64,000 bases of DNA from Acidobacteriaceae bacterium (GTDB lineage: Bacteria > Acidobacteriota > Terriglobia > Terriglobales > Acidobacteriaceae): contig PKUV01000165.1 of the NCBI GenBank assembly GCA_003131315.1, positions 1-64,000 of the forward strand, written 5' to 3'. Positions 1 to 64,000 of the stretch are shown in pieces. The translations under genes and the position numbers were made by a program. Positions within the stretch are counted from its first letter, which is position 1. Each line of letters opens with the position of its first letter. The notes beneath the pieces are model-generated. The model searched no databases. It saw only the letters and a list, made by a program, of their open reading frames with translations, and had not been told where the DNA came from.

Positions 1-98
1 CATATCATGTGCTAACGACATATTTTGTGCGGTGTCTGTTGTCCAGTTGCCTAAACCGCACCGCTGGCGATGCGGTTGTACGCCGCGGTTTTCTTGGC

Positions 99-1199
99 TT
101 AGGACACGCGTTCGAGCGCGGTCGCAAAGGCATCGAGCGACAGCGAGCGCAGCAGGTTGCGGCGCAGCCCGCGCTCGACTTCGCCGAGACCGTCCGCGGC
201 GCGCTGCACCCAGGCGAAGTCGGCGGATTCGGACATTTTTTTGAGTTCGCCCAAAATGTCGGTGTTGCGGACCAGTTGCTCCGCGCCCGATTGCAGGAAC
301 ATCATGTCTTCGAGCAGCGAGTAGAGGGTGCGCAGAAGGTTTTCGATTTTCGCGCGGCCTTCGGCGCCGGAACGGTAGCTCTCGGTGGTCTTGAACAACT
401 CCGTGTGATCGCCGCTGCCGAGCGCGGATTTCAGCATGATGAGGGCGTGGTTGCGAGCGGCGGCGTAGCTTTCGAGATCGAACGATAAGGCGCGTCCGAT
501 GGCGCCTTCGCTGAGGCGGGCGACGAGCGCGCGCTGCCGCGCATTCCAATCGGGACGAAGCTTGGCGAGCCGGCTCTCGATCTCCGTGGAAGCGAGCGCG
601 CCGAGGTTGAAGGTCATGGAGCGGGAACGAATCGTAGGCAGCAATTCGCCGGGATTTTCGGTGAGCAGAAAAATGCTGGCGAACTCGGGCGGCTCCTCCA
701 GAACTTTGAGGAGCGAGTTGGCGGCCTCTTTCATGAAGGCCGAACTGGTGAAGACGTAAACGCGTTCGCGCGCTTCAGCGGGGCGATAGTAGATGGTCTG
801 AATGACGTGGCGAACCTGGTCGACCTTGATCATCAGTTGCGGTGGATCGGGCGGGATGATGAGCACGTCGGGGTGAGTCTGGACGAAGAGCCGGGTTTCT
901 TTCTTGTCCGTGTCGCGCAGATTTTCGCGAGCCTCGACGGCTTCGGCGAAGCGGGCGTCGAGGTCTTCGGCTTGGGCGATGCGAGTGCAGTTCGAGCAGC
1001 GTCCGCAGAAATCGGGCAAGCCGTCGGTGGTCGGCTGCTCCAGGCAGTTCATGGTGCGGGCGAGCATAAGAGCGAGCGTGTACTTGCCCGATCCGTGCGC
1101 ACCGGAAAGAATGACGGCGTGCGGAAAGCGCTTGCGCGCCAGCATCTCGCGCAGGCGATGGATGGTTTCCGGGTTGCCGGCGAATTCAGAAAAGGGCAT
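99..1199 (-). CDS. holB: DNA polymerase III subunit delta' (clamp-loader ATPase)
   Basis: The 366-residue product is the delta' subunit of the clamp loader, which helps open and load the sliding clamp at replication forks. Visible marks are a P-loop GAHGSGKYT near residue 33, a four-cysteine zinc module (CxxCxxC type with an upstream Cys) near residues 52-72, and the family signature LLKVLEEPPE followed by TENPGELLPTIRSR. The arginine-finger motif usually read as SRC is SRS here. The start ATG is at 1199. Downstream sequence to the window edge shows no further gene. It is the second gene after tmk on the same strand, a common pairing in bacteria. Assignment is by motifs, and no alignment was run. 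Confidence 0.9.
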   Translation of the reverse strand: MPFSEFAGNPETIHRLREMLARKRFPHAVILSGAHGSGKYTLALMLARTMNCLEQPTTDGLPDFCGRCSNCTRIAQAEDLDARFAEAVEARENLRDTDKKETRLFVQTHPDVLIIPPDPPQLMIKVDQVRHVIQTIYYRPAEARERVYVFTSSAFMKEAANSLLKVLEEPPEFASIFLLTENPGELLPTIRSRSMTFNLGALASTEIESRLAKLRPDWNARQRALVARLSEGAIGRALSFDLESYAAARNHALIMLKSALGSGDHTELFKTTESYRSGAEGRAKIENLLRTLYSLLEDMMFLQSGAEQLVRNTDILGELKKMSESADFAWVQRAADGLGEVERGLRRNLLRSLSLDAFATALERVS

Positions 1200-1205
1200 A
1201 AGAAT

Positions 1206-1278
1206 CGCTGTTGGCTTTTCGCTTTTCGCTGTTGGCTTTTAGCGCTTAGCGCTTCTCTAAAGGCGAACAGCGAAGAGC
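1206..1278. repeat. Heptanucleotide array (site 1) between holB and tmk
   Basis: The spacer is built from consecutive 7-mers such as gctgttg, gcttttc, gcttttc, gctgttg, gctttta, gcgctta, gcgcttc, then gcgaaca and gcgaaga. The last units are roughly complementary to the first, so the RNA could fold into a long imperfect hairpin. A 7-bp period is not compatible with coding. It is the first of at least twelve such sites here. Confidence 0.7.
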
Positions 1279-1285
1279 GGTTGCA

Positions 1286-1945
1286 CTAGACTTTCAGCTT
1301 TTTTCGCACCAGTTCCATGATAACCGCATGCGTTTCGCTGGGCGTGCCTCGGGCGTTTACGACGTGCACGCGCTGCGGCTCGCGGGCCGCGATGGCCAGG
1401 TACGCGTGGCGGACGCGTCCGAAAAAAGCCCGGTTTTCCTGCTCAAAGCGGTTCTCGTCTTTTTCCGAGCGGCCACCTTTGTGTTTTCGATTGCGACGCC
1501 GTGCGCGCTCGACGCTGAAAGCCACTTCGTTATCCAGCAGGATCGTCAGGTCGGGTTGCAGGTTGCCGCAGAGGATTTCGTGCATCTGCAGCACCGGCTT
1601 CGTGCCCAGCTTGCGGCCTCCACCCTGGTAAGCCTCGGTTGAATCGGTGAAGCGATCGCAGAGCACGATGCGTCCTTCGGCGAGCGCGGGCAGAATGACC
1701 TCGTGAACGTGCTGGGCGCGGGAAGCGAACATGAGCGCCATTTCAGTGAGCGGAGAAAGTCCCGCGGTGGCGGAGTGCAGCAGCACTTCGCGAATCTTCT
1801 CGCCCGTGGTGGTGCCGCCCGGTTCGCGGGTGATGGTGACGGAGAGCCCGTGGGCGCGCAGGGAACGCGCCAGCTTCTCGACTTGGGTGCTCTTGCCGCT
1901 GCCATCGAGACCTTCGAACGTGATAAATTTTCCGCGCGCGGGCAC
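1286..1945 (-). CDS. tmk: Thymidylate kinase
   Basis: Converts dTMP to dTDP in the cytoplasm. The P-loop GLDGSGKST lies close to the N terminus, as expected, followed by a DR(F/Y)T motif (CDRFTDST) and a lid segment rich in Arg/Lys. The open frame extends upstream to 2053, but the usual family N terminus is ARGKFITFEGLDG. I therefore place the start at a GTG at 1945 (219 residues, normal family length of about 210). The extra upstream 36 codons look like spacer: low-complexity leucine/alanine and repeated gcaatgagcaatga units. The gene is followed by the heptamer array and holB on the same strand. Confidence 0.88.
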   Translation of the reverse strand: MPARGKFITFEGLDGSGKSTQVEKLARSLRAHGLSVTITREPGGTTTGEKIREVLLHSATAGLSPLTEMALMFASRAQHVHEVILPALAEGRIVLCDRFTDSTEAYQGGGRKLGTKPVLQMHEILCGNLQPDLTILLDNEVAFSVERARRRNRKHKGGRSEKDENRFEQENRAFFGRVRHAYLAIAAREPQRVHVVNARGTPSETHAVIMELVRKKLKV

Positions 1946-2102
1946 GTCGGGATGATAGCAGGCGAGCAGGCGGGGAGCAGGCAATGAGCAATGAGCAATG
2001 AATGCGAGGGCCTGCCAGCGGCGAACCGGCCCGGCAGACTGATATATTAACATACGGTTCTATTTGCATCGCGGTGGGGCGACTCGACAATCCGGAGGGG
2101 AA

Positions 2103-4019
2103 ATGGGCTCACGTTGTGGGATGAGGAACTTTTTTTGTGCCGCAATTTTTCTGTTGTCATCGTTTTCAGGTTTTGGGGCAAATGGTCCGACAGTCGCGCT
2201 CTCCGTGGATGCGTCGGAAGCGCCGCGCAAGATCTTCCACGCGCAATTGCGCATTCCGGCTAAGCCCGGGACACTCACGCTCTACTATCCGAAATGGATT
2301 CCCGGCGAGCACGGGCCGACGGGTCCGATCACGGACTTGACGGGGCTGAAGTTTACGGCGAGCGGAAAGACGCTGAAATGGCGGCGCGATCTGCTGGACG
2401 GTTTTACTTTTCACGTTGAAGTTCCGGCGGGCGAGAACGAAGTCACCGCGAATCTCGATTACGCTTCGCCCGCGTCGCATGAGGCTGGATACAGCGCCGG
2501 GATGGCCGCGACGGAAAAATTGTACATCGTCAACTGGAACACGCTGTTGCTGTATCCCGCCGGGGTCGGTTCCGATCAACTCACGTATAGCGCGAGCTTG
2601 CGGCTACCCGCGGGATGGAAGTTTGGGACGTCGCTGCATGTTTCCAATCAGGTGGGCAACGATAACGAGATTCATTTTGCGCCCGTTTCCTTGACCATGC
2701 TGGTGGATGGTCCGGTCATCGCGGGCGAGTATTTGAAAGTGGTGCCACTGACGCCGCCCACCGAAAATCCTCCCGCGGAACTCGATGTTGCGGCCGACAG
2801 TGCCGCCGCGCTCGATGCTCCGGAAGAAGTCTGGGAACATTACCGGAACCTGGTGAAGCAAGCGGGAATTCTGTTTGGCGCGCGGCACTACACCAACTAT
2901 CATTTTCTGCTGACCCTGAGCGATCACGTCGCGCATTTCGGATTGGAGCATCATGAATCGAATGACAGCCGCGTCGAAGAGCGGTCGTTGGTGGAAGAAG
3001 ACGGAAGGAAACTGACCGCTGGCCTTCTGCCGCACGAGTATGTGCATTCGTGGAACGGGAAGTACCGGCGTCCGGCGGATCTGGCGACGCCCGATTTCGA
3101 ACAGCCGATGCAGACCGACTTGCTATGGGTGTATGAGGGCCTGACGTCATACCTGGGAGATATGCTTGCAGCGCGGAGCGGCGAGCGGACGCCCGCGTTG
3201 GCTCGCGATGGGCTGGCGCAGATTGCGGCGGATCTGGATCATCGTTCGGGCCGGACCTGGCGCAATTTGCAGGATACGGCGGACGGCGTTCCCACCATGC
3301 AGGACGCTCCCCACGGGTGGCAAGATTATCGCCGGCCGCTCGATTATTACGATGAAGACGTGCTCACATGGCTGTGGGCGGACGTGATCATCAGGCAGCA
3401 AAGCAAGGGCGCGAAATCGTTGGACGATTTCTGCAAACTGTTTCATGGCGCGCCAAGCGGTCCGCCCATGGTGAAGACCTACGCCTTCGACGACGTGGTG
3501 AACGCGCTGAACCAGGTCGTTCCCTACGACTGGCGCGGGTTCTGGACGGAGCGGCTGTCCAACCATGGCCCGGGCGCCCCGCTCGGCGGAGTCGAAGGAA
3601 GCGGATGGAAGCTGGTGTACGACGAGTACCCTTCGGAACTGGATCGCGCCCAGGATCGCGACGGAGATCGCGACGGAGATCGCGACGGAAAGACGATCAA
3701 TGCGCATTACTCGGTGGGACTCGTGGCCGGGAGCGATGGCGTGATTCGGGATACGGTCGAGGGCATGCTTGCCGCGAAGGCCGGGATCGGGCCGGGGATG
3801 AAGATTGTCGCGGTGAACGGCCGCAGGTTTTCATCGGATGCCTGGCACGACGCCATCCGAGCCGCTAAGAGCAGTCCGTCGCCGATCGAGCTGATCGTCG
3901 AAAACACAGATTATTTCCGCGTCGTGAAACTCGATTATCACGGCGGCGAGAAGTATCCACACCTGGTGCGGGACGAGTCGAAGCCGGATCTGCTGACGGA
4001 AATTTATAGGGCGAAGTAA
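2103..4019 (+). CDS. Exported M61-family aminopeptidase with C-terminal PDZ domain
   Basis: Predicted zinc metallopeptidase of family M61 (glycyl aminopeptidase type), exported. An N-terminal signal peptide is visible (hydrophobic run NFFCAAIFLLSSFSGFGA). The zinc motif HEYVHSWNGK lies near residue 310, with the typical WVYEGLTSY glutamate ligand about 45 residues later. A PDZ domain occupies roughly residues 535-625 (LVAGSDGVIRDTVEGMLAAKAG, GMKIVAVNGR). ATG at 2103 was chosen because GGAGGGG precedes it closely; a TTG at 2064 is also in frame. A 12-bp unit is repeated in tandem near 3654-3690 and gives an Asp-Arg-Asp-Gly repeat just before the PDZ domain. Confidence 0.85.
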   Translation: MGSRCGMRNFFCAAIFLLSSFSGFGANGPTVALSVDASEAPRKIFHAQLRIPAKPGTLTLYYPKWIPGEHGPTGPITDLTGLKFTASGKTLKWRRDLLDGFTFHVEVPAGENEVTANLDYASPASHEAGYSAGMAATEKLYIVNWNTLLLYPAGVGSDQLTYSASLRLPAGWKFGTSLHVSNQVGNDNEIHFAPVSLTMLVDGPVIAGEYLKVVPLTPPTENPPAELDVAADSAAALDAPEEVWEHYRNLVKQAGILFGARHYTNYHFLLTLSDHVAHFGLEHHESNDSRVEERSLVEEDGRKLTAGLLPHEYVHSWNGKYRRPADLATPDFEQPMQTDLLWVYEGLTSYLGDMLAARSGERTPALARDGLAQIAADLDHRSGRTWRNLQDTADGVPTMQDAPHGWQDYRRPLDYYDEDVLTWLWADVIIRQQSKGAKSLDDFCKLFHGAPSGPPMVKTYAFDDVVNALNQVVPYDWRGFWTERLSNHGPGAPLGGVEGSGWKLVYDEYPSELDRAQDRDGDRDGDRDGKTINAHYSVGLVAGSDGVIRDTVEGMLAAKAGIGPGMKIVAVNGRRFSSDAWHDAIRAAKSSPSPIELIVENTDYFRVVKLDYHGGEKYPHLVRDESKPDLLTEIYRAK

Positions 4020-4036
4020 GAAGCGAGGGAAATCGG

Positions 4037-4071
4037 GGTTCGTATCGGGGCACCGCTTTAGCGATGCCGCA
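4037..4071 (-). repeat. CTAAAG-loop hairpin repeat, single copy
   Basis: On the minus strand this reads as a stem around the loop GCTAAAGC followed by a GATACGAA tail. It matches the two tandem copies at 38231-38296. It sits in the spacer between the convergent M61 peptidase and rnhB genes, where it could serve as a terminator or processing hairpin. Confidence 0.55.
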
Positions 4072-4084
4072 AGGCCTTCCGCTT

Positions 4085-4112
4085 GTAGAGACGGGGCTTG
4101 CCGCGTCTCTAC
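4085..4112. repeat. GTAGAGAC palindromic repeat, copy 1
   Basis: Near-perfect inverted repeat: arms gtagagacg and cgtctctac around gggcttgc. The same palindrome recurs at 19394-19421, 20057-20083 and, inside mutM, at 40115-40141. Located between two convergent genes. Confidence 0.7.
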
Positions 4113-4134
4113 GAGAGACTTCTTCCGCAGCCTG

Positions 4135-4926
4135 CTAGCCCTCCGAGATTGCCACCAGCTCTTCGTCGCCGGAACTTACTTCGGGAGCCGGGCCAAGCAT
4201 AAAGCCGAGAACTTCCTGCGGAATCGGTGCGCTCCACACCGGAGAAAACGACTGCCGATGCAGCGGCGAGGGGCCGTGCTCGCGCAGGGCCGCGAGGTGG
4301 TGCGGCGTGCAGTATCCCTTGTTCGATGCCAAGCCGTACATGGGGAAGACCGGGTCCCAGGCGGAGATCATGCGGTCGCGTTCCACCTTCGCAATGATGG
4401 AAGCGGCGGCGATGGAGGCAGAGAGCGCGTCGCCATGAATGATCGGTTGTTGGGGAAGTTCGCAATCGAGTCTCACCGCATCGACAAGAAGATAGCTCGC
4501 CGCTGGCGCCAGTTGCTGAACCGCATGCAGCATGGCGAGGCGCGAAGCCTGGTAGATATTGATTTGATCGATGCGGGCGGAATCCACGGCGGCAACGGCC
4601 CAGGCGATGGAATGCTCGCGAATGCGGAGCGCGAGTTCTTCGCGGCGTCCGGCGGGAAGCAGTTTGGAATCGCGCAGGCCGCGAATGCGGTGCGCAGGGT
4701 CGTCGTTCCGATAGAGGATAACGGCGGCAGCTACGACCGGGCCAAACAGCGATCCGCGGCCGACTTCATCGACTCCGGCAACGTGGGTCGCGCCCGCGGC
4801 CCAAGCCCGCTTTTCAAAGTTAAGAGTGCAGCGCAGCTTTTTCAGCAGGCGCAATTTGGCAGCGGAGGCAGAAATCCCGTTCGAAGTCTTCGATGTGGGC
4901 GCGGACCTGGAGCCTGGCTTGGGCAC
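4135..4926 (-). CDS. rnhB: Ribonuclease HII
   Basis: Removes RNA from RNA/DNA hybrids, including single misincorporated ribonucleotides. The diagnostic DEVGRGSLFGPVVAAAV block lies near residues 53-70; the later acidic catalytic residues fall in LLVDAV and in the region around AASIIAKVERD. The 263-residue frame is longer than the usual 200-220 because of a 45-residue basic N-terminal extension, which may be partly artefactual; starts closer to the catalytic core are possible. It is the last gene of the rpsP-khpA-rimM-trmD-rplS-rnhB cluster, separated from rplS by a long inverted repeat. Confidence 0.88.
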   Translation of the reverse strand: MPKPGSRSAPTSKTSNGISASAAKLRLLKKLRCTLNFEKRAWAAGATHVAGVDEVGRGSLFGPVVAAAVILYRNDDPAHRIRGLRDSKLLPAGRREELALRIREHSIAWAVAAVDSARIDQINIYQASRLAMLHAVQQLAPAASYLLVDAVRLDCELPQQPIIHGDALSASIAAASIIAKVERDRMISAWDPVFPMYGLASNKGYCTPHHLAALREHGPSPLHRQSFSPVWSAPIPQEVLGFMLGPAPEVSSGDEELVAISEG

Positions 4927-5014
4927 GGAATCTGATCAGCATCTTCGCCGAAGAAGACGCGCGAAGCAAGAGCGGAGTGCTGGCATCGCGCAAGGTTGCG
5001 GCATAAATCCCAAC

Positions 5015-5094
5015 TGTCATCCTGAGCGAAGCGAAGGACCTGCTTTTTTGTCAGTGCACGAGAAAGCAGATCCTTCGCTTCGCTCAGGATGACA
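5015..5094. repeat. Long inverted repeat between rplS and rnhB
   Basis: Two arms of about 32 bases (left tgtcatcctgagcgaagcga..., right ...tcgcttcgctcaggatgaca) form a nearly perfect hairpin with a short loop. A single arm recurs at 37847-37874. In an operon spacer this would give a very stable RNA stem that could attenuate rnhB or protect the upstream mRNA. Confidence 0.75.
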
Positions 5095-5180
5095 ATCCAA
5101 GAAAATGTCGCGAACTTGCGGGACAGGACATCAAGCCGACGCCTGGGCAGGCGTCGGCCCGGCAGAAGAGTAACCGGTGC

Positions 5181-5531
5181 TTATTGTTGTTCGACTTCTT
5201 TCAGTCGCGCAGCCTTGCCCTTGAGCCCGCGCAGGTAGTAAAGCTTAGCGCGGCGGACTTTGGCGGAGCGCACGACGTCAATCTTGTCGATGACCTTGGA
5301 GTCGATGGGGAAGATACGCTCCACGCCCTGGCCGAAACTGATCTTGCGGACCGTAAAGCTGGGTTGGGCGCCTCGCTTCCGGGCAATGACGACGCCTTCG
5401 AACGCTTGCAGGCGCTCTTTTTCGCCTTCTCTGATCTTGACCAGCACCTTGATCGTATCGCCGGGGCCAAACTTCGGGATGTCGGTGCGGCGCGATTTGG
5501 CCAGCAGTTTTTCGATAATCGGATTGCGCAT
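5181..5531 (-). CDS. rplS: 50S ribosomal protein L19
   Basis: A 116-residue ribosomal protein at the 30S/50S interface. The sequence has the family marks [30 protein letters not shown] and the C-terminal [20 protein letters not shown]. Length matches the family (about 115). It follows trmD with a 12-base gap, the usual rpsP-rimM-trmD-rplS order. Confidence 0.96.
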
Positions 5532-5543
5532 AACGTTTCCTTC

Positions 5544-6377
5544 CTAACTCTTGCCGTTGATCTGAGCCCGCATGATTTGGGCCAGCAATTCCTTGTCTTC
5601 CGCGGTCAGCGCAACCCGCTCCAGTAAATCGGGACGGTTGCGCAGCGTTTTCGCCAAAGCCGTTTTGCGGCGCCAGCTGCGAATCTGGTCGTGGTTGCCG
5701 TTCATCAGTACTTCCGGCACCGCCATGCCGCGAAAATCCGCGGGACGCGTGTAATGCGGATAGTCGAGCAATCCGCCGGAAACGCAGGTGGAACTCGGCC
5801 CGTCGCCCGCCAGCTCCGCCTGTCCGGTAAACGACTCGGTGAACGACTCCTGGCGCGTCGAAGCCTGGTTGCCAACCGCGCCCGGGATCAGCCGCGTAAC
5901 TGTGTCCACGATCACCGCCGCGCCCAGTTCGCCCCCGCTCAGCACATAGTCGCCGATCGAAACTTCGCGATCCGCCAGATTCTCGCTGATGCGTTCGTCC
6001 ACGCCTTCGTAACGTCCGCAGATGAGGACGATCCGGTCCAGCGCGGAAAGTTCCGCCGCCAGCGACTGGTCGAGCCTGCGACCCTGTGCGGAAAGCAGAA
6101 TCACCGACTGCTTCGCGCCCGGGCTTAAGCGGAGTTCACGCGACGCCACGTTGCCGAACGACTCCAAACATTCAAAGATCGGTTCCGGCTTCAGGACCAT
6201 CCCCTCGCCGCCGCCGAACGGGCGGTCATCCACGGTGCGGTGCTTGTCTTTCGTGAAAGCCCGCAGATCGTGAATGCTGATTTCCACCAGGCCTGTTTCC
6301 CGCGCCCGGCGGACAATTCCGTAATCCAGTGGTCCGCGAAAGAAGTCGGGAAAGATCGTGAGAATGTCGACCTTCAT
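5544..6377 (-). CDS. trmD: tRNA (guanine-N1-)-methyltransferase
   Basis: Methylates G37 of tRNAs next to the anticodon, preventing frameshifts. The N terminus MKVDILTIFPDFF, the SAM-binding trefoil-knot stretch ICGRYEGVDERI, and GDYVLSGGELGA are diagnostic. At 277 residues it is slightly longer than typical (about 250). It sits between rimM and rplS; the rimM-trmD spacer holds a heptamer array. Confidence 0.95.
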   Translation of the reverse strand: MKVDILTIFPDFFRGPLDYGIVRRARETGLVEISIHDLRAFTKDKHRTVDDRPFGGGEGMVLKPEPIFECLESFGNVASRELRLSPGAKQSVILLSAQGRRLDQSLAAELSALDRIVLICGRYEGVDERISENLADREVSIGDYVLSGGELGAAVIVDTVTRLIPGAVGNQASTRQESFTESFTGQAELAGDGPSSTCVSGGLLDYPHYTRPADFRGMAVPEVLMNGNHDQIRSWRRKTALAKTLRNRPDLLERVALTAEDKELLAQIMRAQINGKS

Positions 6378-6455
6378 TTGCGGACGAAACCTTTTTCACC
6401 GCCGAGACGCAGAGTTCGCCGAGCAGAGCATTCAAGGATCAACCACCCGCGCTTT

Positions 6456-6500
6456 GCGAACAGCGAACGACCATCGACCAACGACTAACGACTAACGACT
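6456..6500. repeat. Heptanucleotide array (site 2) between rimM and trmD
   Basis: Consecutive 7-mers gcgaaca, gcgaacg, accatcg, accaacg, actaacg, actaacg, acttctt. The array runs into the 3' end of rimM: the rimM stop codon (6492-6494) and its last two codons lie within it. Confidence 0.7.
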
Positions 6501-7073
6501 TCTTTCTTTATCTTCCTTCTTTACCGGCTCGTTCACTTCCAGCAAGCCTTCCGGCAACTTCATCCGGACCTGCCTCCGCTCCAGATCCAGCTTCTCCAAG
6601 TACGCCTCGGCGAAGGGAATCTCGTACGGTAGCTTCGCTGCCCGCTCTTTGCTTCTGACAACCAGCAGCGGCGCTTCTCCCGCGCCGAACTGTACATCTT
6701 CTATCTCGCCGATCTCACGCTGGCCATCGAACACGGTGCAACCGATCAGGTCGCTCAGGTACGTCCAGCCCGGCTCCAACTCGGCGCGTTCCCTGCGCGG
6801 AAGCTGAAGTTCAGCGCCAACCAGCGGCTCGGCATCGGAAATCGTCTCGATGCCCTCAAACTTCAGCACCAGAAAACTCTTATGCGGCCAGAGATCCTCG
6901 ACCGTAACTTCGCGGCGCTCGCCGTCTTTCCCGAGCGCCCACAGACGCATGTCTTGCCGGAAGCGGTCCGGAACATCGGTGTGCAATTCGACCGCTACTT
7001 CTCCGCGGCGTCCCTGCGTCTTGATGACGACCGCCAGGGTAATCCATTCGCCACTTGCGTCCGGTGCCGCGAT
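6492..7073 (-). CDS. rimM: Ribosome maturation factor RimM (non-canonical start)
   Basis: RimM helps 30S maturation and binds ribosomal protein S19. The core is clear: KTQGRRGEVAVELHTDVPDRF, then the PRC-barrel part with WTYLSDLIGC and EIPFAEAYL. The nearest in-frame canonical start (TTG at 6986) would delete the conserved TQGRRGE element, so the real protein must begin further upstream. The frame stays open into khpA, but no in-frame ATG, GTG or TTG was found between 6990 and about 7190. I place the 5' end at an ATC at 7073, about 10 bases after a GGAGA motif; an ATT at 7043 is another option. The product is certain, the start is not. Confidence 0.75.
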   Translation of the reverse strand: MAAPDASGEWITLAVVIKTQGRRGEVAVELHTDVPDRFRQDMRLWALGKDGERREVTVEDLWPHKSFLVLKFEGIETISDAEPLVGAELQLPRRERAELEPGWTYLSDLIGCTVFDGQREIGEIEDVQFGAGEAPLLVVRSKERAAKLPYEIPFAEAYLEKLDLERRQVRMKLPEGLLEVNEPVKKEDKERSR

Positions 7074-7084
7074 TCGCCGATCTC

Positions 7085-7336
7085 CTATTCGATGATCTCG
7101 AGCGCGTAGCGCTTGTTCTGCTTCGATCCCGCCGCGCTCAGCACGTTGCGCAAGGCGCGGGCGACGCGGCCGGAGCGTCCAATGATTTTGCCCAGGTCGG
7201 CCTCGGCCACTTCGAGCTCGATGACGGTTTCGTCTCCGTCTTCGTACTCGTCAATAAAAACCTCGCCCTTGGCCTCGACGATCGCCTTGGCGATGTGCTC
7301 AATCATGGCGCGTGCGCTGACGGCCGGCTCGATCAT
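7085..7336 (-). CDS. khpA: KH-domain RNA-binding protein KhpA
   Basis: An 83-residue single KH domain protein (YlqC family) that binds RNA, usually with KhpB/Jag, and affects cell envelope and ribosome-related functions. The KH signature GKIIGRSGR lies at about residues 49-57. It is placed between rpsP and rimM, the usual location in many phyla. Confidence 0.92.
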   Translation of the reverse strand: MIEPAVSARAMIEHIAKAIVEAKGEVFIDEYEDGDETVIELEVAEADLGKIIGRSGRVARALRNVLSAAGSKQNKRYALEIIE

Positions 7337-7369
7337 GCGGTGCTCCTGAATTGGCGAGTGTAGGGACGG

Positions 7370-7627
7370 CTAGGCGACCGAAGCGGCCGCAGCCGGCGCG
7401 GGGAGAGCAAGCAGTTTCCTGACGCGGTCCGAACATTGGGCGCCTTTCCCAACCCAGTGCTCAATGCGCTCCCGTTTCAGGTCGAAAGTGGCCGGATCGG
7501 TGCGCGGATTGTACGTGCCCACCACTTCCACCGGGCGGCCATTGCGAGCCCGCTCCTTCTCAATCACCACCACTCGGTAATACGGTTGTTTGCGCGCACC
7601 AAAGCGCGCCAGACGGATCATTAACAC
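7370..7627 (-). CDS. rpsP: 30S ribosomal protein S16
   Basis: An 85-residue small-subunit protein. Family marks are MIRLARFGARKQPYYRVVV, VGTYNPRTDP, and RIEHWVGKGAQCSDRV. The open frame begins with GTG TTA ATG, so translation may start at the GTG or at the ATG two codons later. First gene of the ribosomal/RNA-modification operon; its promoter candidate is at 7681-7709. Confidence 0.95.
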   Translation of the reverse strand: MLMIRLARFGARKQPYYRVVVIEKERARNGRPVEVVGTYNPRTDPATFDLKRERIEHWVGKGAQCSDRVRKLLALPAPAAAASVA

Positions 7628-7680
7628 AGACTTCAGTATCCTTTTCCCGGAAGAGTCCGGCGAAGTAAAGACAAGCCATT

Positions 7681-7709
7681 ATTATGCCGGAGCTTAGCGG
7701 TTTTCGCAA
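7681..7709 (-). promoter_or_regulatory. Candidate sigma-70-type promoter of the rpsP operon
   Basis: On the minus strand TTGCGA (7704-7709) and CATAAT (7681-7686) are separated by 17 bases, a good match to the housekeeping -35/-10 layout. The predicted transcript would have a leader of roughly 45-50 bases before rpsP. Prediction from spacing and hexamers only. Confidence 0.45.
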
Positions 7710-7859
7710 ATGCGGTAAGGGGCTGGAAGAGCCTACTCACATCGTCTCCCCCTATCGAGGTTGAAATGTTTGAGTGAGAAACGGCGCAGCGTTCTGGCCG
7801 GGTTAGCGGCATTTTGCCGGGGGTGGGGCCGGGAAAGGTCGCCCTCCCGGCGGTTACAT

Positions 7860-8372
7860 TCACGCCACGATCTGTAGCTTCAACTCCGCCAGAACCCGCT
7901 CCACCACGCCGCGCGTTTTCACCAACGCCGCAGGAATTGCGCTGGCCACGCTCTCGGAAAGCCCCAGTTCCGTGCGCACCCGCTCCGGCTCAACACCGAT
8001 CAGAAAAACCCGCTCGGGCAGTTCGTCCAGCAATTGAGCAGCCGCCAGCAGTTCTCCCGCATTCCCCTCGTGCGCGGTCGTGGATCGCGTTACCCCACAG
8101 CCCAGCACCTCCGCCCCTTCCAGAACCGACACAGCCCCGGCGTTTTTCCCGCCCGCAAACGCATCCAGAATAATCAGGGCCTCTCGTCCCGCCAGATAGC
8201 CGAGCAATGCCATGCCCAGCGTACCGCCATCGATGCACTCCACGGCCGGCACGCCGGCATACAGCCCGTGCACTTCCCGCAGCAGCGCCGGCCCCACGCC
8301 ATCGTCGCCAAGCAGAACATTCCCGAGGCCCAGCACCAGCACCGGAGGCACGAGTTGATCGCTGGTCTGCAT
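7860..8372 (-). CDS. hyaD: NiFe-hydrogenase maturation protease
   Basis: A 170-residue endopeptidase that trims the C-terminal tail of the hydrogenase large subunit after nickel insertion. The family motif LGLGNVLLGDDGVG is near the N terminus; the second nickel-binding Asp is in IILDAF and the His in TTAHEGNAGELL. ATG at 8372 is preferred over the upstream ATG at 8396, because GAAGG sits at good distance and the longer version runs into the heptamer array. Last gene of the hydrogenase operon. Confidence 0.88.
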   Translation of the reverse strand: MQTSDQLVPPVLVLGLGNVLLGDDGVGPALLREVHGLYAGVPAVECIDGGTLGMALLGYLAGREALIILDAFAGGKNAGAVSVLEGAEVLGCGVTRSTTAHEGNAGELLAAAQLLDELPERVFLIGVEPERVRTELGLSESVASAIPAALVKTRGVVERVLAELKLQIVA

Positions 8373-8388
8373 GGATTGGCCTTCAGGA

Positions 8389-8475
8389 GTTAGCACCTAG
8401 CACTTAGCATTTAGCCGAACCGGCTCGGAGCCATGTGAAAGCTAAGTGCCAAAAGCTAAGTGCTAAATGCTGGGC
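8389..8475. repeat. Heptanucleotide array (site 3) in two inverted arms, hyaC-hyaD spacer
   Basis: Left arm 8389-8416 reads gttagca, cctagca, cttagca, tttagcc. Right arm 8440-8475 reads gctaagt, gccaaaa, gctaagt, gctaaat, gctgggc. The arms are complementary and flank a GC-rich centre, so the transcript can fold into a long stem between hyaC and hyaD. Confidence 0.7.
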
Positions 8476-8478
8476 TTT

Positions 8479-9204
8479 CTAGTCTTCCTTGAAATCCCCT
8501 TTTTGATAGAACTTATACCCGGAAATAATCGAGGTGATCAGCCCGTTGCCATACTGCGTGGAGTCATACAGGATGATGTACACGTGCAGAATTGCAAACA
8601 CCACGAAGCCCCAGGCAAACGCGTGGTGCCACATGCGCGTCGTAAACGATCCGCCCAGCAGCGGCAGCACCCAGCCGAACACGCGATTCAGGAAGCCTCC
8701 CGGATTGCTCTCCGAATACATCGCCATCCCCGTGAAGATCTGGCACCACCCCAGGAAGATGACAAACAAGGTGTAGGCGACGCCGCCCAGTGAATTGTGT
8801 CCCAGGTGTGCGTGCCCACGCTCAAGCCGCAGATAATCGGTGCCTTGCCGGAACAAATCTTTCCACCACTCCGGTCTCCAGACATACGGGAAGCCCGACC
8901 GCGAATATGCGTTGCCCATCCAGAACCAGTAGATCCGTGCCAGGAAACTGACCGTGAAAATCATCGCCGCGACGAAGTGAATCTGCCGCACGCGTCCCAT
9001 CACGAAGTGGCGCACCGCCTCCCCGCTCGGAGCCAGCAGCGGATGCGAGATATACAGCCCGGTCAGAAACAGCACAATCAGGCACGCGGCATTTACCCAG
9101 TGCGTGATCCGCACCGGCAACTGCCACACTAACTGCCGGCGGAAATAGTCCTCCGGGTGCAACGCTATTTCTTGCGGATCAAACTCGGGGACAGCGGTGG
9201 ACAT
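8479..9204 (-). CDS. hyaC: Ni/Fe-hydrogenase b-type cytochrome subunit
   Basis: A 241-residue membrane cytochrome b that anchors the hydrogenase and passes electrons to the quinone pool. Four hydrophobic segments are visible (starting around residues 33, 73, 140 and 190), with histidines placed to bind two hemes: RITHWVNA, QIHFVAAM, and MWHHAFAW plus the C-terminal HVYIILYDS. This matches the HyaC/HupC/HoxZ family. It follows hyaB after a 157-base gap filled by a 132-bp repeat element. Confidence 0.92.
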   Translation of the reverse strand: MSTAVPEFDPQEIALHPEDYFRRQLVWQLPVRITHWVNAACLIVLFLTGLYISHPLLAPSGEAVRHFVMGRVRQIHFVAAMIFTVSFLARIYWFWMGNAYSRSGFPYVWRPEWWKDLFRQGTDYLRLERGHAHLGHNSLGGVAYTLFVIFLGWCQIFTGMAMYSESNPGGFLNRVFGWVLPLLGGSFTTRMWHHAFAWGFVVFAILHVYIILYDSTQYGNGLITSIISGYKFYQKGDFKED

Positions 9205-9227
9205 AAGTTCCTCCAGGCTTTCTTCCT

Positions 9228-9359
9228 AGAGTGCGTTTCATAAATTCCTTTCGGCTCGGAGGGCTCGTCCCTCAGGGGCTAAAGCCCGCATTTTTCCAGG
9301 CCCTAAACGGCACGGCTAAAGCCGTGCCCTACCCAAAACCGATTCATGGAACACGCTCT
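9228..9359. mobile_element. 132-bp MITE-like element, copy A (hyaB-hyaC spacer)
   Basis: Begins agagtgcgtttcataaa and ends tcatggaacacgctct, so the ends are imperfect inverted repeats. The interior contains two hairpins with the CTAAAG-type loop: ctcaggggctaaagccc and gcacggctaaagccgtgc. Length and layout equal the copies at 20161-20292 and 55801-55932. No coding capacity. It fills the spacer inside the hydrogenase operon. Confidence 0.75.
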
Positions 9360-9361
9360 AC

Positions 9362-11083
9362 CTACCGCACCTTGATCTCCGCCAGTTTCTCTCCATTCGG
9401 CCCGAACACATGCGAAGCGCAAGCCAGGCAGGGATCGAAGGAATGAATCGTGCGGAGGATTTCGAGTGGCCGCTTCGGGTCCGCCAGCGGCGTATTCAGC
9501 AGCGCCGACTCATACGCCCCATGCTGCCCCTTGCTGTCCTTCGGCGACGCATTCCACGTCGAAGGCACGACGATCTGATAGTTCTCGATCTTCGCGTTCT
9601 TGATGTGAATCCAGTGAGCCAGCGCGCCGCGCGGCGCCTCGGTGAACCCGTAGCCCTTGGCTTCGGCCGGCCACGTCGATGGTTCCCAGCGCGCCGTGTC
9701 CGCCGTCGCCGAGTCTCCTGCCTTCAGATTCGCGATCAACTTGTCGTACTCCGCCATCAGCCAGTGCACGCACAGCTTCGTCTCAAGTCCGCGGGCCGCC
9801 GTGCGGCCAAGCGTCGAGAACAACGCCGTCGCCGGCACTTTCAACGCGCCCAGCGCCTCGGTGACCACATCCTTATACTCCGTCTTTCCGCTGGCAAAGC
9901 CGACCAGCATGCGCGCCAGAGGCCCCACCTCCATCGCATTGCCCTTCCAGCGCGGCGCCTTCAGCCACGAATACTTCGCGTTCTCATCCAATTGCTTGTA
10001 TGGCGGCTTCGGCCCGCTGTACTTGGGAACCGTCACGCCATCCCAGGGATGCAGCGCGCCCTTGCCCTCCGGATACTCGTACCAGGAGTGCGCCACTTCT
10101 TCCTGCACCTGACCCGCGTCGGTCAAATCGAGCGGCAGCACTTCACTCAGGTTCTTGTTCAGGATTACCCCGCGCGGCATGCGGAACTGGCTCACGTCGC
10201 CAATGCCATTCTGCGGAATATCGCCGTAGGACATGTAGTTCCCGAGCCCGCCGCCGATCGCCGCCCAGTCCGTATAGAACGACGCCACTGCCAGCAAGTC
10301 GGGAATGTACATGTTCTCGACCACCTGCATCGCGTCCTGGATCAGGCCCTTCACGTAGTTCAGCCTCTCCATATTGATGGCGTTGTCACTTTGCATCGAG
10401 ATCGCCGACGCCATCCCGCCCACCAGATAATTCGGGTGCGGGTTCTTCCCGCCGAAGATGGTGTGGATCTTGATGATCTCCTTCTGCCACTTCAGCGCTT
10501 CCAGATAATGTGCCACCGCCATCAGGTTCGCTTCCGGCGGCAATTTGTACGCCGGATGCCCCCAGTAAGCGTTCTGGAAGAGGCCCAACTGCCCCGAGTC
10601 CACAAACTTCTTGAGCGTGCCGGCGAGGTCCTTGAAGTATCCAGTGCTGGCGAGCGGCCACGAGGGCGAAACTTTTTGCGCCAGCGCAGAGGTTGCCGCC
10701 GGGTCCGCCTTCAGTGCCGAAACAATGTCCACCCAGTCGAGTGCGTGCAGATGGTAGAAGTGGATCACGTGGTCCTGCACCTGCTGCGTCAGGAACATGA
10801 TGTTGCGAATGATCTCGGCGTTCGGAGGCACTTTGACGTCCAGCGCGTTCTCCACCGCCCGCACCGAGGCCAGCGCATGCACCGTGGTGCACACGCCGCA
10901 GATGCGCTCGCAGAACGCCCAGGCATCGCGCGGGTCGCGGCCCTTCAGGATCACCTCCAGGCCGCGCCACATCGTTCCGGAAGACATGGCGTCTTTAATA
11001 ACGCCGCGCTCGTCCAGCATCGCTTCCACCCGCAGGTGGCCCTCGATGCGAGTGACGGGATCAACCACGACTCGAGTCGCCAT
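9362..11083 (-). CDS. hyaB: Ni/Fe-hydrogenase large subunit (group 1)
   Basis: Catalytic subunit carrying the NiFe centre. The N-terminal ligand motif [10 protein letters not shown] (Cys62 and Cys65) and the C-terminal motif DPCLACASH (Cys552, Cys555) supply the four metal-binding cysteines. After the final His there is a 15-residue tail starting VFGPNGEKL, the peptide normally cut off by the maturation protease, which is encoded two genes downstream. At 573 residues it has normal length. Only 3 bases separate it from hyaA. No hyp accessory genes lie within the window, so cofactor assembly must be encoded elsewhere. Confidence 0.95.
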
Positions 11084-11086
11084 GCC

Positions 11087-12190
11087 TTACCTTCCTTCCT
11101 TGTCCGGAGCTTCCTCTTTTTTTTGCGTCGCGCGCCGCGCCATCGACGAGATAAAGTGCAGCCCAACGCCGACCATCGCCGCTCCCGCCGCCACGGTTCC
11201 GATCTCGTTCGGCGTGGACTCAATCCCCGGCACCGGAATCGACGTCAGCCGCTCGTAGAACGGACCGTTGTCCCAGAAGTTCTCCTCGCTGCAGCCGATG
11301 CATCCGTGTCCCGAGCCAATCGGATACGACACGCCGTTGTTCCACTTGAACGTCGGACACGAGTTGTAGGTGGTCGGTCCGCGGCAGCCCATCTTGTACA
11401 GGCACCAGCCCTTCTTCGCTCCATCGTCATCCCAGGACTCGACAAACTGCCCCGCATCGAAGAACGAACGCCGGTAGCACTTGTCGTGGATGCGCTGCCC
11501 GTAGAACATCTTCGGACGTCCGTAGCGATCCAGCTCCGGCAGCGCGCCAAAGGTCAAAATGTAAGTCAGGACGCCGGTCATCACTTCCGCAATCGGCGGA
11601 CATCCCGGCACATTCACGATCGCCTTGTGCGAAATCAATTTATGCACTGGCTTCGCGCCGGTCGGATTCGGCTTGGCCGCCTGCACGCATCCATTCGACG
11701 CGCACGAGCCCCAGGCAATCACCGCCTTCGCGTTCTCCGCCGTCTCTTGCAGAATGCTCAGGAAGGTCTCCCCGCCCACCGTGCAGTACACGCCGCCATC
11801 GGCCGTCGGAGCATTCCCCTCCACCGCCAGCACGTACTGGCCGGCATAGTCCTTCATGATGCGTTTGCGATTCTCCTCGGCCTGGAAGCCCGCCGCCGCC
11901 ATCAGAGTGTCGTCGTAGTCGAGCGAGATCATGTTCAGAATCACATCCTGCGCGATCGGGTGCGACGAGCGGATGAACGACTCGCTACAGCACGTGCACT
12001 CCAAGCCATGCAGCCAAATCACTGGCAGACGGGGCTTGGTTTCCAGCGCCTCCACAATTTGCGGAACGACCGTCGCTTCCAGTCCCATGGCCGCCGCCAT
12101 CATCGTGCAGAACTTCACAAACCGGCGGCGATCAATTCCATGCTCTCGCAGGACATCGTAGGTAGTGGCTTTGCGCAGGAGACTTCCCAT
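11087..12190 (-). CDS. hyaA: Ni/Fe-hydrogenase small subunit, oxygen-tolerant type
   Basis: Electron-transfer subunit with three iron-sulfur clusters. It starts at ATG 12190 (GAGGG just upstream), giving a Tat signal with RRRFVKFC near residues 21-28. The proximal-cluster cysteines are Cys65, Cys67, Cys68 (ECTCCSES), Cys163, Cys168 (WGSCASNGC) and Cys197 (VPGCPP). From memory of E. coli HyaA, these six align at a constant offset with the six cysteines of its oxygen-protecting 4Fe-3S cluster. The distal and medial motifs ([32 protein letters not shown]) and a C-terminal membrane anchor ([15 protein letters not shown]) are present. First gene of the operon. Confidence 0.95.
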
Positions 12191-12266
12191 AGATTCCCTC
12201 GATCGGATCGAAGATGCACACTCGTGCCGACGGCGGCAAATGTTAGTACAGGCTGCCGCAGGAAGC

Positions 12267-12282
12267 TGTGACATTTGTCACC
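12267..12282 (-). promoter_or_regulatory. CRP/FNR-type operator candidate upstream of hyaA
   Basis: TGTGA-N6-TCACC, one base from the perfect CRP half-site pair TGTGA-N6-TCACA. Its centre is about 84 bp upstream of the hyaA ATG. TACTAA at 12243-12248 (minus strand) could be a -10 box, which would put the site around position -40, the usual place for class II activation. Evidence is sequence symmetry only. Confidence 0.45.
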
Positions 12283-12314
12283 AGTCGATGTGAGCAGGCC
12301 GCTTCTGCCGAATC

Positions 12315-12368
12315 TTAACTTCATACGCTATTAGCGTATACTTTTACTAAAGTACGCTAGTGGCGTAC
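12315..12368 (+). promoter_or_regulatory. Promoter with two palindromic operators for the HigA-like gene
   Basis: TTAACT (12315-12320) and TATACT (12337-12342) are 16 bases apart. A perfect palindrome atacgctattagcgtat (12323-12339) covers the spacer and -10 box. A second, gtacgctagtggcgtac (12352-12368), follows with centres 29 bp apart, about three helical turns. This is the typical layout of autorepression by a dimeric helix-turn-helix antitoxin. Confidence 0.6.
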
Positions 12369-12453
12369 GGAAGCCGTCGATCTCACGCCAGAGCAAAGAA
12401 AAACGCTGAAGGCGGCGATCGACGCCGAAAAGAAATCACGGGCACGGAGATAA
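12361..12453 (+). pseudogene. Possible remnant of a toxin gene 3' end
   Basis: Between the operators and the HigA-like gene a 30-codon open stretch without start codon encodes VDLTPEQRKTLKAAIDAEKK and a basic end, then TAA. The next gene begins 11 bases later. Toxin genes usually occupy this place in higBA-type operons, so this may be the last part of a deleted toxin. The similarity to a toxin family is not established. Confidence 0.25.
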
Positions 12454-12464
12454 GGACAGAAGCC

Positions 12465-12788
12465 ATGGCAACCAAGCGGAATCTATTCGACGAACTGATG
12501 GAGGGTGTGGCGGCCATGAAGGCGCATCGCTCCGGGAAAATCACCCTGCGGAACTATAAAATCGAGCCGCGTGCGCTGCCTGAGGTCAAGCCGAAAATGA
12601 TCAAGCAGGTCCGCGCGCGCTTCCACTGTTCACGCAGCGTGTTTGCCCGCAAACTGTTCACCAACGAGCGCACGCTGGAAAAATGGGAGCAAGGACGCGC
12701 CAAGCCCAACGCCCAGGCAGCCGCACTGCTGTTGCTCGCAGCCAGGTACCCGGACACATTCGAGCGTCTGGAGCAGTTGGCAAAGTAG
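12465..12788 (+). CDS. HigA-like helix-turn-helix antitoxin/regulator, orphan
   Basis: A 107-residue protein starting MATKRNLFDELMEGVAAM at ATG 12465, with AAGGA upstream. The C-terminal two thirds form an XRE-type DNA-binding domain: HCSRSVFARKLFTNERTLEKWE is the helix-turn-helix, followed by GRAKPNAQAAALLLLAARYP. This layout is that of HigA2/NadS-type antitoxins. No toxin gene is adjacent, only a short possible remnant, so it may now act as a solitary repressor at the two palindromes upstream. The longer frame from 12360 is rejected because it lacks conservation-like features and begins inside the operator. Confidence 0.75.
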   Translation: MATKRNLFDELMEGVAAMKAHRSGKITLRNYKIEPRALPEVKPKMIKQVRARFHCSRSVFARKLFTNERTLEKWEQGRAKPNAQAAALLLLAARYPDTFERLEQLAK

Positions 12789-12899
12789 AGATGTCGTGGG
12801 ACTGGGCCAGCCTTTCCTCCGGCGGGTGGCCCTCATCTCCGGCGGCAAGTATGGCGCGCGCGTTGCTCTTAAGTGTTGCCAGAGAAGAAAACGGGGTGT

Positions 12900-12928
12900 C
12901 CCACTTTTCGCGGTCTTCGAAAAGTGGG
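12900..12928. repeat. CCCACTTTT hairpin
   Basis: Inverted repeat cccacttttcg / cgaaaagtggg with a short loop. A related hairpin with arms ccccacttctcg / cgagaagtgggg is at 17396-17426. Located in the roughly 200-base spacer between the HigA-like gene and the convergent LolA-like gene, where it may end transcription. Confidence 0.55.
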
Positions 12929-12994
12929 CCGCCGGAAGGCCAGCACCGTTGTCAATCGGTGGGCTGCCGTGGCGGCGCTCGAAAGGGTTCCGCC

Positions 12995-13729
12995 TTACTT
13001 CGAAAGCACGGCCGACGCAATCGGGGCCACGGCTCCGGTCTTCTTAGCCACCACGCTGGCGGCCTCATAATTCATAACGTGTGACGTCAATTTCCGTGCG
13101 CCCAGAAAACGTACATCAGCGACCGCCTCCATATTGCTAAGTACCCACATTCCTCGCGGGCTGTCGAAGTCGAAGTCGAATCGGACATGTACCTTTTTTA
13201 CCCACATTGAGGGCGACTTTACCGCGCCCTCAATACGACGAATCAGGAAGGATTGCTTATCGACCCACGCCTGCCCTGATATCAGTTCGGGCTGTTTCCG
13301 CCTCGGATCAAGACGCAGAAGGTAATATGACTGACCGTCGAGAACGGCTTCCCCAAGGTCACCGAACAAATAGTTCTCTCGAGTCACGGCAGCGGACCGT
13401 GATTTCCGACTGGAAACAGCTATGCCAACTTCCTGTTCTAAAATACGTTTCACTACTTGCGCGCCCATGTTGCTGCCGGAGCGTTTCTCGACAGTGTACT
13501 TGCCGGGCGCCTGAAAATCGATTTCCGCGATAACTTCAGAATCGACCCTGGCACTATTCGCGCGACTCAGCCGATAATCGCGTTTTACATGATTGGGAAT
13601 ACTTACTTCAGCCTGGGCTCGCTCCATCTTCTGAACAATAGAAGTGAGAGCGGAATCTGAGTTCGAACTGCCTCGAGCAAATGTAACGGTGAGCACAAGC
13701 AGCATCGTAAGTATCATCCGCATCCTCAT
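12995..13729 (-). CDS. Exported protein, possibly LolA/LolB-like fold
   Basis: A 244-residue protein with a signal peptide (MRMRMILTMLLVLTVTFARG). The rest reads as alternating beta strands, with FQAPGKYTVEKRSG, LDGQSYYLLRLDP and SGQAWVDKQSFLIRRIEGAV. Such a pattern occurs in outer-membrane lipoprotein-sorting (LolA-like) proteins, where a WVD-x-x-(S/T)-(F/Y)-LI(R/K)R motif is common. The family call is tentative and the partner lipoproteins are unknown. It stands alone between an orphan regulator and an aldo/keto reductase. Confidence 0.6.
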   Translation of the reverse strand: MRMRMILTMLLVLTVTFARGSSNSDSALTSIVQKMERAQAEVSIPNHVKRDYRLSRANSARVDSEVIAEIDFQAPGKYTVEKRSGSNMGAQVVKRILEQEVGIAVSSRKSRSAAVTRENYLFGDLGEAVLDGQSYYLLRLDPRRKQPELISGQAWVDKQSFLIRRIEGAVKSPSMWVKKVHVRFDFDFDSPRGMWVLSNMEAVADVRFLGARKLTSHVMNYEAASVVAKKTGAVAPIASAVLSK

Positions 13730-13953
13730 GGTTCACCTGCGTACATGATAGAGCCGGCGAAGACGGATATCTGATCACATTTGACCAATACCAAATCGCT
13801 CACGACTCAGGCCTCGAGTATTGCTCGGAATCATATCTTGGTTATTTTTAAACCGCAGCAAAACCAGCCCTTCCGCAGAAAATTGGCATCTACGCAGCGT
13901 GTATGTCACTGAAACGGCGATTCGTGGGTGCGATTCAACCGGTTCTCGACACT

Positions 13954-14952
13954 TCACGGCGATTGCTTGCCGGCGAGAACGCCGTCAATCTTGAGCAACT
14001 CCTCGGCTGAGAATTTCAGGTTCTTCAGCGCGGCTACGTTGTCGTCCACCTGCGAGACTTTGCTGGCGCCAACCAGCGCGCTGGTGACGCGCGGATCGCG
14101 CAGCACCCACGCTACCGCCATCTCCGCCAGCGTCTGTCCTCGCTGCCCGGCGATTTCATTGAGCGCGCGAACCTTGGCGAGCTTGTCTTCCCCAATGTCC
14201 TTCTTCTTCAGAAAGAAATCGCGGGAGGCGCGCGAGTCGCTGGGAATTCCCTGCAGGTAGCGATCCGACAGCAATCCCTGCGCCAGTGGGCTGAAGACGA
14301 TCGATCCCACGCCTTCTTTCTCCAGCACGTCGAGCAATCCCCGCTCAGGATCGCGCACGAACATCGAGTACTTCGGCTGATGAATCAGGCAAGGCGTTCC
14401 CAGATCGCGCAAAATCTTTACCGCTTCGGCCGTCTGCTTGGCGTTGTAAGCCGAAATGCCCGCATAGAGCGCTCGGCCCGAGCGTACCGCCGTGTCGAGT
14501 GCACCGAGCGATTCTTCCATCGGCGTGTCGGGATCGGGCCGGTGATGGTAGAAAATGTCGACATATGCAAGCCCCATGCGCTTGAGGCTCTGATCGAGAC
14601 TGGCCAGCATATATTTGCGCGAGCCAAGATCTCCGTAGGGACCGGGCCACATATCCCAGCCCGCCTTGGTTGAGACGATCAGCTCGTCGCGGTGGGGAAG
14701 AAAATCTTTTTTCAGGATCTGCCCGAAAGTTTCTTCCGCCGATCCATAGGGAGGGCCGTAATTGTTGGCGAGATCGAAATGCGTGATGCCGAGATCGAAG
14801 GCGCGGCGCAGCATGGCGCGCGAGTTTTCGAAGTTATCCACGCCGCCGAAGTTGTGCCACAGTCCGAGCGAGACGGCGGGAAGTTTGATGCCGCTGCGCC
14901 CCGAGCGGCGATATTGCATGGCGTCGTAACGCTTGTCATCCGCGACGTACAC
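13954..14952 (-). CDS. Aldo/keto reductase, YghZ (GAP reductase) subfamily
   Basis: A 332-residue NADPH-dependent reductase with a TIM-barrel fold. The catalytic tetrad is visible: Asp and Tyr in HFDLANNYGPP, Lys in IVSTKAGWDMWPGPYG, His in DIFYHHRPDPDTP. The WPGPYG segment and the Y-R-R-x-G-R-S-G-I-K-L-P start resemble E. coli YghZ, which reduces glyceraldehyde 3-phosphate and detoxifies methylglyoxal. A stand-alone gene. The physiological substrate here is unknown. Confidence 0.85.
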   Translation of the reverse strand: MYVADDKRYDAMQYRRSGRSGIKLPAVSLGLWHNFGGVDNFENSRAMLRRAFDLGITHFDLANNYGPPYGSAEETFGQILKKDFLPHRDELIVSTKAGWDMWPGPYGDLGSRKYMLASLDQSLKRMGLAYVDIFYHHRPDPDTPMEESLGALDTAVRSGRALYAGISAYNAKQTAEAVKILRDLGTPCLIHQPKYSMFVRDPERGLLDVLEKEGVGSIVFSPLAQGLLSDRYLQGIPSDSRASRDFFLKKKDIGEDKLAKVRALNEIAGQRGQTLAEMAVAWVLRDPRVTSALVGASKVSQVDDNVAALKNLKFSAEELLKIDGVLAGKQSP

Positions 14953-15019
14953 GATGGCTCTCCTCGACAGACAGAATGTGGATTATTCTACGGGGTCGGT
15001 CCTCCGTATGTCTGCCGGC

Positions 15020-16141
15020 TCATCTTGTTGTTGCTGCAGGGACGGCTCGATATCGGACGCGGCCGCTCCTTGGCTCTTCCTCATGGCCTCGTGTTCGGCG
15101 CTCTTGGAAGAACTGATGGAGCAATGCCGGCAGGCCGAGGCTCAACACGGTGAGTAGTGCCACGATCAGTTTGGCACCCGGCGAAAACGTCTTGATGGTG
15201 TTGGCCTCGAACCGCGTGATGAGCATGGAGAACGCGAACACCTGCAAGGAGTGGCCGCCCAACAGGTTCAGGAATCGGAAGAAACGCAGCTTCATCGCAG
15301 CCACGTCCACCGCCCGTGAGATCCACCAGATGAGATACCCGAGGCAAGCCGCGTCGAGAAACCGGACCGGGTTGTGATCCGGATGCCCATTGAACCCCAG
15401 CAACGGACTCATTCCCCAGAGCGAAAGTAAGTGACGGTCCACCATGAGCAGCAAAGAGACCACCACGCACGCGGCCAGCAGGATCCGCGACTTCCCAACG
15501 CCGGAGGCTTGCGAGCGCACCGCGCGATAACCAATATATTGCCCGGCAACGAAGTAGGCCTGCCACGCGCACAGATTAAAGGCGACCGGGCCGAGCCCCT
15601 CTGCACTTGATCTTGAGTCTCCCAGCCCGAACTGCGCGCCCACCCACAGACCCGCGCTGATGACTCCGATCAGCCACGCGCGCCCCTCCGTGAATTGCTT
15701 CAGGACGATGGGGCTGAATGCCAGGAACACGCAATACATCGGCAGAATCCTGTCGAACCCGACTTGATTCCACAGCAGGGACCCGGAGACGAATGTTTGC
15801 AACGGGTGCGCCGCCACCCCGGTGCTGCGGTAAAGGGCAACCAGAATCCCCAGCGCCAGCAGCGCGATGTGGGTCAGGTAGATCGTCCCGGCGCGCCGGA
15901 AGACTTTCGACACCATCGCGGAGTTTCCGCGTCTCTGCCTCAGCGGAAGGTAAACCCAGGTGGAAACCAGTCCCGACAGAAAAACGAAGCCATCGGGAGC
16001 CGAGGCGTAACCGAACGTGTACTCGGTGAAGGGTGCCAGGGCGTTGGGAAAGTGCCCCAATGTCATCGCAACCAGGAAGTACCCACGCAACGTATCTACG
16101 CGCCAATCCCGCCCCATGGACAACTCCAGAGCAATCGGCAT
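15020..16141 (-). CDS. OpgC-like membrane acyltransferase
   Basis: A 373-residue polytopic membrane protein with about ten hydrophobic segments. The N-terminal DWRVDTLRGYFLVAMTLGHFP and YASAPDGFVFLSGLV are typical of the OpgC family, which adds succinyl groups to periplasmic glucans in proteobacteria. The acceptor in this organism is unknown. No opgGH genes are adjacent. The C-terminal 25 residues are basic and cytoplasmic-looking. Confidence 0.75.
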   Translation of the reverse strand: MPIALELSMGRDWRVDTLRGYFLVAMTLGHFPNALAPFTEYTFGYASAPDGFVFLSGLVSTWVYLPLRQRRGNSAMVSKVFRRAGTIYLTHIALLALGILVALYRSTGVAAHPLQTFVSGSLLWNQVGFDRILPMYCVFLAFSPIVLKQFTEGRAWLIGVISAGLWVGAQFGLGDSRSSAEGLGPVAFNLCAWQAYFVAGQYIGYRAVRSQASGVGKSRILLAACVVVSLLLMVDRHLLSLWGMSPLLGFNGHPDHNPVRFLDAACLGYLIWWISRAVDVAAMKLRFFRFLNLLGGHSLQVFAFSMLITRFEANTIKTFSPGAKLIVALLTVLSLGLPALLHQFFQERRTRGHEEEPRSGRVRYRAVPAATTR

Positions 16142-16591
16142 TCCGCTGGGAAAGCGGTAACAGATGGCCCAAATTACTTGTTTAGTGCTTACATACGCAA
16201 AACCTTACACTGTCTGTGGAAAACTCTCCGTCCACCTTGAACCATGGGAGCAACGGGCGCACGGGCGTGTGCGAGAGTGCGCGAGCGGGGCGAGCGAGCG
16301 GGAGTCGTTTGGGGGAGACGGAAGGCGCGTTATGTGTGACTTTGGCTGTGCTGTTGCCGATGGACGCCTCTGCGGGATACGGAATAGCGCTCTTGAGAAT
16401 CTCATGACGGATCTTGCTCGGCAGTTCGTGCGAACAGCGGCCTTCCACTAGGAGCAGGTAAACCGCGCACGCCCTCGGCCCGTGCCCTCCAGTCGCCCCA
16501 GCCCGCAGGCTGCCCGGCATTATACCAAGAGAGTTATGCAGGTGTAGCAGTTTTCCCGTTTGTATAGCTATCCCCGTCAGTCGGCTACATG
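16142..16591. other. Non-coding spacer (about 450 bp)
   Basis: Between opgC-like and ferredoxin reductase genes. No convincing gene was seen. The part at 16165-16230 is richer in A+T and contains one DnaA-box-like TTTTCCACA on the minus strand, probably by chance. It is likely the promoter region for the opgC-like gene. The 16250-16310 stretch is a gcgagcg-rich low-complexity run. Confidence 0.4.
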
Positions 16592-17314
16592 TCAGTCGTA
16601 TTTTTCGTAACGGATCGAAGTTCGATCCCAACCCAGACTCTTCAGCAGCTCGCGGTTCGCCTTGACCATTTTGTCGAGGCCGCAGATGTAGGCGTGCATG
16701 TCGGTGCGGGTTCCAACGATTTCGGCGAGATGTTCCTGCACGTATCCTCGCAACCCTTTCCACTCCGGAGCGGCGCGGCTCAACGTGGGCAGAAAATGAA
16801 AGTTGGTGTGCCCGGCGGTCAGATGTTCAAACTCCTCGCGATAGTAAATATCCTGCTCGCGGCGCGCGCCGAACAGCAGCCAGAACTGGTGTCCGTGATG
16901 ACGGTCGCCTTCCGCCAGCAGCCAGTGCAGCATGGAGCGGAACGGCGCGATCCCGGTTCCAGTCGCAATGAGAACGGTGTCACGCAATGGCGGGCGCAGA
17001 ATGAAATCGCCGAACGGTCCCTGAAACGCAATCTTCGCGCCTTCGTCGAGACTGCAGAGATAGTTCGACATGAATCCATCCTGCACGCGATTCAGGCAGA
17101 AGGCGACGTGCCCATTCTCGGCCGGCGGAGACGCGATCGAATACGCGCGCGTCATCTCCTCGCCATCGGGAGTGTTGGTTTTCACCGAGAGCCATTGTCC
17201 GGAAACGAAGCCGAAGCGGGTTACGCCGTTCACTTCGAGTTCGAGGTGCCTGGTAAATTCGGAAAGCGGGACGGAGCGAAGCAGGCGTGCGTCGAAAGTC
17301 TTGAACTGAGCCAT
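16592..17314 (-). CDS. Ferredoxin/flavodoxin-NADP+ reductase (Fpr-like)
   Basis: A 240-residue FAD-dependent oxidoreductase that moves electrons between NADPH and ferredoxin or flavodoxin. The FAD-binding RAYSIAS motif is near residue 56, GPFGDFIL follows, then the NADP-binding GTGIAPFRSM near residue 118 and CGLDKMV near the C terminus. The end, SIRYEKYD, is typical of bacterial subclass enzymes where a C-terminal aromatic stacks on FAD. Monocistronic; the hairpin at 17396-17426 separates it from glmS. Confidence 0.85.
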   Translation of the reverse strand: MAQFKTFDARLLRSVPLSEFTRHLELEVNGVTRFGFVSGQWLSVKTNTPDGEEMTRAYSIASPPAENGHVAFCLNRVQDGFMSNYLCSLDEGAKIAFQGPFGDFILRPPLRDTVLIATGTGIAPFRSMLHWLLAEGDRHHGHQFWLLFGARREQDIYYREEFEHLTAGHTNFHFLPTLSRAAPEWKGLRGYVQEHLAEIVGTRTDMHAYICGLDKMVKANRELLKSLGWDRTSIRYEKYD

Positions 17315-17395
17315 TGCTCAGTTAGATGATTGCAAGTGGTTGCGGGACGCTTCGGCCTCACGCGGAACAACGAACGAAGCAATCGCAGCGAAAAG

Positions 17396-17426
17396 CCCCA
17401 CTTCTCGAAAAGCGCGAGAAGTGGGG
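17396..17426. repeat. CCCCACTTCTCG hairpin downstream of glmS
   Basis: Perfect 12-base arms ccccacttctcg / cgagaagtgggg with a 7-base loop. It lies 39 bases past the glmS stop and could end its transcription, although no T run follows. Related to the hairpin at 12900-12928. Confidence 0.6.
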
Positions 17427-17464
17427 CACCCCTTGTACCCTCGAAGCTGATGGCTGACGGCTTG

Positions 17465-19339
17465 TTACTCGACCGTCACCGACTTCGCCAGATTTCGTGG
17501 CTGATCGACGTCGCAGCCCCGGCGCACGGCGATGTGATAGGCGAGCAGTTGCAGCGGGACAATCTCCAGAATCGGCGACAATTCATCCGGCGCCGGCGGG
17601 ACGAAGAGGACGTGATCCGCCTCCTCGGCGATCTCTTTGTCGCCTTCGGTGGCGAGCGCTATGACTATGCCGGATCGCGCTTTTACTTCTTTCAGGTTCG
17701 ACATCGTCTTTTCGTAGCGAGTCATCGACTGCGGGCTGTTCACGTCGCGGGTGGCGATGATGACCACGGGCAGATTTTCGTCAATCAGCGCATTCGGGCC
17801 GTGCTTCATCTCGCCCGCCGGATAACCTTCGGCGTGAATGTAGGAAATTTCCTTGAGCTTGAGCGCGCCTTCGAGCGCGATGGGATAGTGAATGCCGCGT
17901 CCGAGGAAAAGGAAGTCCTGGGCGCGGATATAAGTCTTTGCCAGCTCGTCGCAAGCCTCATCGTGCGTGAGAATCTGTTCCAGCTTGCCGGGGATGCGCA
18001 TGAGCTCTTGCACGGCGGCCTTGGCCTGTTCGGGTGTCATGGTGCCGCGCACCTGCGCCAGATACAAGGTGAATAAGTAAAGAGCGGTAAGTTGTCCGGT
18101 GAAAGCTTTGGTCGAAGCCACGCCAATTTCCGGGCCGGCGTGGGTGTAAATGGTTCCGGCGGCCTCGCGCGTGATCATGGAGCCGACCACGTTGCAGATG
18201 GCCAGCGTCTTCGAGCCCTTGGCCTTGGCTTCACGCTGGGCCGCGATGGTATCGGCGGTTTCGCCGGATTGCGAAATCAAGAGCGTCATCGTGTCCGGCC
18301 CGAGGATCGGGTCGCGATAGCGCCATTCACTGGCATAATCGACTTCGACCGGAACGCGGGCCAGGTTCTCGATCATGAACTTGCCCGCCAGTCCGGCATG
18401 CCAACTGGTGCCGCAGGCGGCGATATTGATTTTCTTCAGTGCCTTGAACTCGGCTTCGCCGACCTGCATCTCGTTGAGGAAGATGGCGCCGGTGTCCTGC
18501 GAAACGCGGCCGAGGGTGGTATCGCGGACGGTGCGCGGCTGCTCATAAATTTCTTTGAGCATGAAGTGCTTGAAGCCACCCTTTTCGGCCATGATCGGAT
18601 CCCAGGTGACGCGCTGCGCCTTCCGCTCCATCGGGTTGCCGTCGAAATCGGTAACCCGCACGCCGTCTGAGGTGATCACGGCAAGATCGCCATCGGCCAG
18701 AAAGAAAAGGTCGCGCGTGTGATCGAGGAGTGCGGGCACGTCGGAGGCGACGAAGTATTCGTCCTTGCCGAGGCCGATGACGGCGGGCGGTCCATTGCGC
18801 GCCGCGACAATCTTGTTCGGTTCGTCAACCGCGATCACCACCAGCGCGAACACGCCGGTGAGTTCCTTGACCGCTTTGCACACCGCTTCTTCCAGGGATG
18901 GGCGATGACCGTTTCCGGTTTGAAGATAGTGCTTCTCCACCAGGTGCGCGATGATTTCCGTGTCCGTTTCGGTAGTGAACTTGTGTCCTTCGGCGATCAA
19001 CTTCTTCTTGAGCGAGAGATAGTTCTCGACAATGCCGTTGTGCACCACCACGATTCTGCCGCTGCAGTCGCGATGGGGATGGGCGTTTTCTTCGGTGGGG
19101 CGGCCATGCGTGGCCCAGCGGGTGTGTCCGATGCCGTAGGTGCCGTCGAGCGGCTTGAGGCGGATGACTTCTTCCAGATTGCGCAGCTTGCCTTCCGCGC
19201 GGCGGATCTGCAGGCCTTCGTTGTTTCCGGCCACCGCGATTCCCGCCGAGTCGTAGCCGCGATACTCCAGCTTTCGGAGGCCCTCAATGATGACGGGGAC
19301 AACCTGCTTCTTGCCCACATATCCCACAATGCCGCACAT
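17465..19339 (-). CDS. glmS: Glutamine-fructose-6-phosphate aminotransferase (isomerizing)
   Basis: Makes glucosamine-6-phosphate, the first step to UDP-GlcNAc for peptidoglycan. I start at ATG 19339 so that Cys2 (MCGIVGYVG) becomes the N-terminal nucleophile after Met removal; the open frame extends 23 codons further but this would bury it. The glutaminase domain spans residues 2-225 ([24 protein letters not shown]). Two SIS domains follow ([30 protein letters not shown]). It ends with the conserved [15 protein letters not shown]. No glmS ribozyme is evident upstream. Confidence 0.96.
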
Positions 19340-19393
19340 TGGCGAATTGGCTCCTTGACGAATGTATCGGTGGGGGGACCGGTGATGGTTCGC

Positions 19394-19421
19394 GTAGAGA
19401 CGCGGCAAGCCCCGTCTCTAC
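19394..19421. repeat. GTAGAGAC palindromic repeat, copy 2
   Basis: Arms gtagagacg / cgtctctac around cggcaagcc. It sits between the purS stop and the glmS start on the minus strand, so it would be in the transcript leader of glmS. Same family as 4085-4112. Confidence 0.7.
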
Positions 19422-19435
19422 AGGCAGAAGAACTT

Positions 19436-19681
19436 TCAATCTTCGAGGGAGAAACGAAACTCTTCAATGACCGGGTTCGTTAGAACTTCGCGTGCGATTC
19501 GCTCTACTTCCGCTTGCGCTTCATCCTTTGAGATGCCGCCGTTGAGAGTAATTTCGAAATACTTTCCTTGCCGTACATCGTGCAAACTCTTGTAGCCAAT
19601 TTTCGTAAGGGCGCCGTGGATGGTCTTACCCTGCGGATCCAGAACGCTCTTCTTCAATGACACGTAAACGTAGGCTTTCAT
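19436..19681 (-). CDS. purS: Phosphoribosylformylglycinamidine synthase subunit PurS
   Basis: An 81-residue small subunit of the FGAM synthase complex (PurL-PurQ-PurS) in purine biosynthesis. It bridges the glutaminase and synthase subunits. Family marks are KAYVYVSLKKSVLDPQGKTI, VRQGKYFEI, and the C-terminal ATNPVIEEF-type stretch (here LTNPVIEEFRF). Start is the ATG at 19681; an overlapping TTG lies one codon earlier. Unusually, purQ or purL do not follow; glmS does. Confidence 0.92.
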   Translation of the reverse strand: MKAYVYVSLKKSVLDPQGKTIHGALTKIGYKSLHDVRQGKYFEITLNGGISKDEAQAEVERIAREVLTNPVIEEFRFSLED

Positions 19682-19773
19682 CAACTCGTCGATTATACGT
19701 CAGGTGGCAGCGAACAGGACCCTGGTTTTCGTTATAGGGGGTATGCGTTAGGACCACTCACTTTGGTGACTGT

Positions 19774-20040
19774 CTAGTCCGTAACCTGTTTAAAAGATGA
19801 TAGTTGGCGATCCAACTCCGCGATCGACTGCTCCAACATCTGGCGGTGCCGTGGGTTGCCGGCGGCCTGTAGTTGTTCGGTGAGGCGTTTGCGGGAGAGA
19901 AGCAGGCCCTCGCGTTTCCGGTTGCGTTGCTGCTCTTTTGGCGAGGGCGAGGGCGAGATGGATGCGCGGACGCTTTTCCGCCGCTCGGCCATTTCCTCCT
20001 GTTGCTGTTCTACAGACTTACTTTCCCAGCCGCGTGCCAT
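19774..20040 (-). CDS. Small charged coiled-coil-like protein of unknown function
   Basis: 88 residues, MARGWESKSVEQQQEEMAE at the start, then a basic middle and a helical C-terminal half (RKRLTEQLQAAGNPRHRQMLEQ) that looks like a short alpha-helical hairpin or coiled coil. No enzyme motif or membrane segment. The reading frame is clean and the start is ATG. The function is unknown and I recognise no named family. It lies 90 bases upstream of purS on the same strand. Confidence 0.6.
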   Translation of the reverse strand: MARGWESKSVEQQQEEMAERRKSVRASISPSPSPKEQQRNRKREGLLLSRKRLTEQLQAAGNPRHRQMLEQSIAELDRQLSSFKQVTD

Positions 20041-20056
20041 TTGAGAATCTTACCTT

Positions 20057-20083
20057 AGGAGACGGGGCAAGCCCCGTCTCTAC
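20057..20083. repeat. GTAGAGAC palindromic repeat, copy 3
   Basis: ggagacggggc / gccccgtctc with a 2-base centre. Just upstream of the 88-residue unknown gene. Confidence 0.7.
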
Positions 20084-20160
20084 TTGGGGCAGGACTTACA
20101 GCATTCTAAAGCAACGTTCTGATACGGAACTCGGATTGTTCACGTAAATCGGACGTTTCT

Positions 20161-20292
20161 AGAGCGTGTTTCATATATGCGTGTGTGGGGAAGAAGGCTG
20201 CTCCCCTCAGGGGCTAAAGCCCCCATTCATGTGGCTCGAAACGGCGCGGCTGAAGCCGCGCCCCTTCAAAGACCATTTATGAAACACGCTCT
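20161..20292. mobile_element. 132-bp MITE-like element, copy B
   Basis: The clearest copy: left end agagcgtgtttcatata, right end tttatgaaacacgctct, i.e. inverted repeats of about 16 bases. The interior has ctcaggggctaaagccc and gcgcggctgaagccgcgc hairpins. Compared with copies A and C, the second stem replaces the pairs of gcacggc/gccgtgc with gcgcggc/gccgcgc, a compensatory change. Confidence 0.8.
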
Positions 20293-20308
20293 AACAATGT
20301 CGGCGGTG

Positions 20309-20884
20309 TCAAGCACTCTTGGAGCGCACTAACCCGTGCACGCCAGATGAAAATCTGCCGAGTCGAAAGAGTGTTTCCGCCGTTCGCTCATACTGATCCA
20401 CTAAGGGCGGAAGCGATCGGCCTTGCAGGTCAGGCCATAGGATTTCGGTCAGCAGGTGGAGGCAAGCCCCGATGGTTTGCAATCGAAGCCGAAAAGCATT
20501 CTCAGCAACCTGAACGCCGGACGCTGCGATCTTTGGGTCGGAACTCCGTTGCGCGGCTTGACCAATCTTTGCCAGCGCCGCCGCGGCCCTTCCCGCTTCC
20601 CAGGCGTAGATGAGTGCTGCCCACGCACGCTGCCGCTTAATCTCGCGGAACTTCTTTGGCGATAAATTATTGCGAAGAAACGCTTCCTCGGCTGAGTCGA
20701 CCAGGTTTCTGAAGGCCTCAATGTCGAGAGACCGGAACGCCTGGACAGCTTTTTCTAAGTCAACCCGGCGCGTGCGGTTGCGGATGGCAACATACACCAG
20801 GATCACCAGCGCGAAGAACGCAACGGCGACAAGAATCCAAGCGGCGATCAATGCTTGAGAAAGTGTTGAAGCTCCCTGTTCCAA
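20309..20884 (-). CDS. Membrane-anchored helical protein of unknown function
   Basis: 191 residues with one N-terminal transmembrane segment (ALIAAWILVAVAFFALVILVYVAI) and a mainly alpha-helical cytoplasmic-looking part. No catalytic motif recognised. The start overlaps the end of the upstream membrane gene by 37 bases, so the two are almost certainly co-transcribed and translationally coupled. They follow a tiny predicted exported peptide gene. Confidence 0.65.
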   Translation of the reverse strand: MEQGASTLSQALIAAWILVAVAFFALVILVYVAIRNRTRRVDLEKAVQAFRSLDIEAFRNLVDSAEEAFLRNNLSPKKFREIKRQRAWAALIYAWEAGRAAAALAKIGQAAQRSSDPKIAASGVQVAENAFRLRLQTIGACLHLLTEILWPDLQGRSLPPLVDQYERTAETLFRLGRFSSGVHGLVRSKSA

Positions 20885-21615
20885 GTCTCCACCTCATCAC
20901 GGGAAACGACCGTGAGGGACGCAGGTTCAAGTTCGGGCGCCAGCAAATACCCAATCCAGATCGAAACACAAACGAGGTAGGCGCCGGTGATCAGCAAATT
21001 AAAAAATTCCACCGCTACCCAGCTAGCGAATGCCGTGCGAAGAGCAAACATGGCAAGATCGACGCTTGTCAGGACCCCAAGACCCAGCGCGATCCCGAAT
21101 GCGGGGCGACGCCAGGACAGACCCAGGAAGCGGGAAAAGAGCAACAAGGAAAGGAGCAAGCCACATTGAACCATAGCCGCTCCCCGGTTGACGACAGATA
21201 CACCGGCAATCCACTTGGCACTATTCTCCCCGGGCGCATAGACAGCGAGCAAAACACCCATTACAAGCAGCAAACCTGTTACACATCGCAGCGATCGCCT
21301 TGCTGACACCTTCAAAAACTGGGATTCACGAAACAAATCTTTAGAAACCTCGTCAATCACCCCGAAACGCAGAGCGACGCTAAGCAACAGCGTGGCGCAA
21401 TATGCATACGCATACTGCTTACCAGCGCCTGGGATGGAATACAACGCGAACAGCAGAATGAACTCGGCAATTTCGTAAAACACATAGGCGAAAAAGACCG
21501 GGAATTCCCGGTACAAGCGGCGCTTGCAAAGAACGACCGCGAGTACACCGAGAAGCACATGCGGCGTGATCCATAGAAAAAGCGACAGCACCTTGTGCCA
21601 GTTCATCGGGAGCAT
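20848..21615 (-). CDS. Polytopic membrane protein of unknown function
   Basis: 255 residues with about seven hydrophobic segments, for example LFLWITPHVLLGVLAVVL near the start, LLLVMGVLLAVYA in the middle, and LLITGAYLVCVSIWIGYLL near the end. The tail (SRDEVETWNRELQHFLKH) is soluble. Similar small membrane proteins seem common in Acidobacteriota, but I recognise no named family. It overlaps the downstream gene by 37 bases and starts 53 bases after the 44-residue peptide gene. ATG at 21606 is an alternative start. Confidence 0.7.
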   Translation of the reverse strand: MLPMNWHKVLSLFLWITPHVLLGVLAVVLCKRRLYREFPVFFAYVFYEIAEFILLFALYSIPGAGKQYAYAYCATLLLSVALRFGVIDEVSKDLFRESQFLKVSARRSLRCVTGLLLVMGVLLAVYAPGENSAKWIAGVSVVNRGAAMVQCGLLLSLLLFSRFLGLSWRRPAFGIALGLGVLTSVDLAMFALRTAFASWVAVEFFNLLITGAYLVCVSIWIGYLLAPELEPASLTVVSRDEVETWNRELQHFLKH

Positions 21616-21668
21616 TCCAGAGCACTATAGCCCTGACATTGCTCCTTTTCAAGGTGCTGTCCCGCAGG

Positions 21669-21803
21669 CTACAGCGGCGCGGTGCAGCCCAGGGGGGTGC
21701 AAATGGTCCCGTGGGGCATGGGGTTGCCATCGGCCATACTCGGGAGTGCCGCGGTTGTCAAAAACAGGGCTATTGCAGCCAAAGCCAGCATAAGTCGTTT
21801 CAC
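21669..21803 (-). CDS. Tiny predicted exported peptide (44 residues)
   Basis: A GTG start at 21803 is preceded by AAAGGAG at about seven bases. The peptide begins MKRLMLALAAIALFLTTAAL, a textbook signal sequence, then SMADGNPMPHGTICTPLG and CTAPL. The mature part would be about 20-25 residues with two cysteines five residues apart and several prolines. No homology can be claimed. A strong ribosome-binding site, a signal sequence and close spacing to the downstream membrane gene make it a credible gene. Its role, whether structural, signalling or toxic, is unknown. Confidence 0.6.
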   Translation of the reverse strand: MKRLMLALAAIALFLTTAALPSMADGNPMPHGTICTPLGCTAPL

Positions 21804-21910
21804 GGTAGTGCTCCTTTGCGAAAGAGTTCGCACCGTGATACATTGCAGGCGGCAGAGGGGTTTTCTGCATTTAGTTCACTTCCGATGTCGTTTCGGAAAT
21901 CGTAAATTCG

Positions 21911-22363
21911 ATGAGACTGAAATCCGCTCTCGAGGACTTTGAAGCCAATACCCTAGGCGCTGTCCCTGGGTTGTTGGGCAGACTTTCCTACGTTGGTGGA
22001 TTGCATGACGGCAATGGAACATACGATCACTGGGGTTTGGCGGAGGTGTATGGCGCCGCCGCCGCACAATGCGCAATCCGTGCGTCTCATCGGGGACTAC
22101 TCTCCGAGGTCTTGAAGAAACCTTTGGCTGTGCTGCTCAACGAACTAGCGACATGCTCGAGCGAGCATCTAACAGAAAGGGAGTTCCTGGCTACGCTGGC
22201 GCAATCTCCGCCTAAGCCTCTTTCCCCAGCTGCCCGGGCACATCTCGGATCAGTGCTGGGCGCACTTTCGGCGTTGGTTGAAAGTCGGAATAATGCCAAT
22301 CCCCGAGGCGCATCGCAACCCCGACAACCTGCCCAAGAATCTCGGCCTCCTGCGGGTATTTAA
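21911..22363 (+). CDS. Unknown soluble protein
   Basis: 150 residues, starting MRLKSALEDFEANTLGAV. It is rich in Ala/Leu helices and has YVGGLHDGNGTYDHWGL near residue 27, a sequence that looks functional rather than random. I do not recognise the family. Its 3' end overlaps the 3' end of the convergent XRE regulator gene by about 150 bases. The C-terminal 30 residues (RNNANPRGASQPRQPAQ) are low complexity and lie within the overlap. Confidence 0.55.
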   Translation: MRLKSALEDFEANTLGAVPGLLGRLSYVGGLHDGNGTYDHWGLAEVYGAAAAQCAIRASHRGLLSEVLKKPLAVLLNELATCSSEHLTEREFLATLAQSPPKPLSPAARAHLGSVLGALSALVESRNNANPRGASQPRQPAQESRPPAGI

Positions 22364-23078
22364 GAACTCGCACCGCAACGGGAGAGAGGGGATGAGGTTG
22401 CAAGACGATGGCGTCACGCTTGATCGAGCACCAGCAACACGTATATCCTTCGCGCATTTCCACAAAGTAAACAGGACGCTCGTACTCCGAACGCCATGTT
22501 CCTTCCCCTACCTTGTTCTTGGCTTCGTCCACTTGCACGAAACTGCCAGGCGGAAGAATGGGATACATGGTGAAATCTTCCGAGCCAATATACCCATAGG
22601 TGTATCGGTCATCCGCAAACAGCCCAAGGTAAGCCATGGGCACAGTACCCCATTGCTCGATTGCACGTCTCAAGTCGGTCGTTTTCTGGAGCGAGAATCC
22701 GGGATCGAGCCTCGTCGGCATCCGCACTTGTCTGACGTTGCTCGAAGCTTCGGACACGTGAGACTTCTGCGGGCGCCCAAAGCTAATGTCGGCTGAGATG
22801 CCATCGAGTTCGAGGCCATAGAAGGATAGCAACTCCCGATATTCCCGCCGATAAATAGCTGCAAACGAATAGAGCCGAAAAATACTCGGGATTATGCCTT
22901 TGGTTTCGATGTCGGACAAGCGGCTGGGCGGAATTGCGAACTCCTCACTCTCAAATCTCTGCGCGATCTGACTGCTGGCCAGTTCCACGTCCCTCATACG
23001 ATATCCGAGGGTTTCTCTCAGCGCCCGCAGCCTCTGCCCACCATTGAGTTGCACAGCCGCTGACCTCCCCGGGGACAT
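22212..23078 (-). CDS. XRE-family transcriptional regulator with C-terminal sensor-like domain
   Basis: An N-terminal helix-turn-helix (GGQRLRALRETLGYRMRDVE, then PPSRLSDIETKGIIPSIF) is followed by a roughly 150-residue C-terminal part with PPGSFVQVDEAKNKV and PVYFVEMREGYTCCWCSI, resembling the S24/LexA-peptidase beta fold. The Ser-Lys dyad is not evident. I chose ATG 23078 because the upstream 14 codons lack features. A target is unknown; autoregulation is likely. Convergent overlap with the neighbouring plus-strand gene. Confidence 0.7.
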   Translation of the reverse strand: MSPGRSAAVQLNGGQRLRALRETLGYRMRDVELASSQIAQRFESEEFAIPPSRLSDIETKGIIPSIFRLYSFAAIYRREYRELLSFYGLELDGISADISFGRPQKSHVSEASSNVRQVRMPTRLDPGFSLQKTTDLRRAIEQWGTVPMAYLGLFADDRYTYGYIGSEDFTMYPILPPGSFVQVDEAKNKVGEGTWRSEYERPVYFVEMREGYTCCWCSIKRDAIVLQPHPLSPVAVRVLKYPQEAEILGQVVGVAMRLGDWHYSDFQPTPKVRPALIRDVPGQLGKEA

Positions 23079-23517
23079 TCTATCATCGGTTCCAATGGCG
23101 CAATGAACACGAGCTTCCACCTGGGTTTCCGGATTTCGGAACAGAAAAGAGCGCGTGGATACAGTGCGGTTCCTTCCGTCTGTATCCAGACGGACACCAC
23201 CGGTCGCACCAAGCGGGCAGGGCCCCGTAAGCGTCTGTTCGGTTTTCGTAACAAAAAATTCGCCGCCTTGCCTATAACCCGGAGAATGGAGTAGGAATTA
23301 CTTTTCCGGGAAGGCACGAATCCGGGAAAACGTGTCGCAGAACCCGAGGGGGCTCCCCGACCGGGGAGGATAAGATTGGTTCTCAAGTAAAGGAACCGAC
23401 GCCTGCGACGCAATGTTGAACTGTAGTCCCGCAGCTTGGCAAGCTGCGATGACCCCTAGTTCCTGCTCAATACAAGCTGCCCGACATATTGCACGCGGCA
23501 GGTGCAGGAGGTGTGTC
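23079..23517. other. Non-coding region upstream of the sigma-54 activator
   Basis: About 440 bases between divergent regulator genes. It contains a perfect 8-bp-stem hairpin (23176-23195, tccgtctg/cagacgga) and a near-palindrome of ttttccggga and tccgggaaaa around 23303-23325. Either may be an operator. The open frame from 23413 into the activator is not used, since a strong AGGAGG precedes ATG 23518. Confidence 0.4.
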
Positions 23518-25587
23518 ATGTCAGAAAGCTGTGTCATGTCAGAAACCAGGGTCGCACTCGAGGGAGATGTTTCGCCTGAACGCGACCGGTATCGGCTGCT
23601 ACTCGAGATCACCGACCTGGTAGCGCGAGCCAAGAGCCTGCCCGACGCATTCAAAGAACTCGCCCCCGCGGTGCTGGCCCTGACGGGAGGCGAATTGCTG
23701 GATCTTTCCCTCTACGACCCGCGCCGGGATTGCATACTGACTCACTACTGGAAAAAGAACCAGGAAAGTGGAGAGTTCGAAGCTTTGCCCGTGGACGAAG
23801 CGGCGAGCGGGTGGGCATGGAAACATCAGGAGCCGATCGCCATTCCCGATATCGAGCGCGAGCAGCGCTTTCCGGGCTGCGTGCCCGTGTTACTCAATCA
23901 CGGCGTCCGATCGTACATCGTCCTTCCCATGAGCACGCCTTCATGCCATTTTGGAGCACTTGGCCTGGGCAAGAAAGCGCCCGAGTCCCTGGATAGCGAG
24001 GACGTCGAATTCCTCTCTCGCGTCGCGCTGCTGGGAGCGCTTGCGCTAGAGAAGGAAAGAGCCTACCGCGCCTTTGAGGAACAGCAGAGCCTGGTCGCGA
24101 TCAGCCGTGAACTGAGTTCCAGCCTCGAGTTGGAAAAGCTGTTGCCGGTCATTCTTTCCAGCCTTCGGAACATCGCGCGCTACGACCGGGCCATCCTGTG
24201 CCTGCTGGACGAGGATGGCAAGAACGTGCACCGGTATGGAGATGCTCTGGAATGGGCGACTTTCGTCAACCACGGACGTGCGGTTCCGCTTGAGCAATCA
24301 CTCTCGGCGCGGGCGATCCAGACGCGAAACATCGTTTTCTTCACCGCAGGCGATTTGCTTGACATGAACGCATCCCTGGCGAAAGCCATGTACGAAGCCG
24401 GGATTCGGTCGGTTTGCAGTATGCCCCTCATCGCGCGCAATCAGATATGGGGAGCACTGAATCTGAGTAGCACGATCGAGAAAGCTTTCGGGCCGTCGGA
24501 GGTTGAATATCTGCAGCAAGTAGCCATGCAGATCGCCACTGCGCTCCAGAATGCGCACGCCTATCGCGAGATCGCACAACTCAAGGATCGCCTTACCCAG
24601 GAAAAGCGCTATTTGGAGTACGAAGTCCGGAGCGCGAACCGGTCCGACAACATCATCGGCAACAGCCCGGCCTTGAAACGTGTGCTGGACTATGCTGCCA
24701 TCGTCGCCAACACCGATTCCACTGTCCTCATCACCGGCGAAACCGGAACCGGCAAAGAACGCATAGCCCGAATGATTCACAGCATGAGCCGGCGCAAGGA
24801 CCGCAACTTCATCAAGGTGAACTGCGCCGCCATTCCCACGGGCCTGCTGGAAAGCGAGCTGTTCGGCCACGAAAAGGGAGCGTTCACGGGAGCGGTAAGC
24901 CAGAAGCTCGGCCGACTGGAATTGGCGGATAAGGGCACTTTGTTGCTCGACGAGATTGGAGAAATTCCTTTGGAGTTGCAGCCCAAGTTGCTGCGCGTTC
25001 TGCAGGACCAGGAGTTCGAGCGGCTGGGAGGAACGAAGACGATCCATGTGGACGTGCGGCTGATCGCCGCCACCAATCGCGATCTGGTTCGTGCGGTCGA
25101 AGAAAAGGAATTCCGCGGTGACTTGTTCTACCGCTTGCACGTGTTTCCCCTGCATCTGCCGGCGCTGCGCGAACGGCGCGAGGACATCCCCATGCTGATT
25201 CGCCATTTCGTCGAAAAATGCGCGCCCCGGCTGCACAAGCGGATCGACATCATCCCCGATGAGGCCGTCGACGCCATGATGCACTGGAGTTGGCCAGGAA
25301 ACATCCGCGAGCTGGAGAATTTTATCGAACGCTCGGTGATCTTGTCGGAAGGCAACCGGTTGAGCCCGCCTCTCGCCGAGTTGCGCGAGGAAATCTCACG
25401 GCAGCCGTCCGAGTCCGACGGTACGCTGCGCAACAAAGAACGGGAACACATCGTCGAAATGCTGCGTCAGACCCGGGGCGCCCTGTCGGGTCCGGCAGGC
25501 GCGGCGGCCCGGCTTGGACTCAAGCGCACCACCCTGCAGTACAAGATGCAGAGGCTGGGACTCTCTCGCACGGATTATCTGAATTAG
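23518..25587 (+). CDS. Sigma-54-dependent transcriptional activator with two GAF domains
   Basis: A 689-residue enhancer-binding protein. Two GAF-type sensor domains (about residues 15-165 and 190-335) precede a AAA+ domain: Walker A GETGTGKE near 405, the sigma-54 contact GAFTGA near 455, Walker B LLLDEIGEI, and sensor region RLIAATNRDL. A Fis-type helix-turn-helix ends the protein (AAARLGLKRTTLQYKMQRLGL). This layout is that of FhlA/NorR-like activators. No receiver domain, so the signal is probably a small ligand. The start region has an 18-bp direct repeat giving two in-frame ATGs (23518 and 23536). Targets are not visible nearby. Confidence 0.88.
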   Translation: MSESCVMSETRVALEGDVSPERDRYRLLLEITDLVARAKSLPDAFKELAPAVLALTGGELLDLSLYDPRRDCILTHYWKKNQESGEFEALPVDEAASGWAWKHQEPIAIPDIEREQRFPGCVPVLLNHGVRSYIVLPMSTPSCHFGALGLGKKAPESLDSEDVEFLSRVALLGALALEKERAYRAFEEQQSLVAISRELSSSLELEKLLPVILSSLRNIARYDRAILCLLDEDGKNVHRYGDALEWATFVNHGRAVPLEQSLSARAIQTRNIVFFTAGDLLDMNASLAKAMYEAGIRSVCSMPLIARNQIWGALNLSSTIEKAFGPSEVEYLQQVAMQIATALQNAHAYREIAQLKDRLTQEKRYLEYEVRSANRSDNIIGNSPALKRVLDYAAIVANTDSTVLITGETGTGKERIARMIHSMSRRKDRNFIKVNCAAIPTGLLESELFGHEKGAFTGAVSQKLGRLELADKGTLLLDEIGEIPLELQPKLLRVLQDQEFERLGGTKTIHVDVRLIAATNRDLVRAVEEKEFRGDLFYRLHVFPLHLPALRERREDIPMLIRHFVEKCAPRLHKRIDIIPDEAVDAMMHWSWPGNIRELENFIERSVILSEGNRLSPPLAELREEISRQPSESDGTLRNKEREHIVEMLRQTRGALSGPAGAAARLGLKRTTLQYKMQRLGLSRTDYLN

Positions 25588-25665
25588 GAATCACTGGACC
25601 AAGAATCACTGGACCATGATTATCTGGATTTGAGACTACGGATTTGAGACTACGAGAGTGATGTC
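25584..25665. repeat. Imperfect direct repeats after the sigma-54 activator gene
   Basis: Units gaatcactggaccaa / gaatcactggaccat (15 bp) are followed by gattatctggattt and two copies of ggatttgagactac-like sequence. It begins at the stop codon and decays with distance. No coding role. Confidence 0.5.
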
Positions 25666-25869
25666 TGACGAACTGTCGGCAGCCGGGCCAGTGCGACGGC
25701 ATCTCCTTTGGCGCTCCGCTCGTTCAAACCATCCTAAGCAGTGAAGCTACAGCCACTTAGTCCATATTGAGTATGTGGCAGTTGGTGTGCACTGTTTGTC
25801 TAGGCGGCGCATTCCCGCTCCCCCGGCGAAAGACTCCGCCAGCCAAGTTTCGCCGACCAAGAGCTTGCT

Positions 25870-26580
25870 ATGGGTGTTCTCCGGCGCTTCGCGATTCCCA
25901 ATGACTGTCTAAGCTGCACTCTGAGGCGGACCTGCGACTTCTGCAATTTGCCTCAGCCTCTGATGACCGAGTTCAACGCGATGGGGCACCTGACCCTGTA
26001 TCCCGGTAACGCCACTTTGCTGACGGAAGGTCAAGTCCCCCGCGGCGTCTACATCGCCTGTTCCGGCCGTGCCAAGCTTTCGGTCGAGGCCCGCGATGGC
26101 AAGACGATCATCCTGAAAATTGCCGGAGACCGCCAGGTGCTCGGGCTGAGCGCGGTCGTCTCCGGGGGGCCATCTCCGATTACGGTGACCACCATCGAGC
26201 TTTGCCAGATCAAGTTCGTCGAAAGCGACAGCTTCCTGCGTCTGATCGAACACAACAGCCACGCCGCGCTGGCGTGCGCCACCATGCTCGCCCGCGAGGT
26301 CAAGACCTCGTTCGACGATGTGCACGAACTGCTGCTCGCCCGCAGTTCGACGGAGAAGCTCGCACGCCTGCTGCTTTCCTGGGTCTCGGACGAGCCCCGC
26401 AACCGGGAACTCCGCGTACCCACGGAATTCACGCACGAAGAAATTGCCCAAATGATCGGATCTTCGCGAGAAACGGTAACCCGCTTATTGAGTGACATGA
26501 AACGGAAAGACTTGATTCGACTTGAGGGTGCAACGCTGGTGATTCCCAACCGGATCGCCTTGCAAGCCATTGCGTCCTGA
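25870..26580 (+). CDS. CRP/FNR-family transcriptional regulator with FNR-like cysteine set
   Basis: 236 residues: a cyclic-nucleotide-type beta roll, a dimer helix and a winged helix-turn-helix. Cysteines 13, 16 and 22 are spaced C-x2-C-x5-C as in E. coli FNR, a further Cys25 follows, and Cys112 in IELCQIKF corresponds to the fourth FNR ligand. This suggests a 4Fe-4S oxygen sensor. The recognition helix MIGSSRETVTRLL, however, is CRP-like (Arg-Glu-x-x-x-Arg), so its target half site is probably TGTGA-like. It is followed by a strong terminator. A direct target in this window could be the hydrogenase operon. Confidence 0.88.
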   Translation: MGVLRRFAIPNDCLSCTLRRTCDFCNLPQPLMTEFNAMGHLTLYPGNATLLTEGQVPRGVYIACSGRAKLSVEARDGKTIILKIAGDRQVLGLSAVVSGGPSPITVTTIELCQIKFVESDSFLRLIEHNSHAALACATMLAREVKTSFDDVHELLLARSSTEKLARLLLSWVSDEPRNRELRVPTEFTHEEIAQMIGSSRETVTRLLSDMKRKDLIRLEGATLVIPNRIALQAIAS

Positions 26581-26594
26581 GAGATCCCTCCCCC

Positions 26595-26632
26595 GGGCGG
26601 ACGAAGCGGTCTTTGCGTCCGCCCCTTTTTTT
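26595..26632 (+). terminator. Rho-independent terminator of the CRP/FNR gene
   Basis: A 9-bp perfect stem gggcggacg / cgtccgccc with a 12-base loop is followed by a run of eight T (26625-26632). It starts 15 bases after the stop codon. Confidence 0.85.
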
Positions 26633-26637
26633 GAGAG

Positions 26638-26697
26638 TGCTGTTCGTCGTTCGCTGTTCGCTAGAATCATTTGCAGAGCGAACAGCGAACGACCAAT
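26638..26697. repeat. Heptanucleotide array (site 4) between convergent genes
   Basis: Left arm tgttcgt, cgttcgc, tgttcgc; right arm gcgaaca, gcgaacg, accaatt. The arms are complementary. It lies just after the terminator and ends at the stop codon of the LytTR gene. Confidence 0.7.
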
Positions 26698-26699
26698 TT

Positions 26700-27479
26700 C
26701 TAGAGGTTGAACAGTTCCCGCAGGCGCCGGGTCTGCGCGCGGCTCACCGGAATCTCCGTCTGTTTCTTGTCGTCCATGCGCAACTGGTAGGAGCTCTTGA
26801 ACCAGGGCACGACTTCGCGGATGTGATTGATGTTGACCAGAAAGGAGCGGTGCGCCCGCCAGAACAAATTGGGATCGAGATTTTCAAAAAGCTCTTCCAG
26901 CGTCCGGCAGTTCGACTGACCTTCCATGCCCGCATGGCCGCTGGTGGCCACGGTGATCACGCCATCTTCGATGGTCGCGTAGCAGATATCCTTCGGATCG
27001 GTGAGGAATAACCTTCCCGCCGCCTTGATCAGAATCTTCGCCGTCTGCGGCTTCTGCGATTCCAACATCCGCATCAGCGTTTCGAATTTTTCTTCCGGCC
27101 CGGCGCCCGCTTCAATCTTTGCCCGTGCTCTCTCGATGGACTGGGCCACTCGCTTTTTATCGAAGGGCTTCAGGATGTAGTCAACCGCGTTCACCTCGAA
27201 CGCCTTCACCGCGTATTGATCGAAGGCGGTCGCGAAGACAATCTTGGGGAGGGGAACCTTGCGGTCGAGCAGCTTCTTGATTACGCCGAAACCGTCCAAG
27301 CCCGGCATCTGGACGTCGAGAAACACCAAGTCCGGATTGTGTTCGCGGATCAGGCTGATCGCTTCCAGGCCATTCTTGCCCTGCGCGACCACGTTCACGT
27401 CGTCCAGGTTTTTGAGCAGATAGGCGAGCTCATCGCGCGCCAGTTGTTCGTCGTCGACGATGACCGCGGAGAGAGGCAT
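26700..27479 (-). CDS. LytTR-family response regulator
   Basis: 259 residues: an N-terminal receiver domain (VDDEQLARDELAY, phosphoacceptor Asp55 in LVFLDVQMPG, Lys in LKPFDKKR) and a C-terminal LytTR DNA-binding domain (FWRAHRSFLVNINHIREV, ending RRLRELFNL). It resembles LytR/AlgR/YehT types that pair with membrane histidine kinases, but no kinase gene is adjacent, so it is an orphan here. Its 3' neighbour on the opposite strand is the CRP/FNR gene. Confidence 0.9.
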   Translation of the reverse strand: MPLSAVIVDDEQLARDELAYLLKNLDDVNVVAQGKNGLEAISLIREHNPDLVFLDVQMPGLDGFGVIKKLLDRKVPLPKIVFATAFDQYAVKAFEVNAVDYILKPFDKKRVAQSIERARAKIEAGAGPEEKFETLMRMLESQKPQTAKILIKAAGRLFLTDPKDICYATIEDGVITVATSGHAGMEGQSNCRTLEELFENLDPNLFWRAHRSFLVNINHIREVVPWFKSSYQLRMDDKKQTEIPVSRAQTRRLRELFNL

Positions 27480-27588
27480 AGGGTTCAGAGCCGAGCTGCC
27501 GATGAAACCGGCATTTACGGCGGCGATCGCCGTGTCCTTACTGGTGAGTATAGCTACCGCAGTAGGCAGGCCGCCAGTCTCAATTCCT

Positions 27589-28776
27589 TTACAAAGAATT
27601 CTCGATGGCCAGCGCCATGCCCATGCCGCCGCTGACGCAAAGCGTGGCCAAGCCGTGGCGTGCTTTGCGCTTCAGCATTTCGTGGAGCAGCGTCACCGTG
27701 ATGCGCGTCCCGGTGCAGCCGATAGGATGGCCGAGTGCGATGGCGCCGCCGTTGACGTTGAGTTTCTCGCGATCGAAATGCAACTCGCGATCGCATGCCA
27801 GCACCTGGGCGGCGAAGGCTTCATTGAGTTCGACCAGATCGAAGCCGCTGAGATTGAGGCCGTGCTTCTTTTCCATTTTGCGGATGGCCGGCACCGGCCC
27901 GATGCCCATGAGGCGCGGATCTACGCCCACGGAAGTCGCGGCGAGAATTCGCGCCAGCGGTTTCAGATTGTTCTGCTGAACGAATTTCTCGCTCGCCAGC
28001 ACCACCGCCGCCGCGCCATCGGTGATGCCGGAAGAGTTTCCGGCAGTGATGGTGCCGGTGCCGGTCTTGGAAAAAACTGGAGCGAGTTTGGCCAGCTTCT
28101 CCATGGTCGCGTCGAGAAACAAGTGTTCATCGCGCGAGAAAACGGTTGTGCCCTTCTTGCCTTCGATTGTCACCGGAGCAATTTCGGCGTCGAAGCGTCC
28201 ACTGGATTGCGCAGCCGCGGCGCGCTGCTGCGACACGACCGCGAACTGATCCTGCTCTTCGCGCGAGATCTTGTACTGCGCGGCAAGAATCTCAGCGGTC
28301 TCGCCCATCAGCATCTTTGCCATCGGGCAGAAGAATCCGTCGCGATACATGCCATCGACGAGCTCCTGGTGGCCGAGACGATATCCCCAGCGAGCGCCCT
28401 CAAGATAGTAAGGAAGCCGCGACATCGATTCGGTTCCGCCCGCCAGCACACACTCCAGATTGCCGGTGGCAATCTCTTGAAAGCCGAGCGCGATGGACTT
28501 CATGCTCGACGCACAAGCCTTGTTCACCGTGTAGGCTGGAACTTCCTGAGGAATGCCGCTGCGGATGGAAATCTGCCGCGCGGGATTTGGACCGCCTCCA
28601 GCCTGGCGGGCGTTGCCGAAGATCGTCTCTTCAACTTGCTGCGGCTGCACTCGGGCGCGTTCGAGCGCTGCCTTCGCGGCGACCACGCCCATGTCGGCGG
28701 CGGAGAGCGAGACGAGCGAGCCTCCAAACTTGCCGATGGGCGTGCGCACGGCGGAGAGGATGTATACGTTGTTCAC
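27589..28776 (-). CDS. Acetyl-CoA C-acetyltransferase (thiolase)
   Basis: A 395-residue type II thiolase, condensing or cleaving acetoacetyl-CoA. The nucleophile Cys88 is in NKACASSMKS, then NEAFAAQ, the catalytic His in GHPIGCTGTR, and the second Cys in CVSGGMG (the usual glycine-rich ending CxGGGxG reads CVSGGMG). The length is typical. A stand-alone gene, with a hairpin repeat upstream at 28826-28885. The physiological direction, ketone-body/PHB synthesis or degradation, cannot be inferred. Confidence 0.93.
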   Translation of the reverse strand: MNNVYILSAVRTPIGKFGGSLVSLSAADMGVVAAKAALERARVQPQQVEETIFGNARQAGGGPNPARQISIRSGIPQEVPAYTVNKACASSMKSIALGFQEIATGNLECVLAGGTESMSRLPYYLEGARWGYRLGHQELVDGMYRDGFFCPMAKMLMGETAEILAAQYKISREEQDQFAVVSQQRAAAAQSSGRFDAEIAPVTIEGKKGTTVFSRDEHLFLDATMEKLAKLAPVFSKTGTGTITAGNSSGITDGAAAVVLASEKFVQQNNLKPLARILAATSVGVDPRLMGIGPVPAIRKMEKKHGLNLSGFDLVELNEAFAAQVLACDRELHFDREKLNVNGGAIALGHPIGCTGTRITVTLLHEMLKRKARHGLATLCVSGGMGMALAIENSL

Positions 28777-28825
28777 CAGAGCCTCCTGGACATGTCAGTC
28801 TAGCAGGCTGCGGAAAAAGCCATAA

Positions 28826-28885
28826 CCACAGGGGACACAGAGGAACACTGGGGACTTCTTAAGCTTTCCTCTGTTCCCCCTGTGG
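28826..28885. repeat. CCACAGGGG...CCCCTGTGG inverted repeat between divergent genes
   Basis: Left arm ccacaggggacacagagga, right arm tcctctgttccccctgtgg, imperfectly complementary. The 'cacagagg/cctctgtg' theme recurs at 29686-29722 (start of the peptidase gene), around 31423 and around 31508. Confidence 0.6.
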
Positions 28886-28940
28886 TGAAGAAGTAACCGC
28901 GGCGACCTCGTGCGACGGCGCACGCGGTAAACTACTTGAC

Positions 28941-29681
28941 GTGAATATTCTTTACGGAATCAATACGGTTACGGAAGCGCTCAAGGCGCGCGGGCGCAAC
29001 TTCGAGTGGGTCGGTGTCGCCAAAGAGCGAAAAGATATTCGCCTGAGGCGGGTGATTGACGAGTGCCGCAAGATCGGCGTTCCGGTGCGCGTTTTGTCGC
29101 GTGAGGAGCTTGACGAAATTGCCGGCAACGCTGCGCATCAGGGACTGGTGGCCTCGACTTCGGCAAAACAATATAGCAATCTCGATGACATCGTGGCATC
29201 GCGTCGCGGCGAGCAGTCGCTGGTCGTTGTGCTGGATGGAATCGAAGATCCGCACAATCTGGGAGCGATTCTGCGCACCGCGGACGCGGCGGGAGCCGAT
29301 GGTGTGGTGATTCCCGAACGCCGGTCCGCCGCGGTCACAGCTGCGGTGGCAAAGGTTTCGGCGGGAGCGAGCGAACATCTTCCGATTGCCAAAGTCACGA
29401 ACATATCGCGCGCGCTCGAGGAATTGAAGGAGAAGGATCTGTGGATCGTCGGGTTGGACGAGCGCGGAGAGCAAACTTACGATGCGGTTGACTACAAGAT
29501 GCATTGCGCCATCGTGCTCGGCGCCGAAGGCAAGGGACTGCACGATCTGGTGCGCAAACACTGCGATTTCCTGGTGTCGATTCCGATGCTGGGGAAAGTG
29601 CCGTCGCTGAATGTGTCGGTGGCGGCGGGTGTAGTGCTCTATGAAGTTGTGCGGCAAAGACGGCTGGGCGCATCGAAGTAA
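28941..29681 (+). CDS. rlmB: 23S rRNA 2'-O-methyltransferase (RlmB/TrmH family)
   Basis: A 246-residue SPOUT methyltransferase, predicted to methylate G2251 of 23S rRNA. It starts with GTG. The N-terminal substrate-binding part begins NILYGINTVTEALKA. The knotted SAM-binding part has LDGIEDPHNLGAILRTADAAG, IVLGAEGKGLHDLV and SIPMLGKVPSLNVSVAAGV, all diagnostic. A related tRNA or other rRNA target cannot be excluded by sequence alone. The peptidase gene follows after 2 bases. Confidence 0.9.
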   Translation: MNILYGINTVTEALKARGRNFEWVGVAKERKDIRLRRVIDECRKIGVPVRVLSREELDEIAGNAAHQGLVASTSAKQYSNLDDIVASRRGEQSLVVVLDGIEDPHNLGAILRTADAAGADGVVIPERRSAAVTAAVAKVSAGASEHLPIAKVTNISRALEELKEKDLWIVGLDERGEQTYDAVDYKMHCAIVLGAEGKGLHDLVRKHCDFLVSIPMLGKVPSLNVSVAAGVVLYEVVRQRRLGASK

Positions 29682-29683
29682 TC

Positions 29684-31411
29684 ATGAGATTCCTCTGTGT
29701 CCTTTGTGTCCTCTGTGGTTTAAGTTCTTTGTCCTTCGCTCTGGACCGGGAAGCCTTCACGATTACGAAATACGATTTAGAGATACGCCTTGAGCCGGAG
29801 CAGCAGAGGCTCGGCGCGCGCGGCAAGATCACGCTTCGCAACGATTCCAATCAGGCGCAGAAGATCGCGGCGCTGCAAGTTTCTTCTTCTCTCAATTGGC
29901 GTTCGATAAGGGTGGACGGCAAGGCCGTGCAATACGTCTCGCAACCCTACGTTTCCGACATTGACCACACCGGCGCGCTTTCAGAAGCCATCGTTACGCT
30001 GCCCGCCGAGATCAAGCCGAAAGACTCGGTCGAACTCGAAATCGGCTACGAGGGCGTCATTCCGCTGGATGCGACGCGGCTGATTCGGGTCGGAGTACCG
30101 GAAGAGATCGCCAAACATACGAGCTGGGACCAGATCAGTCCATCATTCACGGCGGTACGCGGTGCAGGATATGTGGCGTGGTATCCGATTACGACTGAGT
30201 CGGCGGATTTCTCCGAGGGGAACAGTCTGTTTGAGGTTGCCGATCGATGGAAGGCGCGGGAGGCAGGGAGCGAATTCAAGCTTGCGCTGAGCTTGCAAGG
30301 TGGGAGTTTAGACGCGACTCCGACTTTGCTGTGCGGCGCTGAAGCTAGAGGTCCTTCCGCTGAGGCTGGAAAAGATCGGAAGATACGAGTGGAATGTGGC
30401 TGGAGTCCGCTGGGGACGGTTACTCCGACGTTTGCGATGGCCGAATATGTGGACCAGTCCAAGGCACTTTTGAGATTGTATAGTCTGCCGGGCCACGAGG
30501 CAGGAGCAGCGAAATATTCCAACGCGCTCGAGCCGGCAATGAAGTTTGTCAGTGCATGGTTTGGTCCGCCGAGCGCACCGGTCGCGATCGCCGATTTTGC
30601 CGATCCGCATTCGGCTCCGTTTGAGAGCGGCACCCTGCTGATGGCGTCGATGGCTGCGGAGGACTCGAAGCTCGCGGGGATCAACCTGGTTCACGAACTG
30701 GTCCATTCCGCTTTGCCCTCGTCGAGACCTTGGGTGTACGAGGGGTTGGCGCATTTTGCCGAGGCGATGTATCGGCAAGAGCAAGGTGGACGTCAGGCCG
30801 CGCTCGACTTTCTTGGACTGCACCGGGCGGCGTTTCTTGATTCGGAGAAAGAAGTATCGGCCGCGCTGCAGAAGAGCGTCGATCAGAAGAGCGTCGGCCA
30901 AGCGCTGGCCACCACGTTTGATGAAACTTACTATCGGAGCAAAGCTGCGTATGTATGGTGGATGCTACGCGACATCGCTGGCGACGATGCGCTGAAGCAG
31001 GCCATTCGCAAGTATCGGGCCGAGGACGACAAGGACAAAGACCCAAAGTATGTGGAGCAATTGATCGAATCCGCAGCCAAGCGCGACCTGGGTTGGTTCT
31101 TCGACGACTGGGTGTATCGGGATCGCGGCCTGCCGGATTTTCACGTGCAGTCGGTGCATCCGTGGAAGACGGAAAAAGGCGCGCAGATTGTTACCGTGAC
31201 GCTGGAAAACCTTGGCAATGCCGGGGCGGAAGTGCCGTTCACGATATTGTTTGAAGGCGGCGAGATCACGAAGCGGATTGAGGTGCGCGCCAAAGGCACA
31301 GCAACAACGCGAGTTGAATTGCCAGGCACGGCGAGCGAAATTGTGGTCAACGACGGCAGCGTTCCGGAGAGCGATCTGACAAACAATACGTATAAGATTT
31401 CTGCGCCCTGA
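29684..31411 (+). CDS. Exported M1-like (gluzincin) metallopeptidase
   Basis: A 575-residue exported protein. The signal peptide MRFLCVLCVLCGLSSLSFAL is cysteine-rich and encoded by a 9-bp tandem repeat (ctctgtgtc-like). An N-terminal beta domain is followed by the zinc motif HELVHSALPS and, 19 residues on, WVYEGLAHFAE with the third ligand Glu: the HExxH-x18-E layout of M1 aminopeptidases. A C-terminal Ig-like part (VTLENLGNAGAEVPFTILFEG) follows. It lacks the usual GAMEN motif, so it is a divergent M1-like protein whose activity is uncertain. Confidence 0.75.
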   Translation: MRFLCVLCVLCGLSSLSFALDREAFTITKYDLEIRLEPEQQRLGARGKITLRNDSNQAQKIAALQVSSSLNWRSIRVDGKAVQYVSQPYVSDIDHTGALSEAIVTLPAEIKPKDSVELEIGYEGVIPLDATRLIRVGVPEEIAKHTSWDQISPSFTAVRGAGYVAWYPITTESADFSEGNSLFEVADRWKAREAGSEFKLALSLQGGSLDATPTLLCGAEARGPSAEAGKDRKIRVECGWSPLGTVTPTFAMAEYVDQSKALLRLYSLPGHEAGAAKYSNALEPAMKFVSAWFGPPSAPVAIADFADPHSAPFESGTLLMASMAAEDSKLAGINLVHELVHSALPSSRPWVYEGLAHFAEAMYRQEQGGRQAALDFLGLHRAAFLDSEKEVSAALQKSVDQKSVGQALATTFDETYYRSKAAYVWWMLRDIAGDDALKQAIRKYRAEDDKDKDPKYVEQLIESAAKRDLGWFFDDWVYRDRGLPDFHVQSVHPWKTEKGAQIVTVTLENLGNAGAEVPFTILFEGGEITKRIEVRAKGTATTRVELPGTASEIVVNDGSVPESDLTNNTYKISAP

Positions 31412-31443
31412 ACCAACACCTACCACGGAGACACGGAGAAAGC

Positions 31444-31502
31444 GCTGTTAGCTGTTAGCCTTTGGCCTTTAGCTAAAAGCCAAGAGCTAGAAGCTAATAG
31501 CA
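31444..31502. repeat. Heptanucleotide array (site 5)
   Basis: Eight or more 7-mers: gctgtta, gctgtta, gcctttg, gccttta, gctaaaa, gccaaga, gctagaa, gctaata. The first half is complementary to the second, so one long hairpin is possible. It is flanked by ctctgtggt / accacggag motifs. Confidence 0.75.
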
Positions 31503-31547
31503 ATTTCTCTGTGGTAGATTTTCTTGTTCGCCTTGAGAGGAGATAGT

Positions 31548-32981
31548 GTGCCCTACATTCAATTTCTCGGCGCTGCCGGGACGGTGACTGGCTCGAAGCA
31601 CCTGATCAACACTACCTACGATTCGAGCGGCAAACAGGGATTTCAGGTTCTGATCGACTGCGGTCTTTTCCAGGGACAGAAAGAATGGCGCGAGCGCAAC
31701 TGGCAGGACACACCGGTCCCGGCGCGTGAAATTGATGCGGTTGTTCTTACGCATGCGCATCTCGATCACTGTGGCTGGATTCCGCGTCTGGTGAAAGAAG
31801 GTTTCCGCGGGCCGATCTACGCTACGCAGCCGACTATCGATTTGTGCTCAGTCGTGTTGCCGGACTCTGGACACCTGCAGGAAGAAGACGCGGCGTTCTA
31901 CAACAAAAGGAAGGTGTCGAAGCATGATCCGGCGTTGCCGTTGTACACGCTCGAAGAAGCGCAGGATTGCCTGAAGTACTTCAAGCCAGTCGCGGTCGAG
32001 CAAACCACGCAACTGAGCCCCGAGCTTGCGTTCCGCTTTGTGCATGCCGCGCACATTCTGGGTTCCTGCATGGTAGAAGTCACGCTGCAAACGAACGGCC
32101 GGAGCCGCCGACTGCTCTTCACCGGCGACATTGGCCGGGTACGCGACAGCGAAATTGCGCCCGGCAAGGTGGTGCACTCCGGGCCGCAGGAAAACGAGTC
32201 CGCCGACGTGCTGGTCATGGAGTCCACTTACGGCAACCGGCAGCATCCCGACACCGATCCTCGACCGGAACTCGCCCGCCTGATTCGCGAGACCGCGGAA
32301 CGCGGCGGCAGCGTGATCGTTCCGGCGTTTGCCGTGGAGCGGACGCAGAAATTTCTTTTCATCCTGAAAAGACTAATGGAGACGGGACAGATTCCGCGCC
32401 TGCCGGTTTATTGCGACAGCCCGATGGCGATCAAGGCGGTCGAAATTTTCCTGAAGCACTCGGAGGAGTACACGCCGCTGGCTGCCGATTTGATCAAGAA
32501 ATATGGCTCGCCGATCGAGTGGCCGGGCTTCACGTTTGCACTGACCGCCGAGCAGTCGAAGAAGATTAACGAGAGCCACTATCCGTCGATCATCGTTTCG
32601 TCGAGCGGGATGGTTACTGGGGGCCGGATCCTGCATCACATGGCGCAGCGGCTGCCCGATCCGAGGAACCTGGTTATTTTTATCGGCTTCCAGGCGCCGG
32701 GCACGCGCGGCGCCATCATCAAGAACGGGGCGCCCGAGGTGAAGATCTTCGGCCAGTTCGTGCCGATCCGCGCGCAGGTCGCGGCGCTCGAACAGTTCAG
32801 CGATCATGCCGATCCGCCAGAGTTGTTGGAGTGGCTGCGGACGTTTAAGGATCAACCGGGCACGACCTACCTCGTCCACGGCGAGCCCGCCGCTTCGTCG
32901 CAACTTCGCGACCGGATGAAGAAAGAACTTGGATGGAATGTGCAGGTGGCGGAGTATATGGAGAGGGTGGAAGTAAAGTAA
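31548..32981 (+). CDS. MBL-fold/beta-CASP RNA-processing exonuclease-like protein
   Basis: A 477-residue metallo-beta-lactamase fold protein with beta-CASP domain, CPSF/YsdJ-like. Start is GTG 31548 with AGGAG upstream. Motifs are LGAAGTVTGSKH, the metal site THAHLDHCGWIP, the His in AAHILGSCMVEV, the Asp in FTGDIGRV, and the beta-CASP/C-terminal HGEP and FSDHADPPEL. Such proteins cut RNA or DNA 5' or 3' ends; the substrate is unknown here. The KH RNA-specificity domain of archaeal relatives is absent. Confidence 0.88.
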   Translation: MPYIQFLGAAGTVTGSKHLINTTYDSSGKQGFQVLIDCGLFQGQKEWRERNWQDTPVPAREIDAVVLTHAHLDHCGWIPRLVKEGFRGPIYATQPTIDLCSVVLPDSGHLQEEDAAFYNKRKVSKHDPALPLYTLEEAQDCLKYFKPVAVEQTTQLSPELAFRFVHAAHILGSCMVEVTLQTNGRSRRLLFTGDIGRVRDSEIAPGKVVHSGPQENESADVLVMESTYGNRQHPDTDPRPELARLIRETAERGGSVIVPAFAVERTQKFLFILKRLMETGQIPRLPVYCDSPMAIKAVEIFLKHSEEYTPLAADLIKKYGSPIEWPGFTFALTAEQSKKINESHYPSIIVSSSGMVTGGRILHHMAQRLPDPRNLVIFIGFQAPGTRGAIIKNGAPEVKIFGQFVPIRAQVAALEQFSDHADPPELLEWLRTFKDQPGTTYLVHGEPAASSQLRDRMKKELGWNVQVAEYMERVEVK

Positions 32982-33059
32982 TTTCGTAATTGTGGAATTG
33001 GGTAATTCGGTAATTTGAACCCCGGACTGAAAAATCGAGCATTGGACCATTGCCGCTTT

Positions 33060-33455
33060 TCAGCGGACAAATGGATAGATCTCGTCAGCAATCCAGTAAT
33101 TTGCCAGAACAATTGCAAAGAGCGTTCCCACTAACCACAGTCCCCACCGCCGGTGTCTCCAGACGGTGCCAAAAGATGAGCGCTGCATTGGGATGTCCAC
33201 GAAATAGGCGGCGCAGTAGCAGGCATTGGCTAGTAACGCCAGGATGGAGAGGAGCAGGAGCGAAGACAGGGTCAACGCCACGCGGAAATGGGGCCAAGTC
33301 GCTATGAGCCATACAACAACTACCGCGGTGAGAACAAAGTTGTAGACCACACGCCGCGGCTCCCAAAATCGGATCGCGTCGGCGAGGGATTCTCGAAACG
33401 AGCCAAAGGGTGAATTTCCAAAACCTTCTGGTGCAGTTGGATGAGGTGTTTCCAT
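33060..33455 (-). CDS. Small membrane protein of unknown function
   Basis: 131 residues with three to four hydrophobic segments (VVYNFVLTAVVVVWLIATWP; LTLSSLLLLSILALLANACY; LWLVGTLFAIVLANYWI). The N-terminal 25 residues are soluble and proline/glycine-rich. No known family recognised. The start ATG lies 180 bases from the trpD stop. Confidence 0.6.
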   Translation of the reverse strand: METPHPTAPEGFGNSPFGSFRESLADAIRFWEPRRVVYNFVLTAVVVVWLIATWPHFRVALTLSSLLLLSILALLANACYCAAYFVDIPMQRSSFGTVWRHRRWGLWLVGTLFAIVLANYWIADEIYPFVR

Positions 33456-33636
33456 AAAAGCGGTCTCCCCGCTTCCCCTCCCAAGATAAATCTCGACTTG
33501 TATCAGTCAAGCATTTTGTATAGAAAAAGTCTCCCAATGCCAGTCACCTCGGCGGCTAACGCACTTCTCCGAAAACCGGCCCAATACGAAAAAATTGAAA
33601 GCGGTTGCGTTCCACGAGTAGTTTCGACTTGCGATA

Positions 33637-34701
33637 TCAATCGGGTCGCTGTGCGTGGGCTGCGGTGAAAACGATGAGCGCCTGTAACTTTGCGAGCGCC
33701 GCGCCGGAATCTATGGCATGGGCGGCCAGCGGAACGGCATCGCGCAGATGATCCGCCCGTCCGGCCGCGACGAGGGCGGCGGCGGCGTTGAGCAGCACGA
33801 TGTCGCGGCGGGCGGATTTCTTCCCGGCCAATACTTCGCGGATCAGCGTGGCGTTGAGAGCGGCGTCTCCGCCGGAGATCTTGTCGAGCGTGGCGCGCTG
33901 CAGGCCGAATTCCTCGGGCGTGACTTCGTAGCTGTGAACCTGTCCCTCGCGCACTTCGGCGATGCGCGTTGGGGCGGTGATGGTAATTTCGTCCAGGCCG
34001 TCACTGCCGTGGACGACCAGCGCGCGACGCAAGCCCAACATGCTGAGCGCTTCCGCAAGCTTTTCGACAAGGTCCGCGGAATAGACGCCAACTACCTGGC
34101 AGGTGGCGCGCGCGGGATTGGTCAGCGGGCCGAGAAGGTTGAAAACCGTGCGCAGACGCAACTCGCGGCGGGCGGTCTGCACGTGCTTCATCGCCGAATG
34201 CATGGCGGGGGCGAAAAGAAACGCGATTCCTACTTGTTCCAGGCAGGCCGCGATCTGCGCGGCTGGCAGCTGGATGTTCACGCCCAAGGCTTCCATCACG
34301 TCGGCCGAGCCGCACTTCGAGGTCACGCTGCGATTGCCGTGTTTGGCGACGCGCACGCCGGCTCCAGCGACGACAAAGGCCGTTGCAGTTGAAATGTTGA
34401 ATGTGCCGCTGGTATCGCCGCCGGTGCCGCAGGTATCGACGAGCGCGTCGCGTCCGGTGCCGCTCGTGTCGAGAACGGAGTTGGCGTGGAGTTCGAGCGG
34501 AAGGGCGGCGGCGCGGATGGCTTCAGCGAATCCGACGATTTCTTCGACCGTCTCGCCCTTCATGTGCAACGCTACCAGCAGCGCCGCAATTTGCGCGTCC
34601 GAGCATTGGCCGGTGAGTACTTCGCTCATCACCGCGCGCGCCTCTTCGCGGGAGAGCGACTGACGGTGATTGGCGATGCGATGGAGGGCGTCGAGGATCA
34701 T
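33637..34701 (-). CDS. trpD: Anthranilate phosphoribosyltransferase
   Basis: Transfers phosphoribose from PRPP to anthranilate in tryptophan synthesis. Diagnostic: [21 protein letters not shown]-type PRPP loop (the motif GTGGD near residue 90), [21 protein letters not shown], and [15 protein letters not shown] start at ATG 34701 (354 residues) because the 20 upstream codons have no family similarity. It is not adjacent to other trp genes. Confidence 0.94.
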
Positions 34702-34752
34702 GATTTCCAGCCAAGGGTAGCACTGATTACTGTTCGTTGTGATCTTCGCCGT

Positions 34753-34780
34753 TTGCGCCAATCCTTCTGCCTTCTATAAA
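34753..34780 (+). promoter_or_regulatory. Candidate promoter of sucCD-ndk
   Basis: TTGCGC (34753-34758) and TATAAA (34775-34780) with a 16-base spacer, about 118 bases upstream of sucC. The leader contains a heptamer array at 34857-34884. Prediction only. Confidence 0.35.
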
Positions 34781-34856
34781 ATCAACAGTTTGCTGCACGT
34801 TGTCTGAAGCCGCAAGCAGAGTCCTCTCGGGTGTCCATTAACGGCGGTTGCCGCAA

Positions 34857-34884
34857 CTCGCGAACGACGAACGACCAACGACGG
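34857..34884. repeat. Heptanucleotide array (site 6) upstream of sucC
   Basis: Units gcgaacg, acgaacg, accaacg, acggatt. It ends 13 bases before the sucC ATG, so it would lie in the mRNA leader near the ribosome-binding site. Confidence 0.6.
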
Positions 34885-34897
34885 ATTTGGAATCATT

Positions 34898-36070
34898 ATG
34901 AAAATTCATGAGTATCAGGCAAAAGAAATTCTGAAGAAGTATGGCGTCGCCGTGCCGCGGGGCATGATGGCGGCGACACGCGAAGAAGCCGAGGCGGCGG
35001 CGAAGGATCTTCTGGGGTCCGGCGCGACGGGAGTTGTGGTGAAGGCGCAGATCCACGCCGGCGGACGCGGGAAGGGCGGCGGCGTGAAGATCGCCAAGTC
35101 AGTGGAAGAGGCGGGCGAACTCGCCGGCAAGATGCTGGGCATGAAGCTGGTCACGCATCAGACGGGGCCGGAAGGGCGCATCGTGCATCGGTTGCTGGTC
35201 GAAGAGACGTTGCCGATCGAGAAGGAACTTTATCTCGGCATTCTGGTGGATCGCGGCGAGGGCAAGCCGGTGTTCATGGCATCGGCCGCGGGCGGCATGG
35301 ATATCGAGCAAGTGGCAGCGGAGAGGCCCGAGGCGATCCTGAAGCAGTACATCGATCCGGGCATGGGCCTGGAGCCGTTCCAGGCGCGCAAGATCGCGTT
35401 TACGTTGGGGCTGAAGCCGCAGCAGATCAATCCTGCGGTGCGGTTCCTGACCGGTCTTTATCGCGCGTTCCTGGAAACGGATGCTTCGCTGGTGGAGATC
35501 AATCCTTTCATCAGTTGCACGGATGGCCGGTTGTTCGCGCTCGACGCCAAGTTGACGTTTGACGATAACGCGCTCTTCCGTCATGCGGACCTCCGCGCGC
35601 TGCGGGACGTCACCGAGGAAGATGCGCTTGAAGTGGAGGCGTCGAAATACAACCTCAACTACATCAAGCTCGACGGCAACGTGGGCTGCATGGTGAATGG
35701 CGCCGGCCTGGCGATGGCCACGATGGACATCATCAAATACGCGGGCGGCATGCCGGCTAACTTTCTGGATGTGGGCGGTAGCGCAAGCGCGGACCAGGTA
35801 GCGCACGCGTTCGAGATTCTGCTGAGCGACAAGAGTGTGCGCGCCGTGCTGATCAATATTTTCGGCGGCATTCTGCGCGTGGATATGCTAGCTACCGGGG
35901 TGGTCGAGGCGGCGAAGAAGACGAATATCCAACTGCCGGTCGTCCTGCGACTGGAAGGCACCAATGTTGAGGAAGGCAAGAAAATCCTGATGGACTCGGG
36001 GCTAAACTTCACGATTGCCGAGACCATGAAGGATGCCGCCGACAAAGTGGTCGCCGCAGCGAGAGCTTAG
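34898..36070 (+). CDS. sucC: Succinyl-CoA synthetase subunit beta
   Basis: A 390-residue ADP-forming subunit of the TCA-cycle enzyme making ATP (or GTP) and succinate from succinyl-CoA. N-terminal [25 protein letters not shown]-grasp residues in [23 protein letters not shown], and the C-terminal power-helix region [15 protein letters not shown] and FGGILRVD are typical. Followed by sucD after 52 bases. Confidence 0.97.
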
Positions 36071-36080
36071 TTTAGAGGCG

Positions 36081-36105
36081 ATCGGCGAACAGCGAACAGC
36101 GTTTT
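36081..36105. repeat. Heptanucleotide array (site 7), sucC-sucD spacer
   Basis: Units gcgaaca, gcgaaca, gcgtttt. Short version of the gcgaaca type. Located 18 bases before the sucD ATG. Confidence 0.55.
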
Positions 36106-36122
36106 TTAGAAAGAGAGCAATC

Positions 36123-37001
36123 ATGGCAATCCTGGCTGATAAGAAAACTCGATTGATTGTGCAAGGTCTGACGGGCCGCGAAGGTACTTTCCACGCTAAA
36201 GCTTGCGCGGCTTACGGCACGCAGATTGTGGGCGGCGTCACGCCCGGCAAGGGCGGGACGACACACGAGGGCTGGCCGATCTTCAATAGCGTTCAGGAAG
36301 CAGCGGACAAGACGGGCGCGAATGCCACGGTGATTTTTGTGCCGCCACCGTACGCGGCAGACGCGATTATGGAAGCGGCCGATGCTGAAATCGACCTTAT
36401 TGTCTGCATCACCGAGGGCATCCCGACGCTGGATATGGTGCGCGCATGGGAGTTTCTGCAGAACCGGCGCTCGCGCCTGATCGGGCCGAACTGCCCCGGC
36501 ATCATCTCGCCGGGCAAATGCAAAATCGGAATCATGCCGGCGCAGATCCACAAAGAGGGCAATGTCGGCATCGTGTCGCGCTCCGGGACGCTGACTTACG
36601 AGGCGGTGCATCAGTTGACCCAACGCGGAATCGGACAGTCGACGGCGATCGGCATTGGCGGCGATCCGATCATCGGCACGAATTTTGTCGACGCGCTCGA
36701 TCTGTTTAACCGCGATCCGCAGACCGAAGCCGTGGTCATGATTGGGGAAATCGGTGGCAACGCGGAGGAGACCGCCGCGGAGTTCATCAAGACACACATG
36801 AAGAAGCCGGTTGTGGGCTTCATCGCTGGTCAGACAGCGCCTCCCGGACGTCGCATGGGCCACGCCGGAGCGATCATCTCCGGCGGCAAGGGCACGGCGG
36901 CCGAGAAGATTGCCGCCATGGAAAAGGCTGGCCTCAAGGTCGCGAAATCGCCAGCGGAGATCGGCGAAACGCTCGCGGCCGCGCTGGGAGTGAAGGTGTA
37001 G
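36123..37001 (+). CDS. sucD: Succinyl-CoA synthetase subunit alpha
   Basis: A 292-residue subunit that binds CoA and carries the phosphohistidine. CoA-binding [26 protein letters not shown], and the active-site His in [10 protein letters not shown] are visible. ATG 36123 was selected by homology pattern ([15 protein letters not shown]); the frame extends upstream into spacer. Pairs with sucC. Confidence 0.97.
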
Positions 37002-37062
37002 GAGCACTCGGCACTCGGCAATCAGCCGTCAGCTTCTCCTCAGAGGGAGCGGATAGGTTTTT

Positions 37063-37096
37063 GCTGAGACCTGACAACTGAGACCTGAGACCTAAT
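37063..37096. repeat. Heptanucleotide array (site 8), sucD-ndk spacer
   Basis: Units gagacct, gacaact, gagacct, gagacct, then aattt directly before the ndk ATG at 37099. No classical ribosome-binding site remains between array and start, so the gag- units may serve as weak ones. Confidence 0.65.
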
Positions 37097-37098
37097 TT

Positions 37099-37524
37099 AT
37101 GAAAACACTGCAACGCACACTGACCATCATTAAGCCCGACGCGGTGAAGAAGAACGCGGTCGGAGACATCATCGAACAGTTCGAGAAGAATGGCTTCCAC
37201 ATTCTGGCCATGAAGATGCTGGAAATCTCCCAGCACCAGGCGGAGCAGTTCTACGCCGTCCACGCGAGCAGGCCGTTTTACAGCTCGCTGACCAAATTCA
37301 TGTCGAGTGGACCGGTTGTAGCGCTGGCACTGGAAAAGGAAAACGCCATCGCCGATCTGCGCAAGCTGATGGGCGCGACCAATCCGGCCGGTGCCGAGGA
37401 GGGCACCATCCGCAAGAAATGGGCCAGTAACATTGAACACAATGCGATCCACGGCTCGGATGCGGATGAAACGGCGCGTTTCGAGTTGAGCTTCTTTTTT
37501 GCGGGGTACGAATTGGCGCAATAA
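37099..37524 (+). CDS. ndk: Nucleoside diphosphate kinase
   Basis: 141 residues, transferring phosphate between NTPs and NDPs. Marks are [40 protein letters not shown]-type core and the active-site His in [12 protein letters not shown]. Here the usual FMTSGP reads FMSSGP. It probably forms an operon with sucCD. Confidence 0.96.
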
Positions 37525-37526
37525 AA

Positions 37527-37618
37527 ACAGTTCCCGGTTCTCAGATCCCAGTTCTCAGATGAGATTGATCTGATGGCGGGGTTTTTCTGAGAACTGGGAA
37601 CTGAGAACTGAGAACTCC
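37527..37618. repeat. Heptanucleotide array (site 9) in two inverted arms
   Basis: Left arm: gttctca, gatccca, gttctca, gatgaga. Right arm: gagaact, gggaact, gagaact, gagaact, cc. The arms pair almost perfectly; gcggggtttttc lies between them. The right arm abuts the ATG of the tautomerase gene, so the stem may mask its translation start. Confidence 0.75.
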
Positions 37619-37813
37619 ATGCCGTTAGTTCAAGTCACCATGCTCGAAGGCCGCACGGCCGATCAGAAGCGCAAGATCGCACAGCGCATTACCGATGCGA
37701 TGGTGGAAGAAGCCGGCGCGCGCCGCGAAGCGATCATGGTCGCATTCCACGAAGTTTCCAAGGAGAGCTACGCTTCGGGCGGGGTGCTGATGGTGGACAA
37801 GCAGCCGAAGTGA
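37619..37813 (+). CDS. 4-oxalocrotonate tautomerase family protein
   Basis: 64 residues, with the catalytic Pro at position 2 (MPLVQVTMLEGRTADQKRKI), becoming residue 1 after Met removal. The family isomerises enol/keto acids, or has other small promiscuous activities. Length matches the family (about 62). Physiological substrate unknown. Confidence 0.88.
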   Translation: MPLVQVTMLEGRTADQKRKIAQRITDAMVEEAGARREAIMVAFHEVSKESYASGGVLMVDKQPK

Positions 37814-37846
37814 GGGTCAAGCAGACCGCAGATGCGCGCCCGCAAG

Positions 37847-37874
37847 AGATCCTTCGCTTCGCTCAGGATGGCAA
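37847..37874. repeat. Single arm of the CTGAGCGAAGCGAAGGATC repeat
   Basis: Same sequence as one arm of the inverted repeat at 5015-5094 (gatccttcgcttcgctcagg), but unpaired here. In the spacer between two convergent genes. Confidence 0.55.
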
Positions 37875-37885
37875 TCGATCAAAAG

Positions 37886-38173
37886 TTATCCTAGCGGTTC
37901 GTATAGGTGCCCTTCGATCCGGTCGCCTAGTTTGGGCAGATCTTTCTTTGCCAACTGCAGGAAGTGCGGTGCGGCGCGATGCGCTTCGAGAGCCGCGTCG
38001 TCCTGGTACTGTTCGTAGATGAAGAACCGGCGCGAATCGGTCTTGTGCTTATGCACCTGATACGTGAGGCAGCCCGGTTCTTTACGCGATTCGGTTGTGA
38101 GTTTTTCAAAGATCGCGGTCACTTCGGACTCGCGTCCGATTTTTGCCATCCAAGTTACGGCCAACACCACCAT
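37886..38173 (-). CDS. Antibiotic biosynthesis monooxygenase-type (ABM) protein
   Basis: 95 residues with the dimeric ferredoxin-like ABM fold: MVVLAVTWMAKIGRESEV, TRKEPGC-like ESRKEPGCLTYQVHK, FFIYEQYQDDAALEAHRAAPHF. YgiN-type quinol monooxygenases share this pattern. The exact role is unknown. Convergent with the tautomerase gene. Confidence 0.88.
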   Translation of the reverse strand: MVVLAVTWMAKIGRESEVTAIFEKLTTESRKEPGCLTYQVHKHKTDSRRFFIYEQYQDDAALEAHRAAPHFLQLAKKDLPKLGDRIEGHLYEPLG

Positions 38174-38198
38174 CCGTCGCTCCGTTCTGTTTGCAAAA

Positions 38199-38296
38199 GC
38201 CCCTAAAGGGGCGTCCGATTTTCGAACTTACGGTATCGCTAAAGCGATACCCTGATACGAATCCGGCATCGCTAAAGCGATGCCCTGATACGAATC
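38199..38296. repeat. CTAAAG-loop hairpins, tandem 33-bp units
   Basis: Two adjacent 33-bp units: ggtatcgctaaagcgatacc and ggcatcgctaaagcgatgcc, each followed by ctgatacgaat. The T-A pair of the first stem is a C-G pair in the second, a compensatory change. A separate gcccctaaaggggc hairpin precedes them at 38200-38215. A third copy is at 4037-4071. Confidence 0.75.
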
Positions 38297-38305
38297 CCGA
38301 GTTTT

Positions 38306-39625
<1,320 letters not shown>

Positions 39626-39855
39626 TGCAAACTCCACTTGGAATATTGCGCGACCGTCAGGCCGCCCCAGGGTCGCACACACTGGTTGCGCCGCTGCTGA
39701 ATAGACTGGAAAACTGGGAAGATCGGCGGAACTTGGTGTGTACGCTCTAGCATACCGAATCGGGCTGTGGAGGAGCAAACCTGAATTCAGCGTGAATTCA
39801 TCGGAAGCGATCGCAGGCAAATTGACCGGCTGCGCTGATCTTGTATCCTGACAGC

Positions 39856-40785
39856 GTGCCCGAACTCCCCGAGGTCGAAACCATTGCGCGAGGCCTCGAC
39901 ACGCGCGTAGCCGGAGACACCGTCGAATCGGTCTGGATCGGTTCCAGGAAGCAGCCGCTCAAGTCACCGGCTGGCGTCATCGCTGCGACGCTTGAGGGCA
40001 AGCGGATCGTGTGGGTGCACCGTGCGGGCAAGCACATTGTGTTCGACCTGGAGGGAGAAGCACGGGCATCACAGACCGCATCACGCACGAAGAAAGGGAC
40101 ACGCGCAGTTCGCGGCCAGACACGGCAAGCCGCGTCTCTACATGGGTCCGATGAACGTTGGTCCGATCAACATCGGCCCGATGCTGAGACGGCGCAGTGG
40201 ATCGTCCATCTCGGCATGACCGGGCGCATGGTCGTTTGCGAACCTGCGGCAGAGATCGCAAAGCACACTCACCTGATCGCGAAGCTCGCTTCGGGGCGCG
40301 AACTGCGGTTTATCGATCCGCGGATGTTTGGCAAGCTGAGCGTTCATCCTGGCGGCTTCGATCCTGGGGGAGTGGAACCGCTGGACGTGAGCGAGGAGCG
40401 GTTCGTCGAGCTTTTTCGCGGGCGCAAGACGCCGATCAAGAGCGCGCTTCTGAATCAAAAGTTGTTGCGCGGCGTGGGCAACATTTATGCCGACGAGTCG
40501 TTGTTTCGGGCTGGCCTCCGTCCGCGGCGGCGGGCGGCCACCATCACGCGGGAACAGTTGGGCAAGCTGCACCGAGCGGTGCGGGAAGTGCTGCGCGAGG
40601 CGATCGCGCTGGGCGGATCTTCGATTTCCGATTACGTGGACGCTGATGGAGAAGAAGGATTCTTTCAGCTCCAGCATCGAGTTTATGGACGTGAGGGGGA
40701 GCCGTGCCTGGTGTGCAGAACCGCGATTCGGCGCGTCGTACTGGCCGGCCGCAGCAGTCACTACTGTTCAAAGTGTCAAGAATAG
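39856..40785 (+). CDS. mutM: Formamidopyrimidine-DNA glycosylase with internal insertion
   Basis: Removes oxidised purines such as 8-oxoguanine. Start is GTG 39856 so that Pro2 (MPELPEVETI) is the catalytic N terminus. QLWIVHLGMTGRM-type core, GVGNIYADESLFRAGL, and the C-terminal zinc finger CLVCRTAIRR...HYCSKC are intact. At 309 residues it is longer than usual (about 270). Residues 69-113 are an insertion absent from the family core, replacing a short turn. That DNA contains a GTAGAGAC-type palindrome and 15-bp repeats. The insertion lies in a surface loop, so activity may persist. Confidence 0.92.
   Translation: MPELPEVETIARGLDTRVAGDTVESVWIGSRKQPLKSPAGVIAATLEGKRIVWVHRAGKHIVFDLEGEARASQTASRTKKGTRAVRGQTRQAASLHGSDERWSDQHRPDAETAQWIVHLGMTGRMVVCEPAAEIAKHTHLIAKLASGRELRFIDPRMFGKLSVHPGGFDPGGVEPLDVSEERFVELFRGRKTPIKSALLNQKLLRGVGNIYADESLFRAGLRPRRRAATITREQLGKLHRAVREVLREAIALGGSSISDYVDADGEEGFFQLQHRVYGREGEPCLVCRTAIRRVVLAGRSSHYCSKCQE
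40115..40141. repeat. GAGACG palindrome, copy 4, inside mutM
   Basis: agacacggc / gccgcgtct, the same palindrome as at 4085, 19394 and 20057, but located within the mutM coding frame. It is directly followed by three 15-bp units beginning ggtccgatgaacgtt, ggtccgatcaacatc and ggcccgatg. Confidence 0.65.
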
Positions 40786-40806
40786 CCCTAGTAGAACGAT
40801 TTAATA

Positions 40807-40835
40807 TTGACGGATTGACACCCGCACTGTAAAAA
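40807..40835 (+). promoter_or_regulatory. Candidate promoter of the ROK kinase gene
   Basis: TTGACG (40807-40812) and TAAAAA (40830-40835) with a 17-base spacer; an overlapping TTGACA at 40815 gives an alternative. About 47 bases before the ATG. Confidence 0.3.
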
Positions 40836-40881
40836 AGGTAGGACTAAATTCTTCTTCGAACAGACTACCGAGTCATTCATC

Positions 40882-41913
40882 ATGAATAGAATCTCAATTG
40901 GAGTGGACCTCGGCGGCACGAACTTGCGCATCGCAGCCGTGGACGAACAAGGCGCGCTTGTCGAGAAAGTCACGCTCGGCACCAAGGTTTCCCTGGGACG
41001 CGATCACGTCATCGGCGACATGTGCGACGCCATCCAGAGCATGTCGGAGAAATACAGGAACTCCGCCCCATTGCTGGGGATCGGTATCGGCGTGCCCGGC
41101 ATCATCGACATGCAAACTGGCCTGGTGCGCGAATCGCCCAACCTGCCGGACTGGGTCGACTATCCAGCTCGCGCCGCCATTGAGCAGCGACTAAAGACCG
41201 TCGTTATCCTCGAAAACGACGCCAACGTCGCGGCGCTCGGAGAAAAATGGCTGGGCGCGGCCAAGGATTATGCCGACATGGCGATGCTGACCCTCGGTAC
41301 CGGCGTGGGCGGTGGACTGGTTCTGGGCGGCGCGATCTGGCGCGGCGCGAACGGCATGGCCGGGGAGTTCGGGCACACGACCGTTGAACCGGAGGGACAA
41401 ACTTGCGGTTGCGGGAATCGAGGATGCCTGGAACAATACGCTTCGGCGACGGCGGTGGTTCGGCTGGCGCGGGAAGCGATCGCGAGCAACGGCGGGTCGG
41501 CACTGGCACGCGCTGCTCACTCCGATACGGAGTTCAGCGCGAAATCGATTTACAATCTCGCGATTCAAGGCGATGAAGATGCGCGCCGCATTTTCCGGTA
41601 CGTCGGCCGTTGTTTGGGCATTGTGCTTTCGGCGATGGTGAATTCCTTGAACCTGCCGATTTACGTGATTGGCGGGGGAGTGTCGAGCGCGTGGGAAGCT
41701 TTTTCGCCCGCGATCTTCGAGGAGTTGCGACGGCGCTGCATGGTGTATGCCGCCACTGCGCCGCACGATCCTTTGGCCACCAACCAGGGCGCTTCCGCGC
41801 ATGTGGAGGCTGGCCCCGGCCACAAGACCATCATCACTCGCTCGCTGTTGGGGAGCGATGCCGGCTTGTACGGCGCGGCCCGGCTGCCGATGATTGCGGA
41901 AACAAGGCGTTAA
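40882..41913 (+). CDS. ROK-family sugar kinase (glucokinase-like)
   Basis: A 343-residue kinase. The ATP site GVDLGGTNLR is at residues 7-16, then NDANVAALGE, GTGVGGGLV, GEFGHTTV (zinc-binding His) and the zinc motif CGCGNRGCLEQYAS. No DNA-binding domain precedes it, so it is a kinase and not a NagC-type repressor. Glucose is the likely substrate, but other hexoses are possible. Its 3' end overlaps the convergent rluB gene by 4 bases. Confidence 0.9.
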   Translation: MNRISIGVDLGGTNLRIAAVDEQGALVEKVTLGTKVSLGRDHVIGDMCDAIQSMSEKYRNSAPLLGIGIGVPGIIDMQTGLVRESPNLPDWVDYPARAAIEQRLKTVVILENDANVAALGEKWLGAAKDYADMAMLTLGTGVGGGLVLGGAIWRGANGMAGEFGHTTVEPEGQTCGCGNRGCLEQYASATAVVRLAREAIASNGGSALARAAHSDTEFSAKSIYNLAIQGDEDARRIFRYVGRCLGIVLSAMVNSLNLPIYVIGGGVSSAWEAFSPAIFEELRRRCMVYAATAPHDPLATNQGASAHVEAGPGHKTIITRSLLGSDAGLYGAARLPMIAETRR

Positions 41914-43007
41914 TCGCGCTTGCGCTTGTGCTTCGGCGCCCGTGATTTCGGTGCGCGCGATGGCTTGGTGGTCGTAGTTCTTGGTGTGCGCGACGGCTTC
42001 GACGTCGACGAGTGCGCCGGTCTGGGTGAATGCGGTGCGTACGACGGCTTCCCGGAGTGCGATGGTCTGGGTGAGCGCGGAGCGTGCGACGGCTTCTCCG
42101 AGCGCGATGGCCTGGGTGAACGCGGTGCATGCGACGGCTTCTCCGCATGCGACGGCCTCTGCGGGCGCGGTGGTTTCGATGGGTTCGACGATTTCGGTAC
42201 GCGCGACAGCTTCGTGTTTACAGCCTTCGGTGCGCGCAGCGGAGTGGGCACGCTGGGCGGAAGGGAAATTTTCGGTCCCGACGCAGCGGATTTCAGCTTG
42301 GCTACTTCCAGTAGAGTAAGGTTGCGCCAATCTCCCGGCGGCACGTCGAGTTCGAGGGGGCCGTACTGCACGCGCCGGATTTTCTCCACGTGGTGCCCCA
42401 CTTCCTCAAACATTTTTCGGACCTGGCGGTTGCGGCCTTCAATGATGGTCACTTCGAGCCACGGGTTATCGCCTTCGCGGATCAGGCGAATCTTTGCCGG
42501 AGCGGTGCGCACGCGGCGGCCGCCTTTTTCGGCGATCGAAACTCCGCGGCGAAGCTTGTCGAGCTTTGCCTCGTCGGGCTGGCCGGCGACTTTCACGACG
42601 TAAGTCTTCGCCACGTTGGAAGCCGCTTTCATCAGAGCGTTGGCCAGTGCGCCGTCATTGGTCATCACCAGCAAACCCTCGCTTGCCCAGTCCAGCCGTC
42701 CCACGGGATACACGCGCCCTTTCACCTTGCGCACCAGGTCCATCACGGTGGGGCGCTTTTCCGGATCGCTGACCGTGGTCACGTATCCCTTGGGCTTGTT
42801 CAGCACGACGTAGGTGTAACGTTCGGGCCCCTGCAGCAGTTTGCCATCGACGCGGATGTGGTCGATTTCGGGATCCGCTTTGGTGCCGAGCTGCGTGACC
42901 ACCTGACCATTGACCAGCACGCGGCCGGAGGTGATCAGTTCTTCGGCTTTGCGGCGGGAAGCAACTCCGGCAGCAGCGATAATTTTTTGCAAGCGTTCGG
43001 CAGGCAT
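41910..43007 (-). CDS. rluB: Large-subunit rRNA pseudouridine synthase with basic repeat tail
   Basis: An S4 domain (residues 1-60; RLQKIIAAAGVASRRKAEELI) precedes the RsuA-type catalytic domain with the active-site Asp in GRLDWASEGLLVMTNDG and EGRNRQVRKMF. RluB modifies 23S rRNA U2605; RluE/F alternatives cannot be excluded. A C-terminal tail of about 120 residues is rich in Pro/Ser/Lys/Arg and contains a 13-residue unit EKPSHAPRSPRPS repeated three times with variation, encoded by tandem DNA repeats around 42040-42160. The tail resembles RNA-binding disordered regions. Confidence 0.9.
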   Translation of the reverse strand: MPAERLQKIIAAAGVASRRKAEELITSGRVLVNGQVVTQLGTKADPEIDHIRVDGKLLQGPERYTYVVLNKPKGYVTTVSDPEKRPTVMDLVRKVKGRVYPVGRLDWASEGLLVMTNDGALANALMKAASNVAKTYVVKVAGQPDEAKLDKLRRGVSIAEKGGRRVRTAPAKIRLIREGDNPWLEVTIIEGRNRQVRKMFEEVGHHVEKIRRVQYGPLELDVPPGDWRNLTLLEVAKLKSAASGPKISLPPSVPTPLRAPKAVNTKLSRVPKSSNPSKPPRPQRPSHAEKPSHAPRSPRPSRSEKPSHAPRSPRPSHSGKPSYAPHSPRPAHSSTSKPSRTPRTTTTKPSRAPKSRAPKHKRKRD

Positions 43008-43013
43008 GGATGG

Positions 43014-43772
43014 CTACTCCGATTTGGTGGCGGCTGGCGTTTCGGTTTCCTCTTCTTCGGTGGCGAGTTCGGGCTCGGCTGCCTCGGCGATTTCAGCGGT
43101 ACGTTCTGCTTCAGAAGCGGTTTCGGAAAAACCATCCTCTGTAGTTAACGGCAAACTTAGAGACTCTTCCGCAGGCGTGCCCTCGCCTGGAAGCAGGTCG
43201 CTCTGGAACGACTCCGCCAGCAATTTCTCGAATTCCTCCATGCTGGGCAACTCGTTGACGTCCTTAAGCCCGAAGCGCAGCAGAAATTCCTTGCTGGTCT
43301 TGTAGAGAATGGGGCGGCCGATTACGGCCTTTCTGCCCGCGGTCGTGATCAGCTTGCGGTCGAGCAGGGTGGCGATGACTCCGCCGGAATCGACGCCGCG
43401 GATTTCACTGATCTCGGGCACTGTGACCGGCTGCTTGTAGGCGACGACGGCAAGCGTTTCGAGCGCCGGAAGCGACAGCCGGAAAGGCGGTTTCAGGCTC
43501 TTGGCGAAGGCGCGCACCACATCGTGCTGCTCGGGCTTGGTGGACATGCGGTATCCGCCAGCAACCTGGCGGATTTCGATGCCGTGGGTTGCGCCGGAGT
43601 AATCCGCGATGAGTTCTTCGAGCGTGGCACGGATGCGCGATTTCATTTCCGCAGCGTCGATTCCCGGAGTTTCCGCGAGCAGAGACTCCTTCACCAGCGA
43701 AAGAATCTGGTCGAGCGAAATGGGCGTTTCCGCCGCGTAAATAATGGCTTCGAGTTGGGGTTTAAGACTCAT
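43014..43772 (-). CDS. scpB: Segregation and condensation protein B
   Basis: A 252-residue kleisin-interacting subunit of the SMC condensin complex. N-terminal KPQLEAIIYAAETPISLDQI and winged-helix parts with LPALETLAVVAYKQPVTVPEI and GRPILYKTSKEFLLRFGL are typical. The last 70 residues are acidic (Glu/Ala/Thr-rich), a variable tail seen in several homologues. It ends 7 bases before the rluB start; scpA lies upstream after a heptamer array. Confidence 0.95.
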   Translation of the reverse strand: MSLKPQLEAIIYAAETPISLDQILSLVKESLLAETPGIDAAEMKSRIRATLEELIADYSGATHGIEIRQVAGGYRMSTKPEQHDVVRAFAKSLKPPFRLSLPALETLAVVAYKQPVTVPEISEIRGVDSGGVIATLLDRKLITTAGRKAVIGRPILYKTSKEFLLRFGLKDVNELPSMEEFEKLLAESFQSDLLPGEGTPAEESLSLPLTTEDGFSETASEAERTAEIAEAAEPELATEEEETETPAATKSE

Positions 43773-43776
43773 AAGT

Positions 43777-43889
43777 CAGTTGGCAGTTGGCAGTTGGCAG
43801 TTGGCAGTTGGCAGTTGGCAGTGGCCAGTGGATGATTCTTCACTCCGCTGGTTTCACTGGCAACTGGTCACTGGCAACTGGCAACTGCC
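43777..43889. repeat. Heptanucleotide array (site 10), scpA-scpB spacer
   Basis: Left arm 43777-43830: six copies of ttggcag and then tggccag. Right arm 43852-43889: ctggcaa, ctggtca, ctggcaa, ctggcaa, ctgcc. This is the most regular array in the window. The arms are complementary. It lies in the 120-base gap between co-directional scpA and scpB, which usually overlap. Confidence 0.85.
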
Positions 43890-43893
43890 TTTC

Positions 43894-44790
43894 TCATCTC
43901 CAATCATCGCGCACGGCAGCGTGCTCGGTCATTACTTCTTCGAAGTGGGAATGCTTGCGCACCAGCACTTCGCCGAAGACGTGGTCCTGCCGCACTTGGA
44001 TCGCCTGCAAGCGGACCAGTTCGAGCAACGCCAGAAACATGCAGACCAGCGCCGGTCGCGACGGCACATTGCGCAGCATCTGCTTCAGCCGAATGGGGCG
44101 ATCTTCGAGGGTGAGCCGGCGGTGCAGGTATTGGATCATCTGGCCGACGGTTACGGTTTCTTCGTCCACTTCCAGGATGGGCCGGGTGCGCGCACGGTCC
44201 AGAATCTGCTGGAAGGTCCTGACAAGGTCAATCACATCGGCGGCGAGTTCGGGCTCGGTACCCTCGGCGTCCATGAACTCTCGGATCGCGGGATTGCTCA
44301 GCACCGCATCTTCAATCTGCTGTTTCTGCAAAAGCATTTGTGCCGCGGATTTGAACTTTTCGTGCTCGAGCAGGCGGTTGACGAGTTCGTTGCGGGGGTC
44401 TTCCTGCGCGTCGGCGGCAGCGAGCGGATCGCGTGGCAGCAACATTTTCGACTTGATGTGAATCAGCACCGCTGCCATGTAGATGAACTCGGAGGCGACG
44501 TTCACGTCGAGTTCGCGTATGCGCTCGACATAAGTGAGGTACTGCGCCGTGATCTTGGCGATCGGAATGTCGTAGATGTTGATGTCCTGCTTGCGGACCA
44601 GGTCCAGCAGCAGGTCGAGCGGGCCTTCGTAGATTTCGCCGAGCGCGATGGCGAACGGAAAATCGCTGGTATCTTCTTTGACTGACTTGCCCTGAGCGGA
44701 CTTGCTCGCAGCCGACACGGGCGGAACCGCGCCGTGGCCAGAAGCCTCGACTGGAGCCTGTTCTGATACGGGTTGGGACAAATCCGTCAC
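43894..44790 (-). CDS. scpA: Segregation and condensation protein A
   Basis: A 298-residue kleisin subunit of condensin. DFPFAIALGEIYEGPLDLLLDLVRKQ and NIYDIPIAKITAQYL are diagnostic, as is the C-terminal winged helix with RPALVCMFLALLELVRL. An unstructured N-terminal 35 residues (Gly/Ala/Ser) precede the fold. Overlaps the trpS stop by 4 bases. Confidence 0.94.
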   Translation of the reverse strand: MTDLSQPVSEQAPVEASGHGAVPPVSAASKSAQGKSVKEDTSDFPFAIALGEIYEGPLDLLLDLVRKQDINIYDIPIAKITAQYLTYVERIRELDVNVASEFIYMAAVLIHIKSKMLLPRDPLAAADAQEDPRNELVNRLLEHEKFKSAAQMLLQKQQIEDAVLSNPAIREFMDAEGTEPELAADVIDLVRTFQQILDRARTRPILEVDEETVTVGQMIQYLHRRLTLEDRPIRLKQMLRNVPSRPALVCMFLALLELVRLQAIQVRQDHVFGEVLVRKHSHFEEVMTEHAAVRDDWR

Positions 44791-45905
44791 TTCGTGGAAT
44801 CCTTCACCGGCTCATAGTTCGGACTGTCGTTCGGACTATAGTCCAGCCCCATCGCCTTGCGGACTTCGTCCATCGTGGCGCCTGCGATATCACGAGCGCG
44901 GGCCGAGCCAGCTTCCAGAATATCCCAGGCGAGGCGTGGATTGTCCTCGTATTTTTTCCGGCGCTCCTGCATGGGGTTGAGGATCTTTACGATGGCATCG
45001 GCGGCCCAGCTCTTGCACTCGATGCAGCCGATTCCGGCCGACCGGCAGCCTTCGTATACCTTCGCGATCGTCTCTTGGTCGCTGAATATCTTGTGCAGGT
45101 CGCCCACGGGACACACGTCGGGATTGCCGCGATCGGTGCGCCGCACGCGGGCAGGATCGGTGACCATCGTCTTCAGTTTTTGCCGCACCACAGGCTCGGG
45201 ATCGGTCAGCATCACGGCGTTCCCGTAGGATTTCGACATCTTGCGGCCGTCGGTGCCGGGCAGGCGGGGTGCGGGCGTGAGCAGGGCCGCCGGTTCGGGG
45301 AAACAAAATCCTGAACCTGCAGAACCCGACAAACCTCCCGAAGCCAGCGAACCAGGTCCGTACAATCCGCGCATCTTGGTGTAGAAGCCGTTGAACCGCC
45401 GCGCGATTTCACGAGTCAACTCCACGTGCGCCACCTGGTCTTCGCCGACGGGGACGACGTCCGCCTTGTAGATCAGAATATCCGCCGATTGCAGGACGGG
45501 ATAACCAAGAAACCCGTACGTGCCCAGGTCTTTCTCCTTGATGTTTTCCTTCTGCTCTTTGTACGTCGGGACGCGTTCCAGCCAGCCGAGGGGAGTGATC
45601 ATCGAAAGCAGCAGGTGCAATTCCGCATGCGCCGGCACATGCGACTGGATGAACATCACGCACTTCGCGGGATCAAGCCCAGCCGCCAGCCAATCCAGCA
45701 GCACCTCGACCGAGTTTTCTTTCAGACGCGACGTGTCGGCGTAGTCGGTGGTCAGCGCGTGCCAGTCGGCGATAAAGAAGAAGCAGTCATACTGCTCCTG
45801 CATGCGGACCCAGTTTTCGAGCGCACCAACGTAGTTTCCCAGGTGCAGCTTGCCGGTCGAGCGCATTCCGCTCAGCACACGTTTCTTGGTTGAAGGAGTT
45901 GCCAT
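44787..45905 (-). CDS. trpS: Tryptophanyl-tRNA synthetase
   Basis: A class I synthetase of 372 residues. The HIGH-type motif is HLGN (residues 21-24, in STGKLHLGNYVGAL), and KMSKS is in GRKMSKSYGNAV near residue 222. The stretch of about 25 residues before FPEPAALLT (GLYGPGSLASGGLSGSAGSG) is a Gly/Ser-rich insertion compared with the usual short link. It precedes scpA in the operon with a 4-base overlap. Confidence 0.95.
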   Translation of the reverse strand: MATPSTKKRVLSGMRSTGKLHLGNYVGALENWVRMQEQYDCFFFIADWHALTTDYADTSRLKENSVEVLLDWLAAGLDPAKCVMFIQSHVPAHAELHLLLSMITPLGWLERVPTYKEQKENIKEKDLGTYGFLGYPVLQSADILIYKADVVPVGEDQVAHVELTREIARRFNGFYTKMRGLYGPGSLASGGLSGSAGSGFCFPEPAALLTPAPRLPGTDGRKMSKSYGNAVMLTDPEPVVRQKLKTMVTDPARVRRTDRGNPDVCPVGDLHKIFSDQETIAKVYEGCRSAGIGCIECKSWAADAIVKILNPMQERRKKYEDNPRLAWDILEAGSARARDIAGATMDEVRKAMGLDYSPNDSPNYEPVKDSTK

Positions 45906-46589
45906 TCAGAATTTCACCAGGATCGAGAGGTAGAAGTGAACAAACGGGCGGAGCAAGCTGCTGAGCAGCCCTCCGCCCAGATACACCAGTGCCAGCAGTG
46001 CGAAGATACCGATGCGGTCGTACACCATTCGCACTGGCTCCGGCAAAAAATGCCGCAGCACGTGGCTGCCATCGAGCGGCGGGACGGGGATCAGGTTAAA
46101 AACCGCCAGCACGATGTTGATGAACATGAGTTCAAACAGGAGCACAGCGACCGGCGCCAGCGCCCAATCGGAAGCGGCGCCGTCGCCTCCCGCCACCAAT
46201 CCCATGACCAGAGTGTGTCCGGAGGCCGATGAAAGCGAGATGCCGCCAAGCAGCAGAAGCGCGCCAGTGGCGACGATGAAATTGCTGACTGGACCCGCCA
46301 CTGAGGTCAGAATGTCGTCCATCATGGGATGGCGAAAATTCCGCGGGTCCACTGGTGTGGGCTTCGCCCAGCCGAGCAACGGTATGCCGCTGATGGCCGC
46401 GACGAGCGGCAGTACGATCGTGCCAATCGGATCGATGTGGCGAATCGGATTCAGCGACACGCGTCCCAACATGCGAGCCGTGGGATCGCCACAGCGTGAC
46501 GCGGTCCAGGCATGGGCGGACTCGTGCACGCTGATCGCAAACAGGAACGCGATCATCTGATAAAGGATTTCAACGATTCTCGGCGTCAT
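45906..46589 (-). CDS. Site-2 protease family (M50) membrane metalloprotease
   Basis: 227 residues with four or five membrane segments. Zinc motif HESAHAW near residue 22, and the second metal-binding motif NLIPVPPLDGSHVL near residue 165. It is a short YwhC/FtsH-independent S2P-like family with no PDZ domain. The substrate is unknown. First gene of a likely operon with trpS-scpA-scpB-rluB; the trpS ATG begins at the base after its stop codon. Confidence 0.88.
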   Translation of the reverse strand: MTPRIVEILYQMIAFLFAISVHESAHAWTASRCGDPTARMLGRVSLNPIRHIDPIGTIVLPLVAAISGIPLLGWAKPTPVDPRNFRHPMMDDILTSVAGPVSNFIVATGALLLLGGISLSSASGHTLVMGLVAGGDGAASDWALAPVAVLLFELMFINIVLAVFNLIPVPPLDGSHVLRHFLPEPVRMVYDRIGIFALLALVYLGGGLLSSLLRPFVHFYLSILVKF

Positions 46590-46687
46590 TGGTGAACCCT
46601 GATTCTAGCAAAGCCCGGAAATTGCAGAGGTTAAGAAGTCAGATTGCAGAAGTAAAACCAAGGTTGCGGGGATTGAAACGTAGGGAT

Positions 46688-47950
46688 CTATTGGCCGGCG
46701 CGCATGGGCGAGACGAGCAGGTGGCCGCCGGCTCGTTTTTTGCTGTCGCCCTTGTCGTGCTGGTAGAGCAGCGAGAGGGCGCCTTCGGCGGACGTGGTCG
46801 CGCCGGCGAGTTCCGCGGCCAGACCCTGATAGGAGCGGCCGATTTCGTGATGGCCCTGCTCGGCCACCGGGCTGCCCTTGTCAATCGCGGGTCCAATGAC
46901 CTGGAAATTGTTGGGCACCTTCCAGAGCACCTTACAGTTGGTAGCTTTCTCGACATCCTCGTCGGTGAAGCCGGGAATCTTCTTGTAACGGTTGATCACG
47001 ATCCGCAGGCGATCGCGGCCCGCTCCTTCCTGCAGGAACGCGCGAATCCGGCCAGCGCTCCAGAGCGAAACGACATCGGTCTGCGTGACCAGCAGCACGG
47101 CGTTAGAGAGGTCGCAGATCATTTGCATCGTGCCATCCATCCGGCCTGAGCAATCGAGCACGACGAAGTGATACTGGTTTACCAGCAGGTCGAAGAGGCG
47201 AGCCAGTTCCGACGCGGTCGGGACACTGTTGTGCGGTTGCTGAGCGCCGGCTAGCAGATGAAGGCCATTGCGATATGGGGTCATCAGGCCATCGAGCAGC
47301 GAACCGTCCATGCGATGCAGGTTCTGCAACGCATCGATCAGCGTGAATTGAGGCCGCAGATTCAGTTGCAGGGCAGCGTGGCCGATAGGAGCGAAATCCA
47401 CCAGCACCACGCGCCCGTGCGCCTCCTGCAACGCGACGGCGGTATTCACCGCAGTGGTGGTGGCGCCAGCTCCGCCCTTGGCGTTCAGAAAAGTGAGGAC
47501 GCGGGCCTTACTGGCACTGCGCTGCGCACGGCTCAATGTGGCCGAGAAGCGAGTGAAGGCTTCGATCAAGGCTTCGCGGCTGGCGGCATGATCCAGAAAC
47601 TCACGCGCGCCGGCTCGCATGGCGGAAACAATGTTCGTGGGCTGGTTCATTTCGCCCACGGCAAAAATTGTGACTTCGGGAATGCTGGCGTGGATCAGTT
47701 CGATGGTGCGGATGGCTCGCTGCGGATTCTGGGGATCGATACTCACCAGGACGACTTCGGCGCGCTGATCCTGCAATTGACGCAACACGGCATCGCTCGG
47801 CCCCGGAGGGAAACCGACATGGCTCAATACGGTTCGCGCCAGATTGGTGCTCTCCACCCGGCTATTCAGTACGACGGATTGTTCGCGGTCCTCGGTAAGG
47901 AGGGCGACGGCGATTCCGGGCATGACTCGATTCTCAGTGTTCATTGTCAT
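46688..47950 (-). CDS. CpaE/TadZ-like MinD-family ATPase
   Basis: 420 residues. The N-terminal 140 residues resemble a receiver-like domain (LVSIDPQNPQRAIRTIELIHAS) with AMRAGAREFLDHAAS. The MinD/ParA ATPase domain has the deviant Walker A NAKGGAGATTTAVN near residue 170, and a DVVSL/INRYKKIPGF part. CpaE/TadZ position Flp/Tad pili at the pole, but no tad genes are nearby. ATG 47950 was taken as start (GGAAG upstream); 47944 is equally possible. Confidence 0.82.
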   Translation of the reverse strand: MTMNTENRVMPGIAVALLTEDREQSVVLNSRVESTNLARTVLSHVGFPPGPSDAVLRQLQDQRAEVVLVSIDPQNPQRAIRTIELIHASIPEVTIFAVGEMNQPTNIVSAMRAGAREFLDHAASREALIEAFTRFSATLSRAQRSASKARVLTFLNAKGGAGATTTAVNTAVALQEAHGRVVLVDFAPIGHAALQLNLRPQFTLIDALQNLHRMDGSLLDGLMTPYRNGLHLLAGAQQPHNSVPTASELARLFDLLVNQYHFVVLDCSGRMDGTMQMICDLSNAVLLVTQTDVVSLWSAGRIRAFLQEGAGRDRLRIVINRYKKIPGFTDEDVEKATNCKVLWKVPNNFQVIGPAIDKGSPVAEQGHHEIGRSYQGLAAELAGATTSAEGALSLLYQHDKGDSKKRAGGHLLVSPMRAGQ

Positions 47951-48118
47951 GCTACGAACTTCCAGCGCCGAGGCCAAATGACCTTCGTAATCGAAGGGGA
48001 ACCTCAGACGAGGCGGCAGGTCGCCAGCGGGTCTTCAATCAGGGTAAAAATCCCGCCAGACTGCTGGTTTACCTAATTGTAAGGCAAAGGCCCAGGGCTT
48101 GAAAAGACACAGAAGTTC

Positions 48119-48517
48119 TCAGCGCGGTACCGGGCCGGAACTCGCTCCAGCGGCACTCGCGGCCGAAACTCGCACGAATTGAGCGACTGGCTCGTTAGAG
48201 GGTAAGTACTGATAGGAATCGAGTTGCACGGCGATCCCGTTTCGTTGACCGGCCGGGGAAGCCGAGGCGCGCAACACCCGCCCACGACACCGAACAGGCA
48301 TGTTTTCCCCCAAGGTGATTTCGGAGGGCATGGTAAAAGTCAATTCCACGACCGCCCCTTCCGGTAGCGCCGTCTCGGCATAAAAGAAAATTCCACGACC
48401 ACTCAAGTCCTGAGTAAATCCGGGCACAGTCCGTCCATCGAAGTGAACCGCTAACGGCAGGTGCACTTCGAAACGCTGCGCGCCTCGGCGTTCAAGACGA
48501 TTAGGATCTGTGCTCAT
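48119..48517 (-). CDS. PilZ-domain protein
   Basis: 132 residues. The PilZ signature parts RRGAQRFEV and DLSGRGIFF (D/N-x-S-x-x-G) suggest c-di-GMP binding, although the first motif RxxxR is only partly canonical (R-R-G-A-Q-R). It is a stand-alone PilZ likely to act as an adaptor in motility or attachment. It is 160 bases upstream of the CpaE-like gene on the same strand. Confidence 0.85.
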   Translation of the reverse strand: MSTDPNRLERRGAQRFEVHLPLAVHFDGRTVPGFTQDLSGRGIFFYAETALPEGAVVELTFTMPSEITLGENMPVRCRGRVLRASASPAGQRNGIAVQLDSYQYLPSNEPVAQFVRVSAASAAGASSGPVPR

Positions 48518-48636
48518 CGTTCATCCTTCCCCGATCCAGCTCTCTCGGATCGGTGAACCTCAACTCTATCGCGGATCGGACCGGCGGGGAAGTTCCAAGT
48601 CGGTCACGTCCCAGAGCTGTGGAAATCCGCTGAATC

Positions 48637-48698
48637 ATTGAGACATTGATTCATTGACTCAATGTCTCAATGAATCAATGATTCAATGTCTCAATCAC
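48637..48698. repeat. Heptanucleotide array (site 11)
   Basis: Units such as tgattca, ttgactc, aatgtct, caatgaa, tcaatga, ttcaatg, tctcaat. The sequence is close to self-complementary (attcattg / caatgaat), so it can fold into one long hairpin. A+T-rich, unlike the other arrays. Confidence 0.7.
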
Positions 48699-48763
48699 GT
48701 TTCTCATCTTCCTGCCGGTTGCCGTCATCCCCAAGATGTGAAAAAGTTCTAGAAGAGTGACGA

Positions 48764-50110
48764 GTGACCGAAGATAAAAATTCCGCCACGGCTGAAGAAG
48801 CGGCTGCGATAGCAGCGCGCCTTCCGAAATGGGCCACAACCCTGCGCGCCTTGCGCCACCGCAATTTCCAACTCTTCTTCAGCGGACAACTTATTTCTCT
48901 CATCGGCACCTGGATGCAGACCGTGGCCCAGGCGTGGCTCGTCTACCGCTTGACGAAATCTGCCCTGTTGCTCGGTTCTGTCGGATTTGCCAGCCAGATC
49001 CCTGTCTTCCTCATCGCTCCCTTCGGAGGGATTACCGCCGACCGCGTTAACCGCCAGCGGTTGGTGATTGCCACTCAGATCTCTGCCATGATCTTGGCGG
49101 GGATTCTAGCTTGGCTCTGTTTGAGCGGGCGCGTCCAGGTGTGGCACATCTTCGTGCTCGCGGCCCTGCTCGGGGTGGTGAACGCGTTCGATATTCCCGG
49201 CCGGCAGGCCTTCCTCGTCGACATGGTTGGCAAGGAGGACCTGATGAACGCCATCGCGCTGAATTCCTCGATGTTCAATGGCGCGCGCGTCATCGGCCCG
49301 GCAATAGCCGGAATTTTGGTGGCGCGAATCGGCGAAGGCTGGTGCTTTGCCGCCAATTCAATTAGCTACATCGCCGTGATCACCGGCCTGTTGCTGATGA
49401 AGGTGCACTGCGCCCCGCGTGCGAGCAAGCATTCGCCGATTGAAGACATCATCGAAGGTTTTCGCTGGGTCAACCAGACGCGGATCATTCGCGCGCTGCT
49501 TTTGATGATCGGCCTGGTGAGCCTGGTCGGTATGCCCTACACCGTGCTGATGCCGGTCTTCGCCGACAAAATCCTGCACGGCGGCGCGCGTGGCCTCGGC
49601 ATCCTGATGGGCGCTACCGGCGTAGGCGCTCTGTTCGGCGCCTTGACGCTGGCCGCTAAGACTGGAATAAAAGGGCTCGGGCGTTGGGTGGCAATCAGCT
49701 GCGCGAGCTTTGGGATCAGCCTGTTTCTTTTTTCGTTCTCGACTTCATTCTGGTTGTCAGCCGCGTTCCTGTTGCCCGCCGGTTATTCGATGATGTTGCA
49801 GATGGCGTGCTCGAACACGCTGATCCAGACCATGGTTCCCGACCAACTGCGCGGCCGCGTCATGTCCGTTTATTCGATGATGTTCATGGGCATGGCTCCC
49901 TTCGGAGCTTTCTTTGGCGGAGCGCTAGCCCACCGCATGGGTGCACCCTTCACGGTTGCCGTCGGAGGAGTGGCCTGCGTCATCGGCGCGATCTGGTTCG
50001 GACGCGCCCTGCCCGAACTCCGCATCGAAGCCCGGCGCCTCATCATCGCCCAGGGCTTGGCCGGAGGCGAACCCGTTCAGGAACTGGACGCGCAGCCGGT
50101 GGAAGAGTGA
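48764..50110 (+). CDS. MFS transporter (EntS/DHA3-like exporter)
   Basis: 448 residues with about 12 hydrophobic segments. It starts at GTG 48764. N-terminal LRALRHRNFQLFFSGQLISLIGTWMQ and AWLVYRLTKSALLLGSVGFA, and the cytoplasmic-loop motif GGITADRVNRQRL, fit the DHA3 subfamily that includes the enterobactin exporter EntS. Substrate unknown. Stand-alone. Confidence 0.87.
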   Translation: MTEDKNSATAEEAAAIAARLPKWATTLRALRHRNFQLFFSGQLISLIGTWMQTVAQAWLVYRLTKSALLLGSVGFASQIPVFLIAPFGGITADRVNRQRLVIATQISAMILAGILAWLCLSGRVQVWHIFVLAALLGVVNAFDIPGRQAFLVDMVGKEDLMNAIALNSSMFNGARVIGPAIAGILVARIGEGWCFAANSISYIAVITGLLLMKVHCAPRASKHSPIEDIIEGFRWVNQTRIIRALLLMIGLVSLVGMPYTVLMPVFADKILHGGARGLGILMGATGVGALFGALTLAAKTGIKGLGRWVAISCASFGISLFLFSFSTSFWLSAAFLLPAGYSMMLQMACSNTLIQTMVPDQLRGRVMSVYSMMFMGMAPFGAFFGGALAHRMGAPFTVAVGGVACVIGAIWFGRALPELRIEARRLIIAQGLAGGEPVQELDAQPVEE

Positions 50111-50114
50111 CATA

Positions 50115-50280
50115 TAGCGTGTTTCATAAACGGTTCTTTGAAGGGGCGCGGCTTCACAGATTGCTGAAAGACTCGATTTTGTTCTTGCTTTTGGGTGGCG
50201 CAGCGGTTCACCGCTGCGATCACTGGCTCGTTTTCAGCGACGGCTTCAGCCGTGCCGCTGCGATGTCGGGCCACTCAGTT
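50115..50280. mobile_element. MITE-like element fragment, copy D
   Basis: Begins agcgtgtttcataaacgg then tttgaaggggcgcggcttca, which equals the right end of copy B read on the other strand. The remainder differs and the other terminus is missing. Further hairpins (gcagcggttcaccgctgc; cgacggcttcagccg) follow up to the stop codon of the next minus-strand gene. Confidence 0.55.
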
Positions 50281-50952
50281 GATGGTGCTTGGTCTGTTTG
50301 CCTGATGTTCTGCCTCTTTCGTCTTGAAGTATGCGCTGTCAGTAACGATCACTAGAACTCCCATGTCCCCGTATCGGAAATCTCTGATCTCGCTGGCTTC
50401 AACCTTCACGTTATTTGCGTTCCACGTAGCCTTACGTTGGTGTAAGGTAGCCCCGAAGCCGTTCTGTTTTGTATCTATGCTCATCGTAGGCTCTACCCCT
50501 CCAAGCTCCTTATTGATGTCGGTCACGACATCTTCAAGCCGAGTACCTTGTTTCAGGTCAAATACTATCGAGACTAATTTTGAATCACGAAACGTCACCT
50601 GTCCTACGCCTATTTCCCTGTAGCCTATTTCGCTGGCGTAACGAGCACCGACCTCAACTTCCCTTCCGTCGAGAGCTTGCTCCACCTTCTTGCAACCTTC
50701 CACGTCCGACGACTGAGTGATCGCCTTGATATCGCCGATGTTGTGTTGTGCCTTGTCGTATGCTTTCAAAACCTTCGGGTCACTGAGGTAATCCTTACAG
50801 TACCGTGTAGTCAGCAATCCGTTCTGCGCCATCGTTGCGATTGAAAAGAACTCTTGAGCAGTCTCACCTATTTTGTGCCGCTTGAATGTCTGACTTGAAG
50901 CAGCGGAGCAAGCGAGGACTATGCAAAGGGCCAGCGAGACAGAGATTCTCAT
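50275..50952 (-). CDS. Exported protein of unknown function
   Basis: 225 residues with a signal peptide (MRISVSLALCIVLACSAASS) at ATG 50952, preceded by GGAGG. The mature part is beta-rich in its second half (VGQVTFRDSKLVSIVFDLKQG; RYGDMGVLVIVTD). No known domain recognised. Its last codons overlap the end of the MITE fragment. Confidence 0.65.
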   Translation of the reverse strand: MRISVSLALCIVLACSAASSQTFKRHKIGETAQEFFSIATMAQNGLLTTRYCKDYLSDPKVLKAYDKAQHNIGDIKAITQSSDVEGCKKVEQALDGREVEVGARYASEIGYREIGVGQVTFRDSKLVSIVFDLKQGTRLEDVVTDINKELGGVEPTMSIDTKQNGFGATLHQRKATWNANNVKVEASEIRDFRYGDMGVLVIVTDSAYFKTKEAEHQANRPSTIN

Positions 50953-51246
50953 TTGATCCTCCGAAAGGTCGATGATGTCAGGAAAGGTCAAACTAGTCGG
51001 TGATTGAGGTCACTTCCGACAGTGCGAAAAGAGTGAGGGCTACGAAATGCCCACTGGTCAATCCTTCCCTGTCAACGCTGGTCATGTTCCACTCGTGCGC
51101 GGTCACGCTAGTCATCTGATAACGCTTGAGAACTGGTTAGAACTTCGGCCCGTGATGGTTTCCCATTTTACGTGCGTCTGCCCACGGAGGGTGGCCCAGG
51201 TAACCTCAGGTGGGCCGGGGTGCGGCACCCTGCGCTTGAGTCTGGC

Positions 51247-52056
51247 CTACTTAGTCTCTCTATCGTCCGTTGGATCGCTTATTTGAATGCGGGGCACTCG
51301 GCGAGAAACGCCCGCAAATGTGACATCTTCGAACTGTAGCGACTCCAGTGCCACGCGCTTCAGCGGCAGCCCCGCTTCTTTTTCAATGTACCTCGCCCAC
51401 CCTTCGCTAAGTTCCTTAAGGAAATCAAGCAACTCGGGGTCGTCGTTATTACGTGAACCGCTCATCCATAGGTGCGCGGCCTGCCCAGAGCGAGGCAACT
51501 GCGCCAACATTCGGGGATTGAAGTAGACGATCGCATGGATGTGTGAGTATTGCGGTCTGCCATCCTCATGCTTTTTCTGAAGCAGGCGGGTAAGGTAAAA
51601 CCACACGTCACTGGGAAGAAGGTCCTGGTTTCCATCGCTTGCCACCATTACAAGTCCCTTCGCTCCCGGCATGTTCAGTAGTTTCTTGGTTTCACGAATT
51701 TGCCCGTTGGCCCTCCCGAGGACGCTATCTTGCAACGGCTTCCCTATTACTCTCAGCGCCTCTTCCTGGCACACCGGAGGGAGCTGACGCAAATCAATTC
51801 GCGGCGTTCCATAGACCACCAACAGGCCACGTGCCATCCACCTCGCAAGAAGATCGCCCATTTTTCTCTGGAACGGTTCCCCAAAGCTATCGTTTTCGAG
51901 AGCCTTCAGCTCGGCGATCACATGGCGCTCTCGAAACAGGTAATCAGCGTTCCGGGGCAGGTCCGGATTCTTTCCCAGCAGCCCCTCCACGAGCTCGCCG
52001 CCGCAACCAATGACAAACGGATCGACAATTGATTGAAGTGGCTGTGATGGCTTCAT
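51247..52056 (-). CDS. Unknown protein, possibly a PD-(D/E)xK nuclease-like fold
   Basis: 269 residues. The segment NADYLFRERHVIAELKAL (from about residue 36) has the layout of the PD-(D/E)xK nuclease core: an Asp in a strand, then hydrophobic residues and E-L-K. Later parts contain KKLLNMPGAKGLVMVASDGN and HIHAIVYFNPRM, giving alternating strands as in that fold. No partner is obvious. Strong AAGGAGAAGGAAGG precedes the ATG. The nuclease idea is an inference from one motif. Confidence 0.55.
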   Translation of the reverse strand: MKPSQPLQSIVDPFVIGCGGELVEGLLGKNPDLPRNADYLFRERHVIAELKALENDSFGEPFQRKMGDLLARWMARGLLVVYGTPRIDLRQLPPVCQEEALRVIGKPLQDSVLGRANGQIRETKKLLNMPGAKGLVMVASDGNQDLLPSDVWFYLTRLLQKKHEDGRPQYSHIHAIVYFNPRMLAQLPRSGQAAHLWMSGSRNNDDPELLDFLKELSEGWARYIEKEAGLPLKRVALESLQFEDVTFAGVSRRVPRIQISDPTDDRETK

Positions 52057-52071
52057 CGTCCTTCCTTCTCC

Positions 52072-52099
52072 TTATATTATGCCCATTATATTATGCCCG
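52072..52099. repeat. 14-bp tandem repeat upstream of the nuclease-like gene
   Basis: ttatattatgccca and ttatattatgcccg in tandem. On the minus strand each copy contains CATAATAT, which could act as a -10 box or operator for the gene starting at 52056. Confidence 0.5.
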
Positions 52100-52228
52100 T
52101 TGCGAGTAATCAGGACAGCATGACTAAATGATAACAAGATACCGGCGAAGCGGAAGAAACCCGCCGTCAAGGTCCTCGCAAAAAGCTTTGAAGGGGCACG
52201 ACTAACTAGCGGTCGCCGCGCACCGCAG

Positions 52229-52495
52229 TCATCGTTCGTATACCTCGCTTCGGTGACGGATTCGCGTCACCTCCACCAGCGATTTTGTGTCGTCGACGGT
52301 ATATACGGCGCGGTAGCCACCCACACGAATGCGCCACTCGCGCTCACCGCCTTTTAGCTTCTTGCAACCTGGAGGGCGCTGATTGGAGGCCAGATTTTCC
52401 AGTCGCGGAATGATGCGCGCGATCAATTGGCTAGACAGCCTTTTGAGTTCCTTCTCTGCGCTGGACGTCAATTTAAGCACTTCCCACCCATTCAC
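52229..52495 (-). CDS. RelE/ParE-type toxin, no antitoxin adjacent
   Basis: About 88 residues when starting at GTG 52495. The fold marks of RelE-like ribosome-dependent mRNases are visible: LTSSAEKELKRLSSQL, then LKGGEREWRIRVGGYRAVYTVDD, and the C-terminal IRHRSEVYER. An antitoxin gene is expected immediately upstream, but only a 25-codon stretch (starting MKNRWAIKNSPH) overlapping the start is seen, too short to be convincing. It may be orphaned or chromosomally domesticated. Confidence 0.7.
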   Translation of the reverse strand: MNGWEVLKLTSSAEKELKRLSSQLIARIIPRLENLASNQRPPGCKKLKGGEREWRIRVGGYRAVYTVDDTKSLVEVTRIRHRSEVYER

Positions 52496-53002
52496 TCTTA
52501 CCAGACCTGCCTCGCCCAGGAAGCAGGCGCGGAAACTGCATGCGGCGAATTCTTTATCGCCCACCGATTTTTCATCACATCCAGACAGTGAGCACCATCA
52601 CAGACATCCCACTCGCCATGCCCGAAAATGAGATCTGATTGGCCAAGGCAGAAGTGCGCCCGTCTCCAGAGACGGCCTAAGAAGCTGCCCGGTTCGTTAG
52701 TAGCTCTTTGATAACTAAATTTGAAGCGACAAAGCTGGCGTCCTCTCCCCCAAAGACCGCCCCAAAAAAGGAATTTATGCCCAAAATCGAGCTAAGTCCT
52801 TATTCCGGAATATTTTGAAAATAAGTCCTTTGCGCTCTAGATTTTGGCGAGACGAGTCCCCCTAACCCCATGATTCCAAAGATTAGGGGGGGAGGGGGGT
52901 AGTGGTAAACACGCGTTAATACCTTTGTAGTAACGAGACGAGGAAATAAGCAACGCGCTTCGGAAAAAGTCCCCGCTTCTACTGAGAGCCGAGAGCTGAG
53001 AG
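52496..53002. other. Gene-poor region upstream of the toxin, downstream of npdG
   Basis: About 500 bases with no gene supported. 52700-52960 is lower in G+C and includes G-run ggggggaggggggtag around 52886-52902. The right end holds a heptamer array (52984-53014) that overlaps the npdG stop codon. Confidence 0.4.
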
Positions 53003-53014
53003 CTAAGAGCTAAG
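52984..53014. repeat. Heptanucleotide array (site 12) at the end of npdG
   Basis: Units gagagcc, gagagct, gagagct, aagagct, aagcctg. The npdG stop codon (53003-53005) and its last codons lie inside, as with rimM. Confidence 0.7.
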
Positions 53015-53701
53015 CCTGTACGCTCCGTCGGGCAGCCCCGTGATCCGGATTCCGCCGTGCCCTTTGTGCCGGATGTTGAGACCGATCAGCAGCGCGGTGA
53101 TCAGCTCGACGATGCGTGCGTTCTCAAGCTTTCCCCCATCAATCGCTCGCACCCCGGCGATCTTCGCGGCGAGTTCCATCGCGACCTGCGTGGCATTCGG
53201 ATCATCGCTGCATACGATGACGTCGCAATCCACGTCATCGTTGCTGTTGCCGTTGAGCACGTCCGCCGAAACGTTCTGGAATGCCGCCGCTACTGAAACG
53301 CCCTTCGGAACCAGCTCCGCCGTCTGTTGCGCCGCCGAGCCTTGCCACACGCCAAGGGTGCGGCTGGCGCGTCCGCCCACGCTCGCAGCCAGCGGAACGG
53401 TAGCATCAATCACGATGCTGCCTGGACGAATCGCAGGCTTCAACTGCTTCAGCAGCGCTGCCTGCCCTTCGAACGGCACCGTTAGCACCAGCAGATCGCT
53501 GGCGGCGCAGGCTGCCGAATTCTCCAGTCCGGAAACTTGAGCATTTGCGCCCGCCCGCTTGCGGATTGTCTCTGCCGTCTGCTCTGCCCGGGCGGCATCG
53601 CGCGAGCCGATGATGACGGTCTCTCCCGCCCGCGCCCAGCGCAGCGCGAGGCCCATACCAGCCGGGCCAGTGCCCCCGATGACCGCGATGGCGCGGCTCA
53701 T
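53003..53701 (-). CDS. npdG: NADPH-dependent F420 reductase
   Basis: 232 residues, exchanging hydride between F420 and NADP. Rossmann motif AVIGGTGPAGMGLALRWARAG at the N terminus, IIGSRD, and IDATVPLAASVG. ATG 53701 overlaps the cofH stop by 4 bases, so it is translationally coupled to the F420 operon. The open frame starting 99 codons earlier is the opposite-frame shadow of cofH. Confidence 0.9.
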   Translation of the reverse strand: MSRAIAVIGGTGPAGMGLALRWARAGETVIIGSRDAARAEQTAETIRKRAGANAQVSGLENSAACAASDLLVLTVPFEGQAALLKQLKPAIRPGSIVIDATVPLAASVGGRASRTLGVWQGSAAQQTAELVPKGVSVAAAFQNVSADVLNGNSNDDVDCDVIVCSDDPNATQVAMELAAKIAGVRAIDGGKLENARIVELITALLIGLNIRHKGHGGIRITGLPDGAYRLSS

Positions 53702-54993
53702 GCGAACTCCGGCGCCTGCGTACGTTCTATAGCGAATCCAGGGTTGCCGTGGCCGCCGGCAAGGGCCGAGCTGCGCTCGGCTTGGACGGGCGAGGACGCC
53801 CGTCCCTCCACGACCGGCAGCTTGATCTTTATTCGCGAATATTTTGTGTTGCGCTCCGCCGGAATGCGCCCGATCTCCAGAATCAACGCCTGGAAATCTT
53901 CCGGACTGGTGTACTCGCCCGCGGTCGCTCCGGCCTCGCGCGAGATGCTTTCTTCCATCAGCGTTCCGCCGTAGTCGTTGGCGCCAGCGCGCAGGCAAAG
54001 CTGCGAAAGTTTACGGTCCAGCTTCACCCACGAGACCTGGATGTTACGAATCGAGCCGGCGAGCAGGATTCTGGCCAGCGCGTGAATCTTGAGGTGTTCG
54101 GCGAGCGTCGGTCCCGTGCGCGCCAGACCCTGCTGGAATAAGAGCGTGTTCTGGTGCACAAAACCAAGCGGCACGAACTCGGTGAAGCCGCCGGTCTCCG
54201 TCTGAATCTGCCGGAACAAAGACAACTGCCGTACCCAGTGGTCAGGTGTTTCCCTGTGCCCATACATCAGCGTCGAAGTGCTCGGGATTCCACACGCGTG
54301 CGCCGTGCGAATCACCTCTTGCCATTGCGTTGACGAAAGCTTGTTGCGCGACAATACATGACGCACTTCGTCATCCAGGATCTCGGCCGCCGTGCCCGGC
54401 AGCGTGTCCAGTCCGTTATCGCGCAGCATCATAAGATAGTCGCGCAGCGTCATGCCGGTCAGTTCCACGCCGTACACAATTTCCATCGGAGAAAACGCGT
54501 GGATGTGCATGTCCGGCGTCGCATTCTTCACGGCGCGCAGAATGTCGCGGTAATAGAACGGCGGCAGATCGCGCGGCAGCCCGCCTTGAATGCAGACTTC
54601 GGTAGCTCCCAGTTCCCACGCTTCTTTCGCTTTGCGGCCCATGTCTTCGAGCGAATGAAAATAGGAGTCAGCCTCCCGCGGCCCGCGGCTGAACGCGCAA
54701 AACTTGCAGCCCACGAAACAGATGTTCGTGAAATTGATATTGCGGTTCACCACGTAACTGACGATGTTGCCGACCAGGTCGCGCCGAAGCGTATCCGCGG
54801 CCACCAGCAGCGCGAGTAAGTCCGCACCGTCGCAGTTCGCCAAGGCGTAGCGCTCCTCGTCCGTAAGCCATGCTCCGTCTTGCTTTTCCAGCACGCGCTC
54901 CAAGGCGCCGCGAATTGCCACGGAAGCTTGGGGTGCGATCAGATCCCAGGTTAGCGCGGGGAATTGCTCGAGTTCTGCAGCCTGCCAAGCCAT
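53698..54993 (-). CDS. cofH: Radical SAM FO synthase subunit CofH
   Basis: 431 residues. Together with CofG it makes the deazaflavin chromophore FO from tyrosine and a pyrimidine precursor. The radical SAM cluster cysteines Cys92, Cys96, Cys99 are in CFVGCKFC. Other marks: AFSRGPREADSYFHS, CIQGGLPRDLPPFYY, FTEFVPLGFVHQNT. The typical end is ERNTKYSRI. A further 45-residue tail with two DNA palindromes (53765-53805) follows. Confidence 0.92.
   Translation of the reverse strand: MAWQAAELEQFPALTWDLIAPQASVAIRGALERVLEKQDGAWLTDEERYALANCDGADLLALLVAADTLRRDLVGNIVSYVVNRNINFTNICFVGCKFCAFSRGPREADSYFHSLEDMGRKAKEAWELGATEVCIQGGLPRDLPPFYYRDILRAVKNATPDMHIHAFSPMEIVYGVELTGMTLRDYLMMLRDNGLDTLPGTAAEILDDEVRHVLSRNKLSSTQWQEVIRTAHACGIPSTSTLMYGHRETPDHWVRQLSLFRQIQTETGGFTEFVPLGFVHQNTLLFQQGLARTGPTLAEHLKIHALARILLAGSIRNIQVSWVKLDRKLSQLCLRAGANDYGGTLMEESISREAGATAGEYTSPEDFQALILEIGRIPAERNTKYSRIKIKLPVVEGRASSPVQAERSSALAGGHGNPGFAIERTQAPEFA
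53765..53805. repeat. Two hairpins within the cofH 3' coding end
   Basis: gccgag-ctgcg-ctcggc (53765-53781) and ggacgggcg-agga-cgcccgtcc (53784-53805), both perfect. They encode part of the non-conserved CofH tail. Confidence 0.7.
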
Positions 54994-55002
54994 AACATTC
55001 TC

Positions 55003-55797
55003 CTATCGAAATAGATCGTTCTTCGCGGGCCGAATCAGTTCCCGCGCTCCACCGCTTCCTCGGCGGTAAGAATAGCCTCGAATGATGCACGCGGGAGTGC
55101 CTGCCAGCTTGCCGCAGACCAGTCCCGCCGCACAAGCCAGTTCGTCCGCTACCGCGTCCACCGTCGCGTGCAGCGAGTAGCCGTGCGGATCGCGACGTCC
55201 GCGGTAGTCGACCAGAGGCTGTATCCCGGCGGCGCCAATCGCCACTTCCGTCAAGCCTTCCCGCCACGGACGCCCGAAACTATCGCTGACGATGACCGCG
55301 ATCTCGATCCCAAGCTGCTTCTTCAACTCCCGCCGCAACCTCGCCGCGGAGCGATCCGGATTCAGCGGCAGCAACACCGCGTGCCGCCCACCATCCACGT
55401 TTGACACATCCACGCCACTGTTCGCGCAAATAAATCCGTGCTTCGTCTCGGTGATCAGCACATTTCGCTTTCTCCGCACGATTCGACGACTCTCACGCAC
55501 CGCCAATTCACGGACGCGTGCGTCGAGCCCGTAGCGTCGAGCCCAAACCCGTGAAGCCGCCGCAGGCCGGATTTCATCAAGCGCCACCAGCGCGCCTTCC
55601 GCCTTCGAAACAACTTTGTGCTTCACCACCAGGATGTCGCCATCCTGAAAGCGCAGCCCCAGGCTTCGCGCCGCTGCCAACAGCCTCGCGCACAACGATT
55701 CTCCGGCGCGGATTTCTCCACTGACCGCGACCGGAAGAATGCGAACTTCCCCAGCCGCGCGCTTGCCGATCTTTGATCCCACGCTAGGCCCGGTCAT
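55003..55797 (-). CDS. cofE: F420-0:gamma-glutamyl ligase
   Basis: 264 residues. Adds glutamates to F420-0. Typical blocks: VVKHKVVSKAEGALVAL, GFICANSGVDVSNVDGG and SDSFGRPWREGLTEVAIG. Starts ATG 55797; the cofH start lies 9 bases past its stop. It lacks the C-terminal nitroreductase domain of actinobacterial FbiB. A MITE-like element separates it from cofC. Confidence 0.94.
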   Translation of the reverse strand: MTGPSVGSKIGKRAAGEVRILPVAVSGEIRAGESLCARLLAAARSLGLRFQDGDILVVKHKVVSKAEGALVALDEIRPAAASRVWARRYGLDARVRELAVRESRRIVRRKRNVLITETKHGFICANSGVDVSNVDGGRHAVLLPLNPDRSAARLRRELKKQLGIEIAVIVSDSFGRPWREGLTEVAIGAAGIQPLVDYRGRRDPHGYSLHATVDAVADELACAAGLVCGKLAGTPACIIRGYSYRRGSGGARELIRPAKNDLFR

Positions 55798-55800
55798 GGT

Positions 55801-55932
55801 AGAGATGGTTTCACAAATATCCTCCAGCCCGGAAGGCTCGTCCCTCAGGGGCTAAAGCCCACATTCTTCCAGGTCCTGAACGGCACGGCTAAAGCCGTGC
55901 CCTACCCAAGACCGATTTATAAAATCAGATCT
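55801..55932. mobile_element. 132-bp MITE-like element, copy C (cofC-cofE spacer)
   Basis: Same length and layout as copies A and B: ctcaggggctaaagccc and gcacggctaaagccgtgc hairpins at the same offsets, but more degenerate ends (agagatggtttcacaaa / tttataaaatcagatct). Its right end overlaps the cofC stop codon (55931-55933). Confidence 0.75.
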
Positions 55933-56575
55933 AGACCTGATTCCGTCTGCTCAGGTTCCAGCTTCGCAGCAGCTTCTGCGATCGCCGTTCTCCGCTGGCG
56001 CGGGCGAGTTCGCGGAGATCTTCGGGACGATCGACATCCCGCGCAATCCCCGGCAGTTCGAGCACAACACAAGGCAGGCCCGTTGCCTTCGCCGCGGCCA
56101 GGTGCGGCAAGAAGCTGTCGTTCCCGAACCGAAGCGGGAACAAATCACCCGGAGATCGCCAGGCTGCATTCGTACCGCGCCCGGCCGCGTCCGGCACCAG
56201 TACCGCACCACCGGGAGGAGCGCAATCCACGATCTTCTGCAGTTCCGAACTGTCGATCAAAGGAATATCCGCCGGAACCACCAAGGTGCTCTCCGCTCCA
56301 CGTTCTGTGCACACAGCAGTTGCCATCTCGATGGCGCTAGTCTCTCCGGAGTTCAGGTCGTCGGCAACGACCTCGAAATTGAAACGCGCCGCTAAATCGC
56401 GCGCAAACGAATCGCTCGTCACCACCGCAACGGCCGGCCGGCTTTGCCAGCGCGCCAGTGCTTGCAGCACGTCCTCGCACATCGCCCGCGCCAGCGCGAA
56501 ACGTTCTTCCGGACTCAAAATAGGAGAGAGCCGCTGCTTGGCGTCAACGAGATTTTTTACGGGAACCAAAATCAT
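55931..56575 (-). CDS. cofC: 2-phospho-L-lactate (or PEP) guanylyltransferase
   Basis: 214 residues. Activates 2-phospholactate, or phosphoenolpyruvate in bacteria (FbiD), with GTP. N-terminal LVPVKNLVDAKQRLSPIL is the nucleotidyltransferase signature, followed by LVVPADIPLIDSSEL. Overlaps cofD by 4 bases. The substrate (phosphoenolpyruvate versus phospholactate) cannot be read from motifs here. Confidence 0.9.
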   Translation of the reverse strand: MILVPVKNLVDAKQRLSPILSPEERFALARAMCEDVLQALARWQSRPAVAVVTSDSFARDLAARFNFEVVADDLNSGETSAIEMATAVCTERGAESTLVVPADIPLIDSSELQKIVDCAPPGGAVLVPDAAGRGTNAAWRSPGDLFPLRFGNDSFLPHLAAAKATGLPCVVLELPGIARDVDRPEDLRELARASGERRSQKLLRSWNLSRRNQV

Positions 56576-57531
56576 GGCCGCTCCACCGCGTCCTGAGCGG
56601 ACGGAGGTTGCATCGCCGCGTCCAGGGCGCTCTTTGCCAGTGCGATTCTATCTTCATATTTACGCATGATGGTCGGGGTGCAATGCACACGCATGCCGGT
56701 CTTGCGCAACTCTTCGGCAGCCGGCGCGTCCTCGGAATCGACCACCAGCAAATCAAGGAAGTCTTGATAGAAGTCGGCAACACCGGCAATCGAAACTGCG
56801 AAGCCTTGCGCCGCCATGAGTGTTCCGGCGGGCCCGGTGACCGCGGCTCCTCCCACAATCGGGCTCACGGCCGCAATGCGGGCGCGGCTTTCGCGCAGAG
56901 CTTCGCGAATTCCCGGCACGGCGAGAATCGGCGCGATGCTGGTTACGGGATTACTCGGCGCCAGTAGCACAAGATCTGCCGAGCGGATCGCCTCGATCAC
57001 TCCCGGCGCCGGCTCCGCATCCGAGGCGCCGGCGAACCGAACCGATTCCACTGGATCCTGGTACCAGCGCTGGACGAAATATTCTTCAAAGCTCAGGTCT
57101 CCTGCCGGAGTCAAAACCCGCGTCTCCACGCGCGAATCGCTCATCGGCAGGACGCGTGCCTTGATTCCAAGCCTGCTCGCGATCTCAGCCGTGGCTTCAC
57201 TGAGCGTCTTGCCATCGGCAAGCAGCTTCGAGCGAAAAACGTGCGTGGCCAGATCGCGATCGCCCGCGTGAAACCACGTCGGTTGTCCCAGTTGCCCCAT
57301 GGCATGCAGGCAAAAAAAAGTGTCGCTCTTCACGCCCCAGCCGCGCTCCTGGCTCAGTTTCCCAGCCAGCATGTAAGCGATGGAATCCAGATCCGGCGAA
57401 ACGTACAATCCCCACCAAAGCAAGTCGTCGCCGGTATTCACGATGATCGTCAGATCTTCCGGACGAACGATTTGCCGGAGTCCATCCACGAACTTGGCGC
57501 CGCCGGTGCCGCCGGTCAGAACCGTAATCAT
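56572..57531 (-). CDS. cofD: 2-phospho-L-lactate transferase
   Basis: 319 residues. Joins the activated phospho-acid to FO to give F420-0 (or its dehydro form). Starts MITVLTGGTGGAKFVDGLRQI and has VNTGDDLLWWGLYVSPDLDS, both diagnostic. Overlaps cofG by 4 bases at its start and cofC by 4 bases at its end. Confidence 0.95.
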   Translation of the reverse strand: MITVLTGGTGGAKFVDGLRQIVRPEDLTIIVNTGDDLLWWGLYVSPDLDSIAYMLAGKLSQERGWGVKSDTFFCLHAMGQLGQPTWFHAGDRDLATHVFRSKLLADGKTLSEATAEIASRLGIKARVLPMSDSRVETRVLTPAGDLSFEEYFVQRWYQDPVESVRFAGASDAEPAPGVIEAIRSADLVLLAPSNPVTSIAPILAVPGIREALRESRARIAAVSPIVGGAAVTGPAGTLMAAQGFAVSIAGVADFYQDFLDLLVVDSEDAPAAEELRKTGMRVHCTPTIMRKYEDRIALAKSALDAAMQPPSAQDAVERP

Positions 57532-58715
57532 GCCACCCTCCGAGCGTAGCCCTCAGCGTCTGCAGCGGCGCTCAGGCGCTGCGCCAGCAAATCGCTGTGT
57601 GCCGCCGCTTGTTGTGCGAACTCAGGATAAACCGGCAACCTCTGGCGCAACTCGAATCCTTTCGCCTCGGTCCGCTGCCGCAATTCTTCCAGATGCGGCC
57701 ACGGCTTTTCCGGATTGATGAAATCCGGCGTCAGCGGCGAAACTCCGCCCCAGTCATTGATGCCGCCCTCGAGCAGATCGGCATAGTGCGGATCGGAGAG
57801 ATTCGGCGGTGCTTGAATATTCATCTTCGGCATCAGGAGGCGCGCCACGGCCAGCGTGCGCAGCATTTCTCCGCGGTCCGGTTCGGGCCAGTGTGCCATC
57901 GGCGTTCCACTCTTGGCGCGAAAGTTTTGGATGATTACCTCCTGTATGTGCCCATACCTCGCATGCAAATCGCGGATCGCGACCAGCGAAGCCACGCGCT
58001 CTTCCGGCGTCTCGCCAATTCCAATCAGAATTCCCGTGGTAAAAGGAATCTTCCGCCGTCCCGCGTCCTCAATTACGCGCAGGCGCTTCGCCGGGTCTTT
58101 GTCGGGAGCATTGTCGTGAGCGGCGTCTTTCGCGAGCAGCCGCTCACTGGTCGTTTCAAGCATGAGACCCATGCTGGGAGCCACGCGTGACAGCCGTTCC
58201 AGCCATTCCGCGCTCATCAGCCCGGGATTGGGATGTGGCAGCAGGCTCGATTCGCGAAGTACCTTCTCGCACATCGCCTCTAGATAATGCAGCGTCGATT
58301 TGTACCCGAAGCGCCGCAGCGTATCGCGCATTTGGGGAAAGAGCAGCTCCGGCTTGTCTCCTAAGCTGAACAACGCCTCGGTACATCCCAGGCGTTTTCC
58401 CGCGCGCACTACTTCCATCACCTCGTCCGGCGACATGGTGTGCGCACCGGGCTGACCGGGATCGCGCCGGAATGTGCAGTAGCCGCAGTAGTCGCGACAA
58501 AGATTCGTCAGTGGAAGAAACACCTTGCGTGAATAAGTGATGACTCCCGGTTTGAATCTCGCGCGGGCAAGTTGTGCCGCCGAGAGCAGGGAAGGCAGCA
58601 TGTCGTCGTCCGTTCGCAGCAGCCGACAAGCCGCTTCACGAGAGATCGGGTTCGCGTCAGCGTTCGCCAACTCAGCAGCCGTCGCGGACAGCGCATCTGT
58701 AAAAAAAGTAGCCAT
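57528..58715 (-). CDS. cofG: Radical SAM FO synthase subunit CofG
   Basis: 395 residues from ATG 58715. Cys73, Cys77 and Cys80 (LCRDYCGYC) bind the radical SAM cluster. The surrounding ITYSRKVFLPLTNLCRDYC, FSLGDKPE and IQAPPNLSD are family marks. The open frame extends 68 codons upstream, but family similarity begins near this Met. First gene of the F420 operon. Confidence 0.92.
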   Translation of the reverse strand: MATFFTDALSATAAELANADANPISREAACRLLRTDDDMLPSLLSAAQLARARFKPGVITYSRKVFLPLTNLCRDYCGYCTFRRDPGQPGAHTMSPDEVMEVVRAGKRLGCTEALFSLGDKPELLFPQMRDTLRRFGYKSTLHYLEAMCEKVLRESSLLPHPNPGLMSAEWLERLSRVAPSMGLMLETTSERLLAKDAAHDNAPDKDPAKRLRVIEDAGRRKIPFTTGILIGIGETPEERVASLVAIRDLHARYGHIQEVIIQNFRAKSGTPMAHWPEPDRGEMLRTLAVARLLMPKMNIQAPPNLSDPHYADLLEGGINDWGGVSPLTPDFINPEKPWPHLEELRQRTEAKGFELRQRLPVYPEFAQQAAAHSDLLAQRLSAAADAEGYARRVA

Positions 58716-58883
58716 ACGTCTTGACTTCGAAACTCGTCTCATCCGAACCGCCGCAAATTCTGTCCGGTGCTGGCAACGATAAACGATCATAGCGGACCTA
58801 GCGAATCCCTGTCCTTTCGCGGCAGACCGTCCGGCCACTTCCGATCCTGCAACATACGCCCAAAGTGGTGAACATTTCAACAC

Positions 58884-58912
58884 TTGACAACGTGAACAGT
58901 TAGGAGGAAAAT
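58884..58912 (+). promoter_or_regulatory. Candidate promoter of the GntR gene
   Basis: TTGACA (58884-58889) and GAAAAT (58907-58912), 17 bases apart, in the 230-base gap between divergent cofG and the GntR gene. Two direct copies of gtgaaca (58868, 58892) flank it and could be operator half sites. Confidence 0.35.
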
Positions 58913-58944
58913 TCCGCAACTTAGCCGAACGACAATTTCTCAGT

Positions 58945-59628
58945 ATGGATCGAACGCAGATTAACCGCGAAAGTGTGGCCGATCAGGTGGCCACTCTCCT
59001 GCGCCAGCGCATTCTCGAGGGCGAGTTCCGCCCCGGCACCCAGGTTCAGGAATTGCCCCTGGCTTCTTCTCTGGGCGTTTCCCGCAACACCATGCGGGAA
59101 GCGATCCGGATCCTGTCACTCGAGGGCCTTTTGCGACGCAGCCTCCATCGGGGCGCTGCGGTCTCGCAACTCTCTTTGCGCGATGTGCAGGAGATCTACC
59201 AGTTGCGCCGAATGCTGGAGTTGCCCGCCGTGCTTGCGGCGCGACGTCCAGACGCGGGTTTGGTGCAAGAAATTCGCGGCGCAGTAGAGCAATACGAACT
59301 AGCCGTGCGCGACCGGAATTGGTCCCGCGCCGTCAATCACGACCTGCATTTTCACAGCCTGCTGATCCGCTTCCACGGCAACAAGCGGCTGGATTCATTC
59401 TATAAAAACATGATCGGTGAACTGCGTATCGGCATGGTGCTGGTGGACCTCAGTCATGACAATCCGGGCGCACTGATTCCTGTCCACCGGAAAATGTGCC
59501 AATTTCTCAGTACCGGAAAGCTTAAGCAGTGTGCCGCTCTACTGGGGCAGCATCTCGAGGATTCCGAGTCCAGGCTGACTCAGATCATGCACGCGCACGC
59601 GGCACGAATGGTGCGGACAGCTCAGTAG
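58945..59628 (+). CDS. GntR-family transcriptional regulator (FadR/FCD subfamily)
   Basis: 227 residues: winged helix with VADQVATLLRQRILEGEFRPG and LASSLGVSRNTMREAIRILSLEGLL, then the all-helical FCD ligand domain with metal-binding histidines (NHDLHFHSLLIRFHG; LGQHLEDSE). Such regulators sense small organic acids. It may control the divergent F420 operon or the downstream TonB receptor. No clear ribosome-binding site precedes the ATG. Confidence 0.9.
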   Translation: MDRTQINRESVADQVATLLRQRILEGEFRPGTQVQELPLASSLGVSRNTMREAIRILSLEGLLRRSLHRGAAVSQLSLRDVQEIYQLRRMLELPAVLAARRPDAGLVQEIRGAVEQYELAVRDRNWSRAVNHDLHFHSLLIRFHGNKRLDSFYKNMIGELRIGMVLVDLSHDNPGALIPVHRKMCQFLSTGKLKQCAALLGQHLEDSESRLTQIMHAHAARMVRTAQ

Positions 59629-59668
59629 CTGCCTGCGCAACAACACCAGACTTACGAGGGGGAATTCG

Positions 59669-62600
59669 ATGGCCGTTCAATACGTTGTGGAATCCGATGC
59701 CGGAACGCCCGGCTCCGTTCAGTCCTCGTTGTTCCAGCGCCGTCGCTTGGAAGCGGTCATCTATCTTCTACCGTTCTTGGTGCTGTTCCTGACCGCGTCG
59801 AGTTGGCTGGGCGCCCAGACCGTTACCAGCACTCTCCAGGGACGCGTCTCTGACACCACCGGCGCCGTGATTCCAGAAGCGTCGGTTACGGCGCTAAATG
59901 CGGCCAACGGTTTGAAGCGCTCCGTCAGTGCCAATGCGGTGGGCGAATACCAGATCGGCGGACTTCCGGCCGGCGATTACACCGTCAATGCCGAAAAGCA
60001 GGGTTTCCAAAAGTCCGCCAAGAAGATTCACCTGGATCTGGGCGCGGCAGGCACTGTGGATTTTGCGCTGGCTCTCGGCCAGGTGCAAACCCAGGTCGAG
60101 GTGCAGGACGTTGGCGAAGTTGCTGAGCCCACTCGAACCATGGTTAGCTCGGTCATCGATCAGCAAAAAATCGAGAACCTTCCGGTTAACGGACGGGAGT
60201 TCATCGATTTCGCGTTGCTCGCGCCCGGCATCACCATCGGAAATACGACTTCCGGCAGCACCGACGTCATCGTTGAGCCGGTCACGAAGCTTTCCTTCGC
60301 CGGCCAGAACATTCACTACAATTTCATCGCAGTAGACGGCGCCGATGACATCTCAACCGCCTCGGGCATCCAGCGCGGCACGCCGCCGCAGGAGTCGGTG
60401 CAGGAGTTCCGCGTCATCAACACCGACTACACCACGGAATTTGGACGAGCCACCGCCGGCATCGTAAACATCATCACCAAGAGCGGCACCAACAACGTGC
60501 ACGGTTCGCTTTACGACTATCTGCGCAATAACAAACTCGACGCCGTCAGCATTCTCTCCGCGCCCGGCTTCAATGTGCTGCGCCAAAATCAGTTTGGCGG
60601 AGCAATCGGCGGACCTCTCCGAAAAGACAAGACATTCTTTTTCGCCAATTACGAAGGTCAGAGGCGAACCGAATCGCCGACCTACAATTCGACCGTGCTG
60701 AGCAACATTGCGGCGATTAATAACGTCAAGACGACGGTCTTCGGCCTGCCTGCCGAAAACCTGTTTGTACTGCGCAACGGAAACACGGACAACGCTCTGC
60801 TTAGGCTCGATCAGAACTTCGGCCGCAATAACCTCTATGTCCGCTATTTCATCAATGACGGTCGTTTGACCAACCAGTCGCCTCTGAACAATGGCTTCGA
60901 CCTGCCGTCTGCATTCAAGAACAACAACATCACGGACCAGTCGCTCGCCGGCGGCTTGACGACGGTGATTTCTTCATCGTGGGTGAACGAACTGCGTATG
61001 CAGTATGCGCACCGCAACTTCGATTTCCCGGTTGTTTCCACCCAGCCACACCTGGAAGTCGCCAATACTTTTGCAGTCGGCGTTAACCGGGGCAACCCGG
61101 ACATTTACCGCGAGTCGCGCTTCGAGTTGGTCGACAACATGACGCATAACGTGTCGAACCACACCATCGGCTTCGGCGGTAACTTCGATCGGGTCGGCAC
61201 ATACGAATCTTTCCCGCTGTTTTATCCGTTCGAGGCGGACTTCGCGAACCTCCCTGCTTTTCTCGGCACGGATAGCGCAGCGGGATGTTCGGAAGGAGTG
61301 TCGTGTCCGGATCCATTCGTGATCTTCTTCGAACGCTTCAGCACTACTACGACTCCGCTTTTCAACGAGACATCTCTGGCGGGAGGAACGGCGGTGTATC
61401 AAGGCGGCGCAATCTCCCAGGCCATCCGTCAACAAGCCTCAGCGACGCTGGACCACACCTACACCGGCTTCTACCTGCAAGATAAGTGGCGCGCTTCCCA
61501 GAATTTGACAGTGAATTTCGGAGCGCGCTGGGAATTTGAGAAATGGCCATCCGGAGTGCTCAACACGAATTGGAAGGACGTTGACCCGCGTGTGGGCCTG
61601 GCTTACAGCTTGGGAACTTCAAGGAACGTCATGTTTCGTGCCGGTTTCGGGCTGTTCCACGGGATTATTCCGTCGCCTCTGCTGATGTGCCAGGCGCCGT
61701 CGTGCGGCGGTGTATCCACCTATCCGGGTCGCACATCTGAAAACAGTTTGAATGCTAAGACTGGCCTCTTTAGTTTTGCCAGTTCCCCATTCATCACCAA
61801 TCTTGCCCTCGACGGACTGCTCGGGACTGGCCCGCTAACGGGGCAAGCAACCTACCCGAACGGAACGCCCTCCCCTTCCTTCCTCCCCTGTCCCTTTTTG
61901 GATACTTGCGGATTTCTGCAACCCGCGACCATTGTGCGGTTCGATCAGAATAGCCAGAACCCGTATGGCATTCAGACCAGCGCCTCGCTGGAATTCCAGC
62001 CCTTCAAGGACTCGCTGTTGAGCATCACGGGAATTCACCTGCGAGGGGTACACCTGGGCAGCTTTTACAACGTGAATCAGCCCAACCCGAGCGGCACCGT
62101 GCAGTTCTACAACTCGAAGGGGCAGGCGAGCTGCAAAGACATGTATTTCGATTTCATAGCGAGCGGAATTCCTGCTGACAGTGTCCCCAATTGCGCGGGT
62201 GGAACCAACGTGAATTTCCCCGCATCGATGGTGCTTCCCTTCGGCGTGCCCCACGTCAACGGCATCCCCGGATTCCGCAATCCCAACTACAGCGTCTTCT
62301 TCGAAGCAAAGTCCGGTTGGGATTCGGTTTACGACGGTCTGCTCATCAACATGAACAAGCGGATGAGCAACAATTTCTCCTTCGCGATCAGCTACACCTG
62401 GTCGCACTCGATTGACAACGGGCCCAACCCCAGCTTCGTCCTGATTCCGCAGGACAGCGCGAGCTTTGGTAGGGAGCGTGCCAGTTCCGCGGATGATGCG
62501 CGGCATCGCTTCGTCGGTAACGCCATCTTCTCCAGCCCCAAGAGCTGGAACATGATCGCGCGCGACTTCAGTTTCAGCACGATCCTCACCCTGCAATCTC

Positions 62601-62986
62601 CCCAGTACTTCACCAAATACGCCGGCTTTGACTCCAATGGCGATGTCTTTGGAAACAATGACCGGGTCGGCAACGAGCCGCGCAACACATTTAAGGGAGA
62701 TTCGCTGCAGACCGTCGATGTTCGCCTGGAGCGCACCTTCCCAGTTTATGAGAAGTTGCATCTCCAGCTACTGGCGGAAGCCTTCAACTTGCTGAACACC
62801 GTCAACGTTCGCTACTACAACACGAGTTATGGAGCAGCGGACTTTTGCCCGAAGGATCCGGGTGCGCCAGGGTGTTTCGGAGCGCCCGCATTCTACCGGG
62901 AAGGTTCGCCCAATCCGACCTACGGAACGCCCAGCGCAGTATTCAATCCGCGTCAGATTCAGCTAGCGCTGCGTTTGACGTGGTAG
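59669..62986 (+). CDS. TonB-dependent receptor-like outer-membrane protein with carboxypeptidase regulatory-like domain
   Basis: 1105 residues. A long signal peptide (n-region of about 30 residues, then YLLPFLVLFLTASSWLGAQT). Next a CarboxypepD_reg-like beta sandwich (residues 50-130; LQGRVSDTTGAVIPEASVTA, GEYQIGGLPAGDYTV), a plug-like part with LPVNGREFIDFALLAPG, and a beta-barrel ending in LRLTW with a terminal aromatic. This is the Oar-like family strongly expanded in Acidobacteriota. Substrate is unknown, probably a plant or microbial oligosaccharide. Good GGGGGA before the ATG. Confidence 0.9.
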   Translation: MAVQYVVESDAGTPGSVQSSLFQRRRLEAVIYLLPFLVLFLTASSWLGAQTVTSTLQGRVSDTTGAVIPEASVTALNAANGLKRSVSANAVGEYQIGGLPAGDYTVNAEKQGFQKSAKKIHLDLGAAGTVDFALALGQVQTQVEVQDVGEVAEPTRTMVSSVIDQQKIENLPVNGREFIDFALLAPGITIGNTTSGSTDVIVEPVTKLSFAGQNIHYNFIAVDGADDISTASGIQRGTPPQESVQEFRVINTDYTTEFGRATAGIVNIITKSGTNNVHGSLYDYLRNNKLDAVSILSAPGFNVLRQNQFGGAIGGPLRKDKTFFFANYEGQRRTESPTYNSTVLSNIAAINNVKTTVFGLPAENLFVLRNGNTDNALLRLDQNFGRNNLYVRYFINDGRLTNQSPLNNGFDLPSAFKNNNITDQSLAGGLTTVISSSWVNELRMQYAHRNFDFPVVSTQPHLEVANTFAVGVNRGNPDIYRESRFELVDNMTHNVSNHTIGFGGNFDRVGTYESFPLFYPFEADFANLPAFLGTDSAAGCSEGVSCPDPFVIFFERFSTTTTPLFNETSLAGGTAVYQGGAISQAIRQQASATLDHTYTGFYLQDKWRASQNLTVNFGARWEFEKWPSGVLNTNWKDVDPRVGLAYSLGTSRNVMFRAGFGLFHGIIPSPLLMCQAPSCGGVSTYPGRTSENSLNAKTGLFSFASSPFITNLALDGLLGTGPLTGQATYPNGTPSPSFLPCPFLDTCGFLQPATIVRFDQNSQNPYGIQTSASLEFQPFKDSLLSITGIHLRGVHLGSFYNVNQPNPSGTVQFYNSKGQASCKDMYFDFIASGIPADSVPNCAGGTNVNFPASMVLPFGVPHVNGIPGFRNPNYSVFFEAKSGWDSVYDGLLINMNKRMSNNFSFAISYTWSHSIDNGPNPSFVLIPQDSASFGRERASSADDARHRFVGNAIFSSPKSWNMIARDFSFSTILTLQSPQYFTKYAGFDSNGDVFGNNDRVGNEPRNTFKGDSLQTVDVRLERTFPVYEKLHLQLLAEAFNLLNTVNVRYYNTSYGAADFCPKDPGAPGCFGAPAFYREGSPNPTYGTPSAVFNPRQIQLALRLTW

Positions 62987-63072
62987 CGTGGTCACTTGCC
63001 GGACGGGCTGCCCTCGGTGGCCCGTCCCGCAATTCAAAACGCCGTTCGAAACAACGATCCGCAGGTTTCCGC

Positions 63073-63567
63073 ATGAGCCTTACCGCAAGCGATTTCCGCA
63101 AGGCCATGGGATGCTTCGCGACCGGGGTCACGGTTGTCACCGTTGACCAGGACGGCGAGGTCCACGGCATGACGGCCAATGCTTTCACCGCGGTCTCGCT
63201 TGACCCGGTGCTGGTTCTGGTTTGTGTGGACCATCGGGCGCGGACGCATGCTCATCTGCATGCCCGAAAAAGATTTGGAGTGAACGTGCTGCGCAGCGAT
63301 CAACAGGCCATCTCGGAATACTACGCGCGCTCCGCGGAAACGCATCAGCATCCGGAAGCCGCGGGCGCCCGCTTCGATCGCACCGCGCAAGGCACGCCGG
63401 TGCTGCAAGGAGCTCTGGCGTACCTCGAGTGCCGCTTACACTCGACCGAGACCGCAGGCGACCACACCATCTTCATCGCGGAAGTGGAAGAGGTCGTGGT
63501 CCGGGATGGCGAGCCACTACTGTATTTCCGCAGCCAGTACCGCGACATCGAACCATTGGGACATTAA
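63073..63567 (+). CDS. Flavin reductase-like (FMN-binding split barrel) protein
   Basis: 164 residues from ATG 63073. The family start DFRKAMGCFATGVTVVTV and the segment GMTANAFTAVSLDPVLVLVCV fit the HpaC/flavin reductase-like domain that reduces FMN or FAD with NAD(P)H and may hand it to a monooxygenase. No partner oxygenase gene lies in the visible part. It ends by overlapping the next ATG by one base (TAATG). Confidence 0.87.
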   Translation: MSLTASDFRKAMGCFATGVTVVTVDQDGEVHGMTANAFTAVSLDPVLVLVCVDHRARTHAHLHARKRFGVNVLRSDQQAISEYYARSAETHQHPEAAGARFDRTAQGTPVLQGALAYLECRLHSTETAGDHTIFIAEVEEVVVRDGEPLLYFRSQYRDIEPLGH

Positions 63568-64000
63568 TGCCAGCGATTCCCAGAGCATTCCCGGACCGTG
63601 CCAGCGTCGCTCCCGCGAAGCCCGCGCTCGCTTTTGCGCCCCATTTTGCTCCAATGAGCGCACGCCGCCTGTACATCTTCGGTGGCATTGCTCTGATTGC
63701 CGCTGGCCTCTTGTTCGGCGATATCTTTGCCGTTTTCATCCTCCACCAAAACGCCGCGTTGCAAGGTGAAGCGCTCATTGCAGCCTCTCGCGCCGTCGCT
63801 GCCGGGAATGCGGCTGCGGTGAATGAAGTGTTCGCTCATCTCGGAAGCGTGCTGGAGGATCGTGGCACCAAAGTGGATGCTCACGTCCACATGATTGGCG
63901 CCGGTTACCTGGCGCTGCTGTTGGCGCTGGTGCAGCCCTACATCGCGCTCTCACGGCAGACGAAAAAATCGCTGGCTGTTCTCTTCATCGCCGGCGGAGT
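63567..64000 (+). CDS. Membrane protein, 3' end outside the window
   Basis: ATG 63567 overlaps the flavin reductase stop, so translation is probably coupled. 144 codons are visible. After a Pro/Ala-rich 30-residue lead there is a membrane segment (FGGIALIAAGLLFGDIFAVFI), a soluble loop with Asp/Glu, then DAHVHMIGAGYLALLLALVQ and the start of a further segment. The two histidines near the second segment could bind a metal or heme. I do not recognise the family. Truncated by the window edge. Confidence 0.65.
   Translation, partial: MPAIPRAFPDRASVAPAKPALAFAPHFAPMSARRLYIFGGIALIAAGLLFGDIFAVFILHQNAALQGEALIAASRAVAAGNAAAVNEVFAHLGSVLEDRGTKVDAHVHMIGAGYLALLLALVQPYIALSRQTKKSLAVLFIAGG

Follow-up and report, generated by a model that had tools for sequence, protein, structure and literature searches.

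Correia/NEMIS, RUP and ERIC elements, as treated in the accessible part of PMC10969869, are short repeats without an ORF that have inverted ends, lie between genes, fold stably and insert into one another. REP, BIME and REPIN doublets, which are associated with RAYTs, consist of two hairpins at fixed spacing (accessible parts of PMC3733652 and PMC3116915). Among autonomous elements, the IS427 group of the IS5 family has two overlapping ORFs with a conserved frameshift motif, and in the rows of PMC3281130 available to us its members measure 832-865 bp and have 2-bp direct repeats (DR), except ISPha1 with 4 bp. Here, we describe a repeat that resembles Correia/NEMIS, RUP and ERIC in all of the features named above and differs from them, as far as they are described there, in that its candidate partner is IS5 and not IS630, its interior is a REP doublet, and different interiors share the same ends. 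We are highly confident that the four copies, A-D, in the window (the whole 64,000-nucleotide stretch analysed, from an Acidobacteriaceae bacterium) belong to a MITE family with IS5-matching terminal inverted repeats, that they would be moved in trans by an IS427-like IS5 transposase, and that their interior is a captured REP doublet. According to this proposal, the 18-bp, TA-bounded terminal inverted repeats would be recognized by the transposase of an IS5-family insertion sequence (IS) of an IS427-like group, which would move the MITE in trans by DDE chemistry into a TA, most often CTAG or TTAG, and duplicate that TA at insertion; the non-coding interior, a REP doublet like those flanking a RAYT-type Y1 gene of this genome, would have been captured between IS5 ends. 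The family is known in kind, and its REP-doublet interior makes it a new one, of chimeric build; five exact end or REP strings had no match in open-access full text, and no description of the family appeared in the titles or abstract openings of the literature searched.

Copies A (9228-9359), B (20161-20292) and C (55801-55932; locus L017), all on the + strand, each measure 132 bp, confirming the three inverted-repeat copies that a sequence-only reading of the window had reported at these positions. A TA stands on each border of all three, so that the unit is best written as 134 bp, at 9227-9360, 20160-20293 and 55800-55933. Copy A lies between minus-strand ORFs for Ni_hydr_CYTB (8479-9204) and a NiFe-hydrogenase large subunit (9362-11083), and copy C between an F420-ligase-like ORF (55003-55797) and a CofC-like ORF (55931-56575), both also on the minus strand. 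Two REP hairpins occupy the interior: hairpin 1 (CCTCAGGGGCTAAAGCCC in A, + strand) at 9270-9287 in A, 20205-20222 in B and 55843-55860 in C, and hairpin 2 (CGGCACGGCTAAAGCCGTGCC in A, + strand) at 9308-9328, 20242-20262 and 55881-55901, respectively. The ends that had been quoted as common to the copies hold almost exactly for B, the most intact copy, which differs from the IS5 end TAGAGCGTGTTTCATAAA at 1 and 0 positions, but they are degenerate in A and C; counted against the nearest IS5 end, mismatches among the 18 bases are 2+2 in A, 1+0 in B and 2+3 in C. Judged from the window by itself, the end motif at up to 3 mismatches does not rise significantly above chance (8 matches against 4.87 expected, with 9 of 100 shuffles reaching 8). 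The interior motifs do, with 9 matches against 0.19 expected for hairpin 2 and 3 against 0.01 for hairpin 1.

Fragment D, previously placed at 50115-50280, is composite. Its first part (50113-50156, - strand) is a B-like MITE right end that reaches the second REP hairpin, found as a BLAST match with 93% identity over B-query bases 91-133, but the remainder is a different small repeat (50157-50240, no strand assigned, right boundary approximate), which starts with CAGATTGCTGAAAGACTC, holds a GCGCAGCGGTTCACCGCTGCG REP and cuts D in the loop of hairpin 2. Both this nested repeat and the REP-doublet nature of the two hairpins had been missed in the sequence-only reading. Repeats with CAGGCTGCGGAAAAACTC-like ends interrupt the same loop in loci L039, L070 and L074; they span 120 bp between ends in L039 and L070 and 42 bp in L074, with ends CAGGYTGCGGAAAAACTC and a TTNA-like 4-base repeat (compare window 50157-50240). 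L070 has a third repeat, with ends GTGTGCGTGAGAACTYG, within the loop of hairpin 1. These loop-inserted repeats resemble the IS elements targeting REPs that are described in the accessible part of PMC1525189.

A genome-wide search, which had been named as a check on the element, recovered further copies by both BLAST and end pattern in the window's own assembly (G000; 6.0 Mb, 194 contigs). Query B gave at least 42 BLAST matches and query A at least 41; the best 40 candidates were scored per query, making these and the following copy counts lower bounds, and some counted sites are halves of one interrupted copy, such as two on contig C141 near 46.9 kb. End pattern TAGARCNNGTYTCATAAA at no more than 1 mismatch occurs at 37 sites, against 0 for the reversed control. 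Merging the two BLAST queries with the end pattern yields at least 63 sites, 54 of them with an interior match (22 of these also with an end at no more than 1 mismatch) and 9 with an end only. Of the distinct interior copies, we read 37: both ends are present at up to 4 mismatches in 18, one such end in 9 and one end at 5 mismatches in 4, while neither end is present in 6; an end at up to 4 mismatches occurs in 6 of 3321 random 60-bp stretches. The nine one-end copies retain the right end in eight cases and the left in one. Long matches to A in this genome are 79-90% identical, and the A site is empty in relatives, so gene conversion is not needed to explain the equal length of the copies. Two larger end-bounded segments of the same genome were considered as transposase carriers and rejected: L070 is a 434-bp segment consisting of a MITE with two nested repeats, and L080 has MITE-type ends 981 bp apart (538-1518) around a 178-aa lipoprotein-like ORF, with no transposase recognized by eye, making it a possible passenger-carrying element.

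Using the 901-bp region around A as query, we found that element A is absent in all seven genus relatives that match both flanks (G003, G007, G008, G009, G016, G018 and G019). The window minus the element, with one TA kept, predicts a spacer of 16 bases from the upstream motif to the downstream gene end, and the relatives have 15-16 bases in four cases, 4 and 0 in two and 139 in G019. Two of the six short spacers are thus 12-16 bases shorter than predicted, and the flanks are 78-92% identical, so that the junction at this site is not placeable to the base. In G019 (locus L104), an unrelated repeat of ~135 bp occupies the orthologous intergenic spot; a MITE or a match to the interior lies within ~1 kb of it in both G019 and G016. 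A base-exact junction is provided by locus L154, where a type-I MITE (676-809) interrupts the right end of a second one: written with one TA, the target is a normal MITE end, ...TTTATGAGACTAGTTCT, and TA stands on both sides after insertion (...GAGAC-TA-GTTCT becoming ...GAGACTA-MITE-TAGTTCT). The check for target-site duplication thus turned up a duplicated TA at this one nested insertion. Across all fetched loci, 44 of 54 REP-type copies have TA at both borders, the four-base target being CTAG in 12 of the 44 and TTAG in 11. The further copies genome-wide, the empty A sites and the TA duplication support the interpretation of A-D as a MITE, that is, a short (132-134 bp), non-coding element with terminal inverted repeats, found in dispersed copies with empty sites at A and a TA duplicated at one nested insertion.

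The ends also point to a candidate mobilizer for this abundant repeat of soil Acidobacteria. With the DUF4096 profile (PF13340), 10 of the 20 genomes searched yielded a total of 20 matches, 4 of which score under the family cut-off. L268 (G019) and L277 (G001) are 898-bp ISs with ends TAGAGCGTGTTTCATAAA and TAGAGCGTATTTCATAAA, and L273 (G010) is a 911-bp IS with ends TAGAGCGTGTTTCAAAAA and TAGAGCGAGTTTCAAAAA; one end is present at L270 and at L282 (the latter below cut-off), two decayed ends are present at L279, and a matching end pair was not seen at the remaining 14 PF13340 loci. A 901-bp copy with both 18-bp ends perfect lies at 3660-4560 of L291, an IMG/VR contig. A transposase gene bounded by the ends of the MITE, another feature that the sequence-only reading had proposed to look for, therefore exists in related genomes, in the form of IS5-family genes. 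In L268 and L291, Pfam places DUF4096 on orf1 and DDE_Tnp_1 on orf2. Against NCBIfam NF033580 (transpos_IS5_3, 258 positions), orf1 of L268 covers 3-108 with 96.1 bits, below the cut-off of 110, and orf2 covers 114-258 with 135.7 bits; the partner IS encodes a DDE transposase of IS5 type. Its two ORFs overlap, and the shared stretch contains A6/A7G in L268 and L277; L291 showed no run of this kind there. In the ~18-bp terminal repeats, IS5 transposase domains, TA borders, two overlapping ORFs and slippery A run in several copies, the partner is like the IS427-group members IS1248, ISPpa2 and ISPaes1 as given in the available part of PMC3281130, whereas its length of 898-911 bp is above the 832-865 bp of the IS427-group rows seen there. 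Judged by these sequence features, it appears to be IS427-like. Its transposase shares ~47% aa identity or less with the listed plasmid relatives, and one unlisted record falls in the 80-90% band.

The 86 collected MITEs have 172 ends, 126 of which differ from an IS5 end at no more than 2 of 18 bases, a comparison that is partly circular because the MITE set was collected by end pattern. G001 contains both the IS and MITEs, with identical ends. A class-wide tblastn for IS5 relatives found them in 44 of 299 genomes at E<=1e-20. An end of the TAGA..NNRTYTCATAAA kind is present at one or both borders in six of 30 tblastn loci (L356, L374, L379, L380, L381 and L385); in L374, L379, L380, L381 and L385 the ends are of the TAGA..NNRTCTCATAAA type, and both ends of L356 read TAGAGCTGGTTTCATAAA, which is the variant closest to copy C and is also present in copies L006 and L021. 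Others among the 30 have ends such as TAGAAGCTATTTCAAAAC, and in several no TA-bounded pair was found. In G000, tblastn found no IS5 relative at E<=1e-20 among the best 11 of 26 candidates scored, and the sole PF13340 match, L274, has ends other than the MITE ends. The MITE thus shares its ends with an autonomous element in related genomes, whereas the searches of G000 turned up no such IS; the copies in the window are therefore probably relics, or stranded. The earlier suggestion of a non-coding element served by a transposase in trans is supported and can be narrowed to an IS5 candidate. We infer that the IS5 transposase acts on the MITE in trans. The MITE as an internally deleted IS5 was rejected, a blastn of 86 interiors against 10 ISs having returned 12-mers only.

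A scan of genome contigs for paired ends returned 35 loci, 34 labelled as belonging to the phylum Acidobacteria and 1 as a planctomycete bin. The REP type accounts for 14 (124-136 bp), 16 are 115 bp, four are 122 bp and the planctomycete locus is 133 bp; L155, one of the four 122-bp loci, appears to be of the 115-bp kind but lengthened by an assembly gap. The REP motif had no match in the 115-, 122- and 133-bp interiors (6-8 mismatches of 17). End variants of the family include GAGCGTGTTTCAT, GAGCTGGTTTCAT and GAACTGGTCTCAT, and several genomes are dominated by one: GAGCGTGTTTCAT at 17 of 18 sites in G027, GAACTGGTCTCAT at 14 of 19 in G024 and GAACCGGTTTCAT at 12 of 20 in the planctomycete genome G032, with 0 in each reversed control. 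Variants are mixed in the genus genomes G025, G030 and G033 and in G000. The planctomycete locus (L163, G032), with its different 133-bp interior, also carries a 16S rRNA gene. Eight elements were folded (z -3.4 to -8.8): none of 200 shuffles was as stable as the native sequence in seven of them, and a single one was in L138. That the same ends enclose several equally structured interiors makes it testable whether a MITE interior is passive filler or is selected for folding.

The interior consists of a CTCAG-hairpin, a spacer and an 8-bp hairpin with a 4-base loop, often followed by C(T/C)ACCCAAAA and in other copies by CTTCCC or CCTTCA. Doublets of the same layout lie on both sides of a Y1 transposase ORF in L099 (G000). 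A second hairpin occurs 20-22 bp downstream in 28 of 31 CTCAGG doublets, most of which belong to the MITEs, and in all 6 CTCAGC doublets (own-genome loci), two of which are those flanking the Y1 ORF in L099; as a control, a hairpin anywhere 5-49 bp downstream was found at 185 of 4000 random positions. With its two hairpins, its fixed spacing and the layout of doublets bordering a Y1 transposase ORF, the interior, and the interior only, is like the RAYT-linked REP/BIME/REPIN doublets of the accessible descriptions (PMC3733652, PMC3116915); unlike them, the MITE doublet is enclosed by DDE-transposase ends, and its hairpins 1 and 2 differ in sequence. Given the layout common to the MITE and the Y1 borders of L099, and an interior without an IS match, the element is best read, from its sequence, as IS5 ends around a RAYT-type REP doublet, which would link two repeat systems usually handled separately, IS-derived MITEs and RAYT REPs.

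Both the ends and the hairpins keep their pairing. The end helix is paired in 90.9% of cells over 47 REP-type copies, and ends plus both hairpins show double (compensatory) changes in 13 of 31 pairs, with a covariation score of 0.192 against 0.096 in shuffles and 0.024-0.059 in slid controls; the two hairpins alone show 5 of 13 pairs with double changes and a score of 0.109 against 0.047 in shuffles. Kinship among copies can inflate these measures other than the count of further pair types, which is within the shuffle range (reached by 33 of 500 shuffles for ends plus hairpins and 177 of 500 for hairpins alone). The hairpin-1 pair drawn between columns 55 and 68 is unpaired in 40 of 45 sequences, leaving four pairs in this stem and not five.

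One extension of this reading is a two-engine chimera, spreading by DDE chemistry through its ends and by Y1 chemistry through its hairpins, in which a structured interior of near-fixed length would be required. Such a requirement is suggested by the use of the same ends by elements of ~115, 122, 133 and 134 bp with different, strongly folded interiors; we consider this chimera doubtful. Less probable still is that the moving unit is the internal REP doublet itself, spread by a RAYT (Y1) transposase, with the outer repeats incidental. G000 has 11 Y1_Tnp matches, the Y1 ORF of L099 is bordered by doublets of the same layout, and the 6 of 37 interior copies with neither end suggest that the doublet may also move or persist alone. 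However, hairpin 2 of the MITE was found at none of the 11 Y1 loci at up to 4 mismatches, and a hairpin-1-like motif only at L093 and L099. The outer ends, moreover, are kept paired, match IS5 ends and enclose interiors without the REP motif in other genomes (115, 122 and 133 bp), which argues that the ends define the mobile unit. REP/RAYT as the sole mobilizer is therefore not favoured, though the interior belongs to the REP/RAYT type. Palindromes lie on both sides of the Y1 gene in L090, L091, L095, L099 and L100, each with its own arm sequence, and a palindrome resembling that of L095 is present in the window at 4049-4069 and 38264-38284.

Full-length copies in G000 lie outside ORFs of at least 100 aa in 19 of 20 cases, against 684 of 806 same-length random stretches inside, with context taken from the longest nearby ORFs; 13 of the 20 are between co-directional ORFs. 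Three copies, L007, L017 (copy C) and L056, adjoin an ORF of at least 214 aa whose stop is the TAG made of the target TA plus the first G of the element; in copy C it terminates the CofC-like ORF. An intact element starts TAG and would therefore supply a stop when it enters a TAA or TAG stop codon at the TA; such stop-preserving insertion may explain the ORF-end pattern. Surviving copies would be intergenic because insertions there are tolerated. A regulatory element maintained by the host (a 3'-UTR, mRNA-processing or attenuator element) and kept by selection between operon genes would fit the same intergenic and co-directional setting, as well as the strong fold of the eight elements and the compensatory changes that keep the hairpins paired. 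We regard this as very improbable, since copy A, the one site compared, is missing from all seven relatives, no terminator or promoter consensus was found around A, an Rfam scan of seven loci matched no family at the elements and only the 16S gene near the planctomycete copy, and the intergenic bias would also arise if insertions that disrupt genes are purged.

IS630 likewise typically duplicates TA and uses CTAG-like targets, and RUP elements combine TA duplication with a link to IS630. Movement by an IS630/Tc1-mariner-type transposase with a TA target, as for RUP elements, was a first guess that accords with these targets, with the IS630 relatives present in G000 and with an IS630 remnant (L190, G023) ending in TAGAACTCATCTCTAAAA, 3 mismatches from the end pattern, but it is the least credible of the readings considered: of 42 DDE_3 loci (30 in the genus and 12 elsewhere, some of them truncated at a contig end), not one is bounded by MITE ends, leaving no RUP-like match of ends to an IS630 element, six well-delimited IS630 elements have ends that differ from every MITE end at 7 or more of the 18 bases, and IS5 elements with 0-2 mismatches to MITE ends exist.

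Sequences of both kinds, IS and MITE, are also found on IMG/VR contigs. In L291, the IS5 copy sits between ORFs matching the PHROGs major head protein and head-tail adaptor families. L345 (21 kb, putatively viral) contains three REP-type MITEs, at 3632-3763, 10634-10765 and 11449-11579, with GAAGC..ATCTCAT-like ends.
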